Assembly: GCA_002688325.1 (NCBI GenBank) | Contig: NZCS01000025.1 | Location: forward strand, 1-37,062 | Length of the DNA: 37,062 nt | Source: an archaeon | GTDB taxonomy: Archaea; Nanobdellota; Nanobdellia; SCGC-AAA011-G17; ARS1178 | Reading direction: 5' to 3' | Part shown: one piece after another, positions 1 to 37,062 of the stretch | Layout of the letters: the number at the start of each line of letters is the position of its first letter | Numbering within the stretch: position 1 is the first letter of the stretch | Program-made: the position numbers and the translations under genes | The notes under the pieces: model-generated | Told to the model about the DNA's origin: nothing | The model's input: the letters and a program-made list of their open reading frames with translations, nothing else | Databases searched by the model: none

Positions 1-306
1 AAAAATAAAAATTAAGGATGAAATTAGGAAGTTAAAATTTTTAGTTGTTAGGAAAGATAAAAATAAAGATAAACCTAAGTAAAATTGAATGTTGAAAATT
101 AATAAATATCCTATAACAAAACTTAAGATCATGTAATAGTTAAAGTTTAAAGTTAGTAAAGATAAGATTAGGATTAATAAAACTGCTTTTTCTGCGAAAA
201 ATAAAGCTTTTTTGTATTGTTTTGGTTCTTTTTTTGAAATTTTTTTAAGAATTAATCCTAATGGTATAGCTGATAAGATAATAATTACTTGTAATATTTC
301 TAGCAT
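1..306 (-). CDS. Hydrophobic membrane protein, C-terminus off the left edge
   Basis: An open frame of 102 codons runs from an ATG at 306 off the left edge without a stop. The product begins MLEILQVIIILSAIPLG, has a basic stretch (KKISKKEPKQYKK), and then continues as long aliphatic segments. This gives at least three likely transmembrane helices. The start is 31 bases beyond the stop of the synthase gene on the same strand (337-1464), so the two are probably co-transcribed with this gene second. I recognise no family. The frame is open and the hydrophobic pattern is regular, so I believe it is a real gene; its function is unknown. Confidence 0.6.
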   Translation of the reverse strand, partial: MLEILQVIIILSAIPLGLILKKISKKEPKQYKKALFFAEKAVLLILILSLLTLNFNYYMILSFVIGYLLIFNIQFYLGLSLFLSFLTTKNFNFLISSLIFIF

Positions 307-336
307 GATTATAGTAAGTAAAAGATGTATAAAAGG

Positions 337-1464
337 TTATTGATTGTATAATTTTAGTAAATCTTCTTTTGTGATTAATTTTTTTTCTTGTCCTAGTTCT
401 CTTATTCTAACAGTTAATTCTTTTATTTTATTTTTATCTGGATTTTTTATACCTAATTTTTTTAAATTTATTAAAATAGTAGCAGTTCCAGATTGTTTTC
501 CTAAAGCATATTCTTGTTCTTTACCAAATCTTTCTGCTTTTAGTTTAGTTTTGTATAGATCTCCTTTTTTGTCTCCATCTGCGTGAATTCCTGCTGTTTG
601 TTGATGAACATTTTCACCTATTATAGGATGGTTTTTTGGAATATCTATTTTTGAAGAATCTTCTATTAATTTACTTAATTGGTAAAATTGATCTTCTTTA
701 AGTTTAAAATCTATATTAAGAAAATCTTTTGCTACTGTTGTTATAGAAAATAAATCACAATTTCCTGTTCGTTCTCCTAAAGAATTTATAGTTACATGAA
801 TCCCATTAATATTTGTTTTTAGGGCTTGTAATGTGTTTGCAGTTGCTAAATTATAATCATTATGGGCATGGTAATCAAAATGAGTATTTGGAAATTTAGT
901 TATTATTTCTTTTAGTAAATCATATGTTTGGTCTGGTGATAGAATTCCTAAGGTATCTGGAAGCATGATTCTTTTTATTGGTAATTTTGTTAAATTTTCT
1001 ATTAATTCAAAAACATATTCTTTTGATTGTATCATACCTGAAGACCAATCTTCTAAATAAATATTTGATTGGATGTTTTTAGATAAAGCGTAATTAACTA
1101 TTTCTTTTATATCAGTTAAATGTTCTTGTAATGTTTTTTTTAATTGTAATTCACAATGTTTTTTAGAACCCTTTGCAAGTAAATTAACTGTTTTACAATT
1201 AGTTTCGGAAATCCAATCAATGCTTTTTTTGTTGATAAATCCTAAAACTTCTATATTTTCTAATTTGTTTATTGATTTTGCGTATTGTGTAATTAATTTA
1301 ACTGCTTTTTTATCTTCGTCAACAGCTAAAGAAGAAGCCACTTCTAATCTTGGAATACCTATTGAGAATAATTCTTTTACAATTTTTAATTTTTCTTCTG
1401 AATTAAATGAGATATTTGGAGTTTGTTCCCCATCTCTTAAGGTTGTGTCTAGGATTTCTATCAT
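337..1464 (-). CDS. 2-isopropylmalate/homocitrate/citramalate synthase-like enzyme (HMGL family)
   Basis: This is a 375-residue enzyme of the pyruvate-carboxyltransferase-like (HMGL) TIM-barrel family, which condenses acetyl-CoA with a 2-oxoacid. The opening ILDTTLRDGEQTPN is the family metal/substrate signature. HAHNDYNLATAN carries the two metal-binding histidines, and GERTGNCDL and QTAGIHADG are later conserved loops. The length ends shortly after the barrel plus a short tail, so the C-terminal LeuA leucine-binding regulatory domain is missing, as in homocitrate and citramalate-type enzymes. I chose the ATG at 1464 because the family always begins with the strand before DTTLRDGE; a longer frame upstream adds an unrelated hydrophobic stretch and runs into the divergent gene at 1541. 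Substrate choice cannot be read from sequence, and no other leucine or lysine pathway gene is nearby. Confidence 0.85.
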   Translation of the reverse strand: MIEILDTTLRDGEQTPNISFNSEEKLKIVKELFSIGIPRLEVASSLAVDEDKKAVKLITQYAKSINKLENIEVLGFINKKSIDWISETNCKTVNLLAKGSKKHCELQLKKTLQEHLTDIKEIVNYALSKNIQSNIYLEDWSSGMIQSKEYVFELIENLTKLPIKRIMLPDTLGILSPDQTYDLLKEIITKFPNTHFDYHAHNDYNLATANTLQALKTNINGIHVTINSLGERTGNCDLFSITTVAKDFLNIDFKLKEDQFYQLSKLIEDSSKIDIPKNHPIIGENVHQQTAGIHADGDKKGDLYKTKLKAERFGKEQEYALGKQSGTATILINLKKLGIKNPDKNKIKELTVRIRELGQEKKLITKEDLLKLYNQ

Positions 1465-1540
1465 ATAAGAAGTAATTTTGTGTTTGTTTAAATTGTTTTT
1501 GGTAGAAAGTATTAAATAAATAGGATTTTTAAGAATTTTT

Positions 1541-2287
1541 ATGAAAACAGCTATAATAATATCAAAAAAAGACAAAGCTGGAATGAATATTTATGAGAAT
1601 TTAAAAGATTTGAAAAATGTTTTTTTAATGGAAGAAGATAGTATTGATTGTGATAAAGTAGAAGAAGCGGATAGTTATATATTTGCAACTAAACATCAAT
1701 CTGTTTCTGGAAAACCTTCTTTATTAGTTCATGTTCCTGGAAATTTTGGAAAAGCAGAATATGGTGGAGAAAGTAAAAAATTGTGTAAATCAAGTAGATA
1801 TTTGAAAGATAGTTATTTATTATTAAAAAAATTAAATAAAAATGAAAATTATGAAGTTTCTGTAGAATCAGTTCATCATGGTCCTTATTTAGATAAGGAA
1901 GTAATGTTTATTGAGTTAGGAAGTAATGAGAAAGATTGGGGTAATAAAGAAGAAGGAGAATTGATAAGTAAAGTAATTAAGAAGATTTTAAAGAAAATTA
2001 AGAAATATAAGACTGTTATTGTTTTGGGTGGAGGACATTATAATGTTGTTGCTAATAAGATATTAGAAAGAACTGAATATGATATTAGTTTTATTTGTCC
2101 TAAGCATTATTTAGAGGAATTAGATGAAGAAATGATGAAGCAGATGTTGGAAAAATCACATAATAAAGTTGAGAAAATAGTTTTAGATTATAAAGGCTTA
2201 GGGAAGAGTAAGAGAAAAGTGTTAGATTTGTTAGAGAAAATGGGTTTAGAATGGGTAAAATCTAAGGAATTGTTAACTACTTCTTAA
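1541..2287 (+). CDS. dtdA: D-aminoacyl-tRNA deacylase, archaeal DTD2/GEK1 type
   Basis: This 248-residue protein matches the archaeal and plant D-aminoacyl-tRNA deacylase family, which hydrolyses D-amino acids mischarged on tRNA. Recognisable blocks are FATKHQSVSGKPSLLVHVPG, FGKAEYGGE, SVHHGPYL with its neighbouring histidines, FIELGS near residue 125, and VLGGGHYN near residue 167. All are typical of this zinc-dependent fold. The length is slightly below the usual 270. It is divergent from the synthase gene, with the shared promoter in 1465-1540, and the ATG at 1541 fits the family N-terminus (MKTAIIISKKDKAGMNI). It is a useful archaeal marker, because bacteria use an unrelated Dtd. Confidence 0.9.
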   Translation: MKTAIIISKKDKAGMNIYENLKDLKNVFLMEEDSIDCDKVEEADSYIFATKHQSVSGKPSLLVHVPGNFGKAEYGGESKKLCKSSRYLKDSYLLLKKLNKNENYEVSVESVHHGPYLDKEVMFIELGSNEKDWGNKEEGELISKVIKKILKKIKKYKTVIVLGGGHYNVVANKILERTEYDISFICPKHYLEELDEEMMKQMLEKSHNKVEKIVLDYKGLGKSKRKVLDLLEKMGLEWVKSKELLTTS

Positions 2288-2332
2288 TAGAAACATTTAT
2301 ATAGAATAAAAGAGAGTTGTATAGTGATTAAA

Positions 2333-3022
2333 ATGAGTAAATATATAGATCCTTTGGGACCAGAATACGTTGGAGAATTAGATGAAGAAGAGATTCATGT
2401 TCTGGAAACAGATGAAAAAGCTAAATTATTAGTTGGAAGACTTTTACATGAAAGAGAAAAAGCTATAGAAACTGGTTTAAGGTTTGCTAGAGAAAGAATG
2501 GATTTAGCTGGAAAATTAGAAGAAGATAAATTGGGTTTACGAAATGAAAGATCTATTACTCCTTTGTTAGAAGGTTTTGTTAATTTATATGGTTCTGTAG
2601 ATTTAGAAAATAATAAAAGAGAATCTGAAGAAAATTTGGTATATTTTGTAATTGATCTAGAAGGTTTTGGAGAAGTAAATAAGAAATATGGTGAAGCTGT
2701 AGGAGATTATTTATTAAAAGAATTTGGTGAAAGACTTGAAGAACATCTAGGAAGAACTTCTGATGTTGTTTGTCGTACTCATGGTGATACTTGGGAAGGT
2801 GGAATGTTTAGTATAAGTAAAGAAAAATCATTGGCTCATTTAGAGAGTTTATCTGAAAATGAAGATTTTGTTGTTTCATTGAATATGGGAGAAAGAATAA
2901 TTGAAGTACCAATAACATATCATGTTGGTGTTGCTGAATTTAAAAAAGGAGATTCTGTTGAATTATTAAGAGAAAAAGCAGGAGAAAATTTAATTGAAAG
3001 GAGAAAAGAAAATGGAAGATGA
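2333..3022 (+). CDS. Degenerate GGDEF-like nucleotide-cyclase-fold protein
   Basis: This 229-residue protein has an acidic, helical N-terminal half (1-95) and a C-terminal domain that follows the GGDEF pattern. That pattern comprises VIDLEGFGEVNKKYGEAVGD (metal-binding Asp, helix, GD), then RTHGDTW where active diguanylate cyclases have R-x-GGDEF, then HVGVAEF where the family has an S-I-G-I-A strand. The catalytic/metal Glu of GGDEF is Thr here and one Gly is His, so cyclase activity is doubtful; it may bind a nucleotide or be structural. I prefer ATG 2333 over GTG 2324 because a TATA-like ATTTATATAG near 2295-2304 puts a leaderless start there. Its stop overlaps the next gene by 11 bases, suggesting coupled translation. 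Confidence 0.6.
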   Translation: MSKYIDPLGPEYVGELDEEEIHVLETDEKAKLLVGRLLHEREKAIETGLRFARERMDLAGKLEEDKLGLRNERSITPLLEGFVNLYGSVDLENNKRESEENLVYFVIDLEGFGEVNKKYGEAVGDYLLKEFGERLEEHLGRTSDVVCRTHGDTWEGGMFSISKEKSLAHLESLSENEDFVVSLNMGERIIEVPITYHVGVAEFKKGDSVELLREKAGENLIERRKENGR

Positions 3023-3290
3023 TGGTGGATATAGATGTGGGAAAGATGAAAGAGTAACTGGTAGTAAATTAGTTGTTTATGGTGAATTTTTGAGAACTAA
3101 AGAAATGCCTGAAGAATATGTAAATTTTCTAAATGAATTTGGAAAAGATGAAAATAGTATTGATAGAACTTTATTAGATCATATTGAAGATTGTGAAAGT
3201 TGTTTTAATTCTTTAACTGATACTGTTGGAATAGATTTAGCTTTAAGAGTAATTAGAACTAAAGATAAAGAAAGTTGGACAGTTAATTAA
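3012..3290 (+). CDS. Small acidic protein with an HxxxCxxC zinc-binding-like motif
   Basis: This 92-residue acidic protein is translationally coupled to the GGDEF-like gene: its ATG lies 11 bases before that gene's stop, after a GGAG ribosome-binding site near 3000. Near the C-terminus it carries LLDHIEDCESC, an H-x3-C-x2-C arrangement also used by zinc-binding anti-sigma-type domains. The N-terminus has one further Cys (GGYRCGKDE). Archaea have no sigma factors, so the resemblance says only that a metal or partner may be bound. Its 3' end overlaps the convergent methyltransferase by 8 bases. I do not recognise a named family; the link with the GGDEF-like protein is inferred from overlap. Confidence 0.55.
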   Translation: MEDDGGYRCGKDERVTGSKLVVYGEFLRTKEMPEEYVNFLNEFGKDENSIDRTLLDHIEDCESCFNSLTDTVGIDLALRVIRTKDKESWTVN

Positions 3291-3960
3291 TAACTTCTCC
3301 GAAGACATCAACAATTTTTTGATTTTTTTCTTGTAGTTTAAAAGGTAGATTAATACTTGCTAATGTACAATAAGAACCAACTTTAGGACCTTCAGTGATA
3401 TTAAAACCTGCTTCTTGTAATGTTTTTCTTACTGGGGCTGCACTAGAGTAAGTTGATAAGATAGAAGATGGTTTCATTCTTTTTTTGATTTCTTTTATGA
3501 AGGATAAAGACCATAATTCTTGGTTTGTTTTGAAATTAAATGGATCTAGGAAAACTGCATCAAACTTTTCAGTTATATCTTTTATAGTTTTAGAAGCGTC
3601 TCCTATGATGATTTTTATTTCTGAAGAATTTTTGTAATGTAATGTTTTAGAAACTTGTTTAATTATTTTAAAAGTGTTTTGGAAGTATTTTGGTAATTCC
3701 ATTTTTGGAATTTGTTTTAAGATGTTTTTATCTTTTTCTAAACCAATTATTTTTAGATTTTTGAATTTGTGTAAGGCTGCTGCTGAATTATAACCTAAAC
3801 CAAAACCTATATCTAGAATTTTATAATTATCTTTTATTTTACATGGTTTTATGTATTTTTCAAAAGCTTCTTCTAAAGCACCATTTCTTGCATGGTATAG
3901 TTCTTTAAATTCTTCTGAAAAACATGTGAATGATCCATCTCTTGTTTGAACTACTTTCAT
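3283..3960 (-). CDS. MnmC-like SAM-dependent methyltransferase
   Basis: This 225-residue Rossmann-fold methyltransferase resembles the methylating domain of MnmC, which finishes 5-methylaminomethyl-uridine at the tRNA wobble position. Motif I is LDIGFGLGYNSAAA (about residues 49-62), with the acidic end of strand 2 at GLEKD. The MnmC-type signature is FDAVFLDPFNFKTNQELWS followed by a strand and YSSAAPVRKTLQEAGF. The N-terminus QTRDGSFTCFSEEFKELYHARNGALEE also matches the family, where the substrate appears as an H-x3-G-A loop. The FAD oxidase half of bacterial MnmC is absent. The assignment to tRNA is by family only. Confidence 0.8.
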   Translation of the reverse strand: MKVVQTRDGSFTCFSEEFKELYHARNGALEEAFEKYIKPCKIKDNYKILDIGFGLGYNSAAALHKFKNLKIIGLEKDKNILKQIPKMELPKYFQNTFKIIKQVSKTLHYKNSSEIKIIIGDASKTIKDITEKFDAVFLDPFNFKTNQELWSLSFIKEIKKRMKPSSILSTYSSAAPVRKTLQEAGFNITEGPKVGSYCTLASINLPFKLQEKNQKIVDVFGEVIN

Positions 3961-4006
3961 GTTAAAAAGAGAAAGAAAGATATTTAAATGTTTAACCTTT
4001 TTTATA

Positions 4007-4027
4007 AAAAAAGCTTAACCAAAAAAG
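4007..4027 (+). repeat. Intergenic repeat copy A (A6-GCTTAACC-A6-G)
   Basis: This is the first of three identical 21-base copies (others at 18726 and 19726), with a one-base variant at 12131. It lies just after a TATA-like TTTATAAAA (about 4001-4009) and ends five bases before the start codon of the small zinc protein, so it would overlap that gene's transcription start. Confidence 0.6.
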
Positions 4028-4031
4028 AAAA

Positions 4032-4157
4032 ATGGAACAATTAAAAAAATGTCAATATTGTACTAAGATAGGGAAATTTGTTTGTAGTATTTGTGGAAGT
4101 TGGGTTTGTGAAGATCATTATGATGGTGTTTGTAGTGGTTGTAAAGAGAAAAGTTAG
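4032..4157 (+). CDS. Small zinc-binding protein with two CxxC pairs and a C/H cluster
   Basis: This 41-residue product contains C7-x2-C10, then C18-x2-C21, then C26, H29, and C34-x2-C37. That is enough ligands for two zinc sites, in a cross-brace-like order similar to small B-box or AN1-type fingers. The start lies directly after a TATA-like box and repeat copy A, and the gene ends three bases before the convergently oriented tRNA-Ser. It is too short for most gene finders, but the cysteine spacing cannot be accidental in such A+T-rich DNA. Function is unknown; a nucleic-acid- or protein-binding adaptor is plausible. Confidence 0.65.
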   Translation: MEQLKKCQYCTKIGKFVCSICGSWVCEDHYDGVCSGCKEKS

Positions 4158-4160
4158 AAT

Positions 4161-4244
4161 CGCCGCGAGAGGGATTTGAACCCCCATATCCCGAAGGAAA
4201 CTGGATTAGCAATCCAGCGCAATACCAGATTATGCGATCGCGGC
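4161..4244 (-). tRNA. tRNA-Ser(GCU), no intron
   Basis: Read on the minus strand, the acceptor GCCGCGA pairs with TCGCGGC and the D arm is GCATAATCTGGTATTGC. The anticodon arm is CTGGA-TTGCTAA-TCCAG with anticodon GCT, followed by a long type II variable arm (TTTCCTTCGGGATAT) and a T arm GGGGG-TTCAAAT-CCCTC. The discriminator is G and CCA is not encoded. The D arm is identical to that of tRNA-Ser(GGA) at 36574. A TATA-like CTTTAAAAAC lies upstream, about 4270-4279. Confidence 0.95.
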
Positions 4245-4284
4245 TTGGTAAAAATTAAAGAAAAGAAGTTTTTAAAGATTTCTG

Positions 4285-4467
4285 TTATTTTTCATCTGGA
4301 ATAATTATCCATGCTATAATATATGCTAGTAATCCTGAACCTGCTCCTAAAATAGCTAAAACACATAATAATCTTATTAAAACTGGATCTACTTTAAAAT
4401 ATTCTCCTATACCACCACAAACTCCTGCTATAATTCTATTTTTCTTTGATCTCTCTAGTTTTCTCAT
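4285..4467 (-). CDS. PspC-domain membrane protein
   Basis: This 60-residue protein is almost entirely one PspC domain. It has the basic N-terminus RKLERSKKNR, the signature IIAGVCGGIGEYFKVDPVLIRL, and then one strongly hydrophobic helix ending in IAWIIIPDEK. PspC domains occur in phage-shock and envelope-stress proteins and in many minimal archaeal genomes as stand-alone units. The start overlaps the end of the upstream 65-residue membrane-protein gene by 32 bases in another frame, so the pair forms a tight operon. The role here (membrane-stress sensing) is inferred from the family only. Confidence 0.85.
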   Translation of the reverse strand: MRKLERSKKNRIIAGVCGGIGEYFKVDPVLIRLLCVLAILGAGSGLLAYIIAWIIIPDEK

Positions 4468-4633
4468 TTTTTTTCTTTAAGTAGTTTATTAATATATAAT
4501 AAACAATTCCAAAGATAAATGCAGACATTACAACTTCTAGTAATTCTCCTCCCAAATAACTTCTAAGTAAAAATCTTAGGATGAAGTAAATTATTGTTAC
4601 TATTATGACTTCTTTAATTAGTTTGTTTTTCAT
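4436..4633 (-). CDS. Small two-helix membrane protein upstream of PspC
   Basis: This 65-residue protein has two hydrophobic segments (about residues 7-24 and 31-51) and a highly charged tail, LKKKNEKTREIKEK. The overlap with the PspC gene on the same strand suggests co-translation and perhaps a complex between the two. I recognise no family. The start at 4633 is the first ATG and is preceded on this strand by a short A+T-rich gap with a TATA-like AAATACAAAA near 4652-4661. Confidence 0.6.
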   Translation of the reverse strand: MKNKLIKEVIIVTIIYFILRFLLRSYLGGELLEVVMSAFIFGIVYYILINYLKKKNEKTREIKEK

Positions 4634-4675
4634 AAGAATTGTTAAGAAGTTTTGTATTTAAATGTTTTTTGGAAA

Positions 4676-5392
4676 TTATTTTTTAATTAAATGAAAGTAA
4701 TAAGTATAAGAAAATAATTTTAGGTATTTTCTAAGAAAAGAATTAATCAACTTTGATACACTAACTAAAGATTTTGGAAGAAAGTATGGTGAAAAAACTA
4801 AAGTTCCTTGATATTCTATGACTTCTAAGTTCAAAGATTTAAACAGTTTTCTTAAATAAAATATTGAAAAAAGATTAAATTTTCTTTGTTTTTTAAATTT
4901 CATTCTTCCTTTAGTAAGTATTGCAGATATAGAAAAATTATTTGGGAAATCAAGTATTAAATGCCCTCCTTTTTTAGTAACTCTAAGCATTTCTTTAATA
5001 ACATCAACATAGTAAGGAGTATGCATTATAAATTGTGAACAAATAGTAACATCAAAATAATTATCTTCAAAAGGCAATTTTTCTGCATCAGATAAAACAA
5101 GTTTTTTTGCTAGGTTTAACTTACTAGCATTATTAAGCATATCTTGGGAGATATCAACACCATAAATTTCTCTATCTCCATATAAATGAAAAAATCTTCC
5201 AGTACCACAAGCTACATCTAAAAGTTTTCCTTTAGGACAAGATTTTAGAAATTTTGAGAAAATACTTTTTTGAATATCTAATACCATATTTTTTCTAGGA
5301 CTGTTTGAACGAATATGATTATAAAACTTAGCTTCATCCCCAATATAGAAGGACGCTAAATCTTTTTTAATTTGCTTAGATGGTTTTTCCAT
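4676..5392 (-). CDS. Class I SAM-dependent methyltransferase (UbiE/type 11-like)
   Basis: This 238-residue methyltransferase contains KLLDVACGTGRF (motif I, about residues 57-68), EIYGVDIS (motif II with acidic ribose-binding Asp), SDAEKLPFEDNYFDVTICS (motif III) and LRVTKKGGHLILDFPN (motif IV), the order seen in type 11 methyltransferases. The C-terminal part is basic and aromatic. It lies 37 bases after the CDP-alcohol phosphotransferase on the same strand, so a small lipid or membrane-metabolite operon is possible. The substrate is unknown. Confidence 0.8.
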   Translation of the reverse strand: MEKPSKQIKKDLASFYIGDEAKFYNHIRSNSPRKNMVLDIQKSIFSKFLKSCPKGKLLDVACGTGRFFHLYGDREIYGVDISQDMLNNASKLNLAKKLVLSDAEKLPFEDNYFDVTICSQFIMHTPYYVDVIKEMLRVTKKGGHLILDFPNNFSISAILTKGRMKFKKQRKFNLFSIFYLRKLFKSLNLEVIEYQGTLVFSPYFLPKSLVSVSKLINSFLRKYLKLFSYTYYFHLIKK

Positions 5393-5429
5393 TTTAAAAT
5401 AAAAAAGATAATAATGTCTTTATAAATAT

Positions 5430-6038
5430 TTAGGAAGTTGAAGATATAATAAATTTATAGACTTTTACTAAAAATATTAAAATATATAGGAGACTATAAC
5501 AAAACAGTGCAAGTTCCCATAAATTAAAAATCATGAGAAAGAAAAAAAGATTAAAAGTATTTTCCATTGCAATAAAAGAATATATGGGCTTTAAAAAACC
5601 TTGATAACCTCTTCCAGAAACAATTTTATAATTATATGTTGAAATAAGCATTATAATCATAATTAAAGAGATTCCTACTAAACAGATAAAAAATATAGTA
5701 TTGGTGCCATAATTAGAAAAATATTTAATCAATAATGCTAACAAAAACGAAAATGAAAGAATGTAATGAAAAACAAAGTCTATTTTTGCCCAAGTTAGAG
5801 AGAATTTTTTTTGAATACGGGCAAGGTCACCATCAACATAATCCAATATAAGAACAAATTGATATAAAACCAAAAATATAATGTAAAAAGGATATTCTAA
5901 GAAAAAAAGTGACAAAGCAGTAATAAAACCAAATATAATTCTAAATAATACTAAGAATTCAGGAGAAATATTATTCCTTACAAAAAAAGGCAACAATTTT
6001 TTTGCATGTTTTCTAAGAAATTCTTTTTTGAAGTCCAT
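5430..6038 (-). CDS. CDP-alcohol phosphatidyltransferase-like membrane protein with altered catalytic motif
   Basis: This 202-residue protein has about six hydrophobic segments and the family landmark DYVDGDLARIQKKFSLTW at about residues 66-83, the first half of the CDP-alcohol phosphotransferase motif D-x2-D-G-x2-A-R. In the standard motif the AR is followed by x8-G-x3-D-x3-D. Spacing is kept here, but the Gly is Trp and the last Asp, usually the catalytic base, is His. The fold assignment is firm; activity is uncertain. The N-terminal KNxI/NNISPEFLVLFRIIFG matches the family's start (TPNxITxLR). It could make or remodel polar lipids, possibly with the downstream methyltransferase. Confidence 0.7.
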   Translation of the reverse strand: MDFKKEFLRKHAKKLLPFFVRNNISPEFLVLFRIIFGFITALSLFFLEYPFYIIFLVLYQFVLILDYVDGDLARIQKKFSLTWAKIDFVFHYILSFSFLLALLIKYFSNYGTNTIFFICLVGISLIMIIMLISTYNYKIVSGRGYQGFLKPIYSFIAMENTFNLFFFLMIFNLWELALFCYSLLYILIFLVKVYKFIISSTS

Positions 6039-6133
6039 AAATTTATTCTTTTACTAAACTTTATAAAGTTTGTTCTTTTTATTTTGATTTCTTTAATATG
6101 TGTTGATAATATTGAAAAGTTGAAAAAGAAAGG

Positions 6134-6142
6134 TTTTTAAAG
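6134..6142 (+). promoter_or_regulatory. TATA box of initiator tRNA / RNase HII unit
   Basis: TTTTTAAAG sits about 27 bases before the tRNA 5' end, the usual archaeal spacing. The downstream RNase HII gene starts 12 bases after the tRNA, so it probably shares this promoter. Confidence 0.55.
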
Positions 6143-6166
6143 AGTTTTTTTCTATTTAGTATTTAT

Positions 6167-6241
6167 AGCGGAGTAGGACAGTCAGGAGTGTCCGTCGGGC
6201 TCATAACCCGAAGGTCGGTGGTTCAAATCCACCCTCCGCTA
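6167..6241 (+). tRNA. Initiator tRNA-Met(CAU)
   Basis: The acceptor AGCGGAG pairs with CTCCGCT, so the first pair is A1:U72, the archaeal initiator hallmark. The anticodon arm TCGGG-CTCATAA-CCCGA has the three consecutive G:C pairs of initiators. The variable loop is AGGTC, the T arm GGTGG-TTCAAAT-CCACC, the discriminator A, and CCA is not encoded. There is no intron. Confidence 0.96.
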
Positions 6242-6252
6242 ATTATACTAAA

Positions 6253-6888
6253 ATGATAATTTCTGGAATTGATGAAGCTGGAAAGGGTCCAGTAATAGGA
6301 TCGATGTTTATAGTTGGATGTTCTTTAGATGAAAGTAGGCTAGATGAGTTAAAAGAGATAGGAGTTAAGGATAGTAAATTATTGAGTATTAAAAAAATTC
6401 ATTTGATAGCAGAAAAAGTAAAGAAAATTTGCAATTATGAATTGATTGAAGTTAAGGTAGATGAAATTGATAGTGTATTGGAAGGTAAGGATAGTAATTT
6501 AAATTGGTTGGAAGCTGATAAAACTATTGAGATTATAAAAAAATTAAAACCAGATAAGGCAATAGTTGATAGTCCTTCTGTAAATTTAGAAAAATATAAA
6601 GAATATTTGAGTGAAGAAGTAGATGTAGAGTTAGAAGTGTGTCATAAAGCAGAAAAATATGAGATAGTTGCTGCTGCTTCGATAATAGCTAAAAGTACAA
6701 GAGAAAAAGAAATTGAGAAGTTAAAAGAGAAATATGGTGATTTTGGAAGTGGTTATACTTCAGATTGGAAGACTCAAGAATATTTGAAGGAGAATTATAA
6801 GAAAAATAAAGAAATATTTAGAAAAAGTTGGAGTAGTTATAAGAAGTTAGTTGAAGGTAGTAGGAATAAGAAATTAGGTGAATTCTAG
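6253..6888 (+). CDS. rnhB: Ribonuclease HII
   Basis: This 211-residue enzyme cleaves the RNA strand of RNA-DNA hybrids and embedded ribonucleotides. The N-terminal GIDEAGKGPVIGSM carries the first two acidic ligands (Asp, Glu) and the GKGP turn. VKDSKLLS is the second conserved block, AIVDSPSVN carries the third Asp, and KYEIVAAASIIAKSTREKEIE completes the site. GDFGSGYTSD is the C-terminal substrate-handling segment. The gene starts 12 bases after the initiator tRNA and abuts the DUF1385 gene, whose ATG follows its stop directly. This is the type II enzyme universal in archaea. Confidence 0.95.
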   Translation: MIISGIDEAGKGPVIGSMFIVGCSLDESRLDELKEIGVKDSKLLSIKKIHLIAEKVKKICNYELIEVKVDEIDSVLEGKDSNLNWLEADKTIEIIKKLKPDKAIVDSPSVNLEKYKEYLSEEVDVELEVCHKAEKYEIVAAASIIAKSTREKEIEKLKEKYGDFGSGYTSDWKTQEYLKENYKKNKEIFRKSWSSYKKLVEGSRNKKLGEF

Positions 6889-7722
6889 ATGAAAAATATA
6901 GGTGGACAAGCAATTATAGATGGAGTTTTGATTAGAAATAAAAATAAAATTGGAATTGCAACTGTTAAAGAAGGTAAAATAAAAACAGTTTTGTGGAAGT
7001 TAAAAGAAAAACCTAAATTTTTAAAATTAATTTTTATAAGAGGGATTTATAATTTAATTGAAACTTTAGTAGTTGGAATAAGAGCTTTGAATTATTCTGC
7101 GGATGAACAATTGGAGAAAGAAGAAAAGTTTAGTATATGGGGTTTGATTTTAACTTTAGTTGTTTCTTTAGGTATAGGGGTTTTAATTTTTAAGTTTTTT
7201 CCGTTGTTTGTTACTGAAATGTTAAATAAAAGTTTAGGATTTTTAGGGAATAGTGTTTGGTTTAGTTTGATTGAAGGTATTTTAAAATTAGTAATATTTG
7301 TTTTGTATGTATTATTAATATCTAGAATGAAAGATGTAAGAAGAATATTTGAATTTCATGGTGCTGAACATAAGGTTGTTAATAGTTATGAGAAGAATGA
7401 TTTAGAAAATTATAAAAAGTATGATGTTAAACATGAAAGATGTGGTAGTGCTTTTGTGTTTTTAGTATTATTTTTGAGTGTTGTAGTTTATAGTTTTATT
7501 AGTGTTGAATTAAGTTTGTTTGAAAAGTTAGGTTATAGGTTGTTATTGTTATTTCCAATTGTAAGTTTGAGTTATGAGGTTTTAAAGTTTAATAGTAAAC
7601 ATCCTAATTTTGTTAGTAGAATATTAATTTATCCTGGTTTGTTGTTGCAGAAGTTAACTGTTAGAGAACCTAGTGAGGAACAGATAAAAGTTGCTAAGAA
7701 AGCTTTGGAATTGGTTGTTTAA
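6889..7722 (+). CDS. DUF1385 (YqhQ-like) membrane protein
   Basis: This 277-residue protein begins with the DUF1385 signature IGGQAIIDGVLIRNKNKIGIA. It has a two-helix region (about 84-158) and the conserved block FEFHGAEHKVVNSYE (about residues 157-171). That block is followed by HERCGSAFVF, whose His, Glu and Cys look like metal ligands. The family is called a predicted metal-dependent enzyme in bacteria, but its reaction is not established. It starts immediately after the RNase HII stop and its end overlaps the convergent gene by 4 bases. Confidence 0.85.
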   Translation: MKNIGGQAIIDGVLIRNKNKIGIATVKEGKIKTVLWKLKEKPKFLKLIFIRGIYNLIETLVVGIRALNYSADEQLEKEEKFSIWGLILTLVVSLGIGVLIFKFFPLFVTEMLNKSLGFLGNSVWFSLIEGILKLVIFVLYVLLISRMKDVRRIFEFHGAEHKVVNSYEKNDLENYKKYDVKHERCGSAFVFLVLFLSVVVYSFISVELSLFEKLGYRLLLLFPIVSLSYEVLKFNSKHPNFVSRILIYPGLLLQKLTVREPSEEQIKVAKKALELVV

Positions 7723-8168
7723 TCATCGTAAATAAACATTGTATTTTCTGGATCGGTTACTATTCCTCCTACACAACTCTCTATACTAAATATTAATCTA
7801 ACTCCTTTAGCGTGTGCGTGAAGATGTTTTGTTCTTCTTATTCTTTCTAATTCAAGTAAAGCTAATGAATTGATATAACAATGATCTATTAAAGCAATTC
7901 TTGTTTCGACATTTCTTGATCCTGGAAAAAAATTTCCATCTTCAACTAAAAAGTAATTACCAGAAATTTGATGTTTTCTAACTAAATCTAAAAATTCATC
8001 AAAAATTATTGGTGGTTCTTCGATTTCTGCATGAGAATCTATGCAATCTTTTAATTTATCAAAATTATAATTAGTAGGAATAAGTCTTAGGTTCATAATT
8101 GGTGGTTTTAAATAAGATTCAAATCTTGATCCTAATAATTCTTCAAAATCTCTTGGATAACCACTCAT
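7719..8168 (-). CDS. Unrecognised 149-residue soluble protein
   Basis: The product has no hydrophobic segment, one CID and one ESCVGG cysteine, and a histidine-containing helix KHLHAHAKGVRLIF near residue 115. The N-terminus MSGYPRDFEELLGSRFESYL looks like a genuine folded start. Codon use resembles the neighbours, and the 4-base tail overlap with the DUF1385 gene is typical of this compact genome. I do not recognise a family and propose no function. Confidence 0.6.
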   Translation of the reverse strand: MSGYPRDFEELLGSRFESYLKPPIMNLRLIPTNYNFDKLKDCIDSHAEIEEPPIIFDEFLDLVRKHQISGNYFLVEDGNFFPGSRNVETRIALIDHCYINSLALLELERIRRTKHLHAHAKGVRLIFSIESCVGGIVTDPENTMFIYDD

Positions 8169-8211
8169 TTTTAGTTAGTAAGTAAGAAAAATTATTAAAG
8201 TTTTGTATTAT

Positions 8212-9120
8212 TTAGTATACAAGTCTATCTTTATCTTCTTTCATTAATAAAACTGCCCTACTTTCTTTCTTTTGTTTTATAACTTTCCAATTTAATATTT
8301 TAGCTAGTTTTTCACTAAAATTAAGAACATCTTCATGAAAAGGCATATTTTCTTTTTTTAGGATTTTTCTTGATTCTCCAATCCACATATATCCTTTTAT
8401 TTCTACGAATTTTGGATTTGCAATTTTTATTAGATTTGCGTATTGTTCTAGATTACACATATTAATATCTTTTATTGCTGTGATTCTTATACAAGTTCTT
8501 GTTTTTGTTTTTGATAAGATTTTTAGACTTTTTAATAATCTTTCCCAATAATCTTTGAATAAAGGTTTATCTAATTCTTTGTAAATTTCTTTATTTGGAG
8601 CGTCTAAAGATAAGTAAAGTTGTGTTGGGTTTAGATCTTTTAATTTATCTGGAAATTGTCCGTTTGTAACTAGGAATGATTTTATTTTTCTTTTTTTAAG
8701 TTCTTGAATTAGTTCTTTTAAGTATGGATATATAGTAGGTTCTCCTGTTAAAGAGATAGCGAATAATGAAGGTTTGAAAGATTCTTGTAGTTTTTTTTGA
8801 TTTGTGTTTTTATATCCTTTAAATCCTATTAATAATTGTTTTTGTTGTTGAATACAGTTGTTGATAATTTGTTCTGGTGTGTCTATAGGAGGTTCTAATT
8901 TAGTTCCTGTTAAGTTTTTAGTAGATCTCCAACAAAAGGTGCAAGAATTGTTGCATGTTAAGCAAGGAGTCATTTGACAGCATTCATGTGATTTTATTCC
9001 GTAGAATTCTTGTTTGTAACAAACTCCTTTGTTTCGTATAGATTCTCTTGTCCAGTTGCATATTTTAACTGCTGAATGTTTTCCTGTTAATCTATAACCT
9101 TGTTTTTCTAAAGTTTTCAT
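8212..9120 (-). CDS. taw1: tRNA 4-demethylwyosine synthase (radical SAM)
   Basis: This 302-residue radical-SAM enzyme makes 4-demethylwyosine at G37 of tRNA-Phe from N1-methylguanosine and pyruvate. The N-terminus YRLTGKHSAVKICNWTRES and the block PCLTCNNSCTFCWRS carry the C-x3-C-x2-C cluster motif, with the CWR tripeptide typical of TYW1/Taw1. Additional conserved cysteines at GVCYKQEFYGIKSHECCQ probably hold the second cluster. ISLTGEPTIYP, FLVTNGQFP and LYLSLDAP are the standard later radical-SAM strands, and FVEIKGYMWIGES is Taw1-specific. It is divergent from smc, with a TATA-like AGTTATAAATAG near 9151-9162 on the minus strand. Confidence 0.93.
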   Translation of the reverse strand: MKTLEKQGYRLTGKHSAVKICNWTRESIRNKGVCYKQEFYGIKSHECCQMTPCLTCNNSCTFCWRSTKNLTGTKLEPPIDTPEQIINNCIQQQKQLLIGFKGYKNTNQKKLQESFKPSLFAISLTGEPTIYPYLKELIQELKKRKIKSFLVTNGQFPDKLKDLNPTQLYLSLDAPNKEIYKELDKPLFKDYWERLLKSLKILSKTKTRTCIRITAIKDINMCNLEQYANLIKIANPKFVEIKGYMWIGESRKILKKENMPFHEDVLNFSEKLAKILNWKVIKQKKESRAVLLMKEDKDRLVY

Positions 9121-9176
9121 GGAGAAAGTAAAGAAAAAATGATTTAAAAAACTATTTATAACTGAAACAACAAAAA

Positions 9177-9186
9177 CTATATAAAG
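9177..9186 (+). promoter_or_regulatory. TATA box upstream of smc
   Basis: CTATATAAAG lies about 48 bases before the smc ATG, implying a leader of some 20 bases. A separate minus-strand box about 20 bases away serves taw1. Confidence 0.5.
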
Positions 9187-9229
9187 AAAACACTAATTTT
9201 ATAAGTTAGAAACTAAAAAAGAGTATAAG

Positions 9230-12121
9230 ATGGCATTTATAGAGAAAATAAAACTACATGGTTTTAAATCTTTTCCGAAAATAACAGAGATACCATTTCA
9301 GAAGGGATTTTCTGCTATTTTGGGTGCTAATGGTTCTGGTAAGACTAATGTAACTGATGCTATTTGTTTTGTTTTAGGTAAAAGTTCTGCTAAACAAATG
9401 AGAGCTGAAAAGTCTTCTAATTTAATCTATAATGGTGGAAAAAAAGGAAGTGCTATGAAACAAGCAGAAGTAAGTTTATATTTTAATAATGAAGCTGGGA
9501 TTTTTCCTGTTAAAGAGAAAAAAGTAAAGATAAGTAGAATTGTTAGACAAAAAGGAAATTCTATTTACAAATTAAATAATGAGGTTAGAACGAGACAGGA
9601 AATTTTAGATGTTTTAGGAAGTGCTTCTATAAATCCTGATGGACATAATATAGTATTACAAGGAGATATTACAAGATTTACAATGATGCCACCTAAAGAA
9701 AGAAGAGAGTTAATTGAAGAAATAGCAGGGATTTCTGTTTATGAAGATAAGAAGAATAAGGCAGTTTTGGAATTAGATAAAGTTCAAGAAAAGTTGAATA
9801 ATGCTAGTATAATATTGACTGAGAGAGGTACTTATTTGAAGGAATTGAAGAAAGATAAGGATCAGGCTGTGAGATATAAGCAATTAGAAGGGAAGATAAA
9901 AAGTAATAAAGCTACTTTAATTCATAGTAAGATTAGGAAAAGAGAAGAAAAAAGAGATGGAATAGAAAGTAGAGTAAGTAAACAAAAAAGTATTTTAGAA
10001 AAAATAAGTAATAAGGTTAGTGAATTTTCTGGATTGATCTTAGAGAAAAAAGAAATAATTAATAAGTTAAATTTTGAGATTGAGAGAAAGGGAGATTCTG
10101 AACAGGTTGGGATTGCAAGAGATATAGAAAGCATAAAAACAGATTTGATTGAAAATAAGAGTAGATTAGATGTTTGTAAGAATGAAATTGAAAAAATAAG
10201 AGGAAGAGAGAAACAATTAAGATTAAATGTTGAAGAGATTGATCAACAGGATAAAGAAAAATTAAGTTTTGTTAAAGGAAGTAAAAGAAAGTTTAAGGAA
10301 ATAAGTGATGAATTGGATAAAAGATTAAATGAAGATTCTATGTTTGCTGTTCAATTAGATAAGGCAAGGAAGAAATTATTTACAACTACAGAGAAAGTAG
10401 CTACTTTAAGAGTTAAAAGAAGTGCAATGGATCATGTTTTTGAGAGTCAAGCTATAAAAGAAGTTAGTAAGAAAGAAGGAATCCATGGGGTTGTTTCAGA
10501 TTTAGGGGAAGTAAATAAAGATTATTCTTTAGCTTTATCAATAGCGGCTGGTTCTAGGATTAGAAGTGTTGTTGCTGAAGATGATAGTATAGCAGCAGAT
10601 TGTATTAGGATGTTGAAAAGTAGAAAATTAGGATTTGCTACATTTTTACCTTTGAATAAGATTAATAGTAGGAATGTTAAGGTTAGTTCTAGTATTTTGA
10701 AAAAAGATGGAGTAGTTGGATTGGCTATAGATTTAGTTAGGTTTGATAGGAAGTATAAAAATATTTTTTCTTATGTTTTTTCAAATACTTTAATTGTTGA
10801 TACTATGGAAAATGCAAGGAAAATTGGTGTTGGAAGAGTTAGAATGGTTACTTTAGATGGTAGTTTAATAGAAACTTCTGGAGCGATGGTTGGAGGTTAT
10901 AGGAGAAGTAATGTTAGGTTTAAAGAGAAAGAAACTTTAAATGATTTAGATAATTCAGAAATTGAGATTGAGAGATTGAAAAATAGTATAGATTTGATTG
11001 AACAAAATAGGAAAGAGAATGAGGAAAGGATAAATGTATTAAGAGAACAGAAAAATAATTTAGAGGTTGATATTAAGAATACTGATTTCCAAATTGTAGA
11101 TATACACAAATCTGAGAAAGAAAAAACAGAAGAAATTTTTAAAGAGAATAGAAAAGAAGTTGAAGAGTTTAAAAGAGAAATTGGAGAGTTAATGATTAAG
11201 ATAAAAGAACAAGAGACATTTTTGAAGAAGAAAAGAGGAAAAGAGAAGGAACATTATGCTGAATTTAAAGGTTTAAATGTTAAAAGAAATAAATTATCTG
11301 AAGAAATAAGTAAGTATGAGAATGGATTGTTTAAAGAACAAGGAAAAGTAAAGGAAATAGAAGGTAAGGTAAATAATATTAATATTGATAAAGCAAAGAT
11401 AGTTGCTGAAATTTCTGGTTTGAAAGAAGAATTTAAGGAATTTGAGAATGAGAAAGTAAGAAGAAATGTTAATTTAGATGAATTAAGAAAAGAAATAAAT
11501 GAATTTGAGAAGTTAATGGAGAGGATAGGTAATGTTAATTTGAGAGCTTTGGAGATTTATGAAGAAATTGAGAAAGAATTTAATAAAATTTTAGATAAAG
11601 TTACTAAGTTAAAAGAAGAAAAAGAAGATGTTTTAGTTTTAATGAATGAGATTGAAAGTAAGAAAACAGGTTTGTTTATGAAGACATTCAAAGAGATTAA
11701 TGGTAGTTTTAGGGATATATTTTTACAGTTAACAACAAAAGGTGAAGCTTTGTTAGAATTAGAGAATAAAGAGAAACCTTTGGAAGAGGGTGTTGATATT
11801 AAAATTAAGTTAGTGGGTAACAAATACTTTGATATTAGAAGTTTGAGTGGTGGTGAGAAGAGTTTAGCTGCTTTAGCGTTTATATTTGCTATACAAGATT
11901 ATAGTCCTGCTGTGTTTTATTTGTTAGATGAGGTTGATGCTGCTTTAGATAGAGTTAATTCTGAGAAATTAAGTAGATTGATTAAGAAATATTCTGGAAA
12001 TTCTCAGTATATAGTTATTAGTCATAATGATGCTATATTATCTGATGCTGATCAAATTTATGGTGTTTCTATGAAGAAAGATGGTAGATTTGTTAGTCAG
12101 GTTGTTAGTATGAAAGTTTGA
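9230..12121 (+). CDS. smc: Chromosome segregation protein SMC, compact form
   Basis: This 963-residue SMC ATPase compacts and segregates chromosomes. The order is N-terminal head with Walker A GANGSGKT (32-39), coiled coil about 165-400, a globular hinge about 400-557 (GIHGVVSDLGEV through GAMVGGYRRSN), returning coiled coil about 560-790, and the C-terminal head with signature LSGGEKS (about 872) and Walker B VFYLLDEVDAALD (about 894). All ATPase elements are intact. Typical prokaryotic SMCs are about 1150-1200 residues; the loss is in the two coiled-coil arms, each about 230 residues here. No scpA or scpB gene lies beside it. The convergent surface-protein gene ends 47 bases after its stop. 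Confidence 0.95.
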   Translation: MAFIEKIKLHGFKSFPKITEIPFQKGFSAILGANGSGKTNVTDAICFVLGKSSAKQMRAEKSSNLIYNGGKKGSAMKQAEVSLYFNNEAGIFPVKEKKVKISRIVRQKGNSIYKLNNEVRTRQEILDVLGSASINPDGHNIVLQGDITRFTMMPPKERRELIEEIAGISVYEDKKNKAVLELDKVQEKLNNASIILTERGTYLKELKKDKDQAVRYKQLEGKIKSNKATLIHSKIRKREEKRDGIESRVSKQKSILEKISNKVSEFSGLILEKKEIINKLNFEIERKGDSEQVGIARDIESIKTDLIENKSRLDVCKNEIEKIRGREKQLRLNVEEIDQQDKEKLSFVKGSKRKFKEISDELDKRLNEDSMFAVQLDKARKKLFTTTEKVATLRVKRSAMDHVFESQAIKEVSKKEGIHGVVSDLGEVNKDYSLALSIAAGSRIRSVVAEDDSIAADCIRMLKSRKLGFATFLPLNKINSRNVKVSSSILKKDGVVGLAIDLVRFDRKYKNIFSYVFSNTLIVDTMENARKIGVGRVRMVTLDGSLIETSGAMVGGYRRSNVRFKEKETLNDLDNSEIEIERLKNSIDLIEQNRKENEERINVLREQKNNLEVDIKNTDFQIVDIHKSEKEKTEEIFKENRKEVEEFKREIGELMIKIKEQETFLKKKRGKEKEHYAEFKGLNVKRNKLSEEISKYENGLFKEQGKVKEIEGKVNNINIDKAKIVAEISGLKEEFKEFENEKVRRNVNLDELRKEINEFEKLMERIGNVNLRALEIYEEIEKEFNKILDKVTKLKEEKEDVLVLMNEIESKKTGLFMKTFKEINGSFRDIFLQLTTKGEALLELENKEKPLEEGVDIKIKLVGNKYFDIRSLSGGEKSLAALAFIFAIQDYSPAVFYLLDEVDAALDRVNSEKLSRLIKKYSGNSQYIVISHNDAILSDADQIYGVSMKKDGRFVSQVVSMKV

Positions 12122-12130
12122 GTTTTTTAG

Positions 12131-12150
12131 AAAAAAGTTTAACCAAAAAA
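12131..12150 (+). repeat. Intergenic repeat copy B (variant, GTTTAACC core)
   Basis: This is the same element as copies A, C and D but with T for C at the third core base (A6-GTTTAACC-A6). It lies between the convergent stops of smc and the surface protein, preceded by TTTTTTAG exactly as in copy D. A role in transcription termination is possible at this site. Confidence 0.5.
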
Positions 12151-12168
12151 TAAAGAAAATTTAACTGT

Positions 12169-14619
12169 TTAATAATAATCTTCTCGTTCTTCTTTAGTTT
12201 CTTCTTTTTTTATTGGCTTTTCTTTGTCCTCTTCTTTAACCTCTTTTGGTTTCACCTCTTTTTTGATATCCTCTTCTTCCTCAAAGAAACTTGTAAGACC
12301 TCGCCAATATCTTGAAATTAAGATTATTATTGCAATGATAATGATTGCTCCTAAAATGTACCATTTGTAATTAAAAATTGTAAGGAAAACATTAAATCTC
12401 CATGCAAGAATTACTATTATGATTAGAGCTACTATTCCTAATATGTAATATAAATTGTTAGATTTTTCTTTTGGTTCTGGTTTTAGTTCTTTTTTAGTTG
12501 GTTTTTCTTCTTTTTTGATAGGCTTTTCCTCTTTTTTAGTTGGTTTTTCCTTTGTATCCTCTTCTTCCTCAAAAAATTCTATTAAAGGTTTTATCGAACC
12601 CAATTTTAAAACTAATAGTATAATTCCTAATATAATGATAGCAAATAAGATGTACCATTTGTAAGGTAGGATGAATGAACTGTATTTTACTAAAACACCA
12701 ATAGTTATAACAAGTATAATTAAACCAATAACATACCTTAAAATTTTCCAATAATCAGTTATATATTCTTCTTTAGGTTTTTCAGTTTTTTTAGGTGGTT
12801 TTAATTCTTTTTTAACTGGTTTTTCTTTTTTAGGTTCTTCTTTTTTAGCTGGTTTAGGTTTTTTATTATCAAATAAATCATCAAACATTCCTGATTTAAA
12901 TCCTAGGATTACTAATAAGATTAAAACTATTATAATTATTATTGGTAGGAAATATTTTTTAATAGATTCTATTTTTTCATCTATTTTTAATTTATCTTTT
13001 TCTACTATAGGAACTTTAAATTCTTTGCCTACATTAATATTAATATCTTCTGAATTTAAGATTGCAGAGTCTTTTAATCTAGCTGTTGTTGTTAGAGCAT
13101 AAGATCCATCTGTTATTGTTTGGGGGGAAATATAAAGGTATACAACTTCTGATTTTTGAGGTTGTAATGTGATTGTTGATGGGTTTAATTGGGTGAATGA
13201 GGATGCAGTTCCTGAGATTTCTAAATTATATGTTGCTGTTTCTGAACCTTTGTTTTCTATTGTGATTGGGATTGTTGCTGTTGTATCTGGGTTTATATTA
13301 ATTGAAGTTTTTTGTGCTTTTATATCAGGTTTATAACAATCTTCTTCTGAAATTAATTCTAATAAAATAGAATTTGTTGTTTGTATATTACTTTGTGTTG
13401 ATTCTGCTTTAATCTCTATATTATGATCTCCTAATGGTATGTTTCTTCCAGGTAGAATATTTAAGTTAATAGATGTTTCTTCTTGTTTGTTGAGAGTTAC
13501 AAAATCTTGATCTAAGTTTGCCCAATTTATGTTTGTGGATAATTGATACTGTTCTGTGAATTCTCCTGTGTTTTTTAGGATTACATTATAATTATTACTT
13601 AATGATCTACAAATTTTATCTTGATTTTTAGAAATTTTTAATTCTGCTTTGTGACAATTATTAACTTTTACATTGACTTCTTGTTGTTTCTTTGTTTCTT
13701 TGTTATTTGAAGTAATTGTAAAAGTAAAATCTCCTTGTGTTTTGAAATCTGGTGATATGATTAAATTTGTTTGTTTTTGTGAATTTCCAGGAATATTTAG
13801 TGATGTAGAGTCTAGTTTAGCCCAAGATGGACCTTGTAAGTCTAAATTGAAAACATTTTCTTTACCTGTGTTCTCTATTGTGATTGGGATTGTTTGTGTT
13901 GTGTGATCACATAATTCTACGAAGTTTTTAGTTGGTAATAGGTTATATTCGAAGCAAGATTCTGCTATTATGAATGTTGATGCTGATGAAGTTGTATCTT
14001 GTGATGTTGCTTGTAAGGATATTTCAAATTCTCCTTTTCTTAATGGTTGAGTGAATAAGGAAATTGATTTTGATTGTTTTGAAGGGATATAAATTGAATT
14101 TTCTGAAATTGAAGTTTGTAATGGTGAAGAAACTTGTAATGAATATGTTTGATCATAATTTCCGTTATTTGTTATTGAGAAGTCTAAGTTTATATCGTCG
14201 TTAACACAAATGGTTGTTGGAGGTTGTGAAGTTATTGAAGTTTGATAACAATTGTTTACCTGGATTTGGAAATTTAATGTTTTTGTTTGTTGTTGGTTGT
14301 TTATTAATAGTTCTAGATTGTATATTCCAGGTAAGGTATCTTTTGGTGGTGTTATGTAGATATATATTAATTTAGATTCTTGAGGTTGTAAAATATAGCC
14401 TACTGGAACAATAGTTGAAAAGGGGGAAGCAGAACCAGATTCTGAAAAAGTAAATTCTTGTTTTGTAGAACCTGTATTTTGAATTGTAAAAGTATGTATG
14501 AATGTATTTGAAGGGCAAGTAGAACCTGTGTTAGTATTTGTGTTTACTTCAAAAGTATTTGCTGTTACAGTTGAGACACATAATAAGATTATTATTAATA
14601 GTAGTGATAATTTTTTCAT
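12169..14619 (-). CDS. Large secreted/membrane protein with NEW3/CARDB-like repeats and five membrane helices
   Basis: This 816-residue protein has a signal peptide (MKKLSLLLIIILLCVSTVTA) followed by about 520 residues of tandem beta-sandwich repeats. Each repeat has a pattern such as TIPITIENKGSETATYNLEI, a SW/A-x-L turn and a final QPQKSEVVYLYISP strand, typical of NEW3/APHP extracellular domains; paired cysteines recur near repeat borders. The C-terminal third holds TM helices near 553, 626, 653, 723 and 751. They are separated by lysine/glutamate-rich cytoplasmic linkers (KKEEKP-type repeats), with a duplicated module of helix-YKWYIL-helix-FFEEEED. It probably anchors an external stalk to the membrane. 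The neighbour on the same strand is another surface protein. Confidence 0.75.
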   Translation of the reverse strand: MKKLSLLLIIILLCVSTVTANTFEVNTNTNTGSTCPSNTFIHTFTIQNTGSTKQEFTFSESGSASPFSTIVPVGYILQPQESKLIYIYITPPKDTLPGIYNLELLINNQQQTKTLNFQIQVNNCYQTSITSQPPTTICVNDDINLDFSITNNGNYDQTYSLQVSSPLQTSISENSIYIPSKQSKSISLFTQPLRKGEFEISLQATSQDTTSSASTFIIAESCFEYNLLPTKNFVELCDHTTQTIPITIENTGKENVFNLDLQGPSWAKLDSTSLNIPGNSQKQTNLIISPDFKTQGDFTFTITSNNKETKKQQEVNVKVNNCHKAELKISKNQDKICRSLSNNYNVILKNTGEFTEQYQLSTNINWANLDQDFVTLNKQEETSINLNILPGRNIPLGDHNIEIKAESTQSNIQTTNSILLELISEEDCYKPDIKAQKTSININPDTTATIPITIENKGSETATYNLEISGTASSFTQLNPSTITLQPQKSEVVYLYISPQTITDGSYALTTTARLKDSAILNSEDININVGKEFKVPIVEKDKLKIDEKIESIKKYFLPIIIIIVLILLVILGFKSGMFDDLFDNKKPKPAKKEEPKKEKPVKKELKPPKKTEKPKEEYITDYWKILRYVIGLIILVITIGVLVKYSSFILPYKWYILFAIIILGIILLVLKLGSIKPLIEFFEEEEDTKEKPTKKEEKPIKKEEKPTKKELKPEPKEKSNNLYYILGIVALIIIVILAWRFNVFLTIFNYKWYILGAIIIIAIIILISRYWRGLTSFFEEEEDIKKEVKPKEVKEEDKEKPIKKEETKEEREDYY

Positions 14620-14736
14620 AGTAGAAGAGAAATAATTTTAATTTATATAGTTTTATGTGGTAAAAAATAGATAATTGGAAAGTAATTAAAGAAAGAATAT
14701 GTTTAACTGTTTTAAAAAAGAAAAAAAGAAAAAAAA

Positions 14737-16026
14737 TTAATAATAAGCTTGTCCTTCTTCAGAGCCTTCTTTTGGTTCTTCGTAGCTTTCTTCTTCTCTT
14801 ACTTTAGTGAATAAAATTACTAAACCTAAGATTATTAAAACAACTACTAATACAATGAACCCAACTTCTAAAACTCTTCTAGTTGAACCTAAGCTTAAAC
14901 CTTTACTAACAACATCTGCTTCTAAGTTTAATGTGTCTGCAATTTCGCTGTTTGCTTTTACATTAACATTGAAAGCGTGTCTGCCAGTTGCTGCGTTTTC
15001 ATTAGCTACAACAAATGCGTTTAATTCACCAGTTGAACCAGGTTGTATTGTAACAAATCCAGGATCTACGAAATTACCCCATGATTGTACACCAGCAACA
15101 TTTAATGAGTAAGTAACTGCTTCTTTACCTAAGTTAACAATTAAAACTCTGTAAGCTGCACCTTCTCCTTGTTCTACTGATTGAACATTTGTGTCAACAT
15201 TTATGATTGCTTTTCCAACAGTAGGTTTAATAAATTTAACACCTGTAATATCTACTGGATAAGTTTCTGTTAAGACACTATGTCCTTTGTTGTAAACAAC
15301 ATTAACTTCTACTAGGTATTGACCAGCATCAGCATCTTCTGGTATTCTTAAGTTTAAATCAACAAAATCAAGAGATACATCTTCATCGTCTTCGTTTTCT
15401 TCTGTTACTATTTCTCTGATCATTTTTCTTGTTGAGATTCCTAATTCTGGAATACTAGCTTCAACAATAACACCTTTTTCGTCTTTGTCACCTGTATTTT
15501 CTACCCAAACAGTTAAAGGTAAAGTTTTACCTGCGTTAACAGCTGAGTTTGCAATAACATCTCTTACACTTAAGCTATGTCTTTCTTCAACAACATTTAA
15601 TGTGATTGATCCACCTGTGAAATCGATGTCTGTGTTTTGGGATGATATTTCTAATCTGACTCTATACTTTTCATTTGCGTCAATATCATCTGGAACTTCT
15701 AATGTTAATTTTTTAGAGTATGTTACTCCTTTTTCAACATCAAATAAAGAAGTTCTGTCTTCAATGTCACCGTATTCATATCCTTCTATCCAAGCTTTAA
15801 CTCTTACATCTTCTGTATCGGATTTAGCTCTGAATGAAGTTTCGATTTCTACATCGTCTCCTCTTTCAACATTAATTGTTACTGCTCTACTATATGGTCC
15901 TGATGTGACTCTAACATCATTAACATGAACTGCATTAAATGCTACATCTAATTCTGCAGCGGAAGCAAAACTTGTTAATACTAAGATTGCTAGAAATACA
16001 CTCAAGATTTTTGCTATATTTTTCAT
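14737..16026 (-). CDS. Abundant surface (S-layer-like) protein, single C-terminal membrane anchor
   Basis: This 429-residue protein has a signal peptide ending at SFASA (cut near 23), three to four beta-sandwich domains of CARDB/NEW3 type (for example SLSVRDVIANSAVNAGK and PLTVWVENTGDKDEKG), one transmembrane helix near 387-408, and a short acidic cytoplasmic tail ending EEGQAYY. The mature part is rich in Val, Asp and Glu and poor in Cys. Codon use is visibly less A+T-biased than the neighbours, and the ribosome-binding site is an unbroken GGGGGG just before the ATG; both suggest high expression. Comparable proteins are annotated as putative S-layer proteins in related archaea. That it is the main surface-layer protein is inference. 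Confidence 0.7.
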   Translation of the reverse strand: MKNIAKILSVFLAILVLTSFASAAELDVAFNAVHVNDVRVTSGPYSRAVTINVERGDDVEIETSFRAKSDTEDVRVKAWIEGYEYGDIEDRTSLFDVEKGVTYSKKLTLEVPDDIDANEKYRVRLEISSQNTDIDFTGGSITLNVVEERHSLSVRDVIANSAVNAGKTLPLTVWVENTGDKDEKGVIVEASIPELGISTRKMIREIVTEENEDDEDVSLDFVDLNLRIPEDADAGQYLVEVNVVYNKGHSVLTETYPVDITGVKFIKPTVGKAIINVDTNVQSVEQGEGAAYRVLIVNLGKEAVTYSLNVAGVQSWGNFVDPGFVTIQPGSTGELNAFVVANENAATGRHAFNVNVKANSEIADTLNLEADVVSKGLSLGSTRRVLEVGFIVLVVVLIILGLVILFTKVREEESYEEPKEGSEEGQAYY

Positions 16027-16051
16027 TTAGTTTCCCCCCAATGGTTGTTTT

Positions 16052-16064
16052 TTAATATATATTA
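16052..16064 (-). promoter_or_regulatory. TATA region of the surface-protein gene
   Basis: On the minus strand AATATATATTAAA lies about 26-38 bases before the ATG, between the start codon with its GGGGGG ribosome-binding site and the upstream small-gene cluster. Confidence 0.45.
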
Positions 16065-16192
16065 TCTGTTAGTGGTTTTTAACAATAAGTCATTTATAAA
16101 TGTTTCTCTTTTTCAGTAGAAACATTAATAAAGGTTATTTTTGGTTTGTTTTATATAAATATTTGTGATAACTTGTTATAACGAGGAATAAT

Positions 16193-16390
16193 ATGTTAAT
16201 AAAATTAGGGAAACAAGCTGAAATAAGCAGGATTATTAATGGTATATCTTTTTTAGAGATAGAAGAAAGTATTGAGAAAGGTGTTAAGAGTAAAGAAAAA
16301 GATGATGTTGTTAGTGCTTTTAGTGATTTGAAAATCAATTTTAATGTGCAAGGTAAAGTCCATATAATTAAGAGGTTGGTTAGAAAATGA
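16193..16390 (+). CDS. Small protein, possible toxin partner (DUF4258-like)
   Basis: This 65-residue protein has a 4-base ATGA overlap with the next gene, a YgiT-type zinc-finger/AbrB protein. The helix GISFLEIEESIEKGV and the following strands (INFNVQGKVHIIKRLV) resemble the DUF4258 pattern of small RelE-like toxins. Those toxins are often paired with YgiT-type zinc-finger antitoxins. The similarity is weak and the protein is shorter than usual. A TATA-like TTTATATAAAT (about 16149-16159) and a GAGG ribosome-binding site precede the start. Confidence 0.5.
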   Translation: MLIKLGKQAEISRIINGISFLEIEESIEKGVKSKEKDDVVSAFSDLKINFNVQGKVHIIKRLVRK

Positions 16391-16716
16391 TGTGTATGTT
16401 TTGTAAAGGGAATGTTGTAAGGAAAAGGGTGAAGTATGAATTAGTTGGAGAAGTTCTAGGAATTTTTCCTGTTGAAGTTTGTGTTAAGTGTAATGAAAGA
16501 TTTTATACTAAGGAAACTAGTATGTTGATTGAAAAAGTTGCTAGGAAAAAAGGTTTATGGGATTTGAAAAGTAAAACTAAGGTTAGTAGGGTTGGTAATT
16601 CTTTAGCTGTTAGATTTAATAAGAAATTAGTTGAGTTTTTAGGATTGAATAAAGGTGAAGAGTTTAGTATTTTTCCTGAAAGTAAGGATAGGATTGTTAT
16701 TAGTAGGAATAGGTAG
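16387..16716 (+). CDS. YgiT-type zinc finger fused to AbrB/MazE-like DNA-binding domain, putative antitoxin
   Basis: This 109-residue two-domain protein has an N-terminal zinc finger with CMFC (3-6) and CVKC (36-39), spaced by the V-P/F-x-E-V-C pattern of YgiT/MqsA fingers. The C-terminal swapped-hairpin AbrB/MazE domain is VSRVGNSLAVRFNKKLVEFL followed by LNKGEEFSIF. Antitoxins of this design bind DNA through the AbrB half and regulate their own operon. It overlaps the upstream small gene by 4 bases. The toxin-antitoxin assignment rests on architecture and pairing. Confidence 0.75.
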   Translation: MMCMFCKGNVVRKRVKYELVGEVLGIFPVEVCVKCNERFYTKETSMLIEKVARKKGLWDLKSKTKVSRVGNSLAVRFNKKLVEFLGLNKGEEFSIFPESKDRIVISRNR

Positions 16717-16763
16717 AAGTTTTTTGGGAAAAATTTATTAAGAAGTTTTGTTTTTAGGATATT

Positions 16764-17042
16764 ATGGTTGTAAGTGAAGAAAGAAGATTAGAATTACTTG
16801 TTAGAGCTTCTAAAGAAGATGTAAGAAAAGGAAGAGTTTATGGAAGAAGAGAAGTTGGAAGTGGTTCTTATGATCTTGATCAGACTCCTTTTGAACCGGA
16901 TGTTGGGTCTACTTTAAGACATCAAGATTGGGGTTCTTTATCATATAAATTAGCTATTTTACATAATAAATGGCATGGGTTAAATGTAAGAATTCCAGAA
17001 GGGTATAAAAAGCCCAAAAAAAAGGATAAAAGAAAATCTTAA
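16764..17042 (+). CDS. Unrecognised basic 92-residue protein
   Basis: This soluble protein has an arginine/glutamate-rich N-terminal helix (EERRLELLVRASKEDVRKGR), a central QTPFEPDVGSTLRHQDWGS region and a strongly basic end (KKPKKKDKRKS). Such a tail suggests nucleic-acid binding or simple disorder. It lies between two antitoxin-like genes, 47 bases after the AbrB protein. I recognise no family. Confidence 0.5.
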   Translation: MVVSEERRLELLVRASKEDVRKGRVYGRREVGSGSYDLDQTPFEPDVGSTLRHQDWGSLSYKLAILHNKWHGLNVRIPEGYKKPKKKDKRKS

Positions 17043-17055
17043 TTTAACTGTTAAA
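17043..17055 (+). promoter_or_regulatory. TTTAACTGTTAAA dyad upstream of HicB-like gene
   Basis: A 13-base interrupted palindrome (TTTAAC-T-GTTAAA) stands directly before a BRE/TATA-like AAAGTTTATAAAT, followed by the HicB-like start at 17092. It is one of eleven related motifs in the window. Confidence 0.45.
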
Positions 17056-17091
17056 AAAAAGTTTATAAATTGTATAAATATGTAATATACT

Positions 17092-17250
17092 ATGAAAGAA
17101 TTTAATATTATAATTGAGGAAGGAGAAGATGGGTATTTGATTAGTGAGGTTATTGAATTACCTGGATGTTATACACAAGCTAAAGGTTTTGATGAACTGA
17201 TTAGTAGAACAAAAGAAGCTATTTCTTTGTATTTGAAATGTGATTTCTAG
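17092..17250 (+). CDS. HicB-like (UPF0150) antitoxin-type protein
   Basis: This 52-residue protein has the HicB/UPF0150 fold pattern: strand IIIEEGEDGYLISEV, then ELPGCYTQAKGFDELISRTKEAISLYL. The E-x-PGC-x-TQG turn and following helix are the family signature. There is no C-terminal DNA-binding domain and no HicA toxin gene beside it, so it is an orphan. Many archaea carry such solitary HicB-like proteins. It has its own TATA-like box (GTTTATAAAT) with the TTTAACTGTTAAA motif just upstream. Confidence 0.75.
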   Translation: MKEFNIIIEEGEDGYLISEVIELPGCYTQAKGFDELISRTKEAISLYLKCDF

Positions 17251-17294
17251 AAAAAAGTTTTTGTAAAATATATTTAACTGTTTAAAATAAAAAA

Positions 17295-17378
17295 TGGGGA
17301 CGGCAGGATTCGAACCCACAGCGTCCGATTTCTTCTAATGAACTGGAGTCGGAAATTTTGCCATTAAACTACGCCCCC
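17295..17378 (-). tRNA. tRNA-Trp(CCA) with a 13-base intron after position 37
   Basis: Read on the minus strand, the acceptor is GGGGGCG/CGTCCCC and the D arm GTTTAATGGCAAAAT. The anticodon stem TCCGA/TCGGA encloses CTCCAG, the intron and A. The mature loop is then CTCCAGA with anticodon CCA, as in other archaeal tRNA-Trp. The T arm is GTGGG-TTCGAAT-CCTGC with G.U pairs, and the discriminator is A without CCA. A TATA-like TTTTATAAACT lies upstream near 17402-17412. Confidence 0.88.
17330..17342 (-). other. Intron of tRNA-Trp (13 bases)
   Basis: The intron is TTCATTAGAAGAA on the minus strand. Anticodon-loop CTCC faces intron GAAG (three of four pairs, one C.A mismatch) with three-base bulges AG|T and AA|A, a relaxed bulge-helix motif. 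The inner helix is replaced by a small loop. Removal gives a standard 7-base anticodon loop. Confidence 0.8.
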
Positions 17379-17433
17379 TATAGTTAAAATTATTGATTAA
17401 ATAGTTTATAAAATTAATGTTTTTGAAGAGAAA

Positions 17434-18090
17434 TTAAAACCCTTTTAATCTTAAAATTTGATTTATTTCATCTGAAGATATAGCACAACCTCTTAATCTT
17501 AAACCCCATAATAATCCATCTAAGAAATCTTTTTTCTTACCTTTAGGAATAAACTCTTTGAATAAACCTTTTTCAAATGCAATAGTCATTAGTTCTGTAC
17601 TTCTTATTATTTTTGTGTTTTCTGTTAGTTTTTTAAATTCATTTAGGTTTTTAACATCTATATGGATTTTAGAATGTAATTTTTTCTCTAATAATTCTTT
17701 TAATTTCATTGGATTTTCTATAAGCATTCTTGTTGTTCTTTCATCAATTACACTTATGTTGTTGTTTTGCATTGAAATTGCTTCTATTTCTCCTTCATGA
17801 ACTATTCTAATTTTTTTTCTTTTGTTAATGTAAATAGAATTAGCTAAATTCATTAAATAATTTATTTTTTCTTTTTTTATTGTTAATACTTTATCTTCTA
17901 GTAAATCTTGAATTATTAGAGCTTCTAATTTGTATTTTTTTCCTTTTATTGGATTATCTATAAGTTCTTTTTTTACAGAAGAAGGTATGATAAAATCTCC
18001 CTTGAATTGTTTTTTTAATTCTCTTAATATATTTAATAAGTTGTTTGTTGCTATACTAATAATACTACTTGAATCAAAAATTAGGTTCAT
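17434..18090 (-). CDS. PIN-domain ribonuclease-like protein
   Basis: This 218-residue protein starts with the PIN strand NLIFDSSSIISIA (first acidic ligand). It has a conserved Glu in VKKELIDN, then HEGEIEAISM (central Glu) and ISVIDERTTRMLIE (C-terminal Asp), giving a full metal site. The C-terminal extension, IPKGKKKDFLDGLLWGLRLRGCAISSDEINQILR, is helical. The start overlaps the stop of the upstream gene by 4 bases, so the pair is co-translated. PIN proteins in such pairs are usually RNases controlled by the partner. Confidence 0.8.
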   Translation of the reverse strand: MNLIFDSSSIISIATNNLLNILRELKKQFKGDFIIPSSVKKELIDNPIKGKKYKLEALIIQDLLEDKVLTIKKEKINYLMNLANSIYINKRKKIRIVHEGEIEAISMQNNNISVIDERTTRMLIENPMKLKELLEKKLHSKIHIDVKNLNEFKKLTENTKIIRSTELMTIAFEKGLFKEFIPKGKKKDFLDGLLWGLRLRGCAISSDEINQILRLKGF

Positions 18091-18653
18091 TTGAATAAAC
18101 TCCTTGTTAATTCTAATCTTTTTTGGATATCTTTTGTTTTTGATAAAGGAACATCTGATATTCCTGTTCTACCTGTGTAATCTTGTAAATCCCATTGTGA
18201 GATATGTAATAATTTAGATGTAGTTCCTGCTGATAAACCATGTTCATATAATCTAGAAGCTTTTGAAATTTTTCCTTTGTCTATTATTTCTTTTATGTAT
18301 TTTTTTAGGTTAGAGTCTAGTTTTTGTGAAATAAAGAATATGTTATGGATGTTTTTGTGGTAATTTTTGAATTTGTTGTTTTTTAGATTTTTGTAGGCTT
18401 GTTTTAGGTTAAATTGAACTTGGTTGTTGAATTTGTCATAGTCTTTGTATTCTTGGTATTTGGTTCTTTCATATATTTTAGATAGAGAATAGATTAAAAC
18501 AGCCATTTCTATTGCTTCTTGATCTTGAAATGTAGTAGAGTCGTGAATTGTTTGATTAGATAAATCTTTTAGTTTTTTAATATTATGTTGTTTAATAGCT
18601 ATAGAAGATTGTTTTATAATTCTTAGTATGTTGTTCTTTATTCTATCTATCAA
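18087..18653 (-). CDS. Helical protein with C-terminal HTH-like segment, partner of the PIN protein
   Basis: This 188-residue, mostly helical and basic protein ends in SKASRLYEHGLSAGTTSKLL followed by HISQWDLQDYTGRTGISD. That looks like a short helix-turn-helix unit of a type commonly seen next to PIN genes in archaea. The N-terminal part (about 1-130) resembles a helical bundle of conserved-hypothetical type. It overlaps the PIN gene by 4 bases and is transcribed first, the order expected for an antitoxin. The function is inferred from pairing. Confidence 0.6.
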   Translation of the reverse strand: MIDRIKNNILRIIKQSSIAIKQHNIKKLKDLSNQTIHDSTTFQDQEAIEMAVLIYSLSKIYERTKYQEYKDYDKFNNQVQFNLKQAYKNLKNNKFKNYHKNIHNIFFISQKLDSNLKKYIKEIIDKGKISKASRLYEHGLSAGTTSKLLHISQWDLQDYTGRTGISDVPLSKTKDIQKRLELTRSLFK

Positions 18654-18704
18654 TTTACACCTCTTTTATGTTTTAAAGGAAATTGTATTAAATAAAGGTT
18701 TTGG

Positions 18705-18717
18705 TTTAACTGTTAAA
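18705..18717 (+). promoter_or_regulatory. TTTAACTGTTAAA dyad in the divergent PIN-pair / membrane-protein promoter region
   Basis: This perfect interrupted palindrome, the same as at 17043, sits 52 bases upstream of the PIN-partner gene on one side. It is followed by repeat copy C towards the small membrane protein on the other. Confidence 0.4.
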
Positions 18718-18725
18718 GTTTTAGG

Positions 18726-18746
18726 AAAAAAGCTTAACCAAAAAAG
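18726..18746 (+). repeat. Intergenic repeat copy C
   Basis: This 21-base copy is identical to A and D. It lies upstream of a TATA-like CTTTTTATAG (about 18748-18757) for the small membrane-protein gene at 18793. Confidence 0.6.
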
Positions 18747-18792
18747 AACTTTTTATAGAAAATAATAAATACTAGGAAAATATAATAAATAT

Positions 18793-18954
18793 ATGAAAAA
18801 GGGAATGATTAATCCAATTGATTTGATTGCAGGTATTATAGTTATTGTAGCAGGTATTGTTATCATAACTGGGAGAGTTAACTTAGGTGTTGTTTTAGCT
18901 AGTATTGGTTTATTGATTGAAGGAATAAAAATATTATTAAAAGGTGGTTTGTAA
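18793..18954 (+). CDS. Small two-helix membrane protein
   Basis: This 53-residue product, MKKGMINPIDLIAGIIVIVA and onwards, has two hydrophobic helices separated by ITGRVNLG. Its start follows repeat copy C and a TATA-like box, and its stop is one base before the ATG of a second small membrane protein, forming a two-gene unit. Glycine-rich helices of this kind are common in small archaeal membrane proteins. No known family is recognised. Confidence 0.55.
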   Translation: MKKGMINPIDLIAGIIVIVAGIVIITGRVNLGVVLASIGLLIEGIKILLKGGL

Positions 18955-18955
18955 A

Positions 18956-19099
18956 ATGGTAGAAACAATAAATTTGATAATTGGAATTAGTGTTATTGTG
19001 TTAAATTTAATACCTTTTGTAATTAAAAAACCTAAATATCTATTTTTAACAAGTTTGGTTTCTTTTATAATGTTATTTTTGTTAGCTAATTTTCAGTGA
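18956..19099 (+). CDS. Small two-helix membrane protein
   Basis: This 47-residue product starts MVETINLIIGISVIVLNLIP, has a short basic loop (KKPKYL) and a second hydrophobic helix ending LLANFQ. The gene starts one base after the preceding gene's stop, so the pair is probably co-expressed. Function is unknown. Confidence 0.5.
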   Translation: MVETINLIIGISVIVLNLIPFVIKKPKYLFLTSLVSFIMLFLLANFQ

Positions 19100-19107
19100 G
19101 TGTAACG

Positions 19108-19127
19108 AACCAGTTAAATATATAAAT
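19108..19127 (+). promoter_or_regulatory. Rubrerythrin promoter: AACCAGTTAAA motif fused to TATA box
   Basis: AACCAGTTAAA runs directly into TATATAAAT. The upstream context GTGAGTGTAACGAACCAG is nearly repeated before the membrane-protein gene at 36750 (GTGAATGTAATGAACCAG), so this is a shared promoter design. The rubrerythrin ATG is at 19169 behind an AAAGGGGG ribosome-binding site. Confidence 0.55.
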
Positions 19128-19168
19128 GAGTTGTGTTTTTTAGTTAATAATTCTTAAAGGGGGTAAAA

Positions 19169-19714
19169 ATGAGTAAAACAGAAGAAAATTTAAAAACAGC
19201 GTTTGCTGGTGAAAGTCAAGCAAGAAATAAATATGATTATTTTGCTAAGGTAGCTAAAGCAGAGGGTTATTTGTATATAGCTAAGATATTTGAAGAAACT
19301 GCTTTAAATGAGATGCAACATGCTAAAGAAGAGTTTAAATTAATGAAAGGTATAGGAGATACAAAAGATAATTTGAAAGCTGCTATTGCAGGAGAGCATT
19401 ATGAGAATTCTGAAATGTATCCTGGAATGGAGAAAGATGCTAAAGAAGAAGGTAATGAAGATGCAGAGAAATTGTTTAAAGAAATAGCTGAAGTTGAGAA
19501 AGAGCATGAGAAAAGATATAAAAAATTATTAGAAATGGTTGAGAAAGGTAGTGTATATAAGAGAAGTAAAAAAATAAGATGGAAATGTAGTAAATGTGGA
19601 TATATTACTGAAGGTAAGGAAGCAGTTGAAAGATGTCCTTCTTGTGATCATGAAAGAAAGTATTTTGAACCTGAGTGTATGTGCTTTGAAGAAGGATGTG
19701 AAATTTGTGGATAA
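19169..19714 (+). CDS. Rubrerythrin
   Basis: This 181-residue peroxide-reducing diiron protein begins with a ferritin-like four-helix domain. Iron ligands appear in AFAGESQARNKYD, FEETALNEMQHAKEE, AAIAGEHYENSEMYP and AEVEKEHEKRYKKLLE (E-x2-H pairs). The C-terminal rubredoxin-like site is WKCSKCGYI with RCPSCDHERKYFE. Beyond the usual end there is an extra Cys-rich tail, ECMCFEEGCEICG, with four more cysteines. It heads an oxidative-stress group with desulfoferrodoxin downstream. The strong ribosome-binding site and its own promoter suggest high expression. Confidence 0.95.
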   Translation: MSKTEENLKTAFAGESQARNKYDYFAKVAKAEGYLYIAKIFEETALNEMQHAKEEFKLMKGIGDTKDNLKAAIAGEHYENSEMYPGMEKDAKEEGNEDAEKLFKEIAEVEKEHEKRYKKLLEMVEKGSVYKRSKKIRWKCSKCGYITEGKEAVERCPSCDHERKYFEPECMCFEEGCEICG

Positions 19715-19725
19715 TCTTTTTTAGA

Positions 19726-19746
19726 AAAAAAGCTTAACCAAAAAAG
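19726..19746 (+). repeat. Intergenic repeat copy D
   Basis: This 21-base copy is identical to A and C. It is preceded by TTTTTTAG and ends next to the GGAGAG ribosome-binding site of the 41-residue Cys-rich gene at 19755. Confidence 0.6.
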
Positions 19747-19754
19747 GAGAGAAA

Positions 19755-19880
19755 ATGAAAGAAAAAAAAGAATGTTTTGATTTTGGAGATAAGAAAATAT
19801 GTGAAGTTTGTAAGTGTGAAGGTGATAAATGCAAATGTGAGAAAAAAGAAGAGAAAAGGAGTTTCAAATGGCAAGAATAA
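19755..19880 (+). CDS. Small Cys-rich protein overlapping desulfoferrodoxin
   Basis: This 41-residue product has C7 and the cluster ICEVCKCEGDKCKC, six cysteines in all, with a charged remainder. It has a good GGAG ribosome-binding site, and its last 13 bases overlap the desulfoferrodoxin start in another frame, so translation of the two is likely coupled. It could carry a zinc or iron site, or deliver iron or electrons to its neighbours. No family is recognised. Confidence 0.5.
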   Translation: MKEKKECFDFGDKKICEVCKCEGDKCKCEKKEEKRSFKWQE

Positions 19881-20248
19881 ATGGAATTTATAAATGTAAT
19901 GTTTGTGGTAATGTAGTTGAAGTTTTAGAAGCTAAAAGTCCTGAAATTGTCTGTTGTAATGAGAATATGAAGTTATTTGAAGAGAAAACAGAAGAAGAAG
20001 GAACTGAAAAACATAAACCAATTTTAGAGATTGATGGTGAGAAAGTAAAAGTTAAAGTTGGAAGTGTAGAACATCCTATGGAAGATGAACATTGGATTGA
20101 ATTGATAGAGATCTTAGGAGATGGGAAGATAATTGCTAGTTCAAGACCTTATCCAGGAGAAAAACCAGAAGCTGAGTTTTGTTTGAGCAGTACAGAAGGT
20201 ATAAGTGCAAGAGCATTGTGTAATGTTCATGGTTTGTGGAAGAATTAA
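19868..20248 (+). CDS. Desulfoferrodoxin / superoxide reductase (two-iron class)
   Basis: This 126-residue enzyme reduces superoxide to peroxide without making oxygen. The N-terminal desulforedoxin site is CNVCGN with VCCNEN. The C-terminal catalytic site has EKHKP (Glu and His), VEHPMEDEHWIE with two histidines, and CNVHGLW with the axial Cys and last His. All four His and the Cys of center II are present. Rubrerythrin upstream would remove the peroxide formed. Electrons probably come from rubredoxin-type donors; a rubredoxin-fused enzyme lies next door. Confidence 0.96.
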   Translation: MARINGIYKCNVCGNVVEVLEAKSPEIVCCNENMKLFEEKTEEEGTEKHKPILEIDGEKVKVKVGSVEHPMEDEHWIELIEILGDGKIIASSRPYPGEKPEAEFCLSSTEGISARALCNVHGLWKN

Positions 20249-20249
20249 T

Positions 20250-20456
20250 TTATTTAAGTAATATTATTATTGCTAAAAATAAATGAGTAATGGCAAAGAT
20301 AGTTGCTAGATCTAAGGTTAATCTATGATGTTGTTTTAGAAAAGTTGAAAATGGTTTTAATCTTGTTGCCCAATGGATATTACAAGAAGGAATATGTAAT
20401 AAGATAAATAAACCTGCAATGATTGATGTGTAGAATTGAATTTGTTCTATAGTCAT
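20250..20456 (-). CDS. Two-helix membrane protein with R-L-K-x9-H-x13-H motif (candidate mini-cytochrome b)
   Basis: This 68-residue protein has helix 1 about 7-21, a loop HIPSCNIHWATRLKPFS, and helix 2 about 45-67. R32-L33-K34, H44 and H58 have exactly the same spacing as R35-L36-K37, H47 and H61 in the protein at 22708, and both have a Ser-Cys before them. H-x13-H on one helix is the spacing that carries two b hemes in cytochrome b. Its ATG overlaps the stop of the rubredoxin-TPP enzyme by 4 bases, so it probably receives that enzyme's electrons or anchors it. Heme binding is inference. Confidence 0.65.
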   Translation of the reverse strand: MTIEQIQFYTSIIAGLFILLHIPSCNIHWATRLKPFSTFLKQHHRLTLDLATIFAITHLFLAIIILLK

Positions 20457-22210
20457 ACTTTTTTTACTCCTCTAATCATTTTGTTTGGGTCAATCATGAT
20501 TTCTACTATTGTTGGTTTTTTTGATTGGAATGCTTTTTTTAAGATATTATTTAAGTTTTTAGGATTGATAACTCTGTAACCATCTCCACCACAAGATTTT
20601 GCAAATTCAGCAAAGTTTGGATTTGGAAATGAAACTCCAAATTCTGGATAACCATCTCTTATTTGTTCTTTTTTTATGTTTTTTAATTTTTCATCATTGA
20701 ATAGAATAACTTTTATTGGTAATTTTTCTCTAACTGCTGTTGTAAAATCTGCCATTAACATTCCAAAGCCACCATCTCCAGTTATACATATTACTTGTTT
20801 ATTTGGAAAATCTAATTGTGCTGATAGAGAAGCGGGAAGGGAGAATGCCATGCTTGCCATATTAGCTGACATGAATGTTTTTTGTCCTTCACAAATAAAT
20901 TTTTTGTAAAACCAAAAAGTATGATCTCCTACATCTACACAGATAATAGCATTTTTGTTAATATTATTTTTTAATGCTTGAATAACAAATCCTGGATTTA
21001 TTGGTGTTGAGAAATCTTTTGATTCTTTTTCAATTTCATTTAGATGTTCTTGTTTGTATTTGTTAATATTTTCAATGAATTTTTTATTTTCTTGTTTGTT
21101 AGATATTAAAGGTACTAATTTTTGTAATATTAAATCAGAATCCCCTAGTAATCCTGCGTCAACATTAAATGTTTTTCCTATTTTTAATGAATCATTATCT
21201 ATCTGAATTATTTTCATATTTGGAGGTACTAGATTAGCTTGTCTAAAACCAGAACCAATTATAATAATTAAATCAGAATCTGCAATAGATTTAGCTGCAT
21301 ATATTGATCCAATTGATCCTAAAACTCCTAAAGAATATTTGTATGTTTCATTGATAACTCCTTTTGCTCTTGAAGTTGTTGCTATTGGTGCTTTTAATTT
21401 TTGAGATAATTGTAATAATAATTTAGAAGAGTGTCTTGCTCCCCATCCTGCTAAAATTGTAATTTTATTGGAATTATTGATTAATTGTGCTGCTTTTTTG
21501 ATATTTTTGTTTGAAAATGTAGGATTTTGAAATATTTCTGGTTTGAATATTTTTTCTGGAAGATTTTCTGTAAGAATATCTGTTGGAGTACTTAGGACTG
21601 AAACTCCTGGTTTTTTATAAGCATTTTTAATTGCTGTTTTTGTTAATTTTAATGCTTGATTTGGTTTTGAAATAGTTTCTGCAAATTCTGTAAATGATTG
21701 AAATAGTTCTATTTGATCAATTTCTTGAAATGCTTCACTTCCTAAGTAAATTTCTGGTATTTGTCCTGCTAGGGCTAGAACTGGAGATCTATCTGTTGCT
21801 GCATCTACTAATCCTGTTATTAAATTAGTTGAACCTGGGCCTGCTATAGAAATACAAACTCCTAATGAATCTGTTATTTTTCCATGAGCTGAAGCCATAA
21901 AAGCTGCTGTTTCTTCATGTCTTGTTAAGATAAATTTGATTTTACTTCTTCTGATTGCATCTATTATAGGAAGATTAGATTCTCCTGGAATTCCATAAAT
22001 ATGTTTTACATTGAAAGCTTCTAGTTGTTTTACTATTTTATCTGCTACGTTTGTTGAGGTTTTTTGAGTAATTTTTGATAGTGGAACAAATGCTGATTTT
22101 GGTGCCCCACATACTGGACAAATATAAGAATCAGGTAATGAAGAAAATTTCTTTTTTTGTTTTGATTCATCATAAACCCAGTTACAGACAGTACATCTAA
22201 ATTTAGTCAT
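20453..22210 (-). CDS. Rubredoxin fused to a TPP-dependent enzyme (pyruvate oxidase/acetolactate synthase family)
   Basis: This 585-residue protein begins with a rubredoxin domain holding one iron through C6-x2-C9 and C31-x2-C34 (YICPVCGAPKSAF). A full thiamine-diphosphate enzyme follows from residue 55: IPGESNLPIID, the catalytic-type Glu in RHEETAAFMA (E99), GPGSTNLITGL, a central domain with ILAGWGARHSSK, and the C-terminal TPP site ITGDGGFGML with N in LFNDEKL. It resembles pyruvate oxidase and acetolactate synthase; which reaction it does is unclear. The rubredoxin implies one-electron transfer out of the active site, fitting a pyruvate:acceptor oxidase. It overlaps the two-helix membrane gene by 4 bases. 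Confidence 0.85.
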   Translation of the reverse strand: MTKFRCTVCNWVYDESKQKKKFSSLPDSYICPVCGAPKSAFVPLSKITQKTSTNVADKIVKQLEAFNVKHIYGIPGESNLPIIDAIRRSKIKFILTRHEETAAFMASAHGKITDSLGVCISIAGPGSTNLITGLVDAATDRSPVLALAGQIPEIYLGSEAFQEIDQIELFQSFTEFAETISKPNQALKLTKTAIKNAYKKPGVSVLSTPTDILTENLPEKIFKPEIFQNPTFSNKNIKKAAQLINNSNKITILAGWGARHSSKLLLQLSQKLKAPIATTSRAKGVINETYKYSLGVLGSIGSIYAAKSIADSDLIIIIGSGFRQANLVPPNMKIIQIDNDSLKIGKTFNVDAGLLGDSDLILQKLVPLISNKQENKKFIENINKYKQEHLNEIEKESKDFSTPINPGFVIQALKNNINKNAIICVDVGDHTFWFYKKFICEGQKTFMSANMASMAFSLPASLSAQLDFPNKQVICITGDGGFGMLMADFTTAVREKLPIKVILFNDEKLKNIKKEQIRDGYPEFGVSFPNPNFAEFAKSCGGDGYRVINPKNLNNILKKAFQSKKPTIVEIMIDPNKMIRGVKKV

Positions 22211-22291
22211 AATACACCTCTAAAATATATATTGTTTAAGATATATATAAGATTTACTTTTGAGAAACTATAATTTTATAAATGATAATTG

Positions 22292-22304
22292 TTTAACTGT
22301 TTAG
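22292..22304 (+). promoter_or_regulatory. TTTAACTGTTTAG motif over the likely start site of the CuA gene
   Basis: The motif lies about 14 bases after a TATA-like TTTTATAAAT (22273-22282) and just before the GAGGGTGA ribosome-binding site. It would cover the transcription start, a position suited to an operator. Confidence 0.45.
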
Positions 22305-22316
22305 AAAGAGGGTGAA

Positions 22317-22715
22317 ATGAAAAAAATATTATTAATTTTAGTGTTGTTGTTTTTTGTAGCTGGTTGTGGAGATATAAATGAAGGTTCTAATGAACCTAAT
22401 CAGAATTCTGATGTTCCTGATGTAAAAGATACTCAAGAAGTTAAAGAATTTGTAATGACAGCTAAACAATTTGATTTTGTTCCAGGAAGAATAACTGTTA
22501 ATAAAGGTGATAGAGTAAGATTAAAAATAACTAGCGTTGATGTGAAACATGGTTTTTCATTGTCAGAATTTGGGATTAATAGAGATTTGGAAGTTGATAA
22601 ACAAGAAGTTATTGAATTTGTAGCTGATAAAGTAGGAGAATTTAAATTTAGGTGTAGTGTGTTTTGTGGTTCTGGTCATGGTGGAATGGAAGGGGTGTTG
22701 ATTGTAAATGGTTGA
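22317..22715 (+). CDS. CuA-type cupredoxin lipoprotein
   Basis: This 132-residue protein has a lipoprotein signal peptide with lipobox VAGC near residue 17, an acidic linker, and a cytochrome-oxidase-subunit-II-like cupredoxin domain: FVMTAKQFDFVPGRITVNKG, HGFSLSEFG (first ligand His), and CSVFCGSGHGGM with C-x3-C-x3-H-x2-M, the binuclear CuA pattern. It is anchored outside the cell by its lipid. No oxidase subunit I or nitrous-oxide reductase is nearby. The gene overlaps the following two-helix membrane gene by 8 bases, so they likely work together. Copper content is inferred from ligands. Confidence 0.85.
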   Translation: MKKILLILVLLFFVAGCGDINEGSNEPNQNSDVPDVKDTQEVKEFVMTAKQFDFVPGRITVNKGDRVRLKITSVDVKHGFSLSEFGINRDLEVDKQEVIEFVADKVGEFKFRCSVFCGSGHGGMEGVLIVNG

Positions 22716-22938
22716 TCCTTTATTGGGAAGTAAGATTGTTTATGTTTTAGGTTTTGTTAATATTTTTGGTTTGTTATTGGTTTTGTTTTCGTGTAGATGT
22801 TTAGGTTTTAGATTAAAGATAGGTGCAAGTAAATTTTACAAATACCATTGTTATTATTGGTGGATATTTATTATTTCAGTTTTATTACATGCTTTGTTAG
22901 CATTTAATGTATTTGGAAATCCGTTTAAAGGAGGTTAA
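22708..22938 (+). CDS. Two-helix membrane protein with R-L-K-x9-H-x13-H motif, partner of CuA protein
   Basis: This 76-residue protein has helix 1 about 10-28, a cysteine-containing basic loop (SCRCLGFRLKIGASKFYKYH) and helix 2 about 50-67. R35-L36-K37, H47 and H61 match the motif of the protein at 20250 in order and spacing. Its start overlaps the CuA lipoprotein end by 8 bases. A homodimer would place four His on two helices, enough for two b-type hemes. This is a structural guess supported by the shared spacing and redox context. Confidence 0.65.
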   Translation: MVDPLLGSKIVYVLGFVNIFGLLLVLFSCRCLGFRLKIGASKFYKYHCYYWWIFIISVLLHALLAFNVFGNPFKGG

Positions 22939-22940
22939 AA

Positions 22941-22988
22941 ATGTGTGATACTTGTGGATGTGGAGAAAAAGAAGAAAAGGAGGATTGA
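22941..22988 (+). CDS. Micro-protein MCDTCGCGEKEEKED
   Basis: A 15-residue frame has three cysteines in CDTCGC and a good ribosome-binding site (GGAGG at 22930), and it ends two bases before the glutaredoxin ATG. The cysteine pattern and tight spacing argue for a translated peptide, perhaps a metal or thiol carrier, although it could act only as a leader. It is short, so support is limited. Confidence 0.4.
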   Translation: MCDTCGCGEKEEKED

Positions 22989-22990
22989 AA

Positions 22991-23227
22991 ATGAAGAAAA
23001 AAATATTAGTTTATAGTACACCTACTTGTCCTTGGTGTAATAAAGCTAAAGAATTTTTGAAAAAAAATAAAGTAGAATTTAAGGAAGTGGATGTAAGTAC
23101 AGATGAGAAGGGAGCTAAAGATATGATGGATAAATCTGGACAAATGGGAGTTCCTGTTATAGACATAGATGGAGAGATTATTGTTGGTTTTGATGAAAAG
23201 AAAATTAAGGTGGCTTTAGAGTCATAA
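22991..23227 (+). CDS. Glutaredoxin/NrdH-like thiol reductase
   Basis: This 78-residue thioredoxin-fold protein has the active site TPTCPWC (C13, C16), a cis-Pro loop GQMGVPVIDIDGEIIVGF and the standard beta-alpha order. I chose ATG 22991 rather than an upstream in-frame ATG at 22952, because AGGAGGATT gives an ideal ribosome-binding site and the fold starts at KKKILVYS. A thioredoxin-reductase-like gene follows about 260 bases later, making the two a probable reductase-substrate pair. Confidence 0.9.
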   Translation: MKKKILVYSTPTCPWCNKAKEFLKKNKVEFKEVDVSTDEKGAKDMMDKSGQMGVPVIDIDGEIIVGFDEKKIKVALES

Positions 23228-23245
23228 AAATTATGGAGGTAAAAA

Positions 23246-23299
23246 ATGGAAGAAATGACACCAGAACAAATGGAAGAAATGAAAGGAAAAGATGCTTAG
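23246..23299 (+). CDS. Possible micro-protein MEEMTPEQMEEMKGKDA
   Basis: A 17-residue acidic, methionine-rich frame follows an ideal GGAGGT ribosome-binding site 6 bases upstream and starts 18 bases after the glutaredoxin stop. Its end overlaps the ATG of another short frame (23292). The strong ribosome-binding site is the only solid support; it may be a remnant or a true short peptide. Confidence 0.3.
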   Translation: MEEMTPEQMEEMKGKDA

Positions 23300-23387
23300 T
23301 TTGGTAATCGGAGAAAATGATAGGATTGAAAAAGTATTGGGGATTGCGAACAAACATAGATTAAGAGAATTAGTAGTTCAACCTTAA
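23292..23387 (+). CDS. Possible 31-residue frame after glutaredoxin
   Basis: The frame MLSLVIGENDRIEKVLGIAN then KHRLRELVVQP starts at an ATG within the end of the preceding micro-ORF (ATGCTTAG overlap). The residue pattern looks like a real amphipathic helix with flanks, but there is no independent evidence for it. It may be a remnant of a longer gene. Confidence 0.25.
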   Translation: MLSLVIGENDRIEKVLGIANKHRLRELVVQP

Positions 23388-23433
23388 CTTTTTTAGAACA
23401 ATTAAAACTAATTAATTTTTTTTCTTTTAAATT

Positions 23434-23446
23434 TTTAACAGTTAAA
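23434..23446 (+). promoter_or_regulatory. TTTAACAGTTAAA dyad upstream of thioredoxin-reductase gene
   Basis: A perfect interrupted palindrome lies a few bases before a TATA-like CTTTAAAAG (about 23455-23463) for the gene at 23490. Confidence 0.45.
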
Positions 23447-23489
23447 TTAGAAATCTTTAAAAGTAATAAGAAAATAGTTATATCAAGAG

Positions 23490-24395
23490 GTGGTAAATAT
23501 TTATGATGTTATAATATTAGGTAGTGGAGTTACTGGTTATTCTGCTGCTATATATTCTGCTAGATTTGGTTTAAAGACATTAGTAATTGGAACAAGATTT
23601 GGTGGTTTATTGCAAGATACTAATATTGTTGAAAATTATCCTGGTTATAAAAGTATTTCTGGTTTAGATTTAATGAAGAAATTTAAAGAACATGTTGAAG
23701 ATTATGATATAGATATGGTTGAAGATGAAGTTAAAGATGTTAAGAAAATAAAAAATTGTTTTAGTGTTAAAGGTAAGAAAAGTTATAAAGGTAAAACATT
23801 AATATTTGCAACTGGAAGTAAAAGAAGGAAGTTAGATGTTAAAGGTGTTGAAGAATTTGAAGGTAAAGGAGTAAGTTATTGTGCTTTATGTGATGGACCT
23901 TTGTTTAAAAATAAAACTGTTTGTGTTATTGGAGGTTCAGATTCTGCTGCAAAAGAAGCTTTGTTGTTATCAGAATATACAAAAAAAGTTTATATTATTT
24001 ATAGAAAAGAAAAAATAAGGGCTGAACCAATAAATTTAGAGAGAGTGAATAAGAGTAAGAAAATAGAAGTAATTAATAATACTAATATTGTTGAAGCTAA
24101 AGGTAGTAAGTTTGTTGAAAAAGTTGTTCTAGATAAGAATTTTAAGGGAAGTAAAGAGTTAAAATTGGATGCTATATTTATAGAAATAGGTCAGATTCCA
24201 GAAAGTGAATTAGCTAAGAAGTTAGGTGTTAAGTTGAATAAGAAAGGAGAGATAATCATAGATTGTGATTCAAGAACTAATGTAGAAGGAGTATGTGCTG
24301 CTGGTGATGTGGCTGATAAAGAATTTAAACAAGCAATTACTGGTGCTAGTGAAGGTGTTATAGCTGCATTTAATTTATATGAATATTTAAAATGA
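23490..24395 (+). CDS. trxB: Thioredoxin reductase-like flavoprotein
   Basis: This 301-residue FAD/NAD(P)H disulfide reductase has the FAD fold VIILGSGVTGYSAAIYSARF at the N-terminus, then ATGSKRRK, the redox-active SYCALCDGP (C131, C134), the nucleotide-binding VIGGSDSAAKEALLLS, and the C-terminal FAD motif GVCAAGDVADKEFKQAITGASEG. Start: GTG 23490 after AGAGG, because the fold begins at once and no ATG is in frame nearby. The last four bases overlap the NAD kinase gene, so supply of NADP and its use by this reductase may be coupled. The substrate is probably the glutaredoxin at 22991. Confidence 0.9.
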   Translation: MVNIYDVIILGSGVTGYSAAIYSARFGLKTLVIGTRFGGLLQDTNIVENYPGYKSISGLDLMKKFKEHVEDYDIDMVEDEVKDVKKIKNCFSVKGKKSYKGKTLIFATGSKRRKLDVKGVEEFEGKGVSYCALCDGPLFKNKTVCVIGGSDSAAKEALLLSEYTKKVYIIYRKEKIRAEPINLERVNKSKKIEVINNTNIVEAKGSKFVEKVVLDKNFKGSKELKLDAIFIEIGQIPESELAKKLGVKLNKKGEIIIDCDSRTNVEGVCAAGDVADKEFKQAITGASEGVIAAFNLYEYLK

Positions 24396-25069
24396 AAGTT
24401 AATATTGTTGGAAGGAATAAAGGGAAATTTGAGAAACAAGTTAGAAAGTATTTTAAGAAAGGTAATGATGTTATTATTGCTTATGGTGGTGATGGAACAT
24501 TTTTATATTCTGAATTAAAATATCCTGGAATTCCTAAATTATTAGTTAGACATTCAAGTTCTTGTAAGAATTGTGAACATGATTATTCAGAGATTTTAGA
24601 ATTGTTAAAGAAAAAAAGATATAAAATTGTTAAAAGTAGTAAGGTTGAAGCAAGAATTGGAAATAAAAAGTTAGTTGGTTTAAATGAGGTTAATATTCAC
24701 TATAAGGTTCCTTGTGCTATAAGGTTAAATGTTAAATTTGGTAGAGAAGAAGTTAATATGATTGGAGATGGAGTGTTAATTAGTACTCCTTATGGTTCTA
24801 CTGGTTATTTTGGATCTGTTGTTAGGAAAAAATTTGAAAAAGGTTTAGGTTTAGCTTTTAATAATCCAGTTAAAAAAATAAAAAATAGAATTTTGAATGA
24901 TAAGAGTGTTGTTAATGTAAAAGTTTTAAGAGGTCCTGGAACATTAACTGTTGATTGTAGTAAAGAAATAATTAAGTTAAAAACAGGAGATATAATAAGA
25001 ATTAAAAAAAGTGGCAAGTATGCTAAGTTGATTCAATTAAAAGGTAAAAAATTAAAATGTGAGGTGTAA
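24392..25069 (+). CDS. nadK: NAD kinase
   Basis: This 225-residue kinase phosphorylates NAD to NADP. The signature GGDGTFLYS is at about residues 32-40 (catalytic Asp), then VGLNEVNIHYKVP (NE motif), GDGVLISTPYGSTGYFGSV (G-S-T-G-Y), and a C-terminal beta-sandwich. It is on the short side for the family, with a trimmed N-terminal domain. It overlaps the thioredoxin-reductase-like gene by 4 bases and is followed by an amino-acid dehydrogenase one base later, so the three genes form an NADP-centred operon. Confidence 0.9.
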   Translation: MKVNIVGRNKGKFEKQVRKYFKKGNDVIIAYGGDGTFLYSELKYPGIPKLLVRHSSSCKNCEHDYSEILELLKKKRYKIVKSSKVEARIGNKKLVGLNEVNIHYKVPCAIRLNVKFGREEVNMIGDGVLISTPYGSTGYFGSVVRKKFEKGLGLAFNNPVKKIKNRILNDKSVVNVKVLRGPGTLTVDCSKEIIKLKTGDIIRIKKSGKYAKLIQLKGKKLKCEV

Positions 25070-25070
25070 A

Positions 25071-26174
25071 ATGGAATATGATGAATTTGGTCCTGAAAAA
25101 GTAATTGAGATTTATAATGCTAAAGTTGGAATGAGAGGTATCTTGGTGATTGATAATCGAAGTTTTGGTCCTGGAAAAGGGGGGATTAGAATGACTCCTA
25201 CTGTTGATAAAGAAGAAGTCTTTAGATTGGCTAGAACAATGACTTGGAAATGTGCTTTAGCTGAATTGCCTTTTGGTGGTGCTAAGTCTGGGATAATTGC
25301 TGATAGTAAGAAAATAGATAAGAAAAAGAAGAAAGAGATAATAGAAGCTTTTTCTGATGCTTTGAAGATTGTATGTCCTGATCAATATGTTGCTGCTCCT
25401 GATATGAATACTGCTGAAGAAGAAATGGAATGGTTTATGAAGAAAAATGGTAGTAAAAAATCTTGTACTGGAAAACCTAAAAAATTAGGTGGAATTCCAC
25501 ATGAATTGGGAAGTACGGGTTTTGGAGTTGCACATTCTTGTTTAGTTGCTGTTAATTTTATGAAGAAAAATATTAAAAAAATGAGTTTTGCTGTTGAAGG
25601 TTTTGGAAATGTGGGAAGTTTTGCTGCAAAATATTTAAGTGAGAAAGGTTGTACATTGAAATATGTTTCTGATAGTAAAGGTTGTTTGTATAATGAAAAA
25701 GGAATAAATGTTAAAAAATTAAGTAAGGTAAAGAAAAGAAGTGGTAGTGTTATAAATTATAAGCCTGGAAAAGTTAATAGTTGTGAGAGCATTGTAAGAG
25801 CTAATGTTGATATATTGATAACAGCTGCGATTCCTGATTTAGTTAAAATAGGTGATGTTGACAAAGTAAAAGCTAAGTTGATAGTTGAAGGAAGTAATAT
25901 TCCTATGAGTTATAAGGTTGAAGAAATGTTGCATAAGAAGAAAGTTTTAGTTGTTCCTGATTTTGTTGCTAATGCTGGCGGTGTTATTAGTAGTTATGTT
26001 GAGTTTATTAATGGAAGTAATAAAAAAATGTTTGAAATGGTTGAGAAAAAAATTAAGAAAAATACTAAAAAAGTTTTGGAAATGAGTAAGAAAAAAAGAA
26101 TAACTCCAAGATATGCTGCTTTGAAGTTAGCAGAAGATAGAGTTAGGAAGAAATGTAAAGTTTGTAAGGTTTAA
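25071..26174 (+). CDS. Glu/Leu/Phe/Val dehydrogenase family enzyme
   Basis: This 367-residue enzyme oxidatively deaminates an amino acid to a 2-oxoacid with NAD(P). It has GPGKGGIRMTP, the catalytic Lys block MTWKCALAELPFGGAKSG, APDMNT, GSTGFGVAHS, the dinucleotide fold VEGFGNVGSFAAKYLSEKG, EGSNIPM, and PDFVANAGGVISSYVE. I chose ATG 25071 behind GAGGTG; an upstream GTG adds only four residues. The length and the early GPGKGGIR put it nearer leucine-dehydrogenase size (about 365) than typical archaeal glutamate dehydrogenase (about 415), so the substrate is open. The end is Cys/Lys-rich (KKCKVCKV), which is odd. Confidence 0.88.
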   Translation: MEYDEFGPEKVIEIYNAKVGMRGILVIDNRSFGPGKGGIRMTPTVDKEEVFRLARTMTWKCALAELPFGGAKSGIIADSKKIDKKKKKEIIEAFSDALKIVCPDQYVAAPDMNTAEEEMEWFMKKNGSKKSCTGKPKKLGGIPHELGSTGFGVAHSCLVAVNFMKKNIKKMSFAVEGFGNVGSFAAKYLSEKGCTLKYVSDSKGCLYNEKGINVKKLSKVKKRSGSVINYKPGKVNSCESIVRANVDILITAAIPDLVKIGDVDKVKAKLIVEGSNIPMSYKVEEMLHKKKVLVVPDFVANAGGVISSYVEFINGSNKKMFEMVEKKIKKNTKKVLEMSKKKRITPRYAALKLAEDRVRKKCKVCKV

Positions 26175-26255
26175 AGAACTAATTTTATAAAATAATATAT
26201 ATTACTCATAAACTATGTATAAAATGTTTAAAATTTAATAAAAAGAAAAAATTTT

Positions 26256-26627
26256 TTAACCATAAATGTTTAATTGTTCTCCAGGCTTAGCATATGGTAT
26301 ACCCTCCATTCTAAAACCTTTTTCAACTACTTTCATTCCTTTTTGTGTTATTTCTTCTAATGCTTCTGGTGTAGCTGGAATAAATCCCTTACAATTACCC
26401 ATAGCTAATCTTCTCTTAATAAATGTTGTTCTGTCTTCAGAAAATTCTCTAATTCTTTCTGGCGTTGTGGTTTGAGAACTTCCTCCTATTGTTAATGAAT
26501 AACTATGTTCATTACCTACAACATGTACGTCTTTTCTTTCATCTCCAAACATAACATGCAATAATGATTGCATTGTAAGTGCTGCTACTCTATATACTTC
26601 TTCTAAATCTTCTTGTCCTTTTAACAT
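26256..26627 (-). CDS. Unrecognised 123-residue soluble protein
   Basis: This protein has an N-terminal helical segment (QEDLEEVYRVAALTMQSLLHVM), a strand region VHVVGNEHSYSLTIGG and a C-terminal part with FIPATPEALEEITQKGMKVVEKGF. There is no membrane helix and a single Cys. It stands alone between a dehydrogenase and the divergent aminotransferase, with a GGAGAAC ribosome-binding site at 26632-26638. I recognise no family. Confidence 0.6.
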   Translation of the reverse strand: MLKGQEDLEEVYRVAALTMQSLLHVMFGDERKDVHVVGNEHSYSLTIGGSSQTTTPERIREFSEDRTTFIKRRLAMGNCKGFIPATPEALEEITQKGMKVVEKGFRMEGIPYAKPGEQLNIYG

Positions 26628-26724
26628 TTTATTGTTCTCCTATCACCTTTTTAGTTAAAAATACTTATAAAATATTACTTTTTAAAGGTTTCGTCAGAAT
26701 TTTGATTTTTAAAAAAATTAAGTA

Positions 26725-26778
26725 GTTAACCAGTTAAATCAATAAACTTTTATATTATTATTTCTTTAAACAGTTAAA
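26725..26778 (+). promoter_or_regulatory. Two TTAACYGTTAAA-type motifs flanking the aminotransferase TATA box
   Basis: GTTAACCAGTTAAAT (26725-26739) lies before, and TTTAAACAGTTAAA (26765-26778) after, a TATA-like TTTTATAT (26748-26755). The second ends 11 bases before the ATG at 26790. This bracketed layout is what two operator sites of one DNA-binding protein would look like. Confidence 0.5.
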
Positions 26779-26789
26779 AAGAGGTTATT

Positions 26790-27914
26790 ATGAAAATATC
26801 CAAAAGAGAGTTGAATTTACCATATAGTGTACTTGGAGAATTAACTAAGATTGCTTCTGAAGATAAGAAAACTATTTCTTTGAGTATAGGAGAACCAGAT
26901 TTTATTACTCCAAAACCAATTTTAAAAAATATTAATAGTTTAATTAGAAAAGCAACACATTATACTCCTTCATCTGGGAAAAAAGAATTGAAAGAAGCAT
27001 TAGTTAAGAAATTAAAGAAAGAAAATAAGATAAATGTAAATGAAGATAATATTATGGTTACTTGTGGTAGTCAAGAAGGAATATTTGCTTCTTTATTGAG
27101 TGTTGTTGATCCTAAAGACGAAGTTATTATTCCTAATCCAAGTTATTTAGGTTATATTCCTGCTATTGAATTAGTAAGTGGTGTTCCTGTTTTTTTTAAT
27201 TTAGAAGAAGAGGACGGTTTTGAAGTAAATCCAGATAATATTAAGAAGTTAATTAATAGGAAAACTAAAGCTATTATATTGAATACTCCTTCTAATCCAA
27301 CTGGAACTGTTTTATCTAAGAAAGTTTTAGAAGAAATAGCTGATATTGTTAATGATAAAGGTTTGTATATTTTTTCTGATGAAGCTTATGAAAAAATAAT
27401 TTATGATAAGAAACATGTTTCTATTGGTTCATTAAATGGTGTTGATAATGTTATAAGTTTTTATACATTTTCTAAGACTTATGCAATGTGTGGTTTTAGG
27501 TTAGGTTATTGTGTTGGTAGTGAGAAAGTAATAAAGGCTATTGATAAATCAAGTCATTATGTAACAATATGTGCCCCCCATATTTCTCAGTTATTAGGTA
27601 TTAGAGCTTTGAAATTAGGAAAGAAATATATAGATGATATGGTTAAGGAGTATAGAAGAAGAAGAGATTATGTTGTTAGAAGATTAAATGATATGAGTTT
27701 AAGAACTTTGAAACCAGATGGAACATTTTATGCTTTTTCAAGGATTAATAGGAAAAGTTTAAAATTTTCAAAAGATTTATTGAAGAAAAAAGTTGCTGTT
27801 GTTCCAGGTGTTGAGTTTGGAAGTAATGGAGAAGGGTATATTAGGATTTCATATGCTGCTAAAATGAGTTTGATAAAAAAAGGAATGGATAGAATTGAGA
27901 AATTTGTGAGGTGA
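26790..27914 (+). CDS. Class I/II aminotransferase (aspartate/aromatic type)
   Basis: This 374-residue PLP enzyme has SLSIGEPDF, THYTPSSGKKELKEAL, NTPSNPTGTVL, FSDEAYEKIIYD (Asp and Tyr that hold PLP) and SFSKTYAMCGFRLGYCVGS with the Schiff-base Lys. The C-terminal GEGYIRISYA carries the substrate-carboxylate Arg. The amino-acid preference cannot be told. It is followed 3 bases later by the M42 peptidase gene, so peptide breakdown and transamination may be linked, with the dehydrogenase upstream completing nitrogen removal. Confidence 0.92.
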   Translation: MKISKRELNLPYSVLGELTKIASEDKKTISLSIGEPDFITPKPILKNINSLIRKATHYTPSSGKKELKEALVKKLKKENKINVNEDNIMVTCGSQEGIFASLLSVVDPKDEVIIPNPSYLGYIPAIELVSGVPVFFNLEEEDGFEVNPDNIKKLINRKTKAIILNTPSNPTGTVLSKKVLEEIADIVNDKGLYIFSDEAYEKIIYDKKHVSIGSLNGVDNVISFYTFSKTYAMCGFRLGYCVGSEKVIKAIDKSSHYVTICAPHISQLLGIRALKLGKKYIDDMVKEYRRRRDYVVRRLNDMSLRTLKPDGTFYAFSRINRKSLKFSKDLLKKKVAVVPGVEFGSNGEGYIRISYAAKMSLIKKGMDRIEKFVR

Positions 27915-27917
27915 AAA

Positions 27918-28939
27918 ATGTTATTAGAAAGATTAATAGAAGCAAAAGGGGTTAGTGGTAATGAACATGAGGTTAGGAGTTTAATTCTTAGAGAAATTAA
28001 AAAATATGTTAAAAAAGTTAAAATAGATAAATTTGGGAATATAATTGCGAGTAAAGAAGGTAAGGGAAGTAGGGTGATGTTGGTTGCTCATATGGATGAA
28101 GTTGGTTTGATGATTAAAAGTATTAATGATAAAGGTGGGATATTGTGTTCTAGTATTGGTGGTGTTAAACCTATTTCATTAATAGGACAGAAAATTGGTA
28201 TTAATACTAAAAAAGGAAGATTTATGGTGTTATTAGTACTTCTTTGATTAGTGATGGAGAAGAAGTTGAAAAAATTCCTGAGATGAAAAATTTAATTTTA
28301 GATACTGGATTAACGAAAAAAGAATTGAAACAAAGAAAAGTTGAGATTGGAACTTTTTTAGAATTAGAAGATGATATGAGTTATTTGGGATGTAAGGATG
28401 TTATAGCTGGAAAAGCTTTGGATGATAGGGTTGGTTGTTATATATTGTTGGAATTAGCTAGAAGATTGAAAAATAGTAAAGCAAGTATAGATTTTGTTTT
28501 TACAGTTCAAGAAGAAATTGGATTGTATGGTTCTAAAACTTCTATTTATGAAATTGAACCTGATTGGGCTTTAGCTGTTGATGTTACAAGTGCTGATGAT
28601 TCTGAAAGACATTATCATGAGACTACAAAACAATTAGGTAATGGTCCTTGTATTACTGTTAAGGATTCGAAGATGATATCTAATGTTTGCATTGATAGTT
28701 GGTTAAAAGAGATAGCTAAGAAGAAGAAAATTCCTTTTCAATTAGACATAAGTGAAACTGGAACTACAGATGCATTAAGTATTTCTATGGCAAAAGGTGG
28801 GATTCCTACTGCCGTTGTTGGTGTTGCTGTTAGAAATTTACATACTGGTTTTGGGATTGCTAATTTGAAGGATATAGAGAATTGTGTGAAGTTGTTAGTT
28901 GGTTTGTTAAGAAATCCTCCTAAGAAGTGTATTGTTTAA
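27918..28939 (+). pseudogene. M42-family aminopeptidase with a one-base frameshift
   Basis: Two adjoining frames make one M42 metallo-aminopeptidase. The first (27918-28247) carries LLERLIEAKGVSGNEHEVR and LVAHMDEVGLMIKSI (first metal ligands). The second frame supplies ISTSLISDGEEVEKIP, KALDDRVGCYILLELARRL (bridging Asp), FVFTVQEEIGLYGSK (catalytic Glu pair), ALAVDVTSADD and the C-terminal His in VRNLHTGFGI. The shift falls at 28221-28224 (GGAAGATTTATGG): one more T would give RFYGVISTS in frame. All active-site residues survive across the two parts. Either a recent lesion, a sequencing error in a T run, or translational slippage explains it. Confidence 0.85.
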
Positions 28940-29298
28940 AGTTTACAATTTGTTTTTTTTGATAATTCTTCAAAAGATAACTCTCCTGTTATTCTTGATT
29001 TATCTTTAAATTCCCATGTAGGATATGATTGAATATTTTCTTCTTTACATCTTGCGTTTTGTCCTGCGTTGTTAGGTAGTGAACATTCAATATAAGTTAT
29101 ATATTTGAAACTTTTTCCGAAAGTATTTTTTTGATCTATACAATGAGAACACCAATATGCTCCGTATAATTTTGCTTTGTTATCTGTTAAGCATTTTGCG
29201 AAGTTGTCATATTTTCCTGGTGTTAGTGTAGATTTAATAGTGAAGAAAATTCCTGTGATTAGTATTAAAATTATTATTATCCAGTATATTTTTTTCAT
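28936..29298 (-). CDS. Membrane-anchored thioredoxin-fold protein
   Basis: This 120-residue protein has one N-terminal membrane helix (4-21) and an outward thioredoxin-like domain with AYWCSHC (C50, C53), cis-Pro in QSYPTW (P93), and additional cysteines at 36, 72, 84 and 118. The CxxC context AYWC-x-HC with the later IEC matches the thioredoxin domain usually fused to VKOR. Here it is separate. It likely makes or isomerises disulfides outside the cell. It overlaps the convergent M42 gene by 4 bases. Confidence 0.8.
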   Translation of the reverse strand: MKKIYWIIIILILITGIFFTIKSTLTPGKYDNFAKCLTDNKAKLYGAYWCSHCIDQKNTFGKSFKYITYIECSLPNNAGQNARCKEENIQSYPTWEFKDKSRITGELSFEELSKKTNCKL

Positions 29299-29341
29299 GT
29301 ATAGGATTTATTATAAAACTATTTAAGGTTTTTGATGTAAT

Positions 29342-29962
29342 ATGTATAAAATGAGAGAAGTTTTTGAGATTTTAGAAAAAGAAGTTAAGAAATTTAAGAT
29401 TCCTGTTGTTGATGGTATGAATGATAAATTTAAGGTGTTAGTTAGTGCTATGTTGAGTGCTAGAACTAAAGATGAAGTTACTTTTGAAGTTTGTGATAAA
29501 TTGTTTAAGAAAGTTAAAGATTTTAGAGATTTTAGGGATTTGAGTGTTAAGGAAATAGAGAAATTGATTTATGGTGTTGGTTTTTATAAAAATAAAAGTA
29601 GGTATTTGAAGAAGTTAGAGGAGTTAGAAAAAGTTCCTGAAGATTTTGAAAGATTAATGAAATTAGATGGTGTTGGAAGGAAAACAGCTAATTTGGTTTT
29701 GATTGTTGGTTTTAAGGAAGATAGAATATGTGTAGATGTGCATGTTCATAGAATAAGTAATAGGTTGGGTTGGGTTAAAAGTGAAAATGAATATGAAACT
29801 GAGATTGAATTAATGAAGAAAATAGATAAAAAGTATTGGAATAAAATTAATAAATTATTTGTTGCTTACGGTAAAAATATTTGTAAACCTGTGAGTCCTT
29901 TTTGTAGTAAATGTAAAATTAGAGAATATTGTAAAAGAGTTGGTGTTGTGAGAAGTAGATAG
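29342..29962 (+). CDS. nth: Endonuclease III
   Basis: This 206-residue base-excision DNA glycosylase/AP lyase acts on oxidised pyrimidines. It has VSAMLSARTKDE (helix with substrate contacts), the helix-hairpin-helix LDGVGRKTANLVL with catalytic Lys, VDVHVHRISNRLGW with catalytic Asp, and the C-terminal [4Fe-4S] site CKPVSPFCSKCKIREYC (C-x7-C-x2-C-x4-C region). It is complete. An alternative ATG nine bases downstream would drop MYK. Two more repair enzymes, AlkD and an Ogg2-like glycosylase, follow within 2 kb. Confidence 0.94.
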   Translation: MYKMREVFEILEKEVKKFKIPVVDGMNDKFKVLVSAMLSARTKDEVTFEVCDKLFKKVKDFRDFRDLSVKEIEKLIYGVGFYKNKSRYLKKLEELEKVPEDFERLMKLDGVGRKTANLVLIVGFKEDRICVDVHVHRISNRLGWVKSENEYETEIELMKKIDKKYWNKINKLFVAYGKNICKPVSPFCSKCKIREYCKRVGVVRSR

Positions 29963-29999
29963 GAAGTTTTAATAATATTGGAACATTAATTTTAATTAT

Positions 30000-30356
30000 A
30001 TGGAAATTAGAGTAAAAACTGAGAATAAAGAAAAAATAAAGAAAATTTTAAGTAAATATAAAAAAGAGAACATAGAATATAATGAACCTCATTTTAGTTT
30101 AAAATTAGATAGACAGAAAATTGATAAAAAAGAAGTTATAAGGAATATATTAAAACCAAATAAATTAGTTCTTGTTGGTGTTTCAGAATCAAAGAATCCA
30201 AGTTATAAATATGTTCATGATTTATATTTTAAATTAGGGAAAAAGAGAATTTTTAAGATTCCAGTAAGTATAAAACCAAAATCTTTATATTTGATAACAA
30301 TATTTAAAATTAAGAGTAAAATACAAAATGAAGCAATTAAATATTACAAGAAGTAG
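30000..30356 (+). CDS. Small protein, possible toxin-like partner of DUF2283 gene
   Basis: This 118-residue basic protein ends with YFKLGKKRIFKIPVSIKPKS then LYLITIFKIKSK, a strand pattern reminiscent of DUF4258/RelE-like proteins that commonly precede DUF2283 genes. It overlaps the DUF2283-like gene by 29 bases in another frame. The N-terminal half (EIRVKTENKEKIKKILSKYK) is not recognised. A toxin role is inference from pairing. Confidence 0.5.
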   Translation: MEIRVKTENKEKIKKILSKYKKENIEYNEPHFSLKLDRQKIDKKEVIRNILKPNKLVLVGVSESKNPSYKYVHDLYFKLGKKRIFKIPVSIKPKSLYLITIFKIKSKIQNEAIKYYKK

Positions 30357-30711
30357 GAAAGAGTATATAATCAAAGATTTAAAGTTTAATTATGATAAAT
30401 TGAATGATTTGCTTTATGTTTATAGAGAAAATTCTAATGTTTATACAAATATTGTGGTTGGAGAGTTTCATTTAGAGTTTGATAAGGAAGGAGAGATAGT
30501 TGGTATGGAAATATTAAAGGCATCTGAATTGTTAAGTGAATATGGTATTCTTAAAAAATCTTTAGAAAATATTGAGAATGTAAGTTTTAAAGTTGTGGTA
30601 AATAATAATTCTTTGTTAGTATTTCTAGGGATAAATGCTTTGAATGAAGAGAAATCTGCTACAATTACAATGAGTGATATAAAATCTCCAATAATGCAGG
30701 TAGTTGCTTAG
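30328..30711 (+). CDS. DUF2283-like protein
   Basis: This 127-residue protein contains LKFNYDKLNDLLYVYREN, then VGEFHLEFDKEGEIVGMEIL and KASELL, the DUF2283 pattern (Y-D-x-x-x-D-x-LYI, then a strand with E-I-V-G-I-E-I-L-x-AS). DUF2283 proteins are typical antitoxin-like partners. The gene ends at the base before the stop of the convergent AlkD gene. It is unusually long, because the C-terminal 50 residues have no counterpart in the usual 60-80-residue family. Confidence 0.6.
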   Translation: MKQLNITRSRKEYIIKDLKFNYDKLNDLLYVYRENSNVYTNIVVGEFHLEFDKEGEIVGMEILKASELLSEYGILKKSLENIENVSFKVVVNNNSLLVFLGINALNEEKSATITMSDIKSPIMQVVA

Positions 30712-31395
30712 TTATTTATTTAGATAAATTTGTCTTTTTTTTTCTTCAAATCTTTCTATAGAATATCTAAGCATTGTTCTTGGCATTTTTTTGTAGTATT
30801 TTTTTAAAAAATCTTCTAAAATTTGTTGATCTTTTTTTCCTATTTCTCTTAACATCCAACCAACTGCTTTGTGTATTAGATCGTGTTTGTGATTAATTAA
30901 CATTTTAGCTAGTTTTAATGAATCTTCAAATTGATTGTTGTTAATAAAAGCGAAAGTTGAGATTATAGAAATTCTATTTTCCCATAAGTTTTTTGATTTT
31001 GCTAATGTGTAAAGTATTGTTTTTTCTTTATCTAGTAAATATTCTCCTAAAATTTTGTGTGCTGATAGATCTACTAAATCCCAATTGTTGATGTTTTTTG
31101 TATTTTTTAAGTAAAAGTCTATTATTTCTTTAGATTTTGTTTTTTGATATTTTTTAGTTAGAATTATTAAAGCTACTAATCTATGTTCATGTATTTTTGA
31201 ATCTAGTAAAGTTTGTAAATCAGTTAGATTAAGATTGTATTTGTTTGCTATTTTTCTTTGAATTGGAACTTTTATTCCTAGGAAGATATCCCCTTCTCCA
31301 TATTCTCCTTTTTTTGTTTTGAAGAATCTTTGTAAGTTTTTAGCATGTTCTGGGTTTTTTTGAGATTCTAGTTCTTGGATTAGTTGTTGTAGCAT
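30712..31395 (-). CDS. alkD: DNA alkylation repair enzyme, AlkD-like
   Basis: This 227-residue HEAT-like helical repeat protein excises alkylated bases. The N-terminal [20 protein letters not shown] is the family block. [15 protein letters not shown] carries the conserved WD catalytic region, [13 protein letters not shown] follows, and the C-terminal [13 protein letters not shown] with [13 protein letters not shown] closes the array. It is complete. It lies in a group of three base-repair genes, convergent with the DUF2283-like gene and divergent from the Ogg2-like glycosylase (44-base gap). Confidence 0.9.
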
Positions 31396-31439
31396 AAAAT
31401 TAGAATAATTAATATATATAATAGGTTTTTGTTTTTTGA

Positions 31440-32015
31440 ATGATTGAAAAAGTAAAGAAATTAGAGAAAGAAATTGGAAGTAAGGTAAGAAAAAGATTAA
31501 AAGAATTTGAAAATAATAAAGATTGGTTTGGTGAATTGTGTTTTTGTATTTTAACTGCTAATTCAAAAGCTAAAACTGCTTTAAAAATTGAGAAAGAAGT
31601 TGGAAATTTTTTAAATTTAACTGAGGAAGAATTAAAAGAGGTAATTAAGAAGAATAAACATAGGTTTCATAATAGAAAAGCTAGATATATTATAGAAGCG
31701 AGAAAGTTTAAAGATATAAAAAAGTTTTTGGGGGAAGATAAAAGAGAATGGTTAGTTAAGAATGTAAAAGGTTTAGGAATGAAAGAAAGTAGTCATTTTT
31801 TAAGAAATATTGGTTTTTTTGATTATGCAATTTTAGATAGGCATGTTTTGAATGTTATGAAGGAAGAAGGAATTATTGAAGATAGTAAGTTGAATAAGAA
31901 GAGATATTTAGAGATTGAAGAGAAGTTTAAAAAAATAAGTGAAAAATTGGGAATGAGTATGGGTGAATTAGATTTGTATGTTTGGTATATGAAGACTGGA
32001 GAGGTTTTGAAGTGA
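31440..32015 (+). CDS. ogg: N-glycosylase/DNA lyase, Ogg2-type 8-oxoguanine glycosylase
   Basis: This 191-residue archaeal-type 8-oxoguanine glycosylase has [14 protein letters not shown] at the start of the fold, the helix-hairpin-helix [17 protein letters not shown] with the Schiff-base Lys, and [13 protein letters not shown] with catalytic Asp. The C-terminal [15 protein letters not shown] ends in Lys, near the lysine that Ogg2 enzymes place close to the opposite base. The size fits Ogg2 (about 200). It is divergent from alkD, so both may respond to a shared 44-base region. Confidence 0.9.
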
Positions 32016-32027
32016 ACTTTGGGAAGT

Positions 32028-32306
32028 TTATTCAGATATTTCTTCTTCTGATTTTTCTTTACTTGGTTGTACAGATTTGATAATCAAACTTCCTCTCTTA
32101 TGAATTCTTTTATGATCTTTTCTATGAAGTAGAATCAGATTATAATATTGATTATTATTCTTGTCTTCATCAATATGATGAATTACAAAATTAGCAGGAA
32201 TCTTATCATAATTATATTTTTTTTCTCCTATTCTAGAATGATTTGTTTTTTTCTTTCCATCTTTAGTTATGTGTCCTTGATAATCCCATTTTTTTATTTT
32301 CTTCAT
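32028..32306 (-). CDS. HNH endonuclease-like protein
   Basis: This 92-residue basic protein carries a compact HNH motif: VIHHIDEDKNNNQYYNLILL with H43-H44, then N56 and HRKDHKRIH (H61, H65, H69). There is no N-terminal DNA-binding or methyltransferase partner. Its start lies 98 bases from the EF-2 start, facing away, and about 185 bases from the EF-2 intron. Solitary HNH genes next to introns can be homing enzymes; here the link is only by position. The tail KSEEEISE is acidic. Confidence 0.75.
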   Translation of the reverse strand: MKKIKKWDYQGHITKDGKKKTNHSRIGEKKYNYDKIPANFVIHHIDEDKNNNQYYNLILLHRKDHKRIHKRGSLIIKSVQPSKEKSEEEISE

Positions 32307-32373
32307 CTTATTTTATTATGGTGTTTATGTAATATATTAATGTTTTGCATATTAAAATTTTTGAAATAGAAAT

Positions 32374-32383
32374 CTTTATAAAT
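32374..32383 (+). promoter_or_regulatory. TATA box of EF-2 gene
   Basis: CTTTATAAAT is centred about 26 bases before the ATG at 32405, so the EF-2 message is probably leaderless. The identical box occurs before the EF-1alpha gene at 34624. The box supports 32405 as the true start and argues against an initiation inside the second exon. Confidence 0.65.
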
Positions 32384-32404
32384 ACATTTTTTTCTTTTTA
32401 AGTT

Positions 32405-34608
32405 ATGGCAGAAGATATGACTACTAAAGTTAAGAGATTGATGAAAGATAGAGATAAAATCAGAAATTTAGCAATCGCAGCCCATATTGATAAAGAGACA
32501 AGTTAAATCTTACTCTTCAAGTTCATGGGAAGACTACCTTGTCTGATTCTTTGTTAGCTGGTGCTGGAATGATTTCGGAAGAATTAGCAGGTAAGCAATT
32601 AGTAATGGATTTTGCTGAGGATGAGCAAGAAAGAGGAATTACAATTGATTCTGCGAATGTTAATATGGTTCATGAATTTGAAGATGAAGAATACTTAATT
32701 AATTTAATTGATACACCTGGGCACGTTGATTTTGGTGGAGATGTTACAAGAGCAATGAGAGCTGTTGATGGTAGTGTAGTATTAGTAGATGCAGTTGAAG
32801 GAATGATGCCACAAACAGAAACAGTATTGAAACAATCATTAAGAGAAAGAGTTAAACCAGTTTTATTTATTAATAAAGTTGATAGATTGATTAAAGAATT
32901 AAAGTTAAAACCAGACGAAATGCAAGAAAGATTTATTAAATTAATAACTAATGTTAATAGGTTTATTAAACAAGTTGCTCCTGAAGAATTTAAAGAAAAA
33001 TGGCAAGTTAGTGTTCAAGATGGGAGTGTTGGTTTTGGTTCTGGATATCATAAATGGGCATTAAATATACCATATATGGAAGAGTCTGGAATTACTTTTA
33101 AGGATGTTATTGATGCTTATGAAAATGATAATTACGAAGAATTAGCTAAGAAAGCTCCTTTACACAAAATTGTTTTGAATCAAGCAATTAAACATTTACC
33201 AAGTCCAATTGAAGCTCAAAAATATAGAATTAAACATATTTGGCATGGAGATTTTGAAAGTCAAGAAGGTAAGGATTTAATTGAGTGTAATGAAGAAGGA
33301 AATGTTGCTTTTGTTTGTACAAAAATTGTAGTTGATAAACATGCAGGGGAAATAGCTGCAGGAAGATTATTTTCTGGAACTGTTAAACAGGGACAGGAAT
33401 TGTATATGAATTTAGCTAAGAAAAAAATTAGATTACAACAAGTTTTGATTTACAGGGGTGGACAGAAAAGTCAAGTTGAAGAAGTTCCTTCTGGAAATAT
33501 TGTTGGTTTAGTTGGATTGAAAGGAGTATTTGCTGGAGAGACAGTAAGTGAGACTGAAATAGAACCTTTTGAAGCTATTAAACATATTTTTGAACCTGTT
33601 GTTACTGAAAGTATAGATGTAAAGAAAACTGCTGACTTAACAAGATTAGTTGAAGTTTTGAAACAAGTAGCTAAGGAAGATCCTACTGTTGTTGTTGAAA
33701 TTAATGAAGAAACAGGTGAAAATTTAATTTCAGGAATGGGAGAGTTACATTTAGAAGTTATTGCAAATAGAATTAGAACTGAGAAAGGAGTAGATGTTAA
33801 TACTTCTGAACCCATTGTTGTTTATAGAGAAACAATTAATAAAGAGAGTAGAGAATTTGAAGGAAAAAGTCCTAATAAACACAATAAATTCTTTATTAAA
33901 GTTGAACCTTTAGATGATAATATTTATGATACTATAAAAGCTGGAGAATTAAGAGAAGGAAGAATTAAGAAAAAAGATAAAGAGACAGTTGAGAAATTAA
34001 AAGAATTAGGTGTAGATGCTAAAGAAGCAAGAAAGTATAGGCATATTTTCAAAGGAAATGTTTTAATTGATAATACAAGAGGAATTGTGCATATTGGTGA
34101 AATTATCGAGATGGTTATGGATGGTTTTGAGCAAGTTATGGATGGTGGACCATTAGCTAAAGAACCTTCGGTAAAGGTAAAAGTAAGATTGATGGATTGT
34201 AAATTACATGAGGATGCAATTCATAGAGGTCCTGCTCAAGTATTGCCAGCAATTAGAAATAGTATAAGAGAAGCTATGGTTGATGGTAAGGCTGTTATAT
34301 TTGAACCTTTACAATTGTTGCAAATAGAAGCTCCTGTTGAATTTATGGGAGAAGTTAGTAAATTAGTACAGAATAAGAGAGGACAATTGTTAGATATGCA
34401 ACAAGAAGGAGAACATTTAACTGTTAAAGCTAAATTACCTGTTGCTGAAATGTTTGGTTTGACTTCAGATTTAAGAAGTGCAACTAGTGGAAGAGGAAGT
34501 TTCTTTGTAGTTGATCAGATGTTTGAAAAATTACCAACAAGTTTGAGTGAAAAAGTTGTTGGTGAAATTAAGAAAAGAAAAGGTATAGCTGATGTTTCTG
34601 AAGAGTAG
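32405..34608 (+). CDS. fusA: Translation elongation factor EF-2, split by an intron
   Basis: EF-2 is the GTPase that translocates the ribosome. Exon 1 (32405-32491, 29 codons) ends ...RNLAIAAHID. Exon 2 (32524-34608) starts HGKTTLSDSLLAG and continues with QERGITIDSANVNM (switch I), DTPGHVDFGGDVTRAM (G3), LFINKVDRL (G4) and the EF-2 domains to domain IV MDCKLHEDAIHRGPAQVLPAIR. The diphthamide histidine would fall in that HEDAIHRGPAQ loop. Joined length is 723, normal for archaea. Without splicing the frame reads four more codons after Asp29 and stops, giving a 33-residue peptide. The frame at 32539 begins inside the G1 motif and cannot be the true start. The gene precedes EF-1alpha by 73 bases. 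Confidence 0.93.
32492..32523 (+). other. 32-base bulge-helix-bulge intron in the EF-2 G1 (P-loop) motif
   Basis: The RNA folds as outer helix CCCAT/ATGGG (32481-32485 with 32525-32529). The central helix is ATTG/CAAG (32486-32489 with 32518-32521; three pairs, one A.G mismatch). The three-base bulges are AT|A (32490-32492) and TT|C (32522-32524), and the inner helix is AAGAG/CTCTT (32493-32497 with 32513-32517) with a 15-base loop. Cleavage between the second and third bulge bases, the rule of the archaeal tRNA-splicing endonuclease, removes exactly 32492-32523 and joins GAT to CAT. The length is not a multiple of three and it contains an in-frame TAA. Confidence 0.92.
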
Positions 34609-34623
34609 GCTTAATATAGAAAA

Positions 34624-34633
34624 CTTTATAAAT
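34624..34633 (+). promoter_or_regulatory. TATA box of EF-1alpha gene
   Basis: CTTTATAAAT is identical to the EF-2 box, 49 bases before the ATG, so this message has a leader of about 25 bases with an AAGGAG ribosome-binding site (34664-34671). Confidence 0.6.
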
Positions 34634-34681
34634 GCTTAATTTTTAAAATTTAATAACAAATAAAAGGAGAATTAAAAGAAA

Positions 34682-35965
34682 ATGGCAAGAGAAAAACCAC
34701 ACATGAATATTGTATTTGTAGGTCACGTAGACCATGGTAAAAGTACTACTGTAGGTAGATTGTTATATGATGCAGGAAATTTACCAGAACAAGAATTAAG
34801 AAAATTAAAAGAAACTGCTAAAGAATTAGGAAAAGCAGGTTTTGAGTTCGCATTCGTTATGGATCACTTAAAAGAAGAAAGAGAAAGAGGAGTTACTATT
34901 GATTTAGCTCATAAGAAATTTGTAACTGATAAATATGAGTATACTGTTATTGACGCACCTGGACACAAGGATTTCATTAAGAATATGATTACAGGAGCAA
35001 GTCAAGCTGACGTAGGTGTTGTAGTTGTTAGTGCTACTGATGGAGTTATGGCACAGACAAAAGAACACGTTATTTTAAGTAAAACTTTAGGTGTAAATCA
35101 ATTAGCAATTGTTGTTAATAAAATGGATGTTGTTGATTATGCTGAAGATAAGTATAAGAAAGTTAAAGAAGATGTTAGTGACTTGTTAAAAAGTATGCAG
35201 TATGATCCTGAAAAAATTAACTTTATACCAGCAAGCGCTATAGAGGGAGATAATATTGTTAATAAAAGTGAAAAAATGACTTGGTATGAAGGACCAACAT
35301 TAAGAGAACAATTAGATATTTTTGAAGAACCTGAAAAACCAACAGAATTACCTTTGAGATTACCAATACAGGATGTTTATTCAATTACTGGTATTGGTGT
35401 AGTTCCTGTAGGAAGAGTTGAAACAGGAGTAATGAAGTTGAATGATAAGGTTATAGTTGTACCTGGAAGAGAAGGTAAGGGTGTAGAAGGAGAAGTTAAA
35501 ACTATTGAAATGCACCATGAACAAGTTGAAGAAGCTATTCCAGGAGATAATATTGGATTTAATGTAAGGGGAATTGGTAAGAAGGATATAGCTAGAGGAG
35601 ATGTTTTAGGACATACAAGTAAGCCTCCAAGTTTAGTTAAAGAATTTACAGCACAAATAGTTGTATTAAATCATCCAACTGTTGTTACTGTAGGTTATAC
35701 ACCAGTATTCCACATACATACAAGTCAGATTGCATGTAAGGTAGAAGAAATCATAGAGAAAATTGATCCTGTTACAGGTGAAACAAAAGAGAAAAATCCT
35801 GATTTCTTGAAAAATGGAGATGTAGCTAGGGTTAGAATTATACCTTCAAAACCTATAGTTATTGAAAAACAATCTGAAATACCAGCTATGGCAAGATTTG
35901 CTATTAGAGATGCGGGTACTACTGTTGCTGCAGGTATGTGTATAGATTCAGTTTTGAAAGATTAA
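34682..35965 (+). CDS. tuf: Translation elongation factor EF-1alpha
   Basis: This 427-residue GTPase delivers aminoacyl-tRNA to the ribosome. It has [10 protein letters not shown] (G1), [14 protein letters not shown] (switch I), [20 protein letters not shown] (G3), [10 protein letters not shown] (G4), SAIEGDNI (G5 region), then domains 2 and 3 ([42 protein letters not shown]). It is complete, with no insertion at the G1 motif, in contrast to EF-2. Codon use is less A+T-biased than average, as expected of a highly expressed gene. It has its own TATA box and a ribosome-binding site. Confidence 0.97.
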
Positions 35966-36004
35966 CTTTCTTTATTTATTTTATAAATTTAAGGAGATAT
36001 AAAA

Positions 36005-36178
36005 ATGAATTATGGAAAACATATTTTAACTGTTGAAGGCGATAAAGAAGAATTTAGAGTATATAAAGATGATTCTTGTTATTCTATCGTTGTAGGTGGT
36101 AGAGAGATTGGATTAACCGAAGAACAATCTGATATAGCAAAAATTATTGGTTTGAGTGAAGAAGCTATTTTATCTTAA
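36005..36178 (+). CDS. Small 57-residue protein between EF-1alpha and S10
   Basis: The frame encodes MNYGKHILTVEGDKEEFRVY, KDDSCYSIVVGGREIGLTEE, QSDIAKIIGLSEEAILS. It starts after AAGGAGATATAAAA, a good ribosome-binding site, 39 bases behind the tuf stop, and ends 47 bases before rpsJ. It is acidic with a strand-strand-helix look. A gene between tuf and S10 is not part of the classic archaeal str operon order. Function unknown. Confidence 0.6.
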   Translation: MNYGKHILTVEGDKEEFRVYKDDSCYSIVVGGREIGLTEEQSDIAKIIGLSEEAILS

Positions 36179-36225
36179 TTTTTATTATAGTAAAGTTTTT
36201 AAATGGGAATTCTTTCTAAATTTCT

Positions 36226-36534
36226 ATGCAAAAAGCAAGAATAAAATTAGCAAGTACCAATATAGATCAGTTAAATCAGATTACTGAAAATATTAAGAAT
36301 ATTGCTAAGAAAACTAAAACTAAATTGTATGGTCCTATTCCTATACCTACTAAAAGGATGAAAATTACAACTAGAAGAAGTCCTGATGGTGAAGGTAAAG
36401 CATCTTGGGAAAGATATGAGATGAGAGTTCATAAAAGGTTGATTGATTTAGGTGTAGATGAAAGAGCTTTAAGATTAGTAATGAGAGTTCCTATTCCTGA
36501 AGGTGTGAACATAGAGATTGAAGTTAAGAGTTAA
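36226..36534 (+). CDS. rpsJ: Ribosomal protein S10 (uS10)
   Basis: This 102-residue protein has the uS10 pattern: [42 protein letters not shown], then [19 protein letters not shown] and [18 protein letters not shown]. This is the archaeal/eukaryotic S20-like form, starting directly with the ribosomal fold. Its position after EF-1alpha follows the usual archaeal order. The start at 36226 lies behind a TATA-like GTTTTTAAAT (about 36195-36204). Confidence 0.94.
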
Positions 36535-36573
36535 GGAAAGTTTTTTAAATTAGAATTTGTTCTTAAATTATAT

Positions 36574-36686
36574 GCCGCGGTCGCATAATCTGGTATTGCA
36601 CTAGCCTGGAAATAAACTTTTAGGTATAGAAAATGCTTGTGAGCTAGGCCCTTCGGGGCATCTCGGTTCAAATCCGAGTCGCGGCG
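36574..36686 (+). tRNA. tRNA-Ser(GGA) with a 30-base intron after position 37
   Basis: The acceptor is GCCGCGG with TCGCGGC (one G.U), the D arm GCATAATCTGGTATTGC identical to tRNA-Ser(GCU), and the anticodon stem CTAGC/GCTAG. The type II variable arm is GCCCTTCGGGGCAT, the T arm CTCGG-TTCAAAT-CCGAG, the discriminator G, without CCA. The anticodon loop reads CTGGAA, intron, A, giving CTGGAAA and anticodon GGA. A TATA-like TTTTTTAAATT lies near 36541-36551. Confidence 0.9.
36612..36641 (+). other. Intron of tRNA-Ser(GGA) (30 bases)
   Basis: The intron runs from A36612 to G36641. Loop bases CTGG face intron CTTG (C-G, G.U and G-C with one U.U mismatch) with bulges AA|A and TG|A, a relaxed bulge-helix-bulge. 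Removing it restores a standard 7-base anticodon loop. The left boundary can slide by one base with the same product. Confidence 0.8.
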
Positions 36687-36708
36687 TTTTATTTTTGTGA
36701 ATGTAATG

Positions 36709-36720
36709 AACCAGTTAAAT
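36709..36720 (+). promoter_or_regulatory. AACCAGTTAAAT motif upstream of the 70-residue membrane gene
   Basis: The preceding bases GTGAATGTAATG match the rubrerythrin promoter context (GTGAGTGTAACG) with only two changes. A TATA-like TTTAAATAT follows directly. Confidence 0.45.
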
Positions 36721-36749
36721 TTAAATATTATTAATTCTTTATAGTAAAT

Positions 36750-36962
36750 ATGGTGAATATAGAAGCAATTCTTTGGTATGCTCTTTTACTTGATAGTTTA
36801 ATTGCAAATATTGTATCTTTTTGTTGTGCTAAGTGGTATAAGAAGAATTATAAAAAGTTTTATAGGTATTTTCCTATAACTAAAGGTTGGAGTAGTTTAT
36901 ATTTAATTTTAGTTTTATGGGTAGGTTATGCTTTGTTAAGATTGAATATTTTGCCTTGGTGA
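36750..36962 (+). CDS. Small two-helix membrane protein
   Basis: This 70-residue protein has two hydrophobic segments (about 6-25 and 48-64) flanking a basic, tyrosine-rich loop (KWYKKNYKKFYRYFPITKGW). It has two adjacent Cys at the end of helix 1. It is transcribed from a promoter like that of rubrerythrin. No family is recognised. A W-S-S-L-Y motif leads into the second helix. Confidence 0.6.
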   Translation: MVNIEAILWYALLLDSLIANIVSFCCAKWYKKNYKKFYRYFPITKGWSSLYLILVLWVGYALLRLNILPW

Positions 36963-37011
36963 TACTATAGGATAATTAAATTAATATAGTTTAAGGTATT
37001 TCTAATAATAA

Positions 37012-37062
37012 ATGAGACTGGAATATGAAAATTGTTCTAGAATTCTTTGTTATTTAAGTGAG
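37012..37062 (+). CDS. Possible start of a gene running off the right edge
   Basis: An ATG at 37012 opens MRLEYENCSRILCYLSE and stays open to the end of the window. Only 17 codons are visible, so this may be chance; nothing can be said about function. Confidence 0.25.
   Translation, partial: MRLEYENCSRILCYLSE

Follow-up and report, generated by a model that had tools for sequence, protein, structure and literature searches.

A degenerate GGDEF protein and an overlapping HxxxCxxC orphan gene in an archaeon of the class Nanobdellia

PleD and TM1788 are diguanylate cyclases of the GGDEF family (PF00990), and the active site of PleD is described in PMC7288161. In PleD, the Mg2+ is bound by E370, D327, and the main chain of I328, and the guanine by D344 and N335, while E370, K442, and R446 bind the phosphates through their side chains. 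Active diguanylate cyclases are recognized by the signature GG(D/E)EF, in which E370 is the metal-binding acid at the third position. The glutamate at position 4 also coordinates a metal ion according to PMC7374567, which is in some tension with PMC7288161, where E370 is the only residue of the motif to be named. In VCA0965, the change from AGDEF to AGDAF abolished activity, and a histidine at the first position was tolerated and left the enzyme active, with the warning that variants of the first signature residue may be active (PMC3974145).

Degenerate members of the family are already a known kind. The degenerate GGDEF domain of Caulobacter CC3396 binds GTP as a sensor, its target being an EAL domain of the same polypeptide (PMC7288161). 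PelD, a membrane protein that regulates exopolysaccharide, is a degenerate GGDEF receptor of c-di-GMP, which combines a preserved RxxD I-site with a broken active site.

Other GGDEF proteins are controlled by a metal-binding domain or by a partner protein. In DgcZ, a zinc-binding domain controls its GGDEF domain. The partner SiaC binds the stalk of SiaD, a protein composed of a stalk and a GGDEF domain, and controls it (PMC8457831), and the iron-binding IsmP inhibits the cyclase ImcA (PMC10904736). The archaeal record of the family has grown from the single GGDEF protein known in the 2018 census (PMC5847659) to more than 300 hits in 2021, many of them in the DPANN and Asgard groups (PMC8646023). 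Searches of the open-access PMC literature found no study of the gene described here, or of an archaeal GGDEF protein with a zinc partner, and, beyond these two papers, no study of the GGDEF proteins of its lineage.

The locus lies in a stretch of 37,062 nucleotides, referred to here as the window, from an archaeal genome of 606,505 bases in 36 contigs, which is 72.17% complete. Among the genomes used for comparison, it is the only one of its family. The features discussed below are as follows.

2295..2304, forward strand: ATTTATATAG, a TATA-box-like stretch 29–38 nt upstream of the gene 1 ATG, read in the sequence.
2333–3022, forward strand: gene 1, 229 amino acids, with a predicted helical stalk (residues 27–60) and a degenerate GGDEF domain (residues ~61–229).
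2654..2656, forward strand: D108 of gene 1, equivalent to the metal ligand D327 of PleD; D in all 76 aligned ORFs that have a residue at this position.
2753..2764, forward strand: RTSD (residues 141–144 of gene 1), the RxxD I-site motif; its R is shared by 65 of the 75 aligned ORFs that have a residue in that column, and its D by 68 of 74.
2780..2794, forward strand: HGDTW (residues 150–154 of gene 1), which replaces GG(D/E)EF, from the alignment of GGDEF ORFs and phmmer.
3000–3003, forward strand: GGAG, Shine-Dalgarno-like, inside gene 1 and 8 nt upstream of the gene 2 ATG, read in the sequence.
3012–3290, forward strand: gene 2, a 92-amino-acid orphan with a low-confidence, mostly helical model and a possible Cys-His-Cys-Cys metal site.
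3180..3203, forward strand: HIEDCESC (residues 57–64 of gene 2), an HxxxCxxC motif (H57, C61, C64).

Both genes are confirmed as real and coding. Gene 1 runs from an ATG at 2333 (or a GTG at 2324) to a TGA at 3020–3022, and its annotated frame carries a codon signal of 0.72 bits per codon (z 10.0 against shuffles). Gene 2 runs from an ATG at 3012 to a stop ending at 3290, overlaps gene 1 by 11 nt, and carries 0.67 bits per codon in its annotated frame (z 5.7, or 5.5 when the overlap is left out), the signal in the other frames of both genes being at most 0.007 bits per codon. The TATA-box-like stretch is presumably the promoter, by analogy with archaeal promoters in general. By eye, we take the neighboring genes to encode elongation factors 1-alpha and 2, D-aminoacyl-tRNA deacylase, and ribosomal protein S10; these, along with the small size of the genome, point to a member of the DPANN archaea.

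Elsewhere in the window, a thiamine-pyrophosphate enzyme (20453–22210, reverse strand) has a rubredoxin domain (PF00301, E 4.1e-9) fused at its front. An M42 peptidase is split between two forward-strand frames (27918–28247 and 28244–28939, covering profile positions 1–66 and then 78–292), which reflects either a frameshift or an assembly error. Five small or mid-size ORFs have no Pfam match up to E 0.01, four on the reverse strand (7719–8168, 26256–26627, 17434–18090, and 18087–18653) and one on the forward strand (16764–17042).

Gene 1 matches PF00990 with an E-value of 7e-14 (52.3 bits, where the curated cut-off is 23.8) over residues 96–229, numbered from the GTG at 2324, and TIGR00254 of NCBIfam with an E-value of 2.7e-12. 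A phmmer search of the PDB returned 40 sequences up to E 10, headed by a T. maritima GGDEF domain (4.8e-8), and on these searches the assignment of gene 1 to the GGDEF family is far beyond chance. The AlphaFold2 model, built with an alignment of 53 GGDEF pieces, has a mean pLDDT of 84.3, with values above 90 over most of residues 101–229, and a long helix at residues 27–60. As this alignment was chosen for GGDEF, the model is not independent of the family call, for which the sequence searches provide the independent evidence. The model aligns with PleD (VIA-align) at Z 20.5, with an rmsd of 2.0 over 156 residues (61..229 of the model to 288..446 of PleD), and, judging from their titles, we take all of the 50 Foldseek matches listed to be GGDEF proteins, with SiaD among the closest structures. 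No receiver or other sensor domain was recognized in gene 1.

An earlier note on this DNA had read the motifs VIDLEGFGEVNKKYG, GD, R-x-x-G-D (RTHGD in the sequence), and GVAEF as the pattern of a degenerate GGDEF protein. All four are present, and the profile matches, the Foldseek result, and the alignment with PleD uphold the assignment and the fold; a structure of another kind, which that note had named as the outcome that would count against it, did not appear. The proposed comparison with the class III nucleotide cyclases, of which we take the DLEGF and GD motifs of gene 1 to be reminiscent, led nowhere, given that PF00990 is the only Pfam match up to E 10. In the light of both the searches and the model, gene 1 belongs to the GGDEF family as a genuine, though degenerate, member.

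When single residues are matched through the aligned ranges and the alignment columns, which is how this numbering is inferred, the PleD residues D327, N335, D344, E370, K442, and R446 correspond to D108, N116, D125, D152, K225, and R229, the last of these being the final residue of gene 1, and all of the ligands named for the Mg2+, guanine, and phosphates in PMC7288161 are kept. The I-site has the spacing RTSD-VVCRT-HGDTW, with RxxD five residues ahead of the signature. The domain shares with PleD and TM1788 the fold, the metal, guanine, and phosphate ligands, and the RxxD motif, and differs from them in having HGDTW where they have GG(D/E)EF. To judge from these residues, it looks able to bind GTP-Mg2+, and the motif of the I-site is unbroken.

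The signature was compared in an alignment of 78 distinct ORFs from GGDEF loci, including that of the window. At position 4, where gene 1 has T153, 73 of the aligned ORFs have a residue, which is E in 70 cases, Q in two (one gene present in two loci), and T only in the window. At position 1, G is found in 68 ORFs, H in three (the window, L009, and L022), and D in two. In a second alignment, 10 of the 16 nearly invariant GGDEF columns are altered in gene 1, although most of its other rows (51, viral) were collected by the pattern RxGG[ED]EF, a selection that in itself makes the signature columns uniform. Gene 1 is also changed at the equivalents of H121, D117, S197, D217, and Y221, and by alignment the changes affect the hairpin of the signature as well as a number of positions in the framework.

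Variant signatures occur elsewhere in the same order (L009, L022, L084, L086, L087, L088, and L092), in the form of HGEEF or HGEEL, GADEF with inserted residues, and DGDQF, all of which keep the acid at position 3.

The earlier note held that the catalytic glutamate had become a threonine, and that the cyclase chemistry had been lost. The threonine is indeed at position 4, but the metal-binding acid described for PleD is that of position 3, which is kept as D152. With this acid and the guanine and phosphate residues in place, nothing points to a loss of nucleotide binding, and a loss of catalysis is likely, which is as far as the second claim can be followed, given the retention of the PleD ligand equivalents and the RxxD I-site.

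The reading preferred here is that gene 1 is a nucleotide-binding GGDEF switch, probably without cyclization, a proposition that we consider evenly balanced. The protein would retain its nucleotide and Mg2+ pocket, having lost the signature glutamate needed for diguanylate cyclase activity, and would bind either GTP at the former catalytic site or c-di-GMP at the I-site (RxxD). Binding would alter the arrangement of the dimer or the stalk, and this rearrangement would be relayed through a protein contact, for which the product of gene 2, probably translated together with gene 1, would be a guess. A precedent for the GTP form of the switch is CC3396, which has the same combination of broken signature and preserved pocket (PMC7288161), but which has an EAL domain to act on, whereas none was found in gene 1 or its genome. 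The I-site form is paralleled by PelD, although no source of c-di-GMP, such as another GGDEF protein, was found in the window genome (72% complete), which would leave an I-site receptor without its ligand.

At E ≤1e-3, relatives of gene 1 occur in 63 of the 378 genomes of the class, its own included, and the 29 loci that were read comprise 26 with GG(D/E)EF, one with GGEEI, and two with HGEE(F/L). The best matches share no more than ~30% identity with gene 1, and most of them have a canonical signature. The data examined contain no close homologue of gene 1, so selection on its kept residues is not measurable, which counts against the switch reading, as do the 10 altered columns of the second alignment. 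Searches of viral contigs with each gene found no relative, a contig scan with gene 1 returned two bacterial GGDEF proteins (28–29%), tblastn against plasmids gave 15 records, all below 60% identity, and PADLOC gave no match.

Gene 2 is an orphan. Searches of Pfam and NCBIfam (up to E 10), the PDB (up to 10), and PADLOC (up to 0.1) gave no match, and its PHROGs matches all have E-values of at least 0.1. Its single-sequence model is helical and uninformative (pLDDT 48.6). In the order, 13 other genomes gave hits at E 0.009–0.1, and in the class, four others at 6.6e-4 to 0.009, but these tblastn candidates are short stretches, mostly within larger frames, and were taken as chance on inspection. 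HxxxCxxC is itself present in three of the candidates (L037 and L041 by tblastn, and L098 by a regular expression run on the locus). No convincing relative of gene 2 was found in the 103 genomes of the order or the 378 of the class.

The Cys and His residues of gene 2 are C9, H57, C61, and C64, which may form a metal site. Given that HxxxCxxC occurs twice in the six-frame open stretches of at least 60 codons in the window, the motif alone is weak evidence. The description of this motif as anti-sigma-like holds as far as HxxxCxxC is concerned, which gene 2 has in common with the zinc anti-sigma factors RslA and RsrA; sigma-70 factors are not known from archaea. In RslA, however, where the zinc ligands are His25, His50, Cys54, and Cys57 (PMC2877774), the fourth ligand is 25 residues before the motif histidine, whereas the only other Cys or His of gene 2, C9, is 48 residues before it. 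Lacking this spacing and any match to the family profile, gene 2 was rejected as a zinc anti-sigma factor.

The two genes had been presented as a coupled signaling pair, which rests on an overlap that is real, but ordinary in this genome region: 8 of 26 same-strand neighbors overlap in the window, among 46 ORFs picked by a simple length rule. The 11-nt overlap consequently supports co-translation, and hardly supports a shared function. When other GGDEF loci were searched for an ORF with HxxxCxxC, no longer than 200 amino acids and starting from −60 to +100 of the GGDEF stop, none of 89 distinct ORFs had such a neighbor (80 had at least 400 nt downstream; the window was left aside, as were two bacterial loci and the sets for viruses and HD_5). 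A signaling pair is possible, and comparison does not support it.

The strongest rival to the switch reading, although still on the unlikely side, is that the genes are chance neighbors in a compact genome, gene 1 being a cyclase in decay and gene 2 an unrelated orphan. The uniqueness of the threonine signature, the lack of conservation of the pair, and the frequency of overlaps all agree with this, but decay would not favor the intact frame, the strong codon bias, and the retention of every named ligand residue in gene 1.

Less probable again is a still-active cyclase, in which the Thr-Trp change is compensated elsewhere, and whose product is a cyclic nucleotide, either c-di-GMP or a different one. 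In its favor, gene 1 has the two metal acids and every GTP-ligand side chain named for PleD, and the first-position histidine is compatible with activity in VCA0965 (PMC3974145). The near-uniformity of position 4, the inactivity of AGDAF, and the five further altered positions speak against it.

Similarly doubtful is a sensor pair, in which the gene 2 product is a zinc binder that acts as a gate on gene 1 via its helical stalk, in the manner of SiaC and SiaD or of DgcZ. The overlap, the GGAG that resembles a ribosome-binding site, the coding status of gene 2 with its one histidine and three cysteines, the SiaC and IsmP precedents, and the likeness of the gene 1 model to SiaD are all consistent with it. 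Against this stand the ordinary nature of the overlaps, the absence of a comparable neighbor at the other GGDEF ORFs, the want of a convincing gene 2 relative in the class, and the uninformative gene 2 model; SiaD and DgcZ, moreover, are active cyclases, and none of the searches placed gene 2 in a family.

The family, which the earlier note had called rare in archaea, is not rare in this lineage. In counts that may include some genomes with bacterial contamination, GGDEF domains are found in 45 of the 103 genomes of the order (22 of the 47 of high quality) and in 112 of 328 genomes of the class, in line with the 2021 total, EAL domains in none of the 103 genomes of the order and in 2 of 378 in the class, and PilZ in none of the 103. 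Gene 1 is the only GGDEF protein found in its own genome, in which, at 72% completeness, no match to EAL, PilZ, or HD_5 was obtained. HD_5 was considered as an alternative hydrolase and set aside: subject to the same possible contamination, it lies above the cut-off in 16 of the 103 genomes of the order, 5 of which have GGDEF, and no link between the two is visible.

Some genomes of the order encode HD-GYP-like proteins (L181–L187), in which the HD domain is accompanied by HHE and by either DGSGY or DGTGYP; HD together with the HHE/GxGY pattern is present in 7 of the 8 HD_5 loci examined.

The earlier interpretation, taken as a whole, is partly supported, and gene 1 is a modest find in an interesting place. 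In a lineage with common GGDEF domains and no EAL or PilZ found in its order, it could, as quite a long shot, be a ligand-gated switch or a cyclase with a novel active site that is read by its zinc partner, which, if true, would represent a module of the c-di-GMP family without the classical proteins of turnover or reception. The significance of the locus is that of a pointer to a class in which GGDEF is widespread and EAL nearly absent, with PilZ not found in the order, and the missing EAL and PilZ partners raise the question of what the products, ligands, and targets of the archaeal GGDEF proteins are. Among the GGDEF proteins of this lineage, gene 1 may offer a naturally occurring test case, either negative or limited to binding.

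Follow-up and report, generated by a model that had tools for sequence, protein, structure and literature searches.

Two small two-helix proteins, A and B, encoded in the window (the whole stretch of 37,062 nucleotides of archaeal DNA that was analysed), make promising, though unproven, candidates for a minimal electron wire across the membrane. It seems somewhat probable that both are minimal transmembrane electron carriers, with heme held by the paired His of a dimer. As contig 25, the window belongs to a genome of 606 kb, which is 72% complete, and the named relatives of the source genome are Woesearchaeota and Nanoarchaeia.

Both ORFs proposed in the first-pass annotation were confirmed. 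Protein A (68 aa, ILLHIPSCNIHWATRLKPFS...HHRLTLDLATIFAITH) is encoded at 20250..20456 on the minus strand and protein B (76 aa, FSCRC...YHCYYWWIFIISVLLH) at 22708..22938 on the plus strand. The gene of A ends a unit that begins on the same strand with a fusion gene, whose product has a rubredoxin (residues 3-41) ahead of a PoxB-like TPP enzyme (residues 54-575; 20453..22210, minus). The overlaps described for both small genes were also found: the start of A lies within the stop codon of the rubredoxin-TPP gene (ATGA, 20453-20456), and B overlaps 8 bases at the end (22708-22715) of the gene of a CuA-type cupredoxin lipoprotein (22317..22715, plus; COX2, Cupredoxin_1). As had been claimed, the two units diverge around an intergenic region of 106 bp (22211..22316). 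A palindromic TATA-like sequence within this region (TTTATAAA, 22275-22282) was dropped as a notable element, as it is statistically unremarkable there; it is a weak signal because TATA-like words are not enriched within the window. Downstream of B lie an ORF of 15 aa (MCDTCGCGEKEEKED, MCDTCGCG; 22941..22988, plus), preceded by GGAGG and with no counterpart in relatives beside B, a glutaredoxin of the YruB family (22991..23227, plus; TIGR02196 above cut-off) and a thioredoxin-reductase-like flavoprotein (23490..24395, plus; Pyr_redox_2). On the other side of the locus, rubrerythrin (19169..19714, plus; NF045767 above cut-off) and desulfoferrodoxin, a superoxide reductase (19868..20248, plus; TIGR00320 above cut-off), are encoded.

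Single-sequence searches with A or B gave no matches in 60 relatives, and homologs were reached only via the CuA neighbours and profiles. The CuA query detected orthologs in 48 of the 103 genomes of the order, and their flanks yielded B-like proteins in genomes G082 and G094. A profile built from four sequences led to further relatives in the order and the class, and when 378 genomes from the class were searched by profile, B-type and A-type proteins were recovered at E values of 1e-13 to 1e-36. A scan of 84,980 species yielded 8 B-type loci, every one labelled archaeal. The B-type alignment (A5) contained 18 rows, i.e. 17 members of the B-core and the G082 protein. The latter was rejected as a B-type, being closer to A/DUF4405 when compared with shuffles (14.9 and 18.1 bits, 0/300), which leaves the B-core at 17. 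The A-type alignment (A6) contained the three intact A-types, i.e. A itself and its relatives in G065 (56% identity) and G336. G177 carries a fourth, frame-shifted A copy, which was scored as decayed and stands outside the intact count. This copy (L118, 3978-4168) adjoins truB, and the rubredoxin-TPP gene of another genome, G217, is also found beside truB.

The pair H-x13-H, on which the first-pass annotation had rested its comparison with cytochrome b, is present in both proteins, as H44/H58 in A and H47/H61 in B. Both His and one Cys were invariant in all 17 B-type and all three intact A-type proteins, which come from many families; neither His was freely replaced, the sole exception being the frame-shifted G177 copy, in which the second is lost (His58 to Tyr). 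The A-types share five invariant positions, H21, C25, H28, H44 and H58 (3/3), where H44 (20325..20327, minus) is the predicted inner ligand and H58 (20283..20285, minus) the predicted outer one. In B, residues C29, H47 and H61 were invariant across all 18 rows. The B-core additionally keeps CRC, HC, W51 and SV ahead of H61 in 17/17 members; C29-R30-C31 (22792..22800, plus) lies at the inner end of TM1, H47-C48 (22846..22851, plus; H in 18/18 rows, C in 17/18) at the inner end of TM2, and H61 (22888..22890, plus; 18/18) near the outer end of TM2.

AlphaFold2 predicted a hairpin of two hydrophobic helices for A (pLDDT 73) and helices at residues 4-28 and 47-69 for B (pLDDT 88). On a 100-degree wheel the two His lie at 20 and 340 degrees and thus share one helix face, within 40 degrees of each other and about 21 Å apart along the helix (four turns). 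The conserved residues of B TM2, His excluded, are directed towards that face as well (joint p 0.004). The charge pattern placed the loop inside in 18/18 rows of A5 and in 3/3 A-types; the loop of A is rich in Lys/Arg, indicating the same orientation. Foldseek comparison of A and B with the PDB returned only generic helix hairpins, and profile searches of the PDB with both proteins gave no meaningful match. Of 29 further small two-helix ORFs at the retrieved loci, two contain a hydrophobic H-x13-H, and both of them adjoin redox genes.

The equal spacing that had been reported for A and B was found in part: RLK-x9-H is the same in both, but the distance from S-C to RLK is 6 residues in A and 5 in B. 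The RLK motif, whose conservation had been put up for testing, is kept in the A-types (RLKP) and missing from the other B-types. The shared motif was accordingly rejected as a signal and is regarded as coincidental. Nor do A and B form a general pair, as their co-occurrence was found in this genome only; they are separate families, each of which is also found alone, and the pairing is local to this genome. An obligate A/B heterodimer was dropped as well, the A-types in G065 and G336 and the B-types at 16 other loci being without a partner.

Comparison of A with DUF4405 by hhalign gave an E value of 2.2e-4 (probability 45, 55 columns) with both His matched, and all three A-types scored higher than 299-300 of 300 block shuffles. 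One of the three A-types matched the Pfam DUF4405 profile, at E 0.0067, under the curated cut-off. A can be described tentatively as a distant DUF4405-like protein, the similarity being weak but consistent. None of the 18 B rows matched the same profile, and with an hhalign E value of 0.019 and a shuffle test that was likewise not significant, DUF4405 membership of B was rejected. By these comparisons, B is a new DPANN family. Homology between A and B could not be demonstrated (hhalign E 0.2). This, together with three B loci that lie among housekeeping genes only, would fit a reading of A and B as small membrane proteins with no relation to each other and some other function, their His spacing being due to chance or helix packing. 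Such an explanation appears very improbable: the His pair is invariant, the redox linkage recurs, and in G033 a third, unrelated family with the same spacing is flanked by cupredoxin and rubredoxin-flavoprotein genes.

As electron carriers, A and B would each have both ends outside and the basic loop inside, and on a single side of TM2 one His would lie close to the inner membrane face and the other close to the outer one. A dimer would be a four-helix bundle whose two TM2 helices bind a pair of b-hemes, one in each leaflet, an arrangement modelled on cytochrome b and on the DUF4405-like FezC dimers. Electrons would come from the rubredoxin domain of the PoxB-like 2-oxoacid oxidising enzyme, presumably with pyruvate as substrate, or in the relatives from small rubredoxins supplied by flavin or thiol reductases, and would exit to a lipid-anchored copper protein outside the cell. 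The partner of A would be the rubredoxin-TPP enzyme, that of B the copper protein.

The rubredoxin-TPP protein (585 aa) matched Pfam PF00301, PF02776, PF00205 and PF02775. Its NCBIfam scores were under the equivalog cut-offs. The best PDB match of the TPP part was E. coli PoxB (3eya, E 4e-87); all three TPP-enzyme domains are present, and RHEE, with the catalytic Glu, and GDGG were aligned to PoxB. The alignment stops at PoxB residue 529 of 572, about 43 residues short, and only 10 residues follow. The C-terminal tail of PoxB is membrane-binding, and A may replace it, providing both membrane contact and electron uptake. Full-length rubredoxin-TPP enzymes were found in only 3 of the 378 genomes of the class. 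An A gene adjoins the enzyme gene in two of these, the present genome and G065, which represents a second family, and no A lies beside it in the third, G217. The two genes are head to tail here and tail to tail in G065, and adjacency despite the flipped gene argues for a functional link over inherited order.

The missing membrane-binding C-terminus would also suit A as a mere membrane anchor of the enzyme, within an ordinary cytosolic cluster for defence against oxygen and ROS, where the rubredoxin-TPP enzyme would reduce rubrerythrin and desulfoferrodoxin and B would anchor or fold the cupredoxin. Rubrerythrin, desulfoferrodoxin, glutaredoxin and thioredoxin reductase do flank the locus, and locus L102 carries the same gene set. 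However, five conserved His/Cys positions and a His pair on one face would be superfluous for anchoring, the cupredoxin has its own lipid anchor, and B is also found beside surface copper proteins at loci without rubrerythrin or desulfoferrodoxin. A pure defence cluster is therefore considered decidedly unlikely. In L102 the genes run Rbr-Rbr-Dfx-...-cupredoxin-B, and a two-helix protein of 58 aa (WHHIFGSIAIIIGIIHALYA, 2217-2393) was observed there directly after desulfoferrodoxin.

The CuA lipoprotein, the proposed acceptor of B, has its lipid Cys at position 17 and all of the Cu ligands (H78, C113, C117, H121 and M124), and it matched the CuA domain of cytochrome c oxidase subunit 2 in the PDB at E 1.5e-10. 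A cupredoxin was found within two genes of B at 10 of the 17 B-core loci; its lipoprotein gene directly adjoins B at nine, and at the tenth one small rubredoxin gene lies between. Since cupredoxins found with the CuA query number roughly one per genome, this adjacency is estimated to be far beyond chance. The copper proteins beside B vary, including CuA-like, plastocyanin-like and other types. Small rubredoxin genes lie near B at seven of the 17 loci and the FTR catalytic subunit at five, so that the B relatives are placed between genes of cytosolic rubredoxins or thiol reductases and those of surface cupredoxins. At an eleventh locus, L104 (3406-3989), B directly follows the genes of a cytochrome b5-like lipoprotein and of a genuine DUF4405 protein, an arrangement that resembles a heme/heme version of the B layout. 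Redox neighbours were absent at three of the 17 loci (L108, L115 and L116), where only housekeeping genes were found. The path formerly proposed, from rubredoxin through a two-helix protein to surface copper, is thus supported by gene neighbourhood, while a general A/B pairing is not supported.

Some further arrangements were observed at loci of the relatives. In G033 (contig C13; L165, 1691-3310), a cupredoxin, a two-helix H-x13-H protein of 68 aa and a fusion of rubredoxin with an iron-sulfur-flavoprotein-like domain are encoded in one operon; by profile, the 68-aa protein is of a third kind, unlike A and B. In G082 (L038, 4138-4987), the A/DUF4405-like two-helix protein, a CDGSH iron-sulfur protein and a CuA lipoprotein stand in a row. 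CuA orthologs without B often adjoin a four-helix membrane protein (L010, L011, L013, L015, L021 and L025), which we take to be DoxX-like, and the neighbour at L029 is presumably DUF2231-like; both kinds may be alternative membrane partners of CuA lipoproteins. A cytochrome-b-like membrane protein of about 480-500 aa matching DUF4405 was observed at L147, L149, L150 and L154-L164 and is common in genus f32/g83.

The conserved Cys residues of B (CRC and HC) are not accounted for by a heme, as bis-His ligation needs neither. The main rival for B is a thiol/metal site, in which C29-R30-C31 and H47-C48 would bind a metal or form a dithiol at the inner face. B would then be a relay and not a heme protein, taking electrons from glutaredoxin, thioredoxin or FTR, or delivering copper to the adjoining cupredoxin. 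The presence of CRC and HC in 17/17 B-core members fits this, as does the frequency of glutaredoxin, the FTR catalytic subunit and thioredoxin reductase among the neighbours of B, and B adjoins several cupredoxin types, as a copper supplier could. The outer-end H61 is, however, equally conserved, no Met/Cys path across the membrane was found in B, and A is without CxC. Against copper delivery, the rubredoxin and desulfoferrodoxin neighbours and the cytochrome b5 lipoprotein with DUF4405 at L104 point to electrons. On the whole, a thiol/metal relay is possible but rather unlikely.

The absence of a known terminal oxidase, claimed in the first-pass annotation, was borne out: none of 18 carriers, of which 14 have near-complete genomes, gave a COX1 match, against 8 of 14 control genomes. 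Rubredoxin has a potential near 0 mV and cupredoxin one above +200 mV, so that electron flow in the outward direction would be downhill. HemC was matched in 0 of 22 genomes carrying A/B or DUF4405 and in 11 controls. Without HemC, any heme would have to be imported. This absence fails to separate A and B from proven cytochrome families, because genuine DUF4405 carriers likewise are without HemC.

In favour of A and B as electron carriers are the invariance of His and Cys, the shared helix face, the loop-inside charge pattern, the gene linkage, the absence of COX1, the resemblance of A to DUF4405, a heme-b cytochrome, and the G033 operon with its unrelated H-x13-H protein between cupredoxin and rubredoxin-flavoprotein. 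Against it are the lack of HemC, the unexplained Cys of B, the topology, by charge inverted relative to DUF4405, the three redox-free B loci, the G217 enzyme without A, the absence of B-DUF4405 similarity and of a specific PDB match. The complete path, leading from 2-oxoacid oxidation through the fused rubredoxin, a 70-residue membrane protein and an oxidase-less CuA lipoprotein to an extracellular acceptor in the environment or a host, all in organisms without a respiratory chain, and with the B-types combining a new inner Cys-x-Cys/His-Cys cofactor site with the His pair, is unlikely to hold in every part. In many DPANN genomes, CuA or blue-copper proteins of the cell surface are encoded, but neither an oxidase nor a described electron donor accompanies them. 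With the B family there is a testable membrane partner for these proteins, and with the unit of A and the rubredoxin-TPP enzyme a testable electron source. If the proposal is true, A and B would count as some of the smallest natural transmembrane electron carriers, and heme-auxotrophic archaea with small genomes would pass electrons to the outside with no oxidase.

Searches of openly licensed papers yielded no description of the B family, of its rubredoxin/cupredoxin setting or of the rubredoxin-TPP fusion. Among known systems, cytochrome b/b6 of bc complexes has H-x13-H in each ligand helix and two hemes in a four-helix bundle. These proteins are multi-helix, either large or split, and have quinone sites, whereas A and B have one ligand helix in 68-76 aa, and neither matched cytochrome b/b6 in Pfam. 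In contrast to E. coli PoxB, the window enzyme has an added N-terminal rubredoxin and no C-terminal membrane-binding tail, and is followed by the gene of A. The lipoprotein has its CuA ligands in common with cytochrome c oxidase subunit II, but the COX1 partner is missing in the carriers. The DUF4405 proteins (PF14358) resemble A and B as small two-helix units with H-x13-H in the second helix; they differ in an additional His after the second ligand, missing in A and B, and, within the same class, in a topology by charge with the ends inside instead of the loop. Both DUF4405 and FezC, a DUF4405-like ferrosome cytochrome whose modelled heme sites require homodimerisation, bind heme b in vitro, as shown for FezC by spectra (PMC11334425), so that membrane proteins of this kind are already known, and the two form the closest precedent for A and B. 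FezC, likened here to A and B by its published description, is bacterial and belongs to the iron context of the ferrosome; the accessible portion of that paper describes no rubredoxin or cupredoxin partners (PMC11334425). A DPANN survey reports 'nosZ-like' CuA proteins that share the site C-x3-C-x3-H with the window lipoprotein and likewise occur without CuZ or an oxidase in the genome; the portion of the survey available names no membrane donor, whereas here B overlaps the lipoprotein gene (PMC10936187). A de novo diheme membrane cytochrome, as far as its published description was available, embodies the same idea of a minimal four-helix diheme protein, but is designed and not natural (PMC10120048).

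Follow-up and report, generated by a model that had tools for sequence, protein, structure and literature searches.

Predicted bulge-helix-bulge introns in the P-loop of EF-2 and paralogous translation GTPase genes of uncultivated archaea

Introduction

How can an intact translation factor be made from a gene whose P-loop is split by 32 nucleotides that include an in-frame stop codon? This question is raised by the EF-2 gene of an archaeal contig of 37,062 nt, analyzed over its whole length (hereafter, the window). Introns of cbf5 pre-mRNA are 16–44 bp long and show gain and loss; splicing has been predicted in other genes, though confirmed in none besides cbf5 (Yokobori 2009, PMC2738675). A 2020 study gives the cbf5 mRNA as the only additional bulge-helix-bulge (BHB) intron and describes BHB sites in a 5' UTR (PMC7714728). 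The first-pass annotation of the window regarded cbf5 as the established case and knew of none in EF-2, and these papers likewise name cbf5 only. A literature search for EF-2, DPANN, or Woesearchaeota in combination with BHB or mRNA introns found none; subscription papers were mostly outside its scope, and absence is not proof.

Results

The Interrupted EF-2 Gene

The gene and its surroundings contain the following features, all on the plus strand.

32375..32384, +: TATA-box-like TTTATAAATA, by inspection only, with the ATG about 25 nt downstream
32405..32491, +: EF-2 exon 1, 29 codons, ending AAHID; in-frame join to exon 2 by translation
32492..32523, +: predicted BHB intron, 32 nt, phase 0, splitting Asp/His of AHID^HGKTT; protein and BHB boundaries coincide
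32504..32506, +: TAA in frame with exon 1, four codons (KETS) past unspliced exon 1
32524..34608, +: EF-2 exon 2, from HGKTT to the stop; open reading frame with Pfam domains GTP_EFTU, EFG_III, EFG_IV, and EFG_C

From the ATG at 32405, exon 1 reads MAEDMTTKVKRLMKDRDKIRNLAIAAHID and continues into KETS and the TAA, so that unspliced mRNA encodes merely a 33-residue peptide. The frame resumes at HGKTTLSDSLLAG and runs to 34608, and the other 694 EF-2 codons are intact and conserved. When all deletions of 20–59 nt were tried, just two restored AHIDHGKTTLSDSLLAG, namely 32491-32522 and 32492-32523, the latter being the exact BHB cut. Thus, the insertion lies in a protein-coding gene and its exact removal restores the conserved frame, as in an archaeal BHB pre-mRNA intron. 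These results bear out the first-pass annotation, which had placed the end of exon 1 at AAHID with a stop four residues later, had proposed that excision of 32492-32523 restores AHIDHGKTT, and had noted that the structural rule and the protein give the same boundary. The spacing of the TATA-box-like TTTATAAATA suggests that the mRNA may be leaderless or nearly so. A search by EF-G domain IV for a second, intact EF-2 gene found a single copy in the genome, which is 72% complete, so a second one may sit on missing contigs.

Structure of the Predicted Splice Sites

The BHB motif consists of 3-nt bulges around a central helix of about 4 bp, with cuts 2 nt into each bulge. In the window, its elements are as follows.

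32481..32485, +: outer helix, 5' arm CCCAT, exonic; pairs with ATGGG 32525-32529
32486..32489, +: central helix, 5' arm ATTG; pairs with CAAG 32518-32521 as an outer-end A.G mismatch and 3 bp
32490..32492, +: 5' bulge AT^A; predicted cleavage after 32491
32493..32497, +: inner helix, 5' arm AAGAG; pairs with CTCTT 32513-32517; all five pairs covary among relatives
32522..32524, +: 3' bulge TT^C; predicted cleavage after 32523
32525..32529, +: outer helix, 3' arm ATGGG, exonic; pairs with CCCAT 32481-32485

On re-reading, the helices and bulges stood as first annotated. Their description as a textbook splicing substrate holds for the BHB layout and is slightly too strong for the central helix, which has one mismatch. 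In the minimum free energy fold (z = -1.74), the outer and inner helices form, but a 7x7 internal loop takes the place of the central helix; in a shuffle test, the window intron alone gives p = 0.017.

The fold alone proves little, because BHBs of such quality are frequent by chance, and we rejected it as proof. On the plus strand of the AT-rich window, 162 BHBs reach a similar standard (at least three of four central pairs, five inner pairs, and four outer pairs), or about 9e-5 per start/end pair; therefore, coincidence with one of the two protein-defined junctions has a chance of about 2e-4. The weight lies in the exact match of the BHB with the protein-defined junction, and the decisive evidence is comparative.

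EF-2 Introns in Related Genomes

The N-terminal part of EF-2 was used as a query in 145 related genomes, and broken P-loops were then read in DNA. All sequences compared are metagenome assemblies. The P-loop is broken in many members of the order, and we found 23 predicted EF-2 introns, of which 20 belong to genomes of the order (nine families) and three to genomes outside it. Together with the introns in paralogous genes described below, all are 20–39 nt long and lie inside A/G-H-I/V-D-H-G-K. The insertion sites are distributed as follows.

EF-2, site A (AHID^HGK, phase 0), in the order: window, G056, G039, G071, G078, G033, G048, G068, G083, G047, G013, G030
EF-2, site A, outside the order: G324 (22 nt), G401, G468
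EF-2, site B (between the first and second bases of the Lys codon): G026, G038, G008, G044, G023; one base later in G063
EF-2, site C (within the Ile codon or immediately before it): G049, G054
aIF2-gamma, site D (within the His codon of GH^VDHGK): G071, G073, G033, G040, G093, G064, G070, G068, G042

Both presence and absence of the insertion are seen among relatives, and the absence is exact. About 50 genomes of the order have an uninterrupted EF-2 P-loop, as do nearly all of the 41 genomes sampled elsewhere in the class. Exact empty sites occur within a genus (G010 versus G039, G043 versus G083), and G068 and G025 form another intron-bearing/empty pair of one genus. Among named records, Candidatus Woesearchaeota MAGs are closest, and one of them, JAGVZK010000013.1 (G078), has a site-A intron. 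Thus, the single intron of the first-pass annotation is part of a recurrent, order-wide phenomenon.

Covariation and Reading Frame

The helices are conserved by compensatory change, as in BHB pre-mRNA introns. In nine site-A introns, standard pairs occupy 86% of pair cells, and the covariation score is 0.508 versus 0.181 +- 0.034 for shuffles (0/500) and a slid maximum of 0.212; all five pairs of the inner helix change on both sides. For eight aIF2-gamma introns, the score is 0.360 versus 0.144 +- 0.038 (0/500), with central TTGG/CCAA invariant. A covariance model of site A (R1) matches the window at 32468-32547 with 81 bits. Deviations from the standard layout occur: the 3' bulge of the G071 intron has 4 nt, and sites B, C, and D mostly combine good central helices and intron hairpins with an outer helix that is weak or missing.

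Excision restores the frame in all 32 introns tested, each of which holds, at one to six codons from its start, a stop in the exon 1 frame; the length is not a multiple of three in 22 of the 32. The combined shuffle p is about 2e-45, for introns that are phylogenetically not independent. Exon codons also differ: those that allow CCAT/ATGG pairing, and so favour the outer helix, are found in 10 of 13 site-A genes versus 3 of 30 intronless EF-2 genes (p = 3e-5).

Introns in aIF2-gamma and aIF5B

Model R1 also matched the aIF2-gamma gene of G083, at GHVD^HGK, and a protein scan of the order followed by DNA reading yielded nine further aIF2-gamma introns at site D, making ten in total. With a second model (R2), built on eight site-D introns, we identified one such intron of 20 nt in the aIF5B gene of G044, and scanning aIF5B revealed no further clear case. 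EF-1A, which has the same GHVDHGK motif, served as a negative control and showed no insertion in about 85 genomes. Overall, we predict 34 introns in 29 genomes. Thus, candidate introns recur at several P-loop positions of three GTPase genes, with repeated gain and/or loss.

The genome of the window has two EF-1A genes, G000:C25:34682-35164 and C34:10682-11164, about 80% identical. Contamination of the bin is 2.9%, and one of the two may be foreign or a duplicate.

Inteins and Phylogenetic Distribution

The same P-loop hosts inteins (PF14890, one with LAGLIDADG_3) at HGK^TT, in EF-2 of several relatives (loci L044, L049, L050, L051, L052, L057, L058, and L066) and in aIF2-gamma of G028 and G042 (L149 and L150). 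An intron and an intein, the latter a few codons downstream, co-occur in the EF-2 genes of G047, G013, and G030 and in aIF2-gamma of G042; the named records JAGWAC010000024.1 (matched to G030) and JACPNF010000040.1 (matched to G013) carry both in EF-2. Within the P-loop intein set, the host motif of G057, G072, G011, and G070 is AHIHHGK, not AHIDHGK. In two aIF5B frames, G102:C45 (928 aa) and G100:C47 (1181 aa), matches start near the P-loop; these are probably inteins.

On an EF-2 tree from 124 columns, 10 changes are required at site A for 10 rows, and well-supported branches force four or more of them; because resolution is low, the tree was used just for patchiness. The introns of the window and G033 are identical at 25 of 32 positions by inspection, and their helix changes are compensated, suggesting that some introns share an origin.

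A 460-aa ORF (L159:2502-3884, minus strand) lies directly upstream of the intron-bearing aIF5B of G044; by eye, it has LAGLIDADG-like blocks, two in number, and a winged helix at the C terminus. A homing-endonuclease call for it was dropped, as it gained no support from Pfam, NCBIfam, PDB, or BLASTP against an EF-2 intein, which gave no family match other than weak HTH hits.

Splicing Machinery and tRNA Introns

Genes for both an EndA-type endonuclease and an RNA ligase, which BHB pre-mRNA splicing calls for, are found in the genome. EndA has 189 aa and both Pfam domains, and its nearest match by sequence is M. jannaschii EndA (1a79); its Tyr, His, and Lys are spaced like the known catalytic triad. 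The ligase is RtcB. Several tRNA genes of 103–122 nt found with Rfam are intron-bearing; Rfam was used because ARAGORN missed the intron-bearing tRNAs, including one in the window.

36574..36686, +: intron-bearing tRNA-Ser(GGA), Rfam tRNA match, anticodon by inspection
36612-36641, +: its 30-nt intron, placed canonically (37/38); the BHB has a single central mismatch

This tRNA shares the BHB layout of EF-2, with one central-helix mismatch in each, and provides an internal comparator for EndA substrates. Elsewhere in the genome, G000:C31:19668-19788 (L179) is tRNA-Gly-like with seemingly two introns, one with a T-arm BHB, by inspection.

Another split gene of the window encodes an M42-type peptidase (27918-28939; ...KKGRF / GVISTSLISDGEE...). 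A BHB intron was considered for it and rejected: by inspection, a 1-nt frameshift at about 28240 seems to account for the break.

Discussion

The 32 bases are almost certainly an archaeal BHB intron in EF-2 pre-mRNA, to be cut by EndA with the exons joined presumably by RtcB. In the proposed mechanism, exonic CCCAT/ATGGG and intronic AAGAG/CTCTT would clamp the short central helix between the two 3-nt bulges; EndA, the tRNA-splicing endonuclease, would cut once per bulge, at AT^A and TT^C; and the ligase, presumably RtcB, would join the exons to give AHIDHGKTT in frame. Cleavage and ligation in the cell are thus predicted from sequence comparison. Three points speak against BHB splicing: the central mismatch of the window, the lack of a good outer helix at sites B–D, and the alpha4-type EndA. 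An EndA of this type is often said to require a canonical BHB; the tRNA-Ser intron of the window likewise has a mismatch.

Other ways of reading through or around the insertion fit the data poorly. Programmed translational bypassing over the 32 nt, stimulated by the hairpin, would resemble that of T4 gene 60, with which the insertion shares a stop soon after the take-off codon (here a presumed one) and a hairpin in the gap. However, gene 60 needs identical take-off and landing codons, and GAT stands at the end of none of the 13 listed site-A introns. Moreover, most junctions at sites B–D are in phase 1 or 2, inside codons, and a hop from codon to codon cannot join these. The covariation and the BHB cut positions fit EndA, and bypassing is very improbable. 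An assembly or sequencing artefact might be suspected in metagenome assemblies, and the window does have the frameshifted M42 peptidase gene; it is refuted by recurrence, since 23 independent genomes, as well as paralogous genes, share the insertion region and its covarying helices. A decaying pseudogene is at odds with the intact remainder of EF-2, and either version of this explanation is scarcely conceivable. Group I and II self-splicing introns were rejected, as their catalytic core needs hundreds of nucleotides and the introns here have 20–39. An intein was likewise rejected for the window, where the insertion has 32 nt with an in-frame stop and no Hint splicing domains.

Two further proposals are compatible with BHB splicing and concern its origin and role. 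The introns may be mobile or selfish passengers spread by homing in a hot spot shared with inteins, instead of being just handed down and lost, a proposal that is less likely than not. The patchiness of site A on the EF-2 tree argues for mobility, as do the inteins at HGK^TT of the same genes, some with a LAGLIDADG domain (four genes carry both), the presence of a site-A intron in both EF-2 and aIF2-gamma of one genome, and the similarity of the window and G033 introns despite their different families. On the other hand, the introns are very short and code for nothing, the sole neighbouring homing-endonuclease candidate has no nuclease family match, and an ancestral intron lost repeatedly would look patchy too. 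It is possible, though less likely than not, that the P-loop of EF-2, aIF2-gamma, and aIF5B is a common insertion hot spot in the class, where BHB introns and inteins are alternative and sometimes stacked; that the introns are, or recently were, mobile between paralogues and genomes, possibly through trans nucleases; and that translation-factor synthesis depends on tRNA splicing. The other proposal takes EF-2 transcript splicing for a regulatory switch coupling translation-factor supply to EndA/RtcB activity. Every tested intron, if kept, halts translation within six codons, and introns occur in three translation GTPases and are absent from EF-1A; however, many close relatives are intronless and loss seems tolerated, making a switch unlikely. 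The EF-2 intron as such may tie translation capacity to tRNA splicing, and if splicing is limiting, translation-factor supply would be linked to tRNA maturation.

These data enlarge the list of archaeal mRNA introns, for two decades essentially one gene (cbf5), by predicted introns in EF-2, which is essential and conserved universally, and in two of its paralogues, across many uncultivated archaeal genera. As a consequence, gene callers and marker-gene pipelines likely miss or truncate these genes. With 34 introns and empty sites in sister genomes, gain and loss, the specificity of EndA on mRNA, and the relation of BHB introns to inteins become testable.

Comparison with Known Systems

The closest parallel is provided by the crenarchaeal cbf5 introns (Yokobori 2009, PMC2738675, and a 2002 report cited there), which are similarly short (16–44 versus 20–39 nt here), have BHB sites and protein-coding exons, show patchy gain and loss, and are easily missed by gene prediction. 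The introns described here differ in affecting EF-2, aIF2-gamma, and aIF5B of DPANN archaea (Woesearchaeota-type) and in recurring at several nearby positions of one motif, some beside inteins. Splicing of cbf5 is linked to hetero-oligomeric EndA, whereas EndA here is a single alpha4-like gene. Introns of archaeal tRNA and rRNA share the endonuclease motif, as in the tRNA-Ser(GGA) of the window, whereas the EF-2 intron lies in an mRNA and its outer helix is built of codons. In the H. volcanii HVO_1309 mRNA, EndA also cuts at BHB sites, but these lie in the 5' UTR and create no junction within coding sequence (PMC7714728). P-loop inteins (aIF5B model NF011418/PRK14845 and the EF-2 and aIF2-gamma inteins) interrupt the same GTPase motif within a few codons and must also be removed for function; unlike the introns, which would be removed as RNA, they are removed as protein and encode splicing and often homing domains. 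Thus, archaeal BHB pre-mRNA introns are already known from cbf5; new are the genes, the DPANN lineage, and the P-loop hot spot shared with inteins. An ordinary mechanism, the BHB splicing by EndA and RtcB predicted here, is found in a surprising place.
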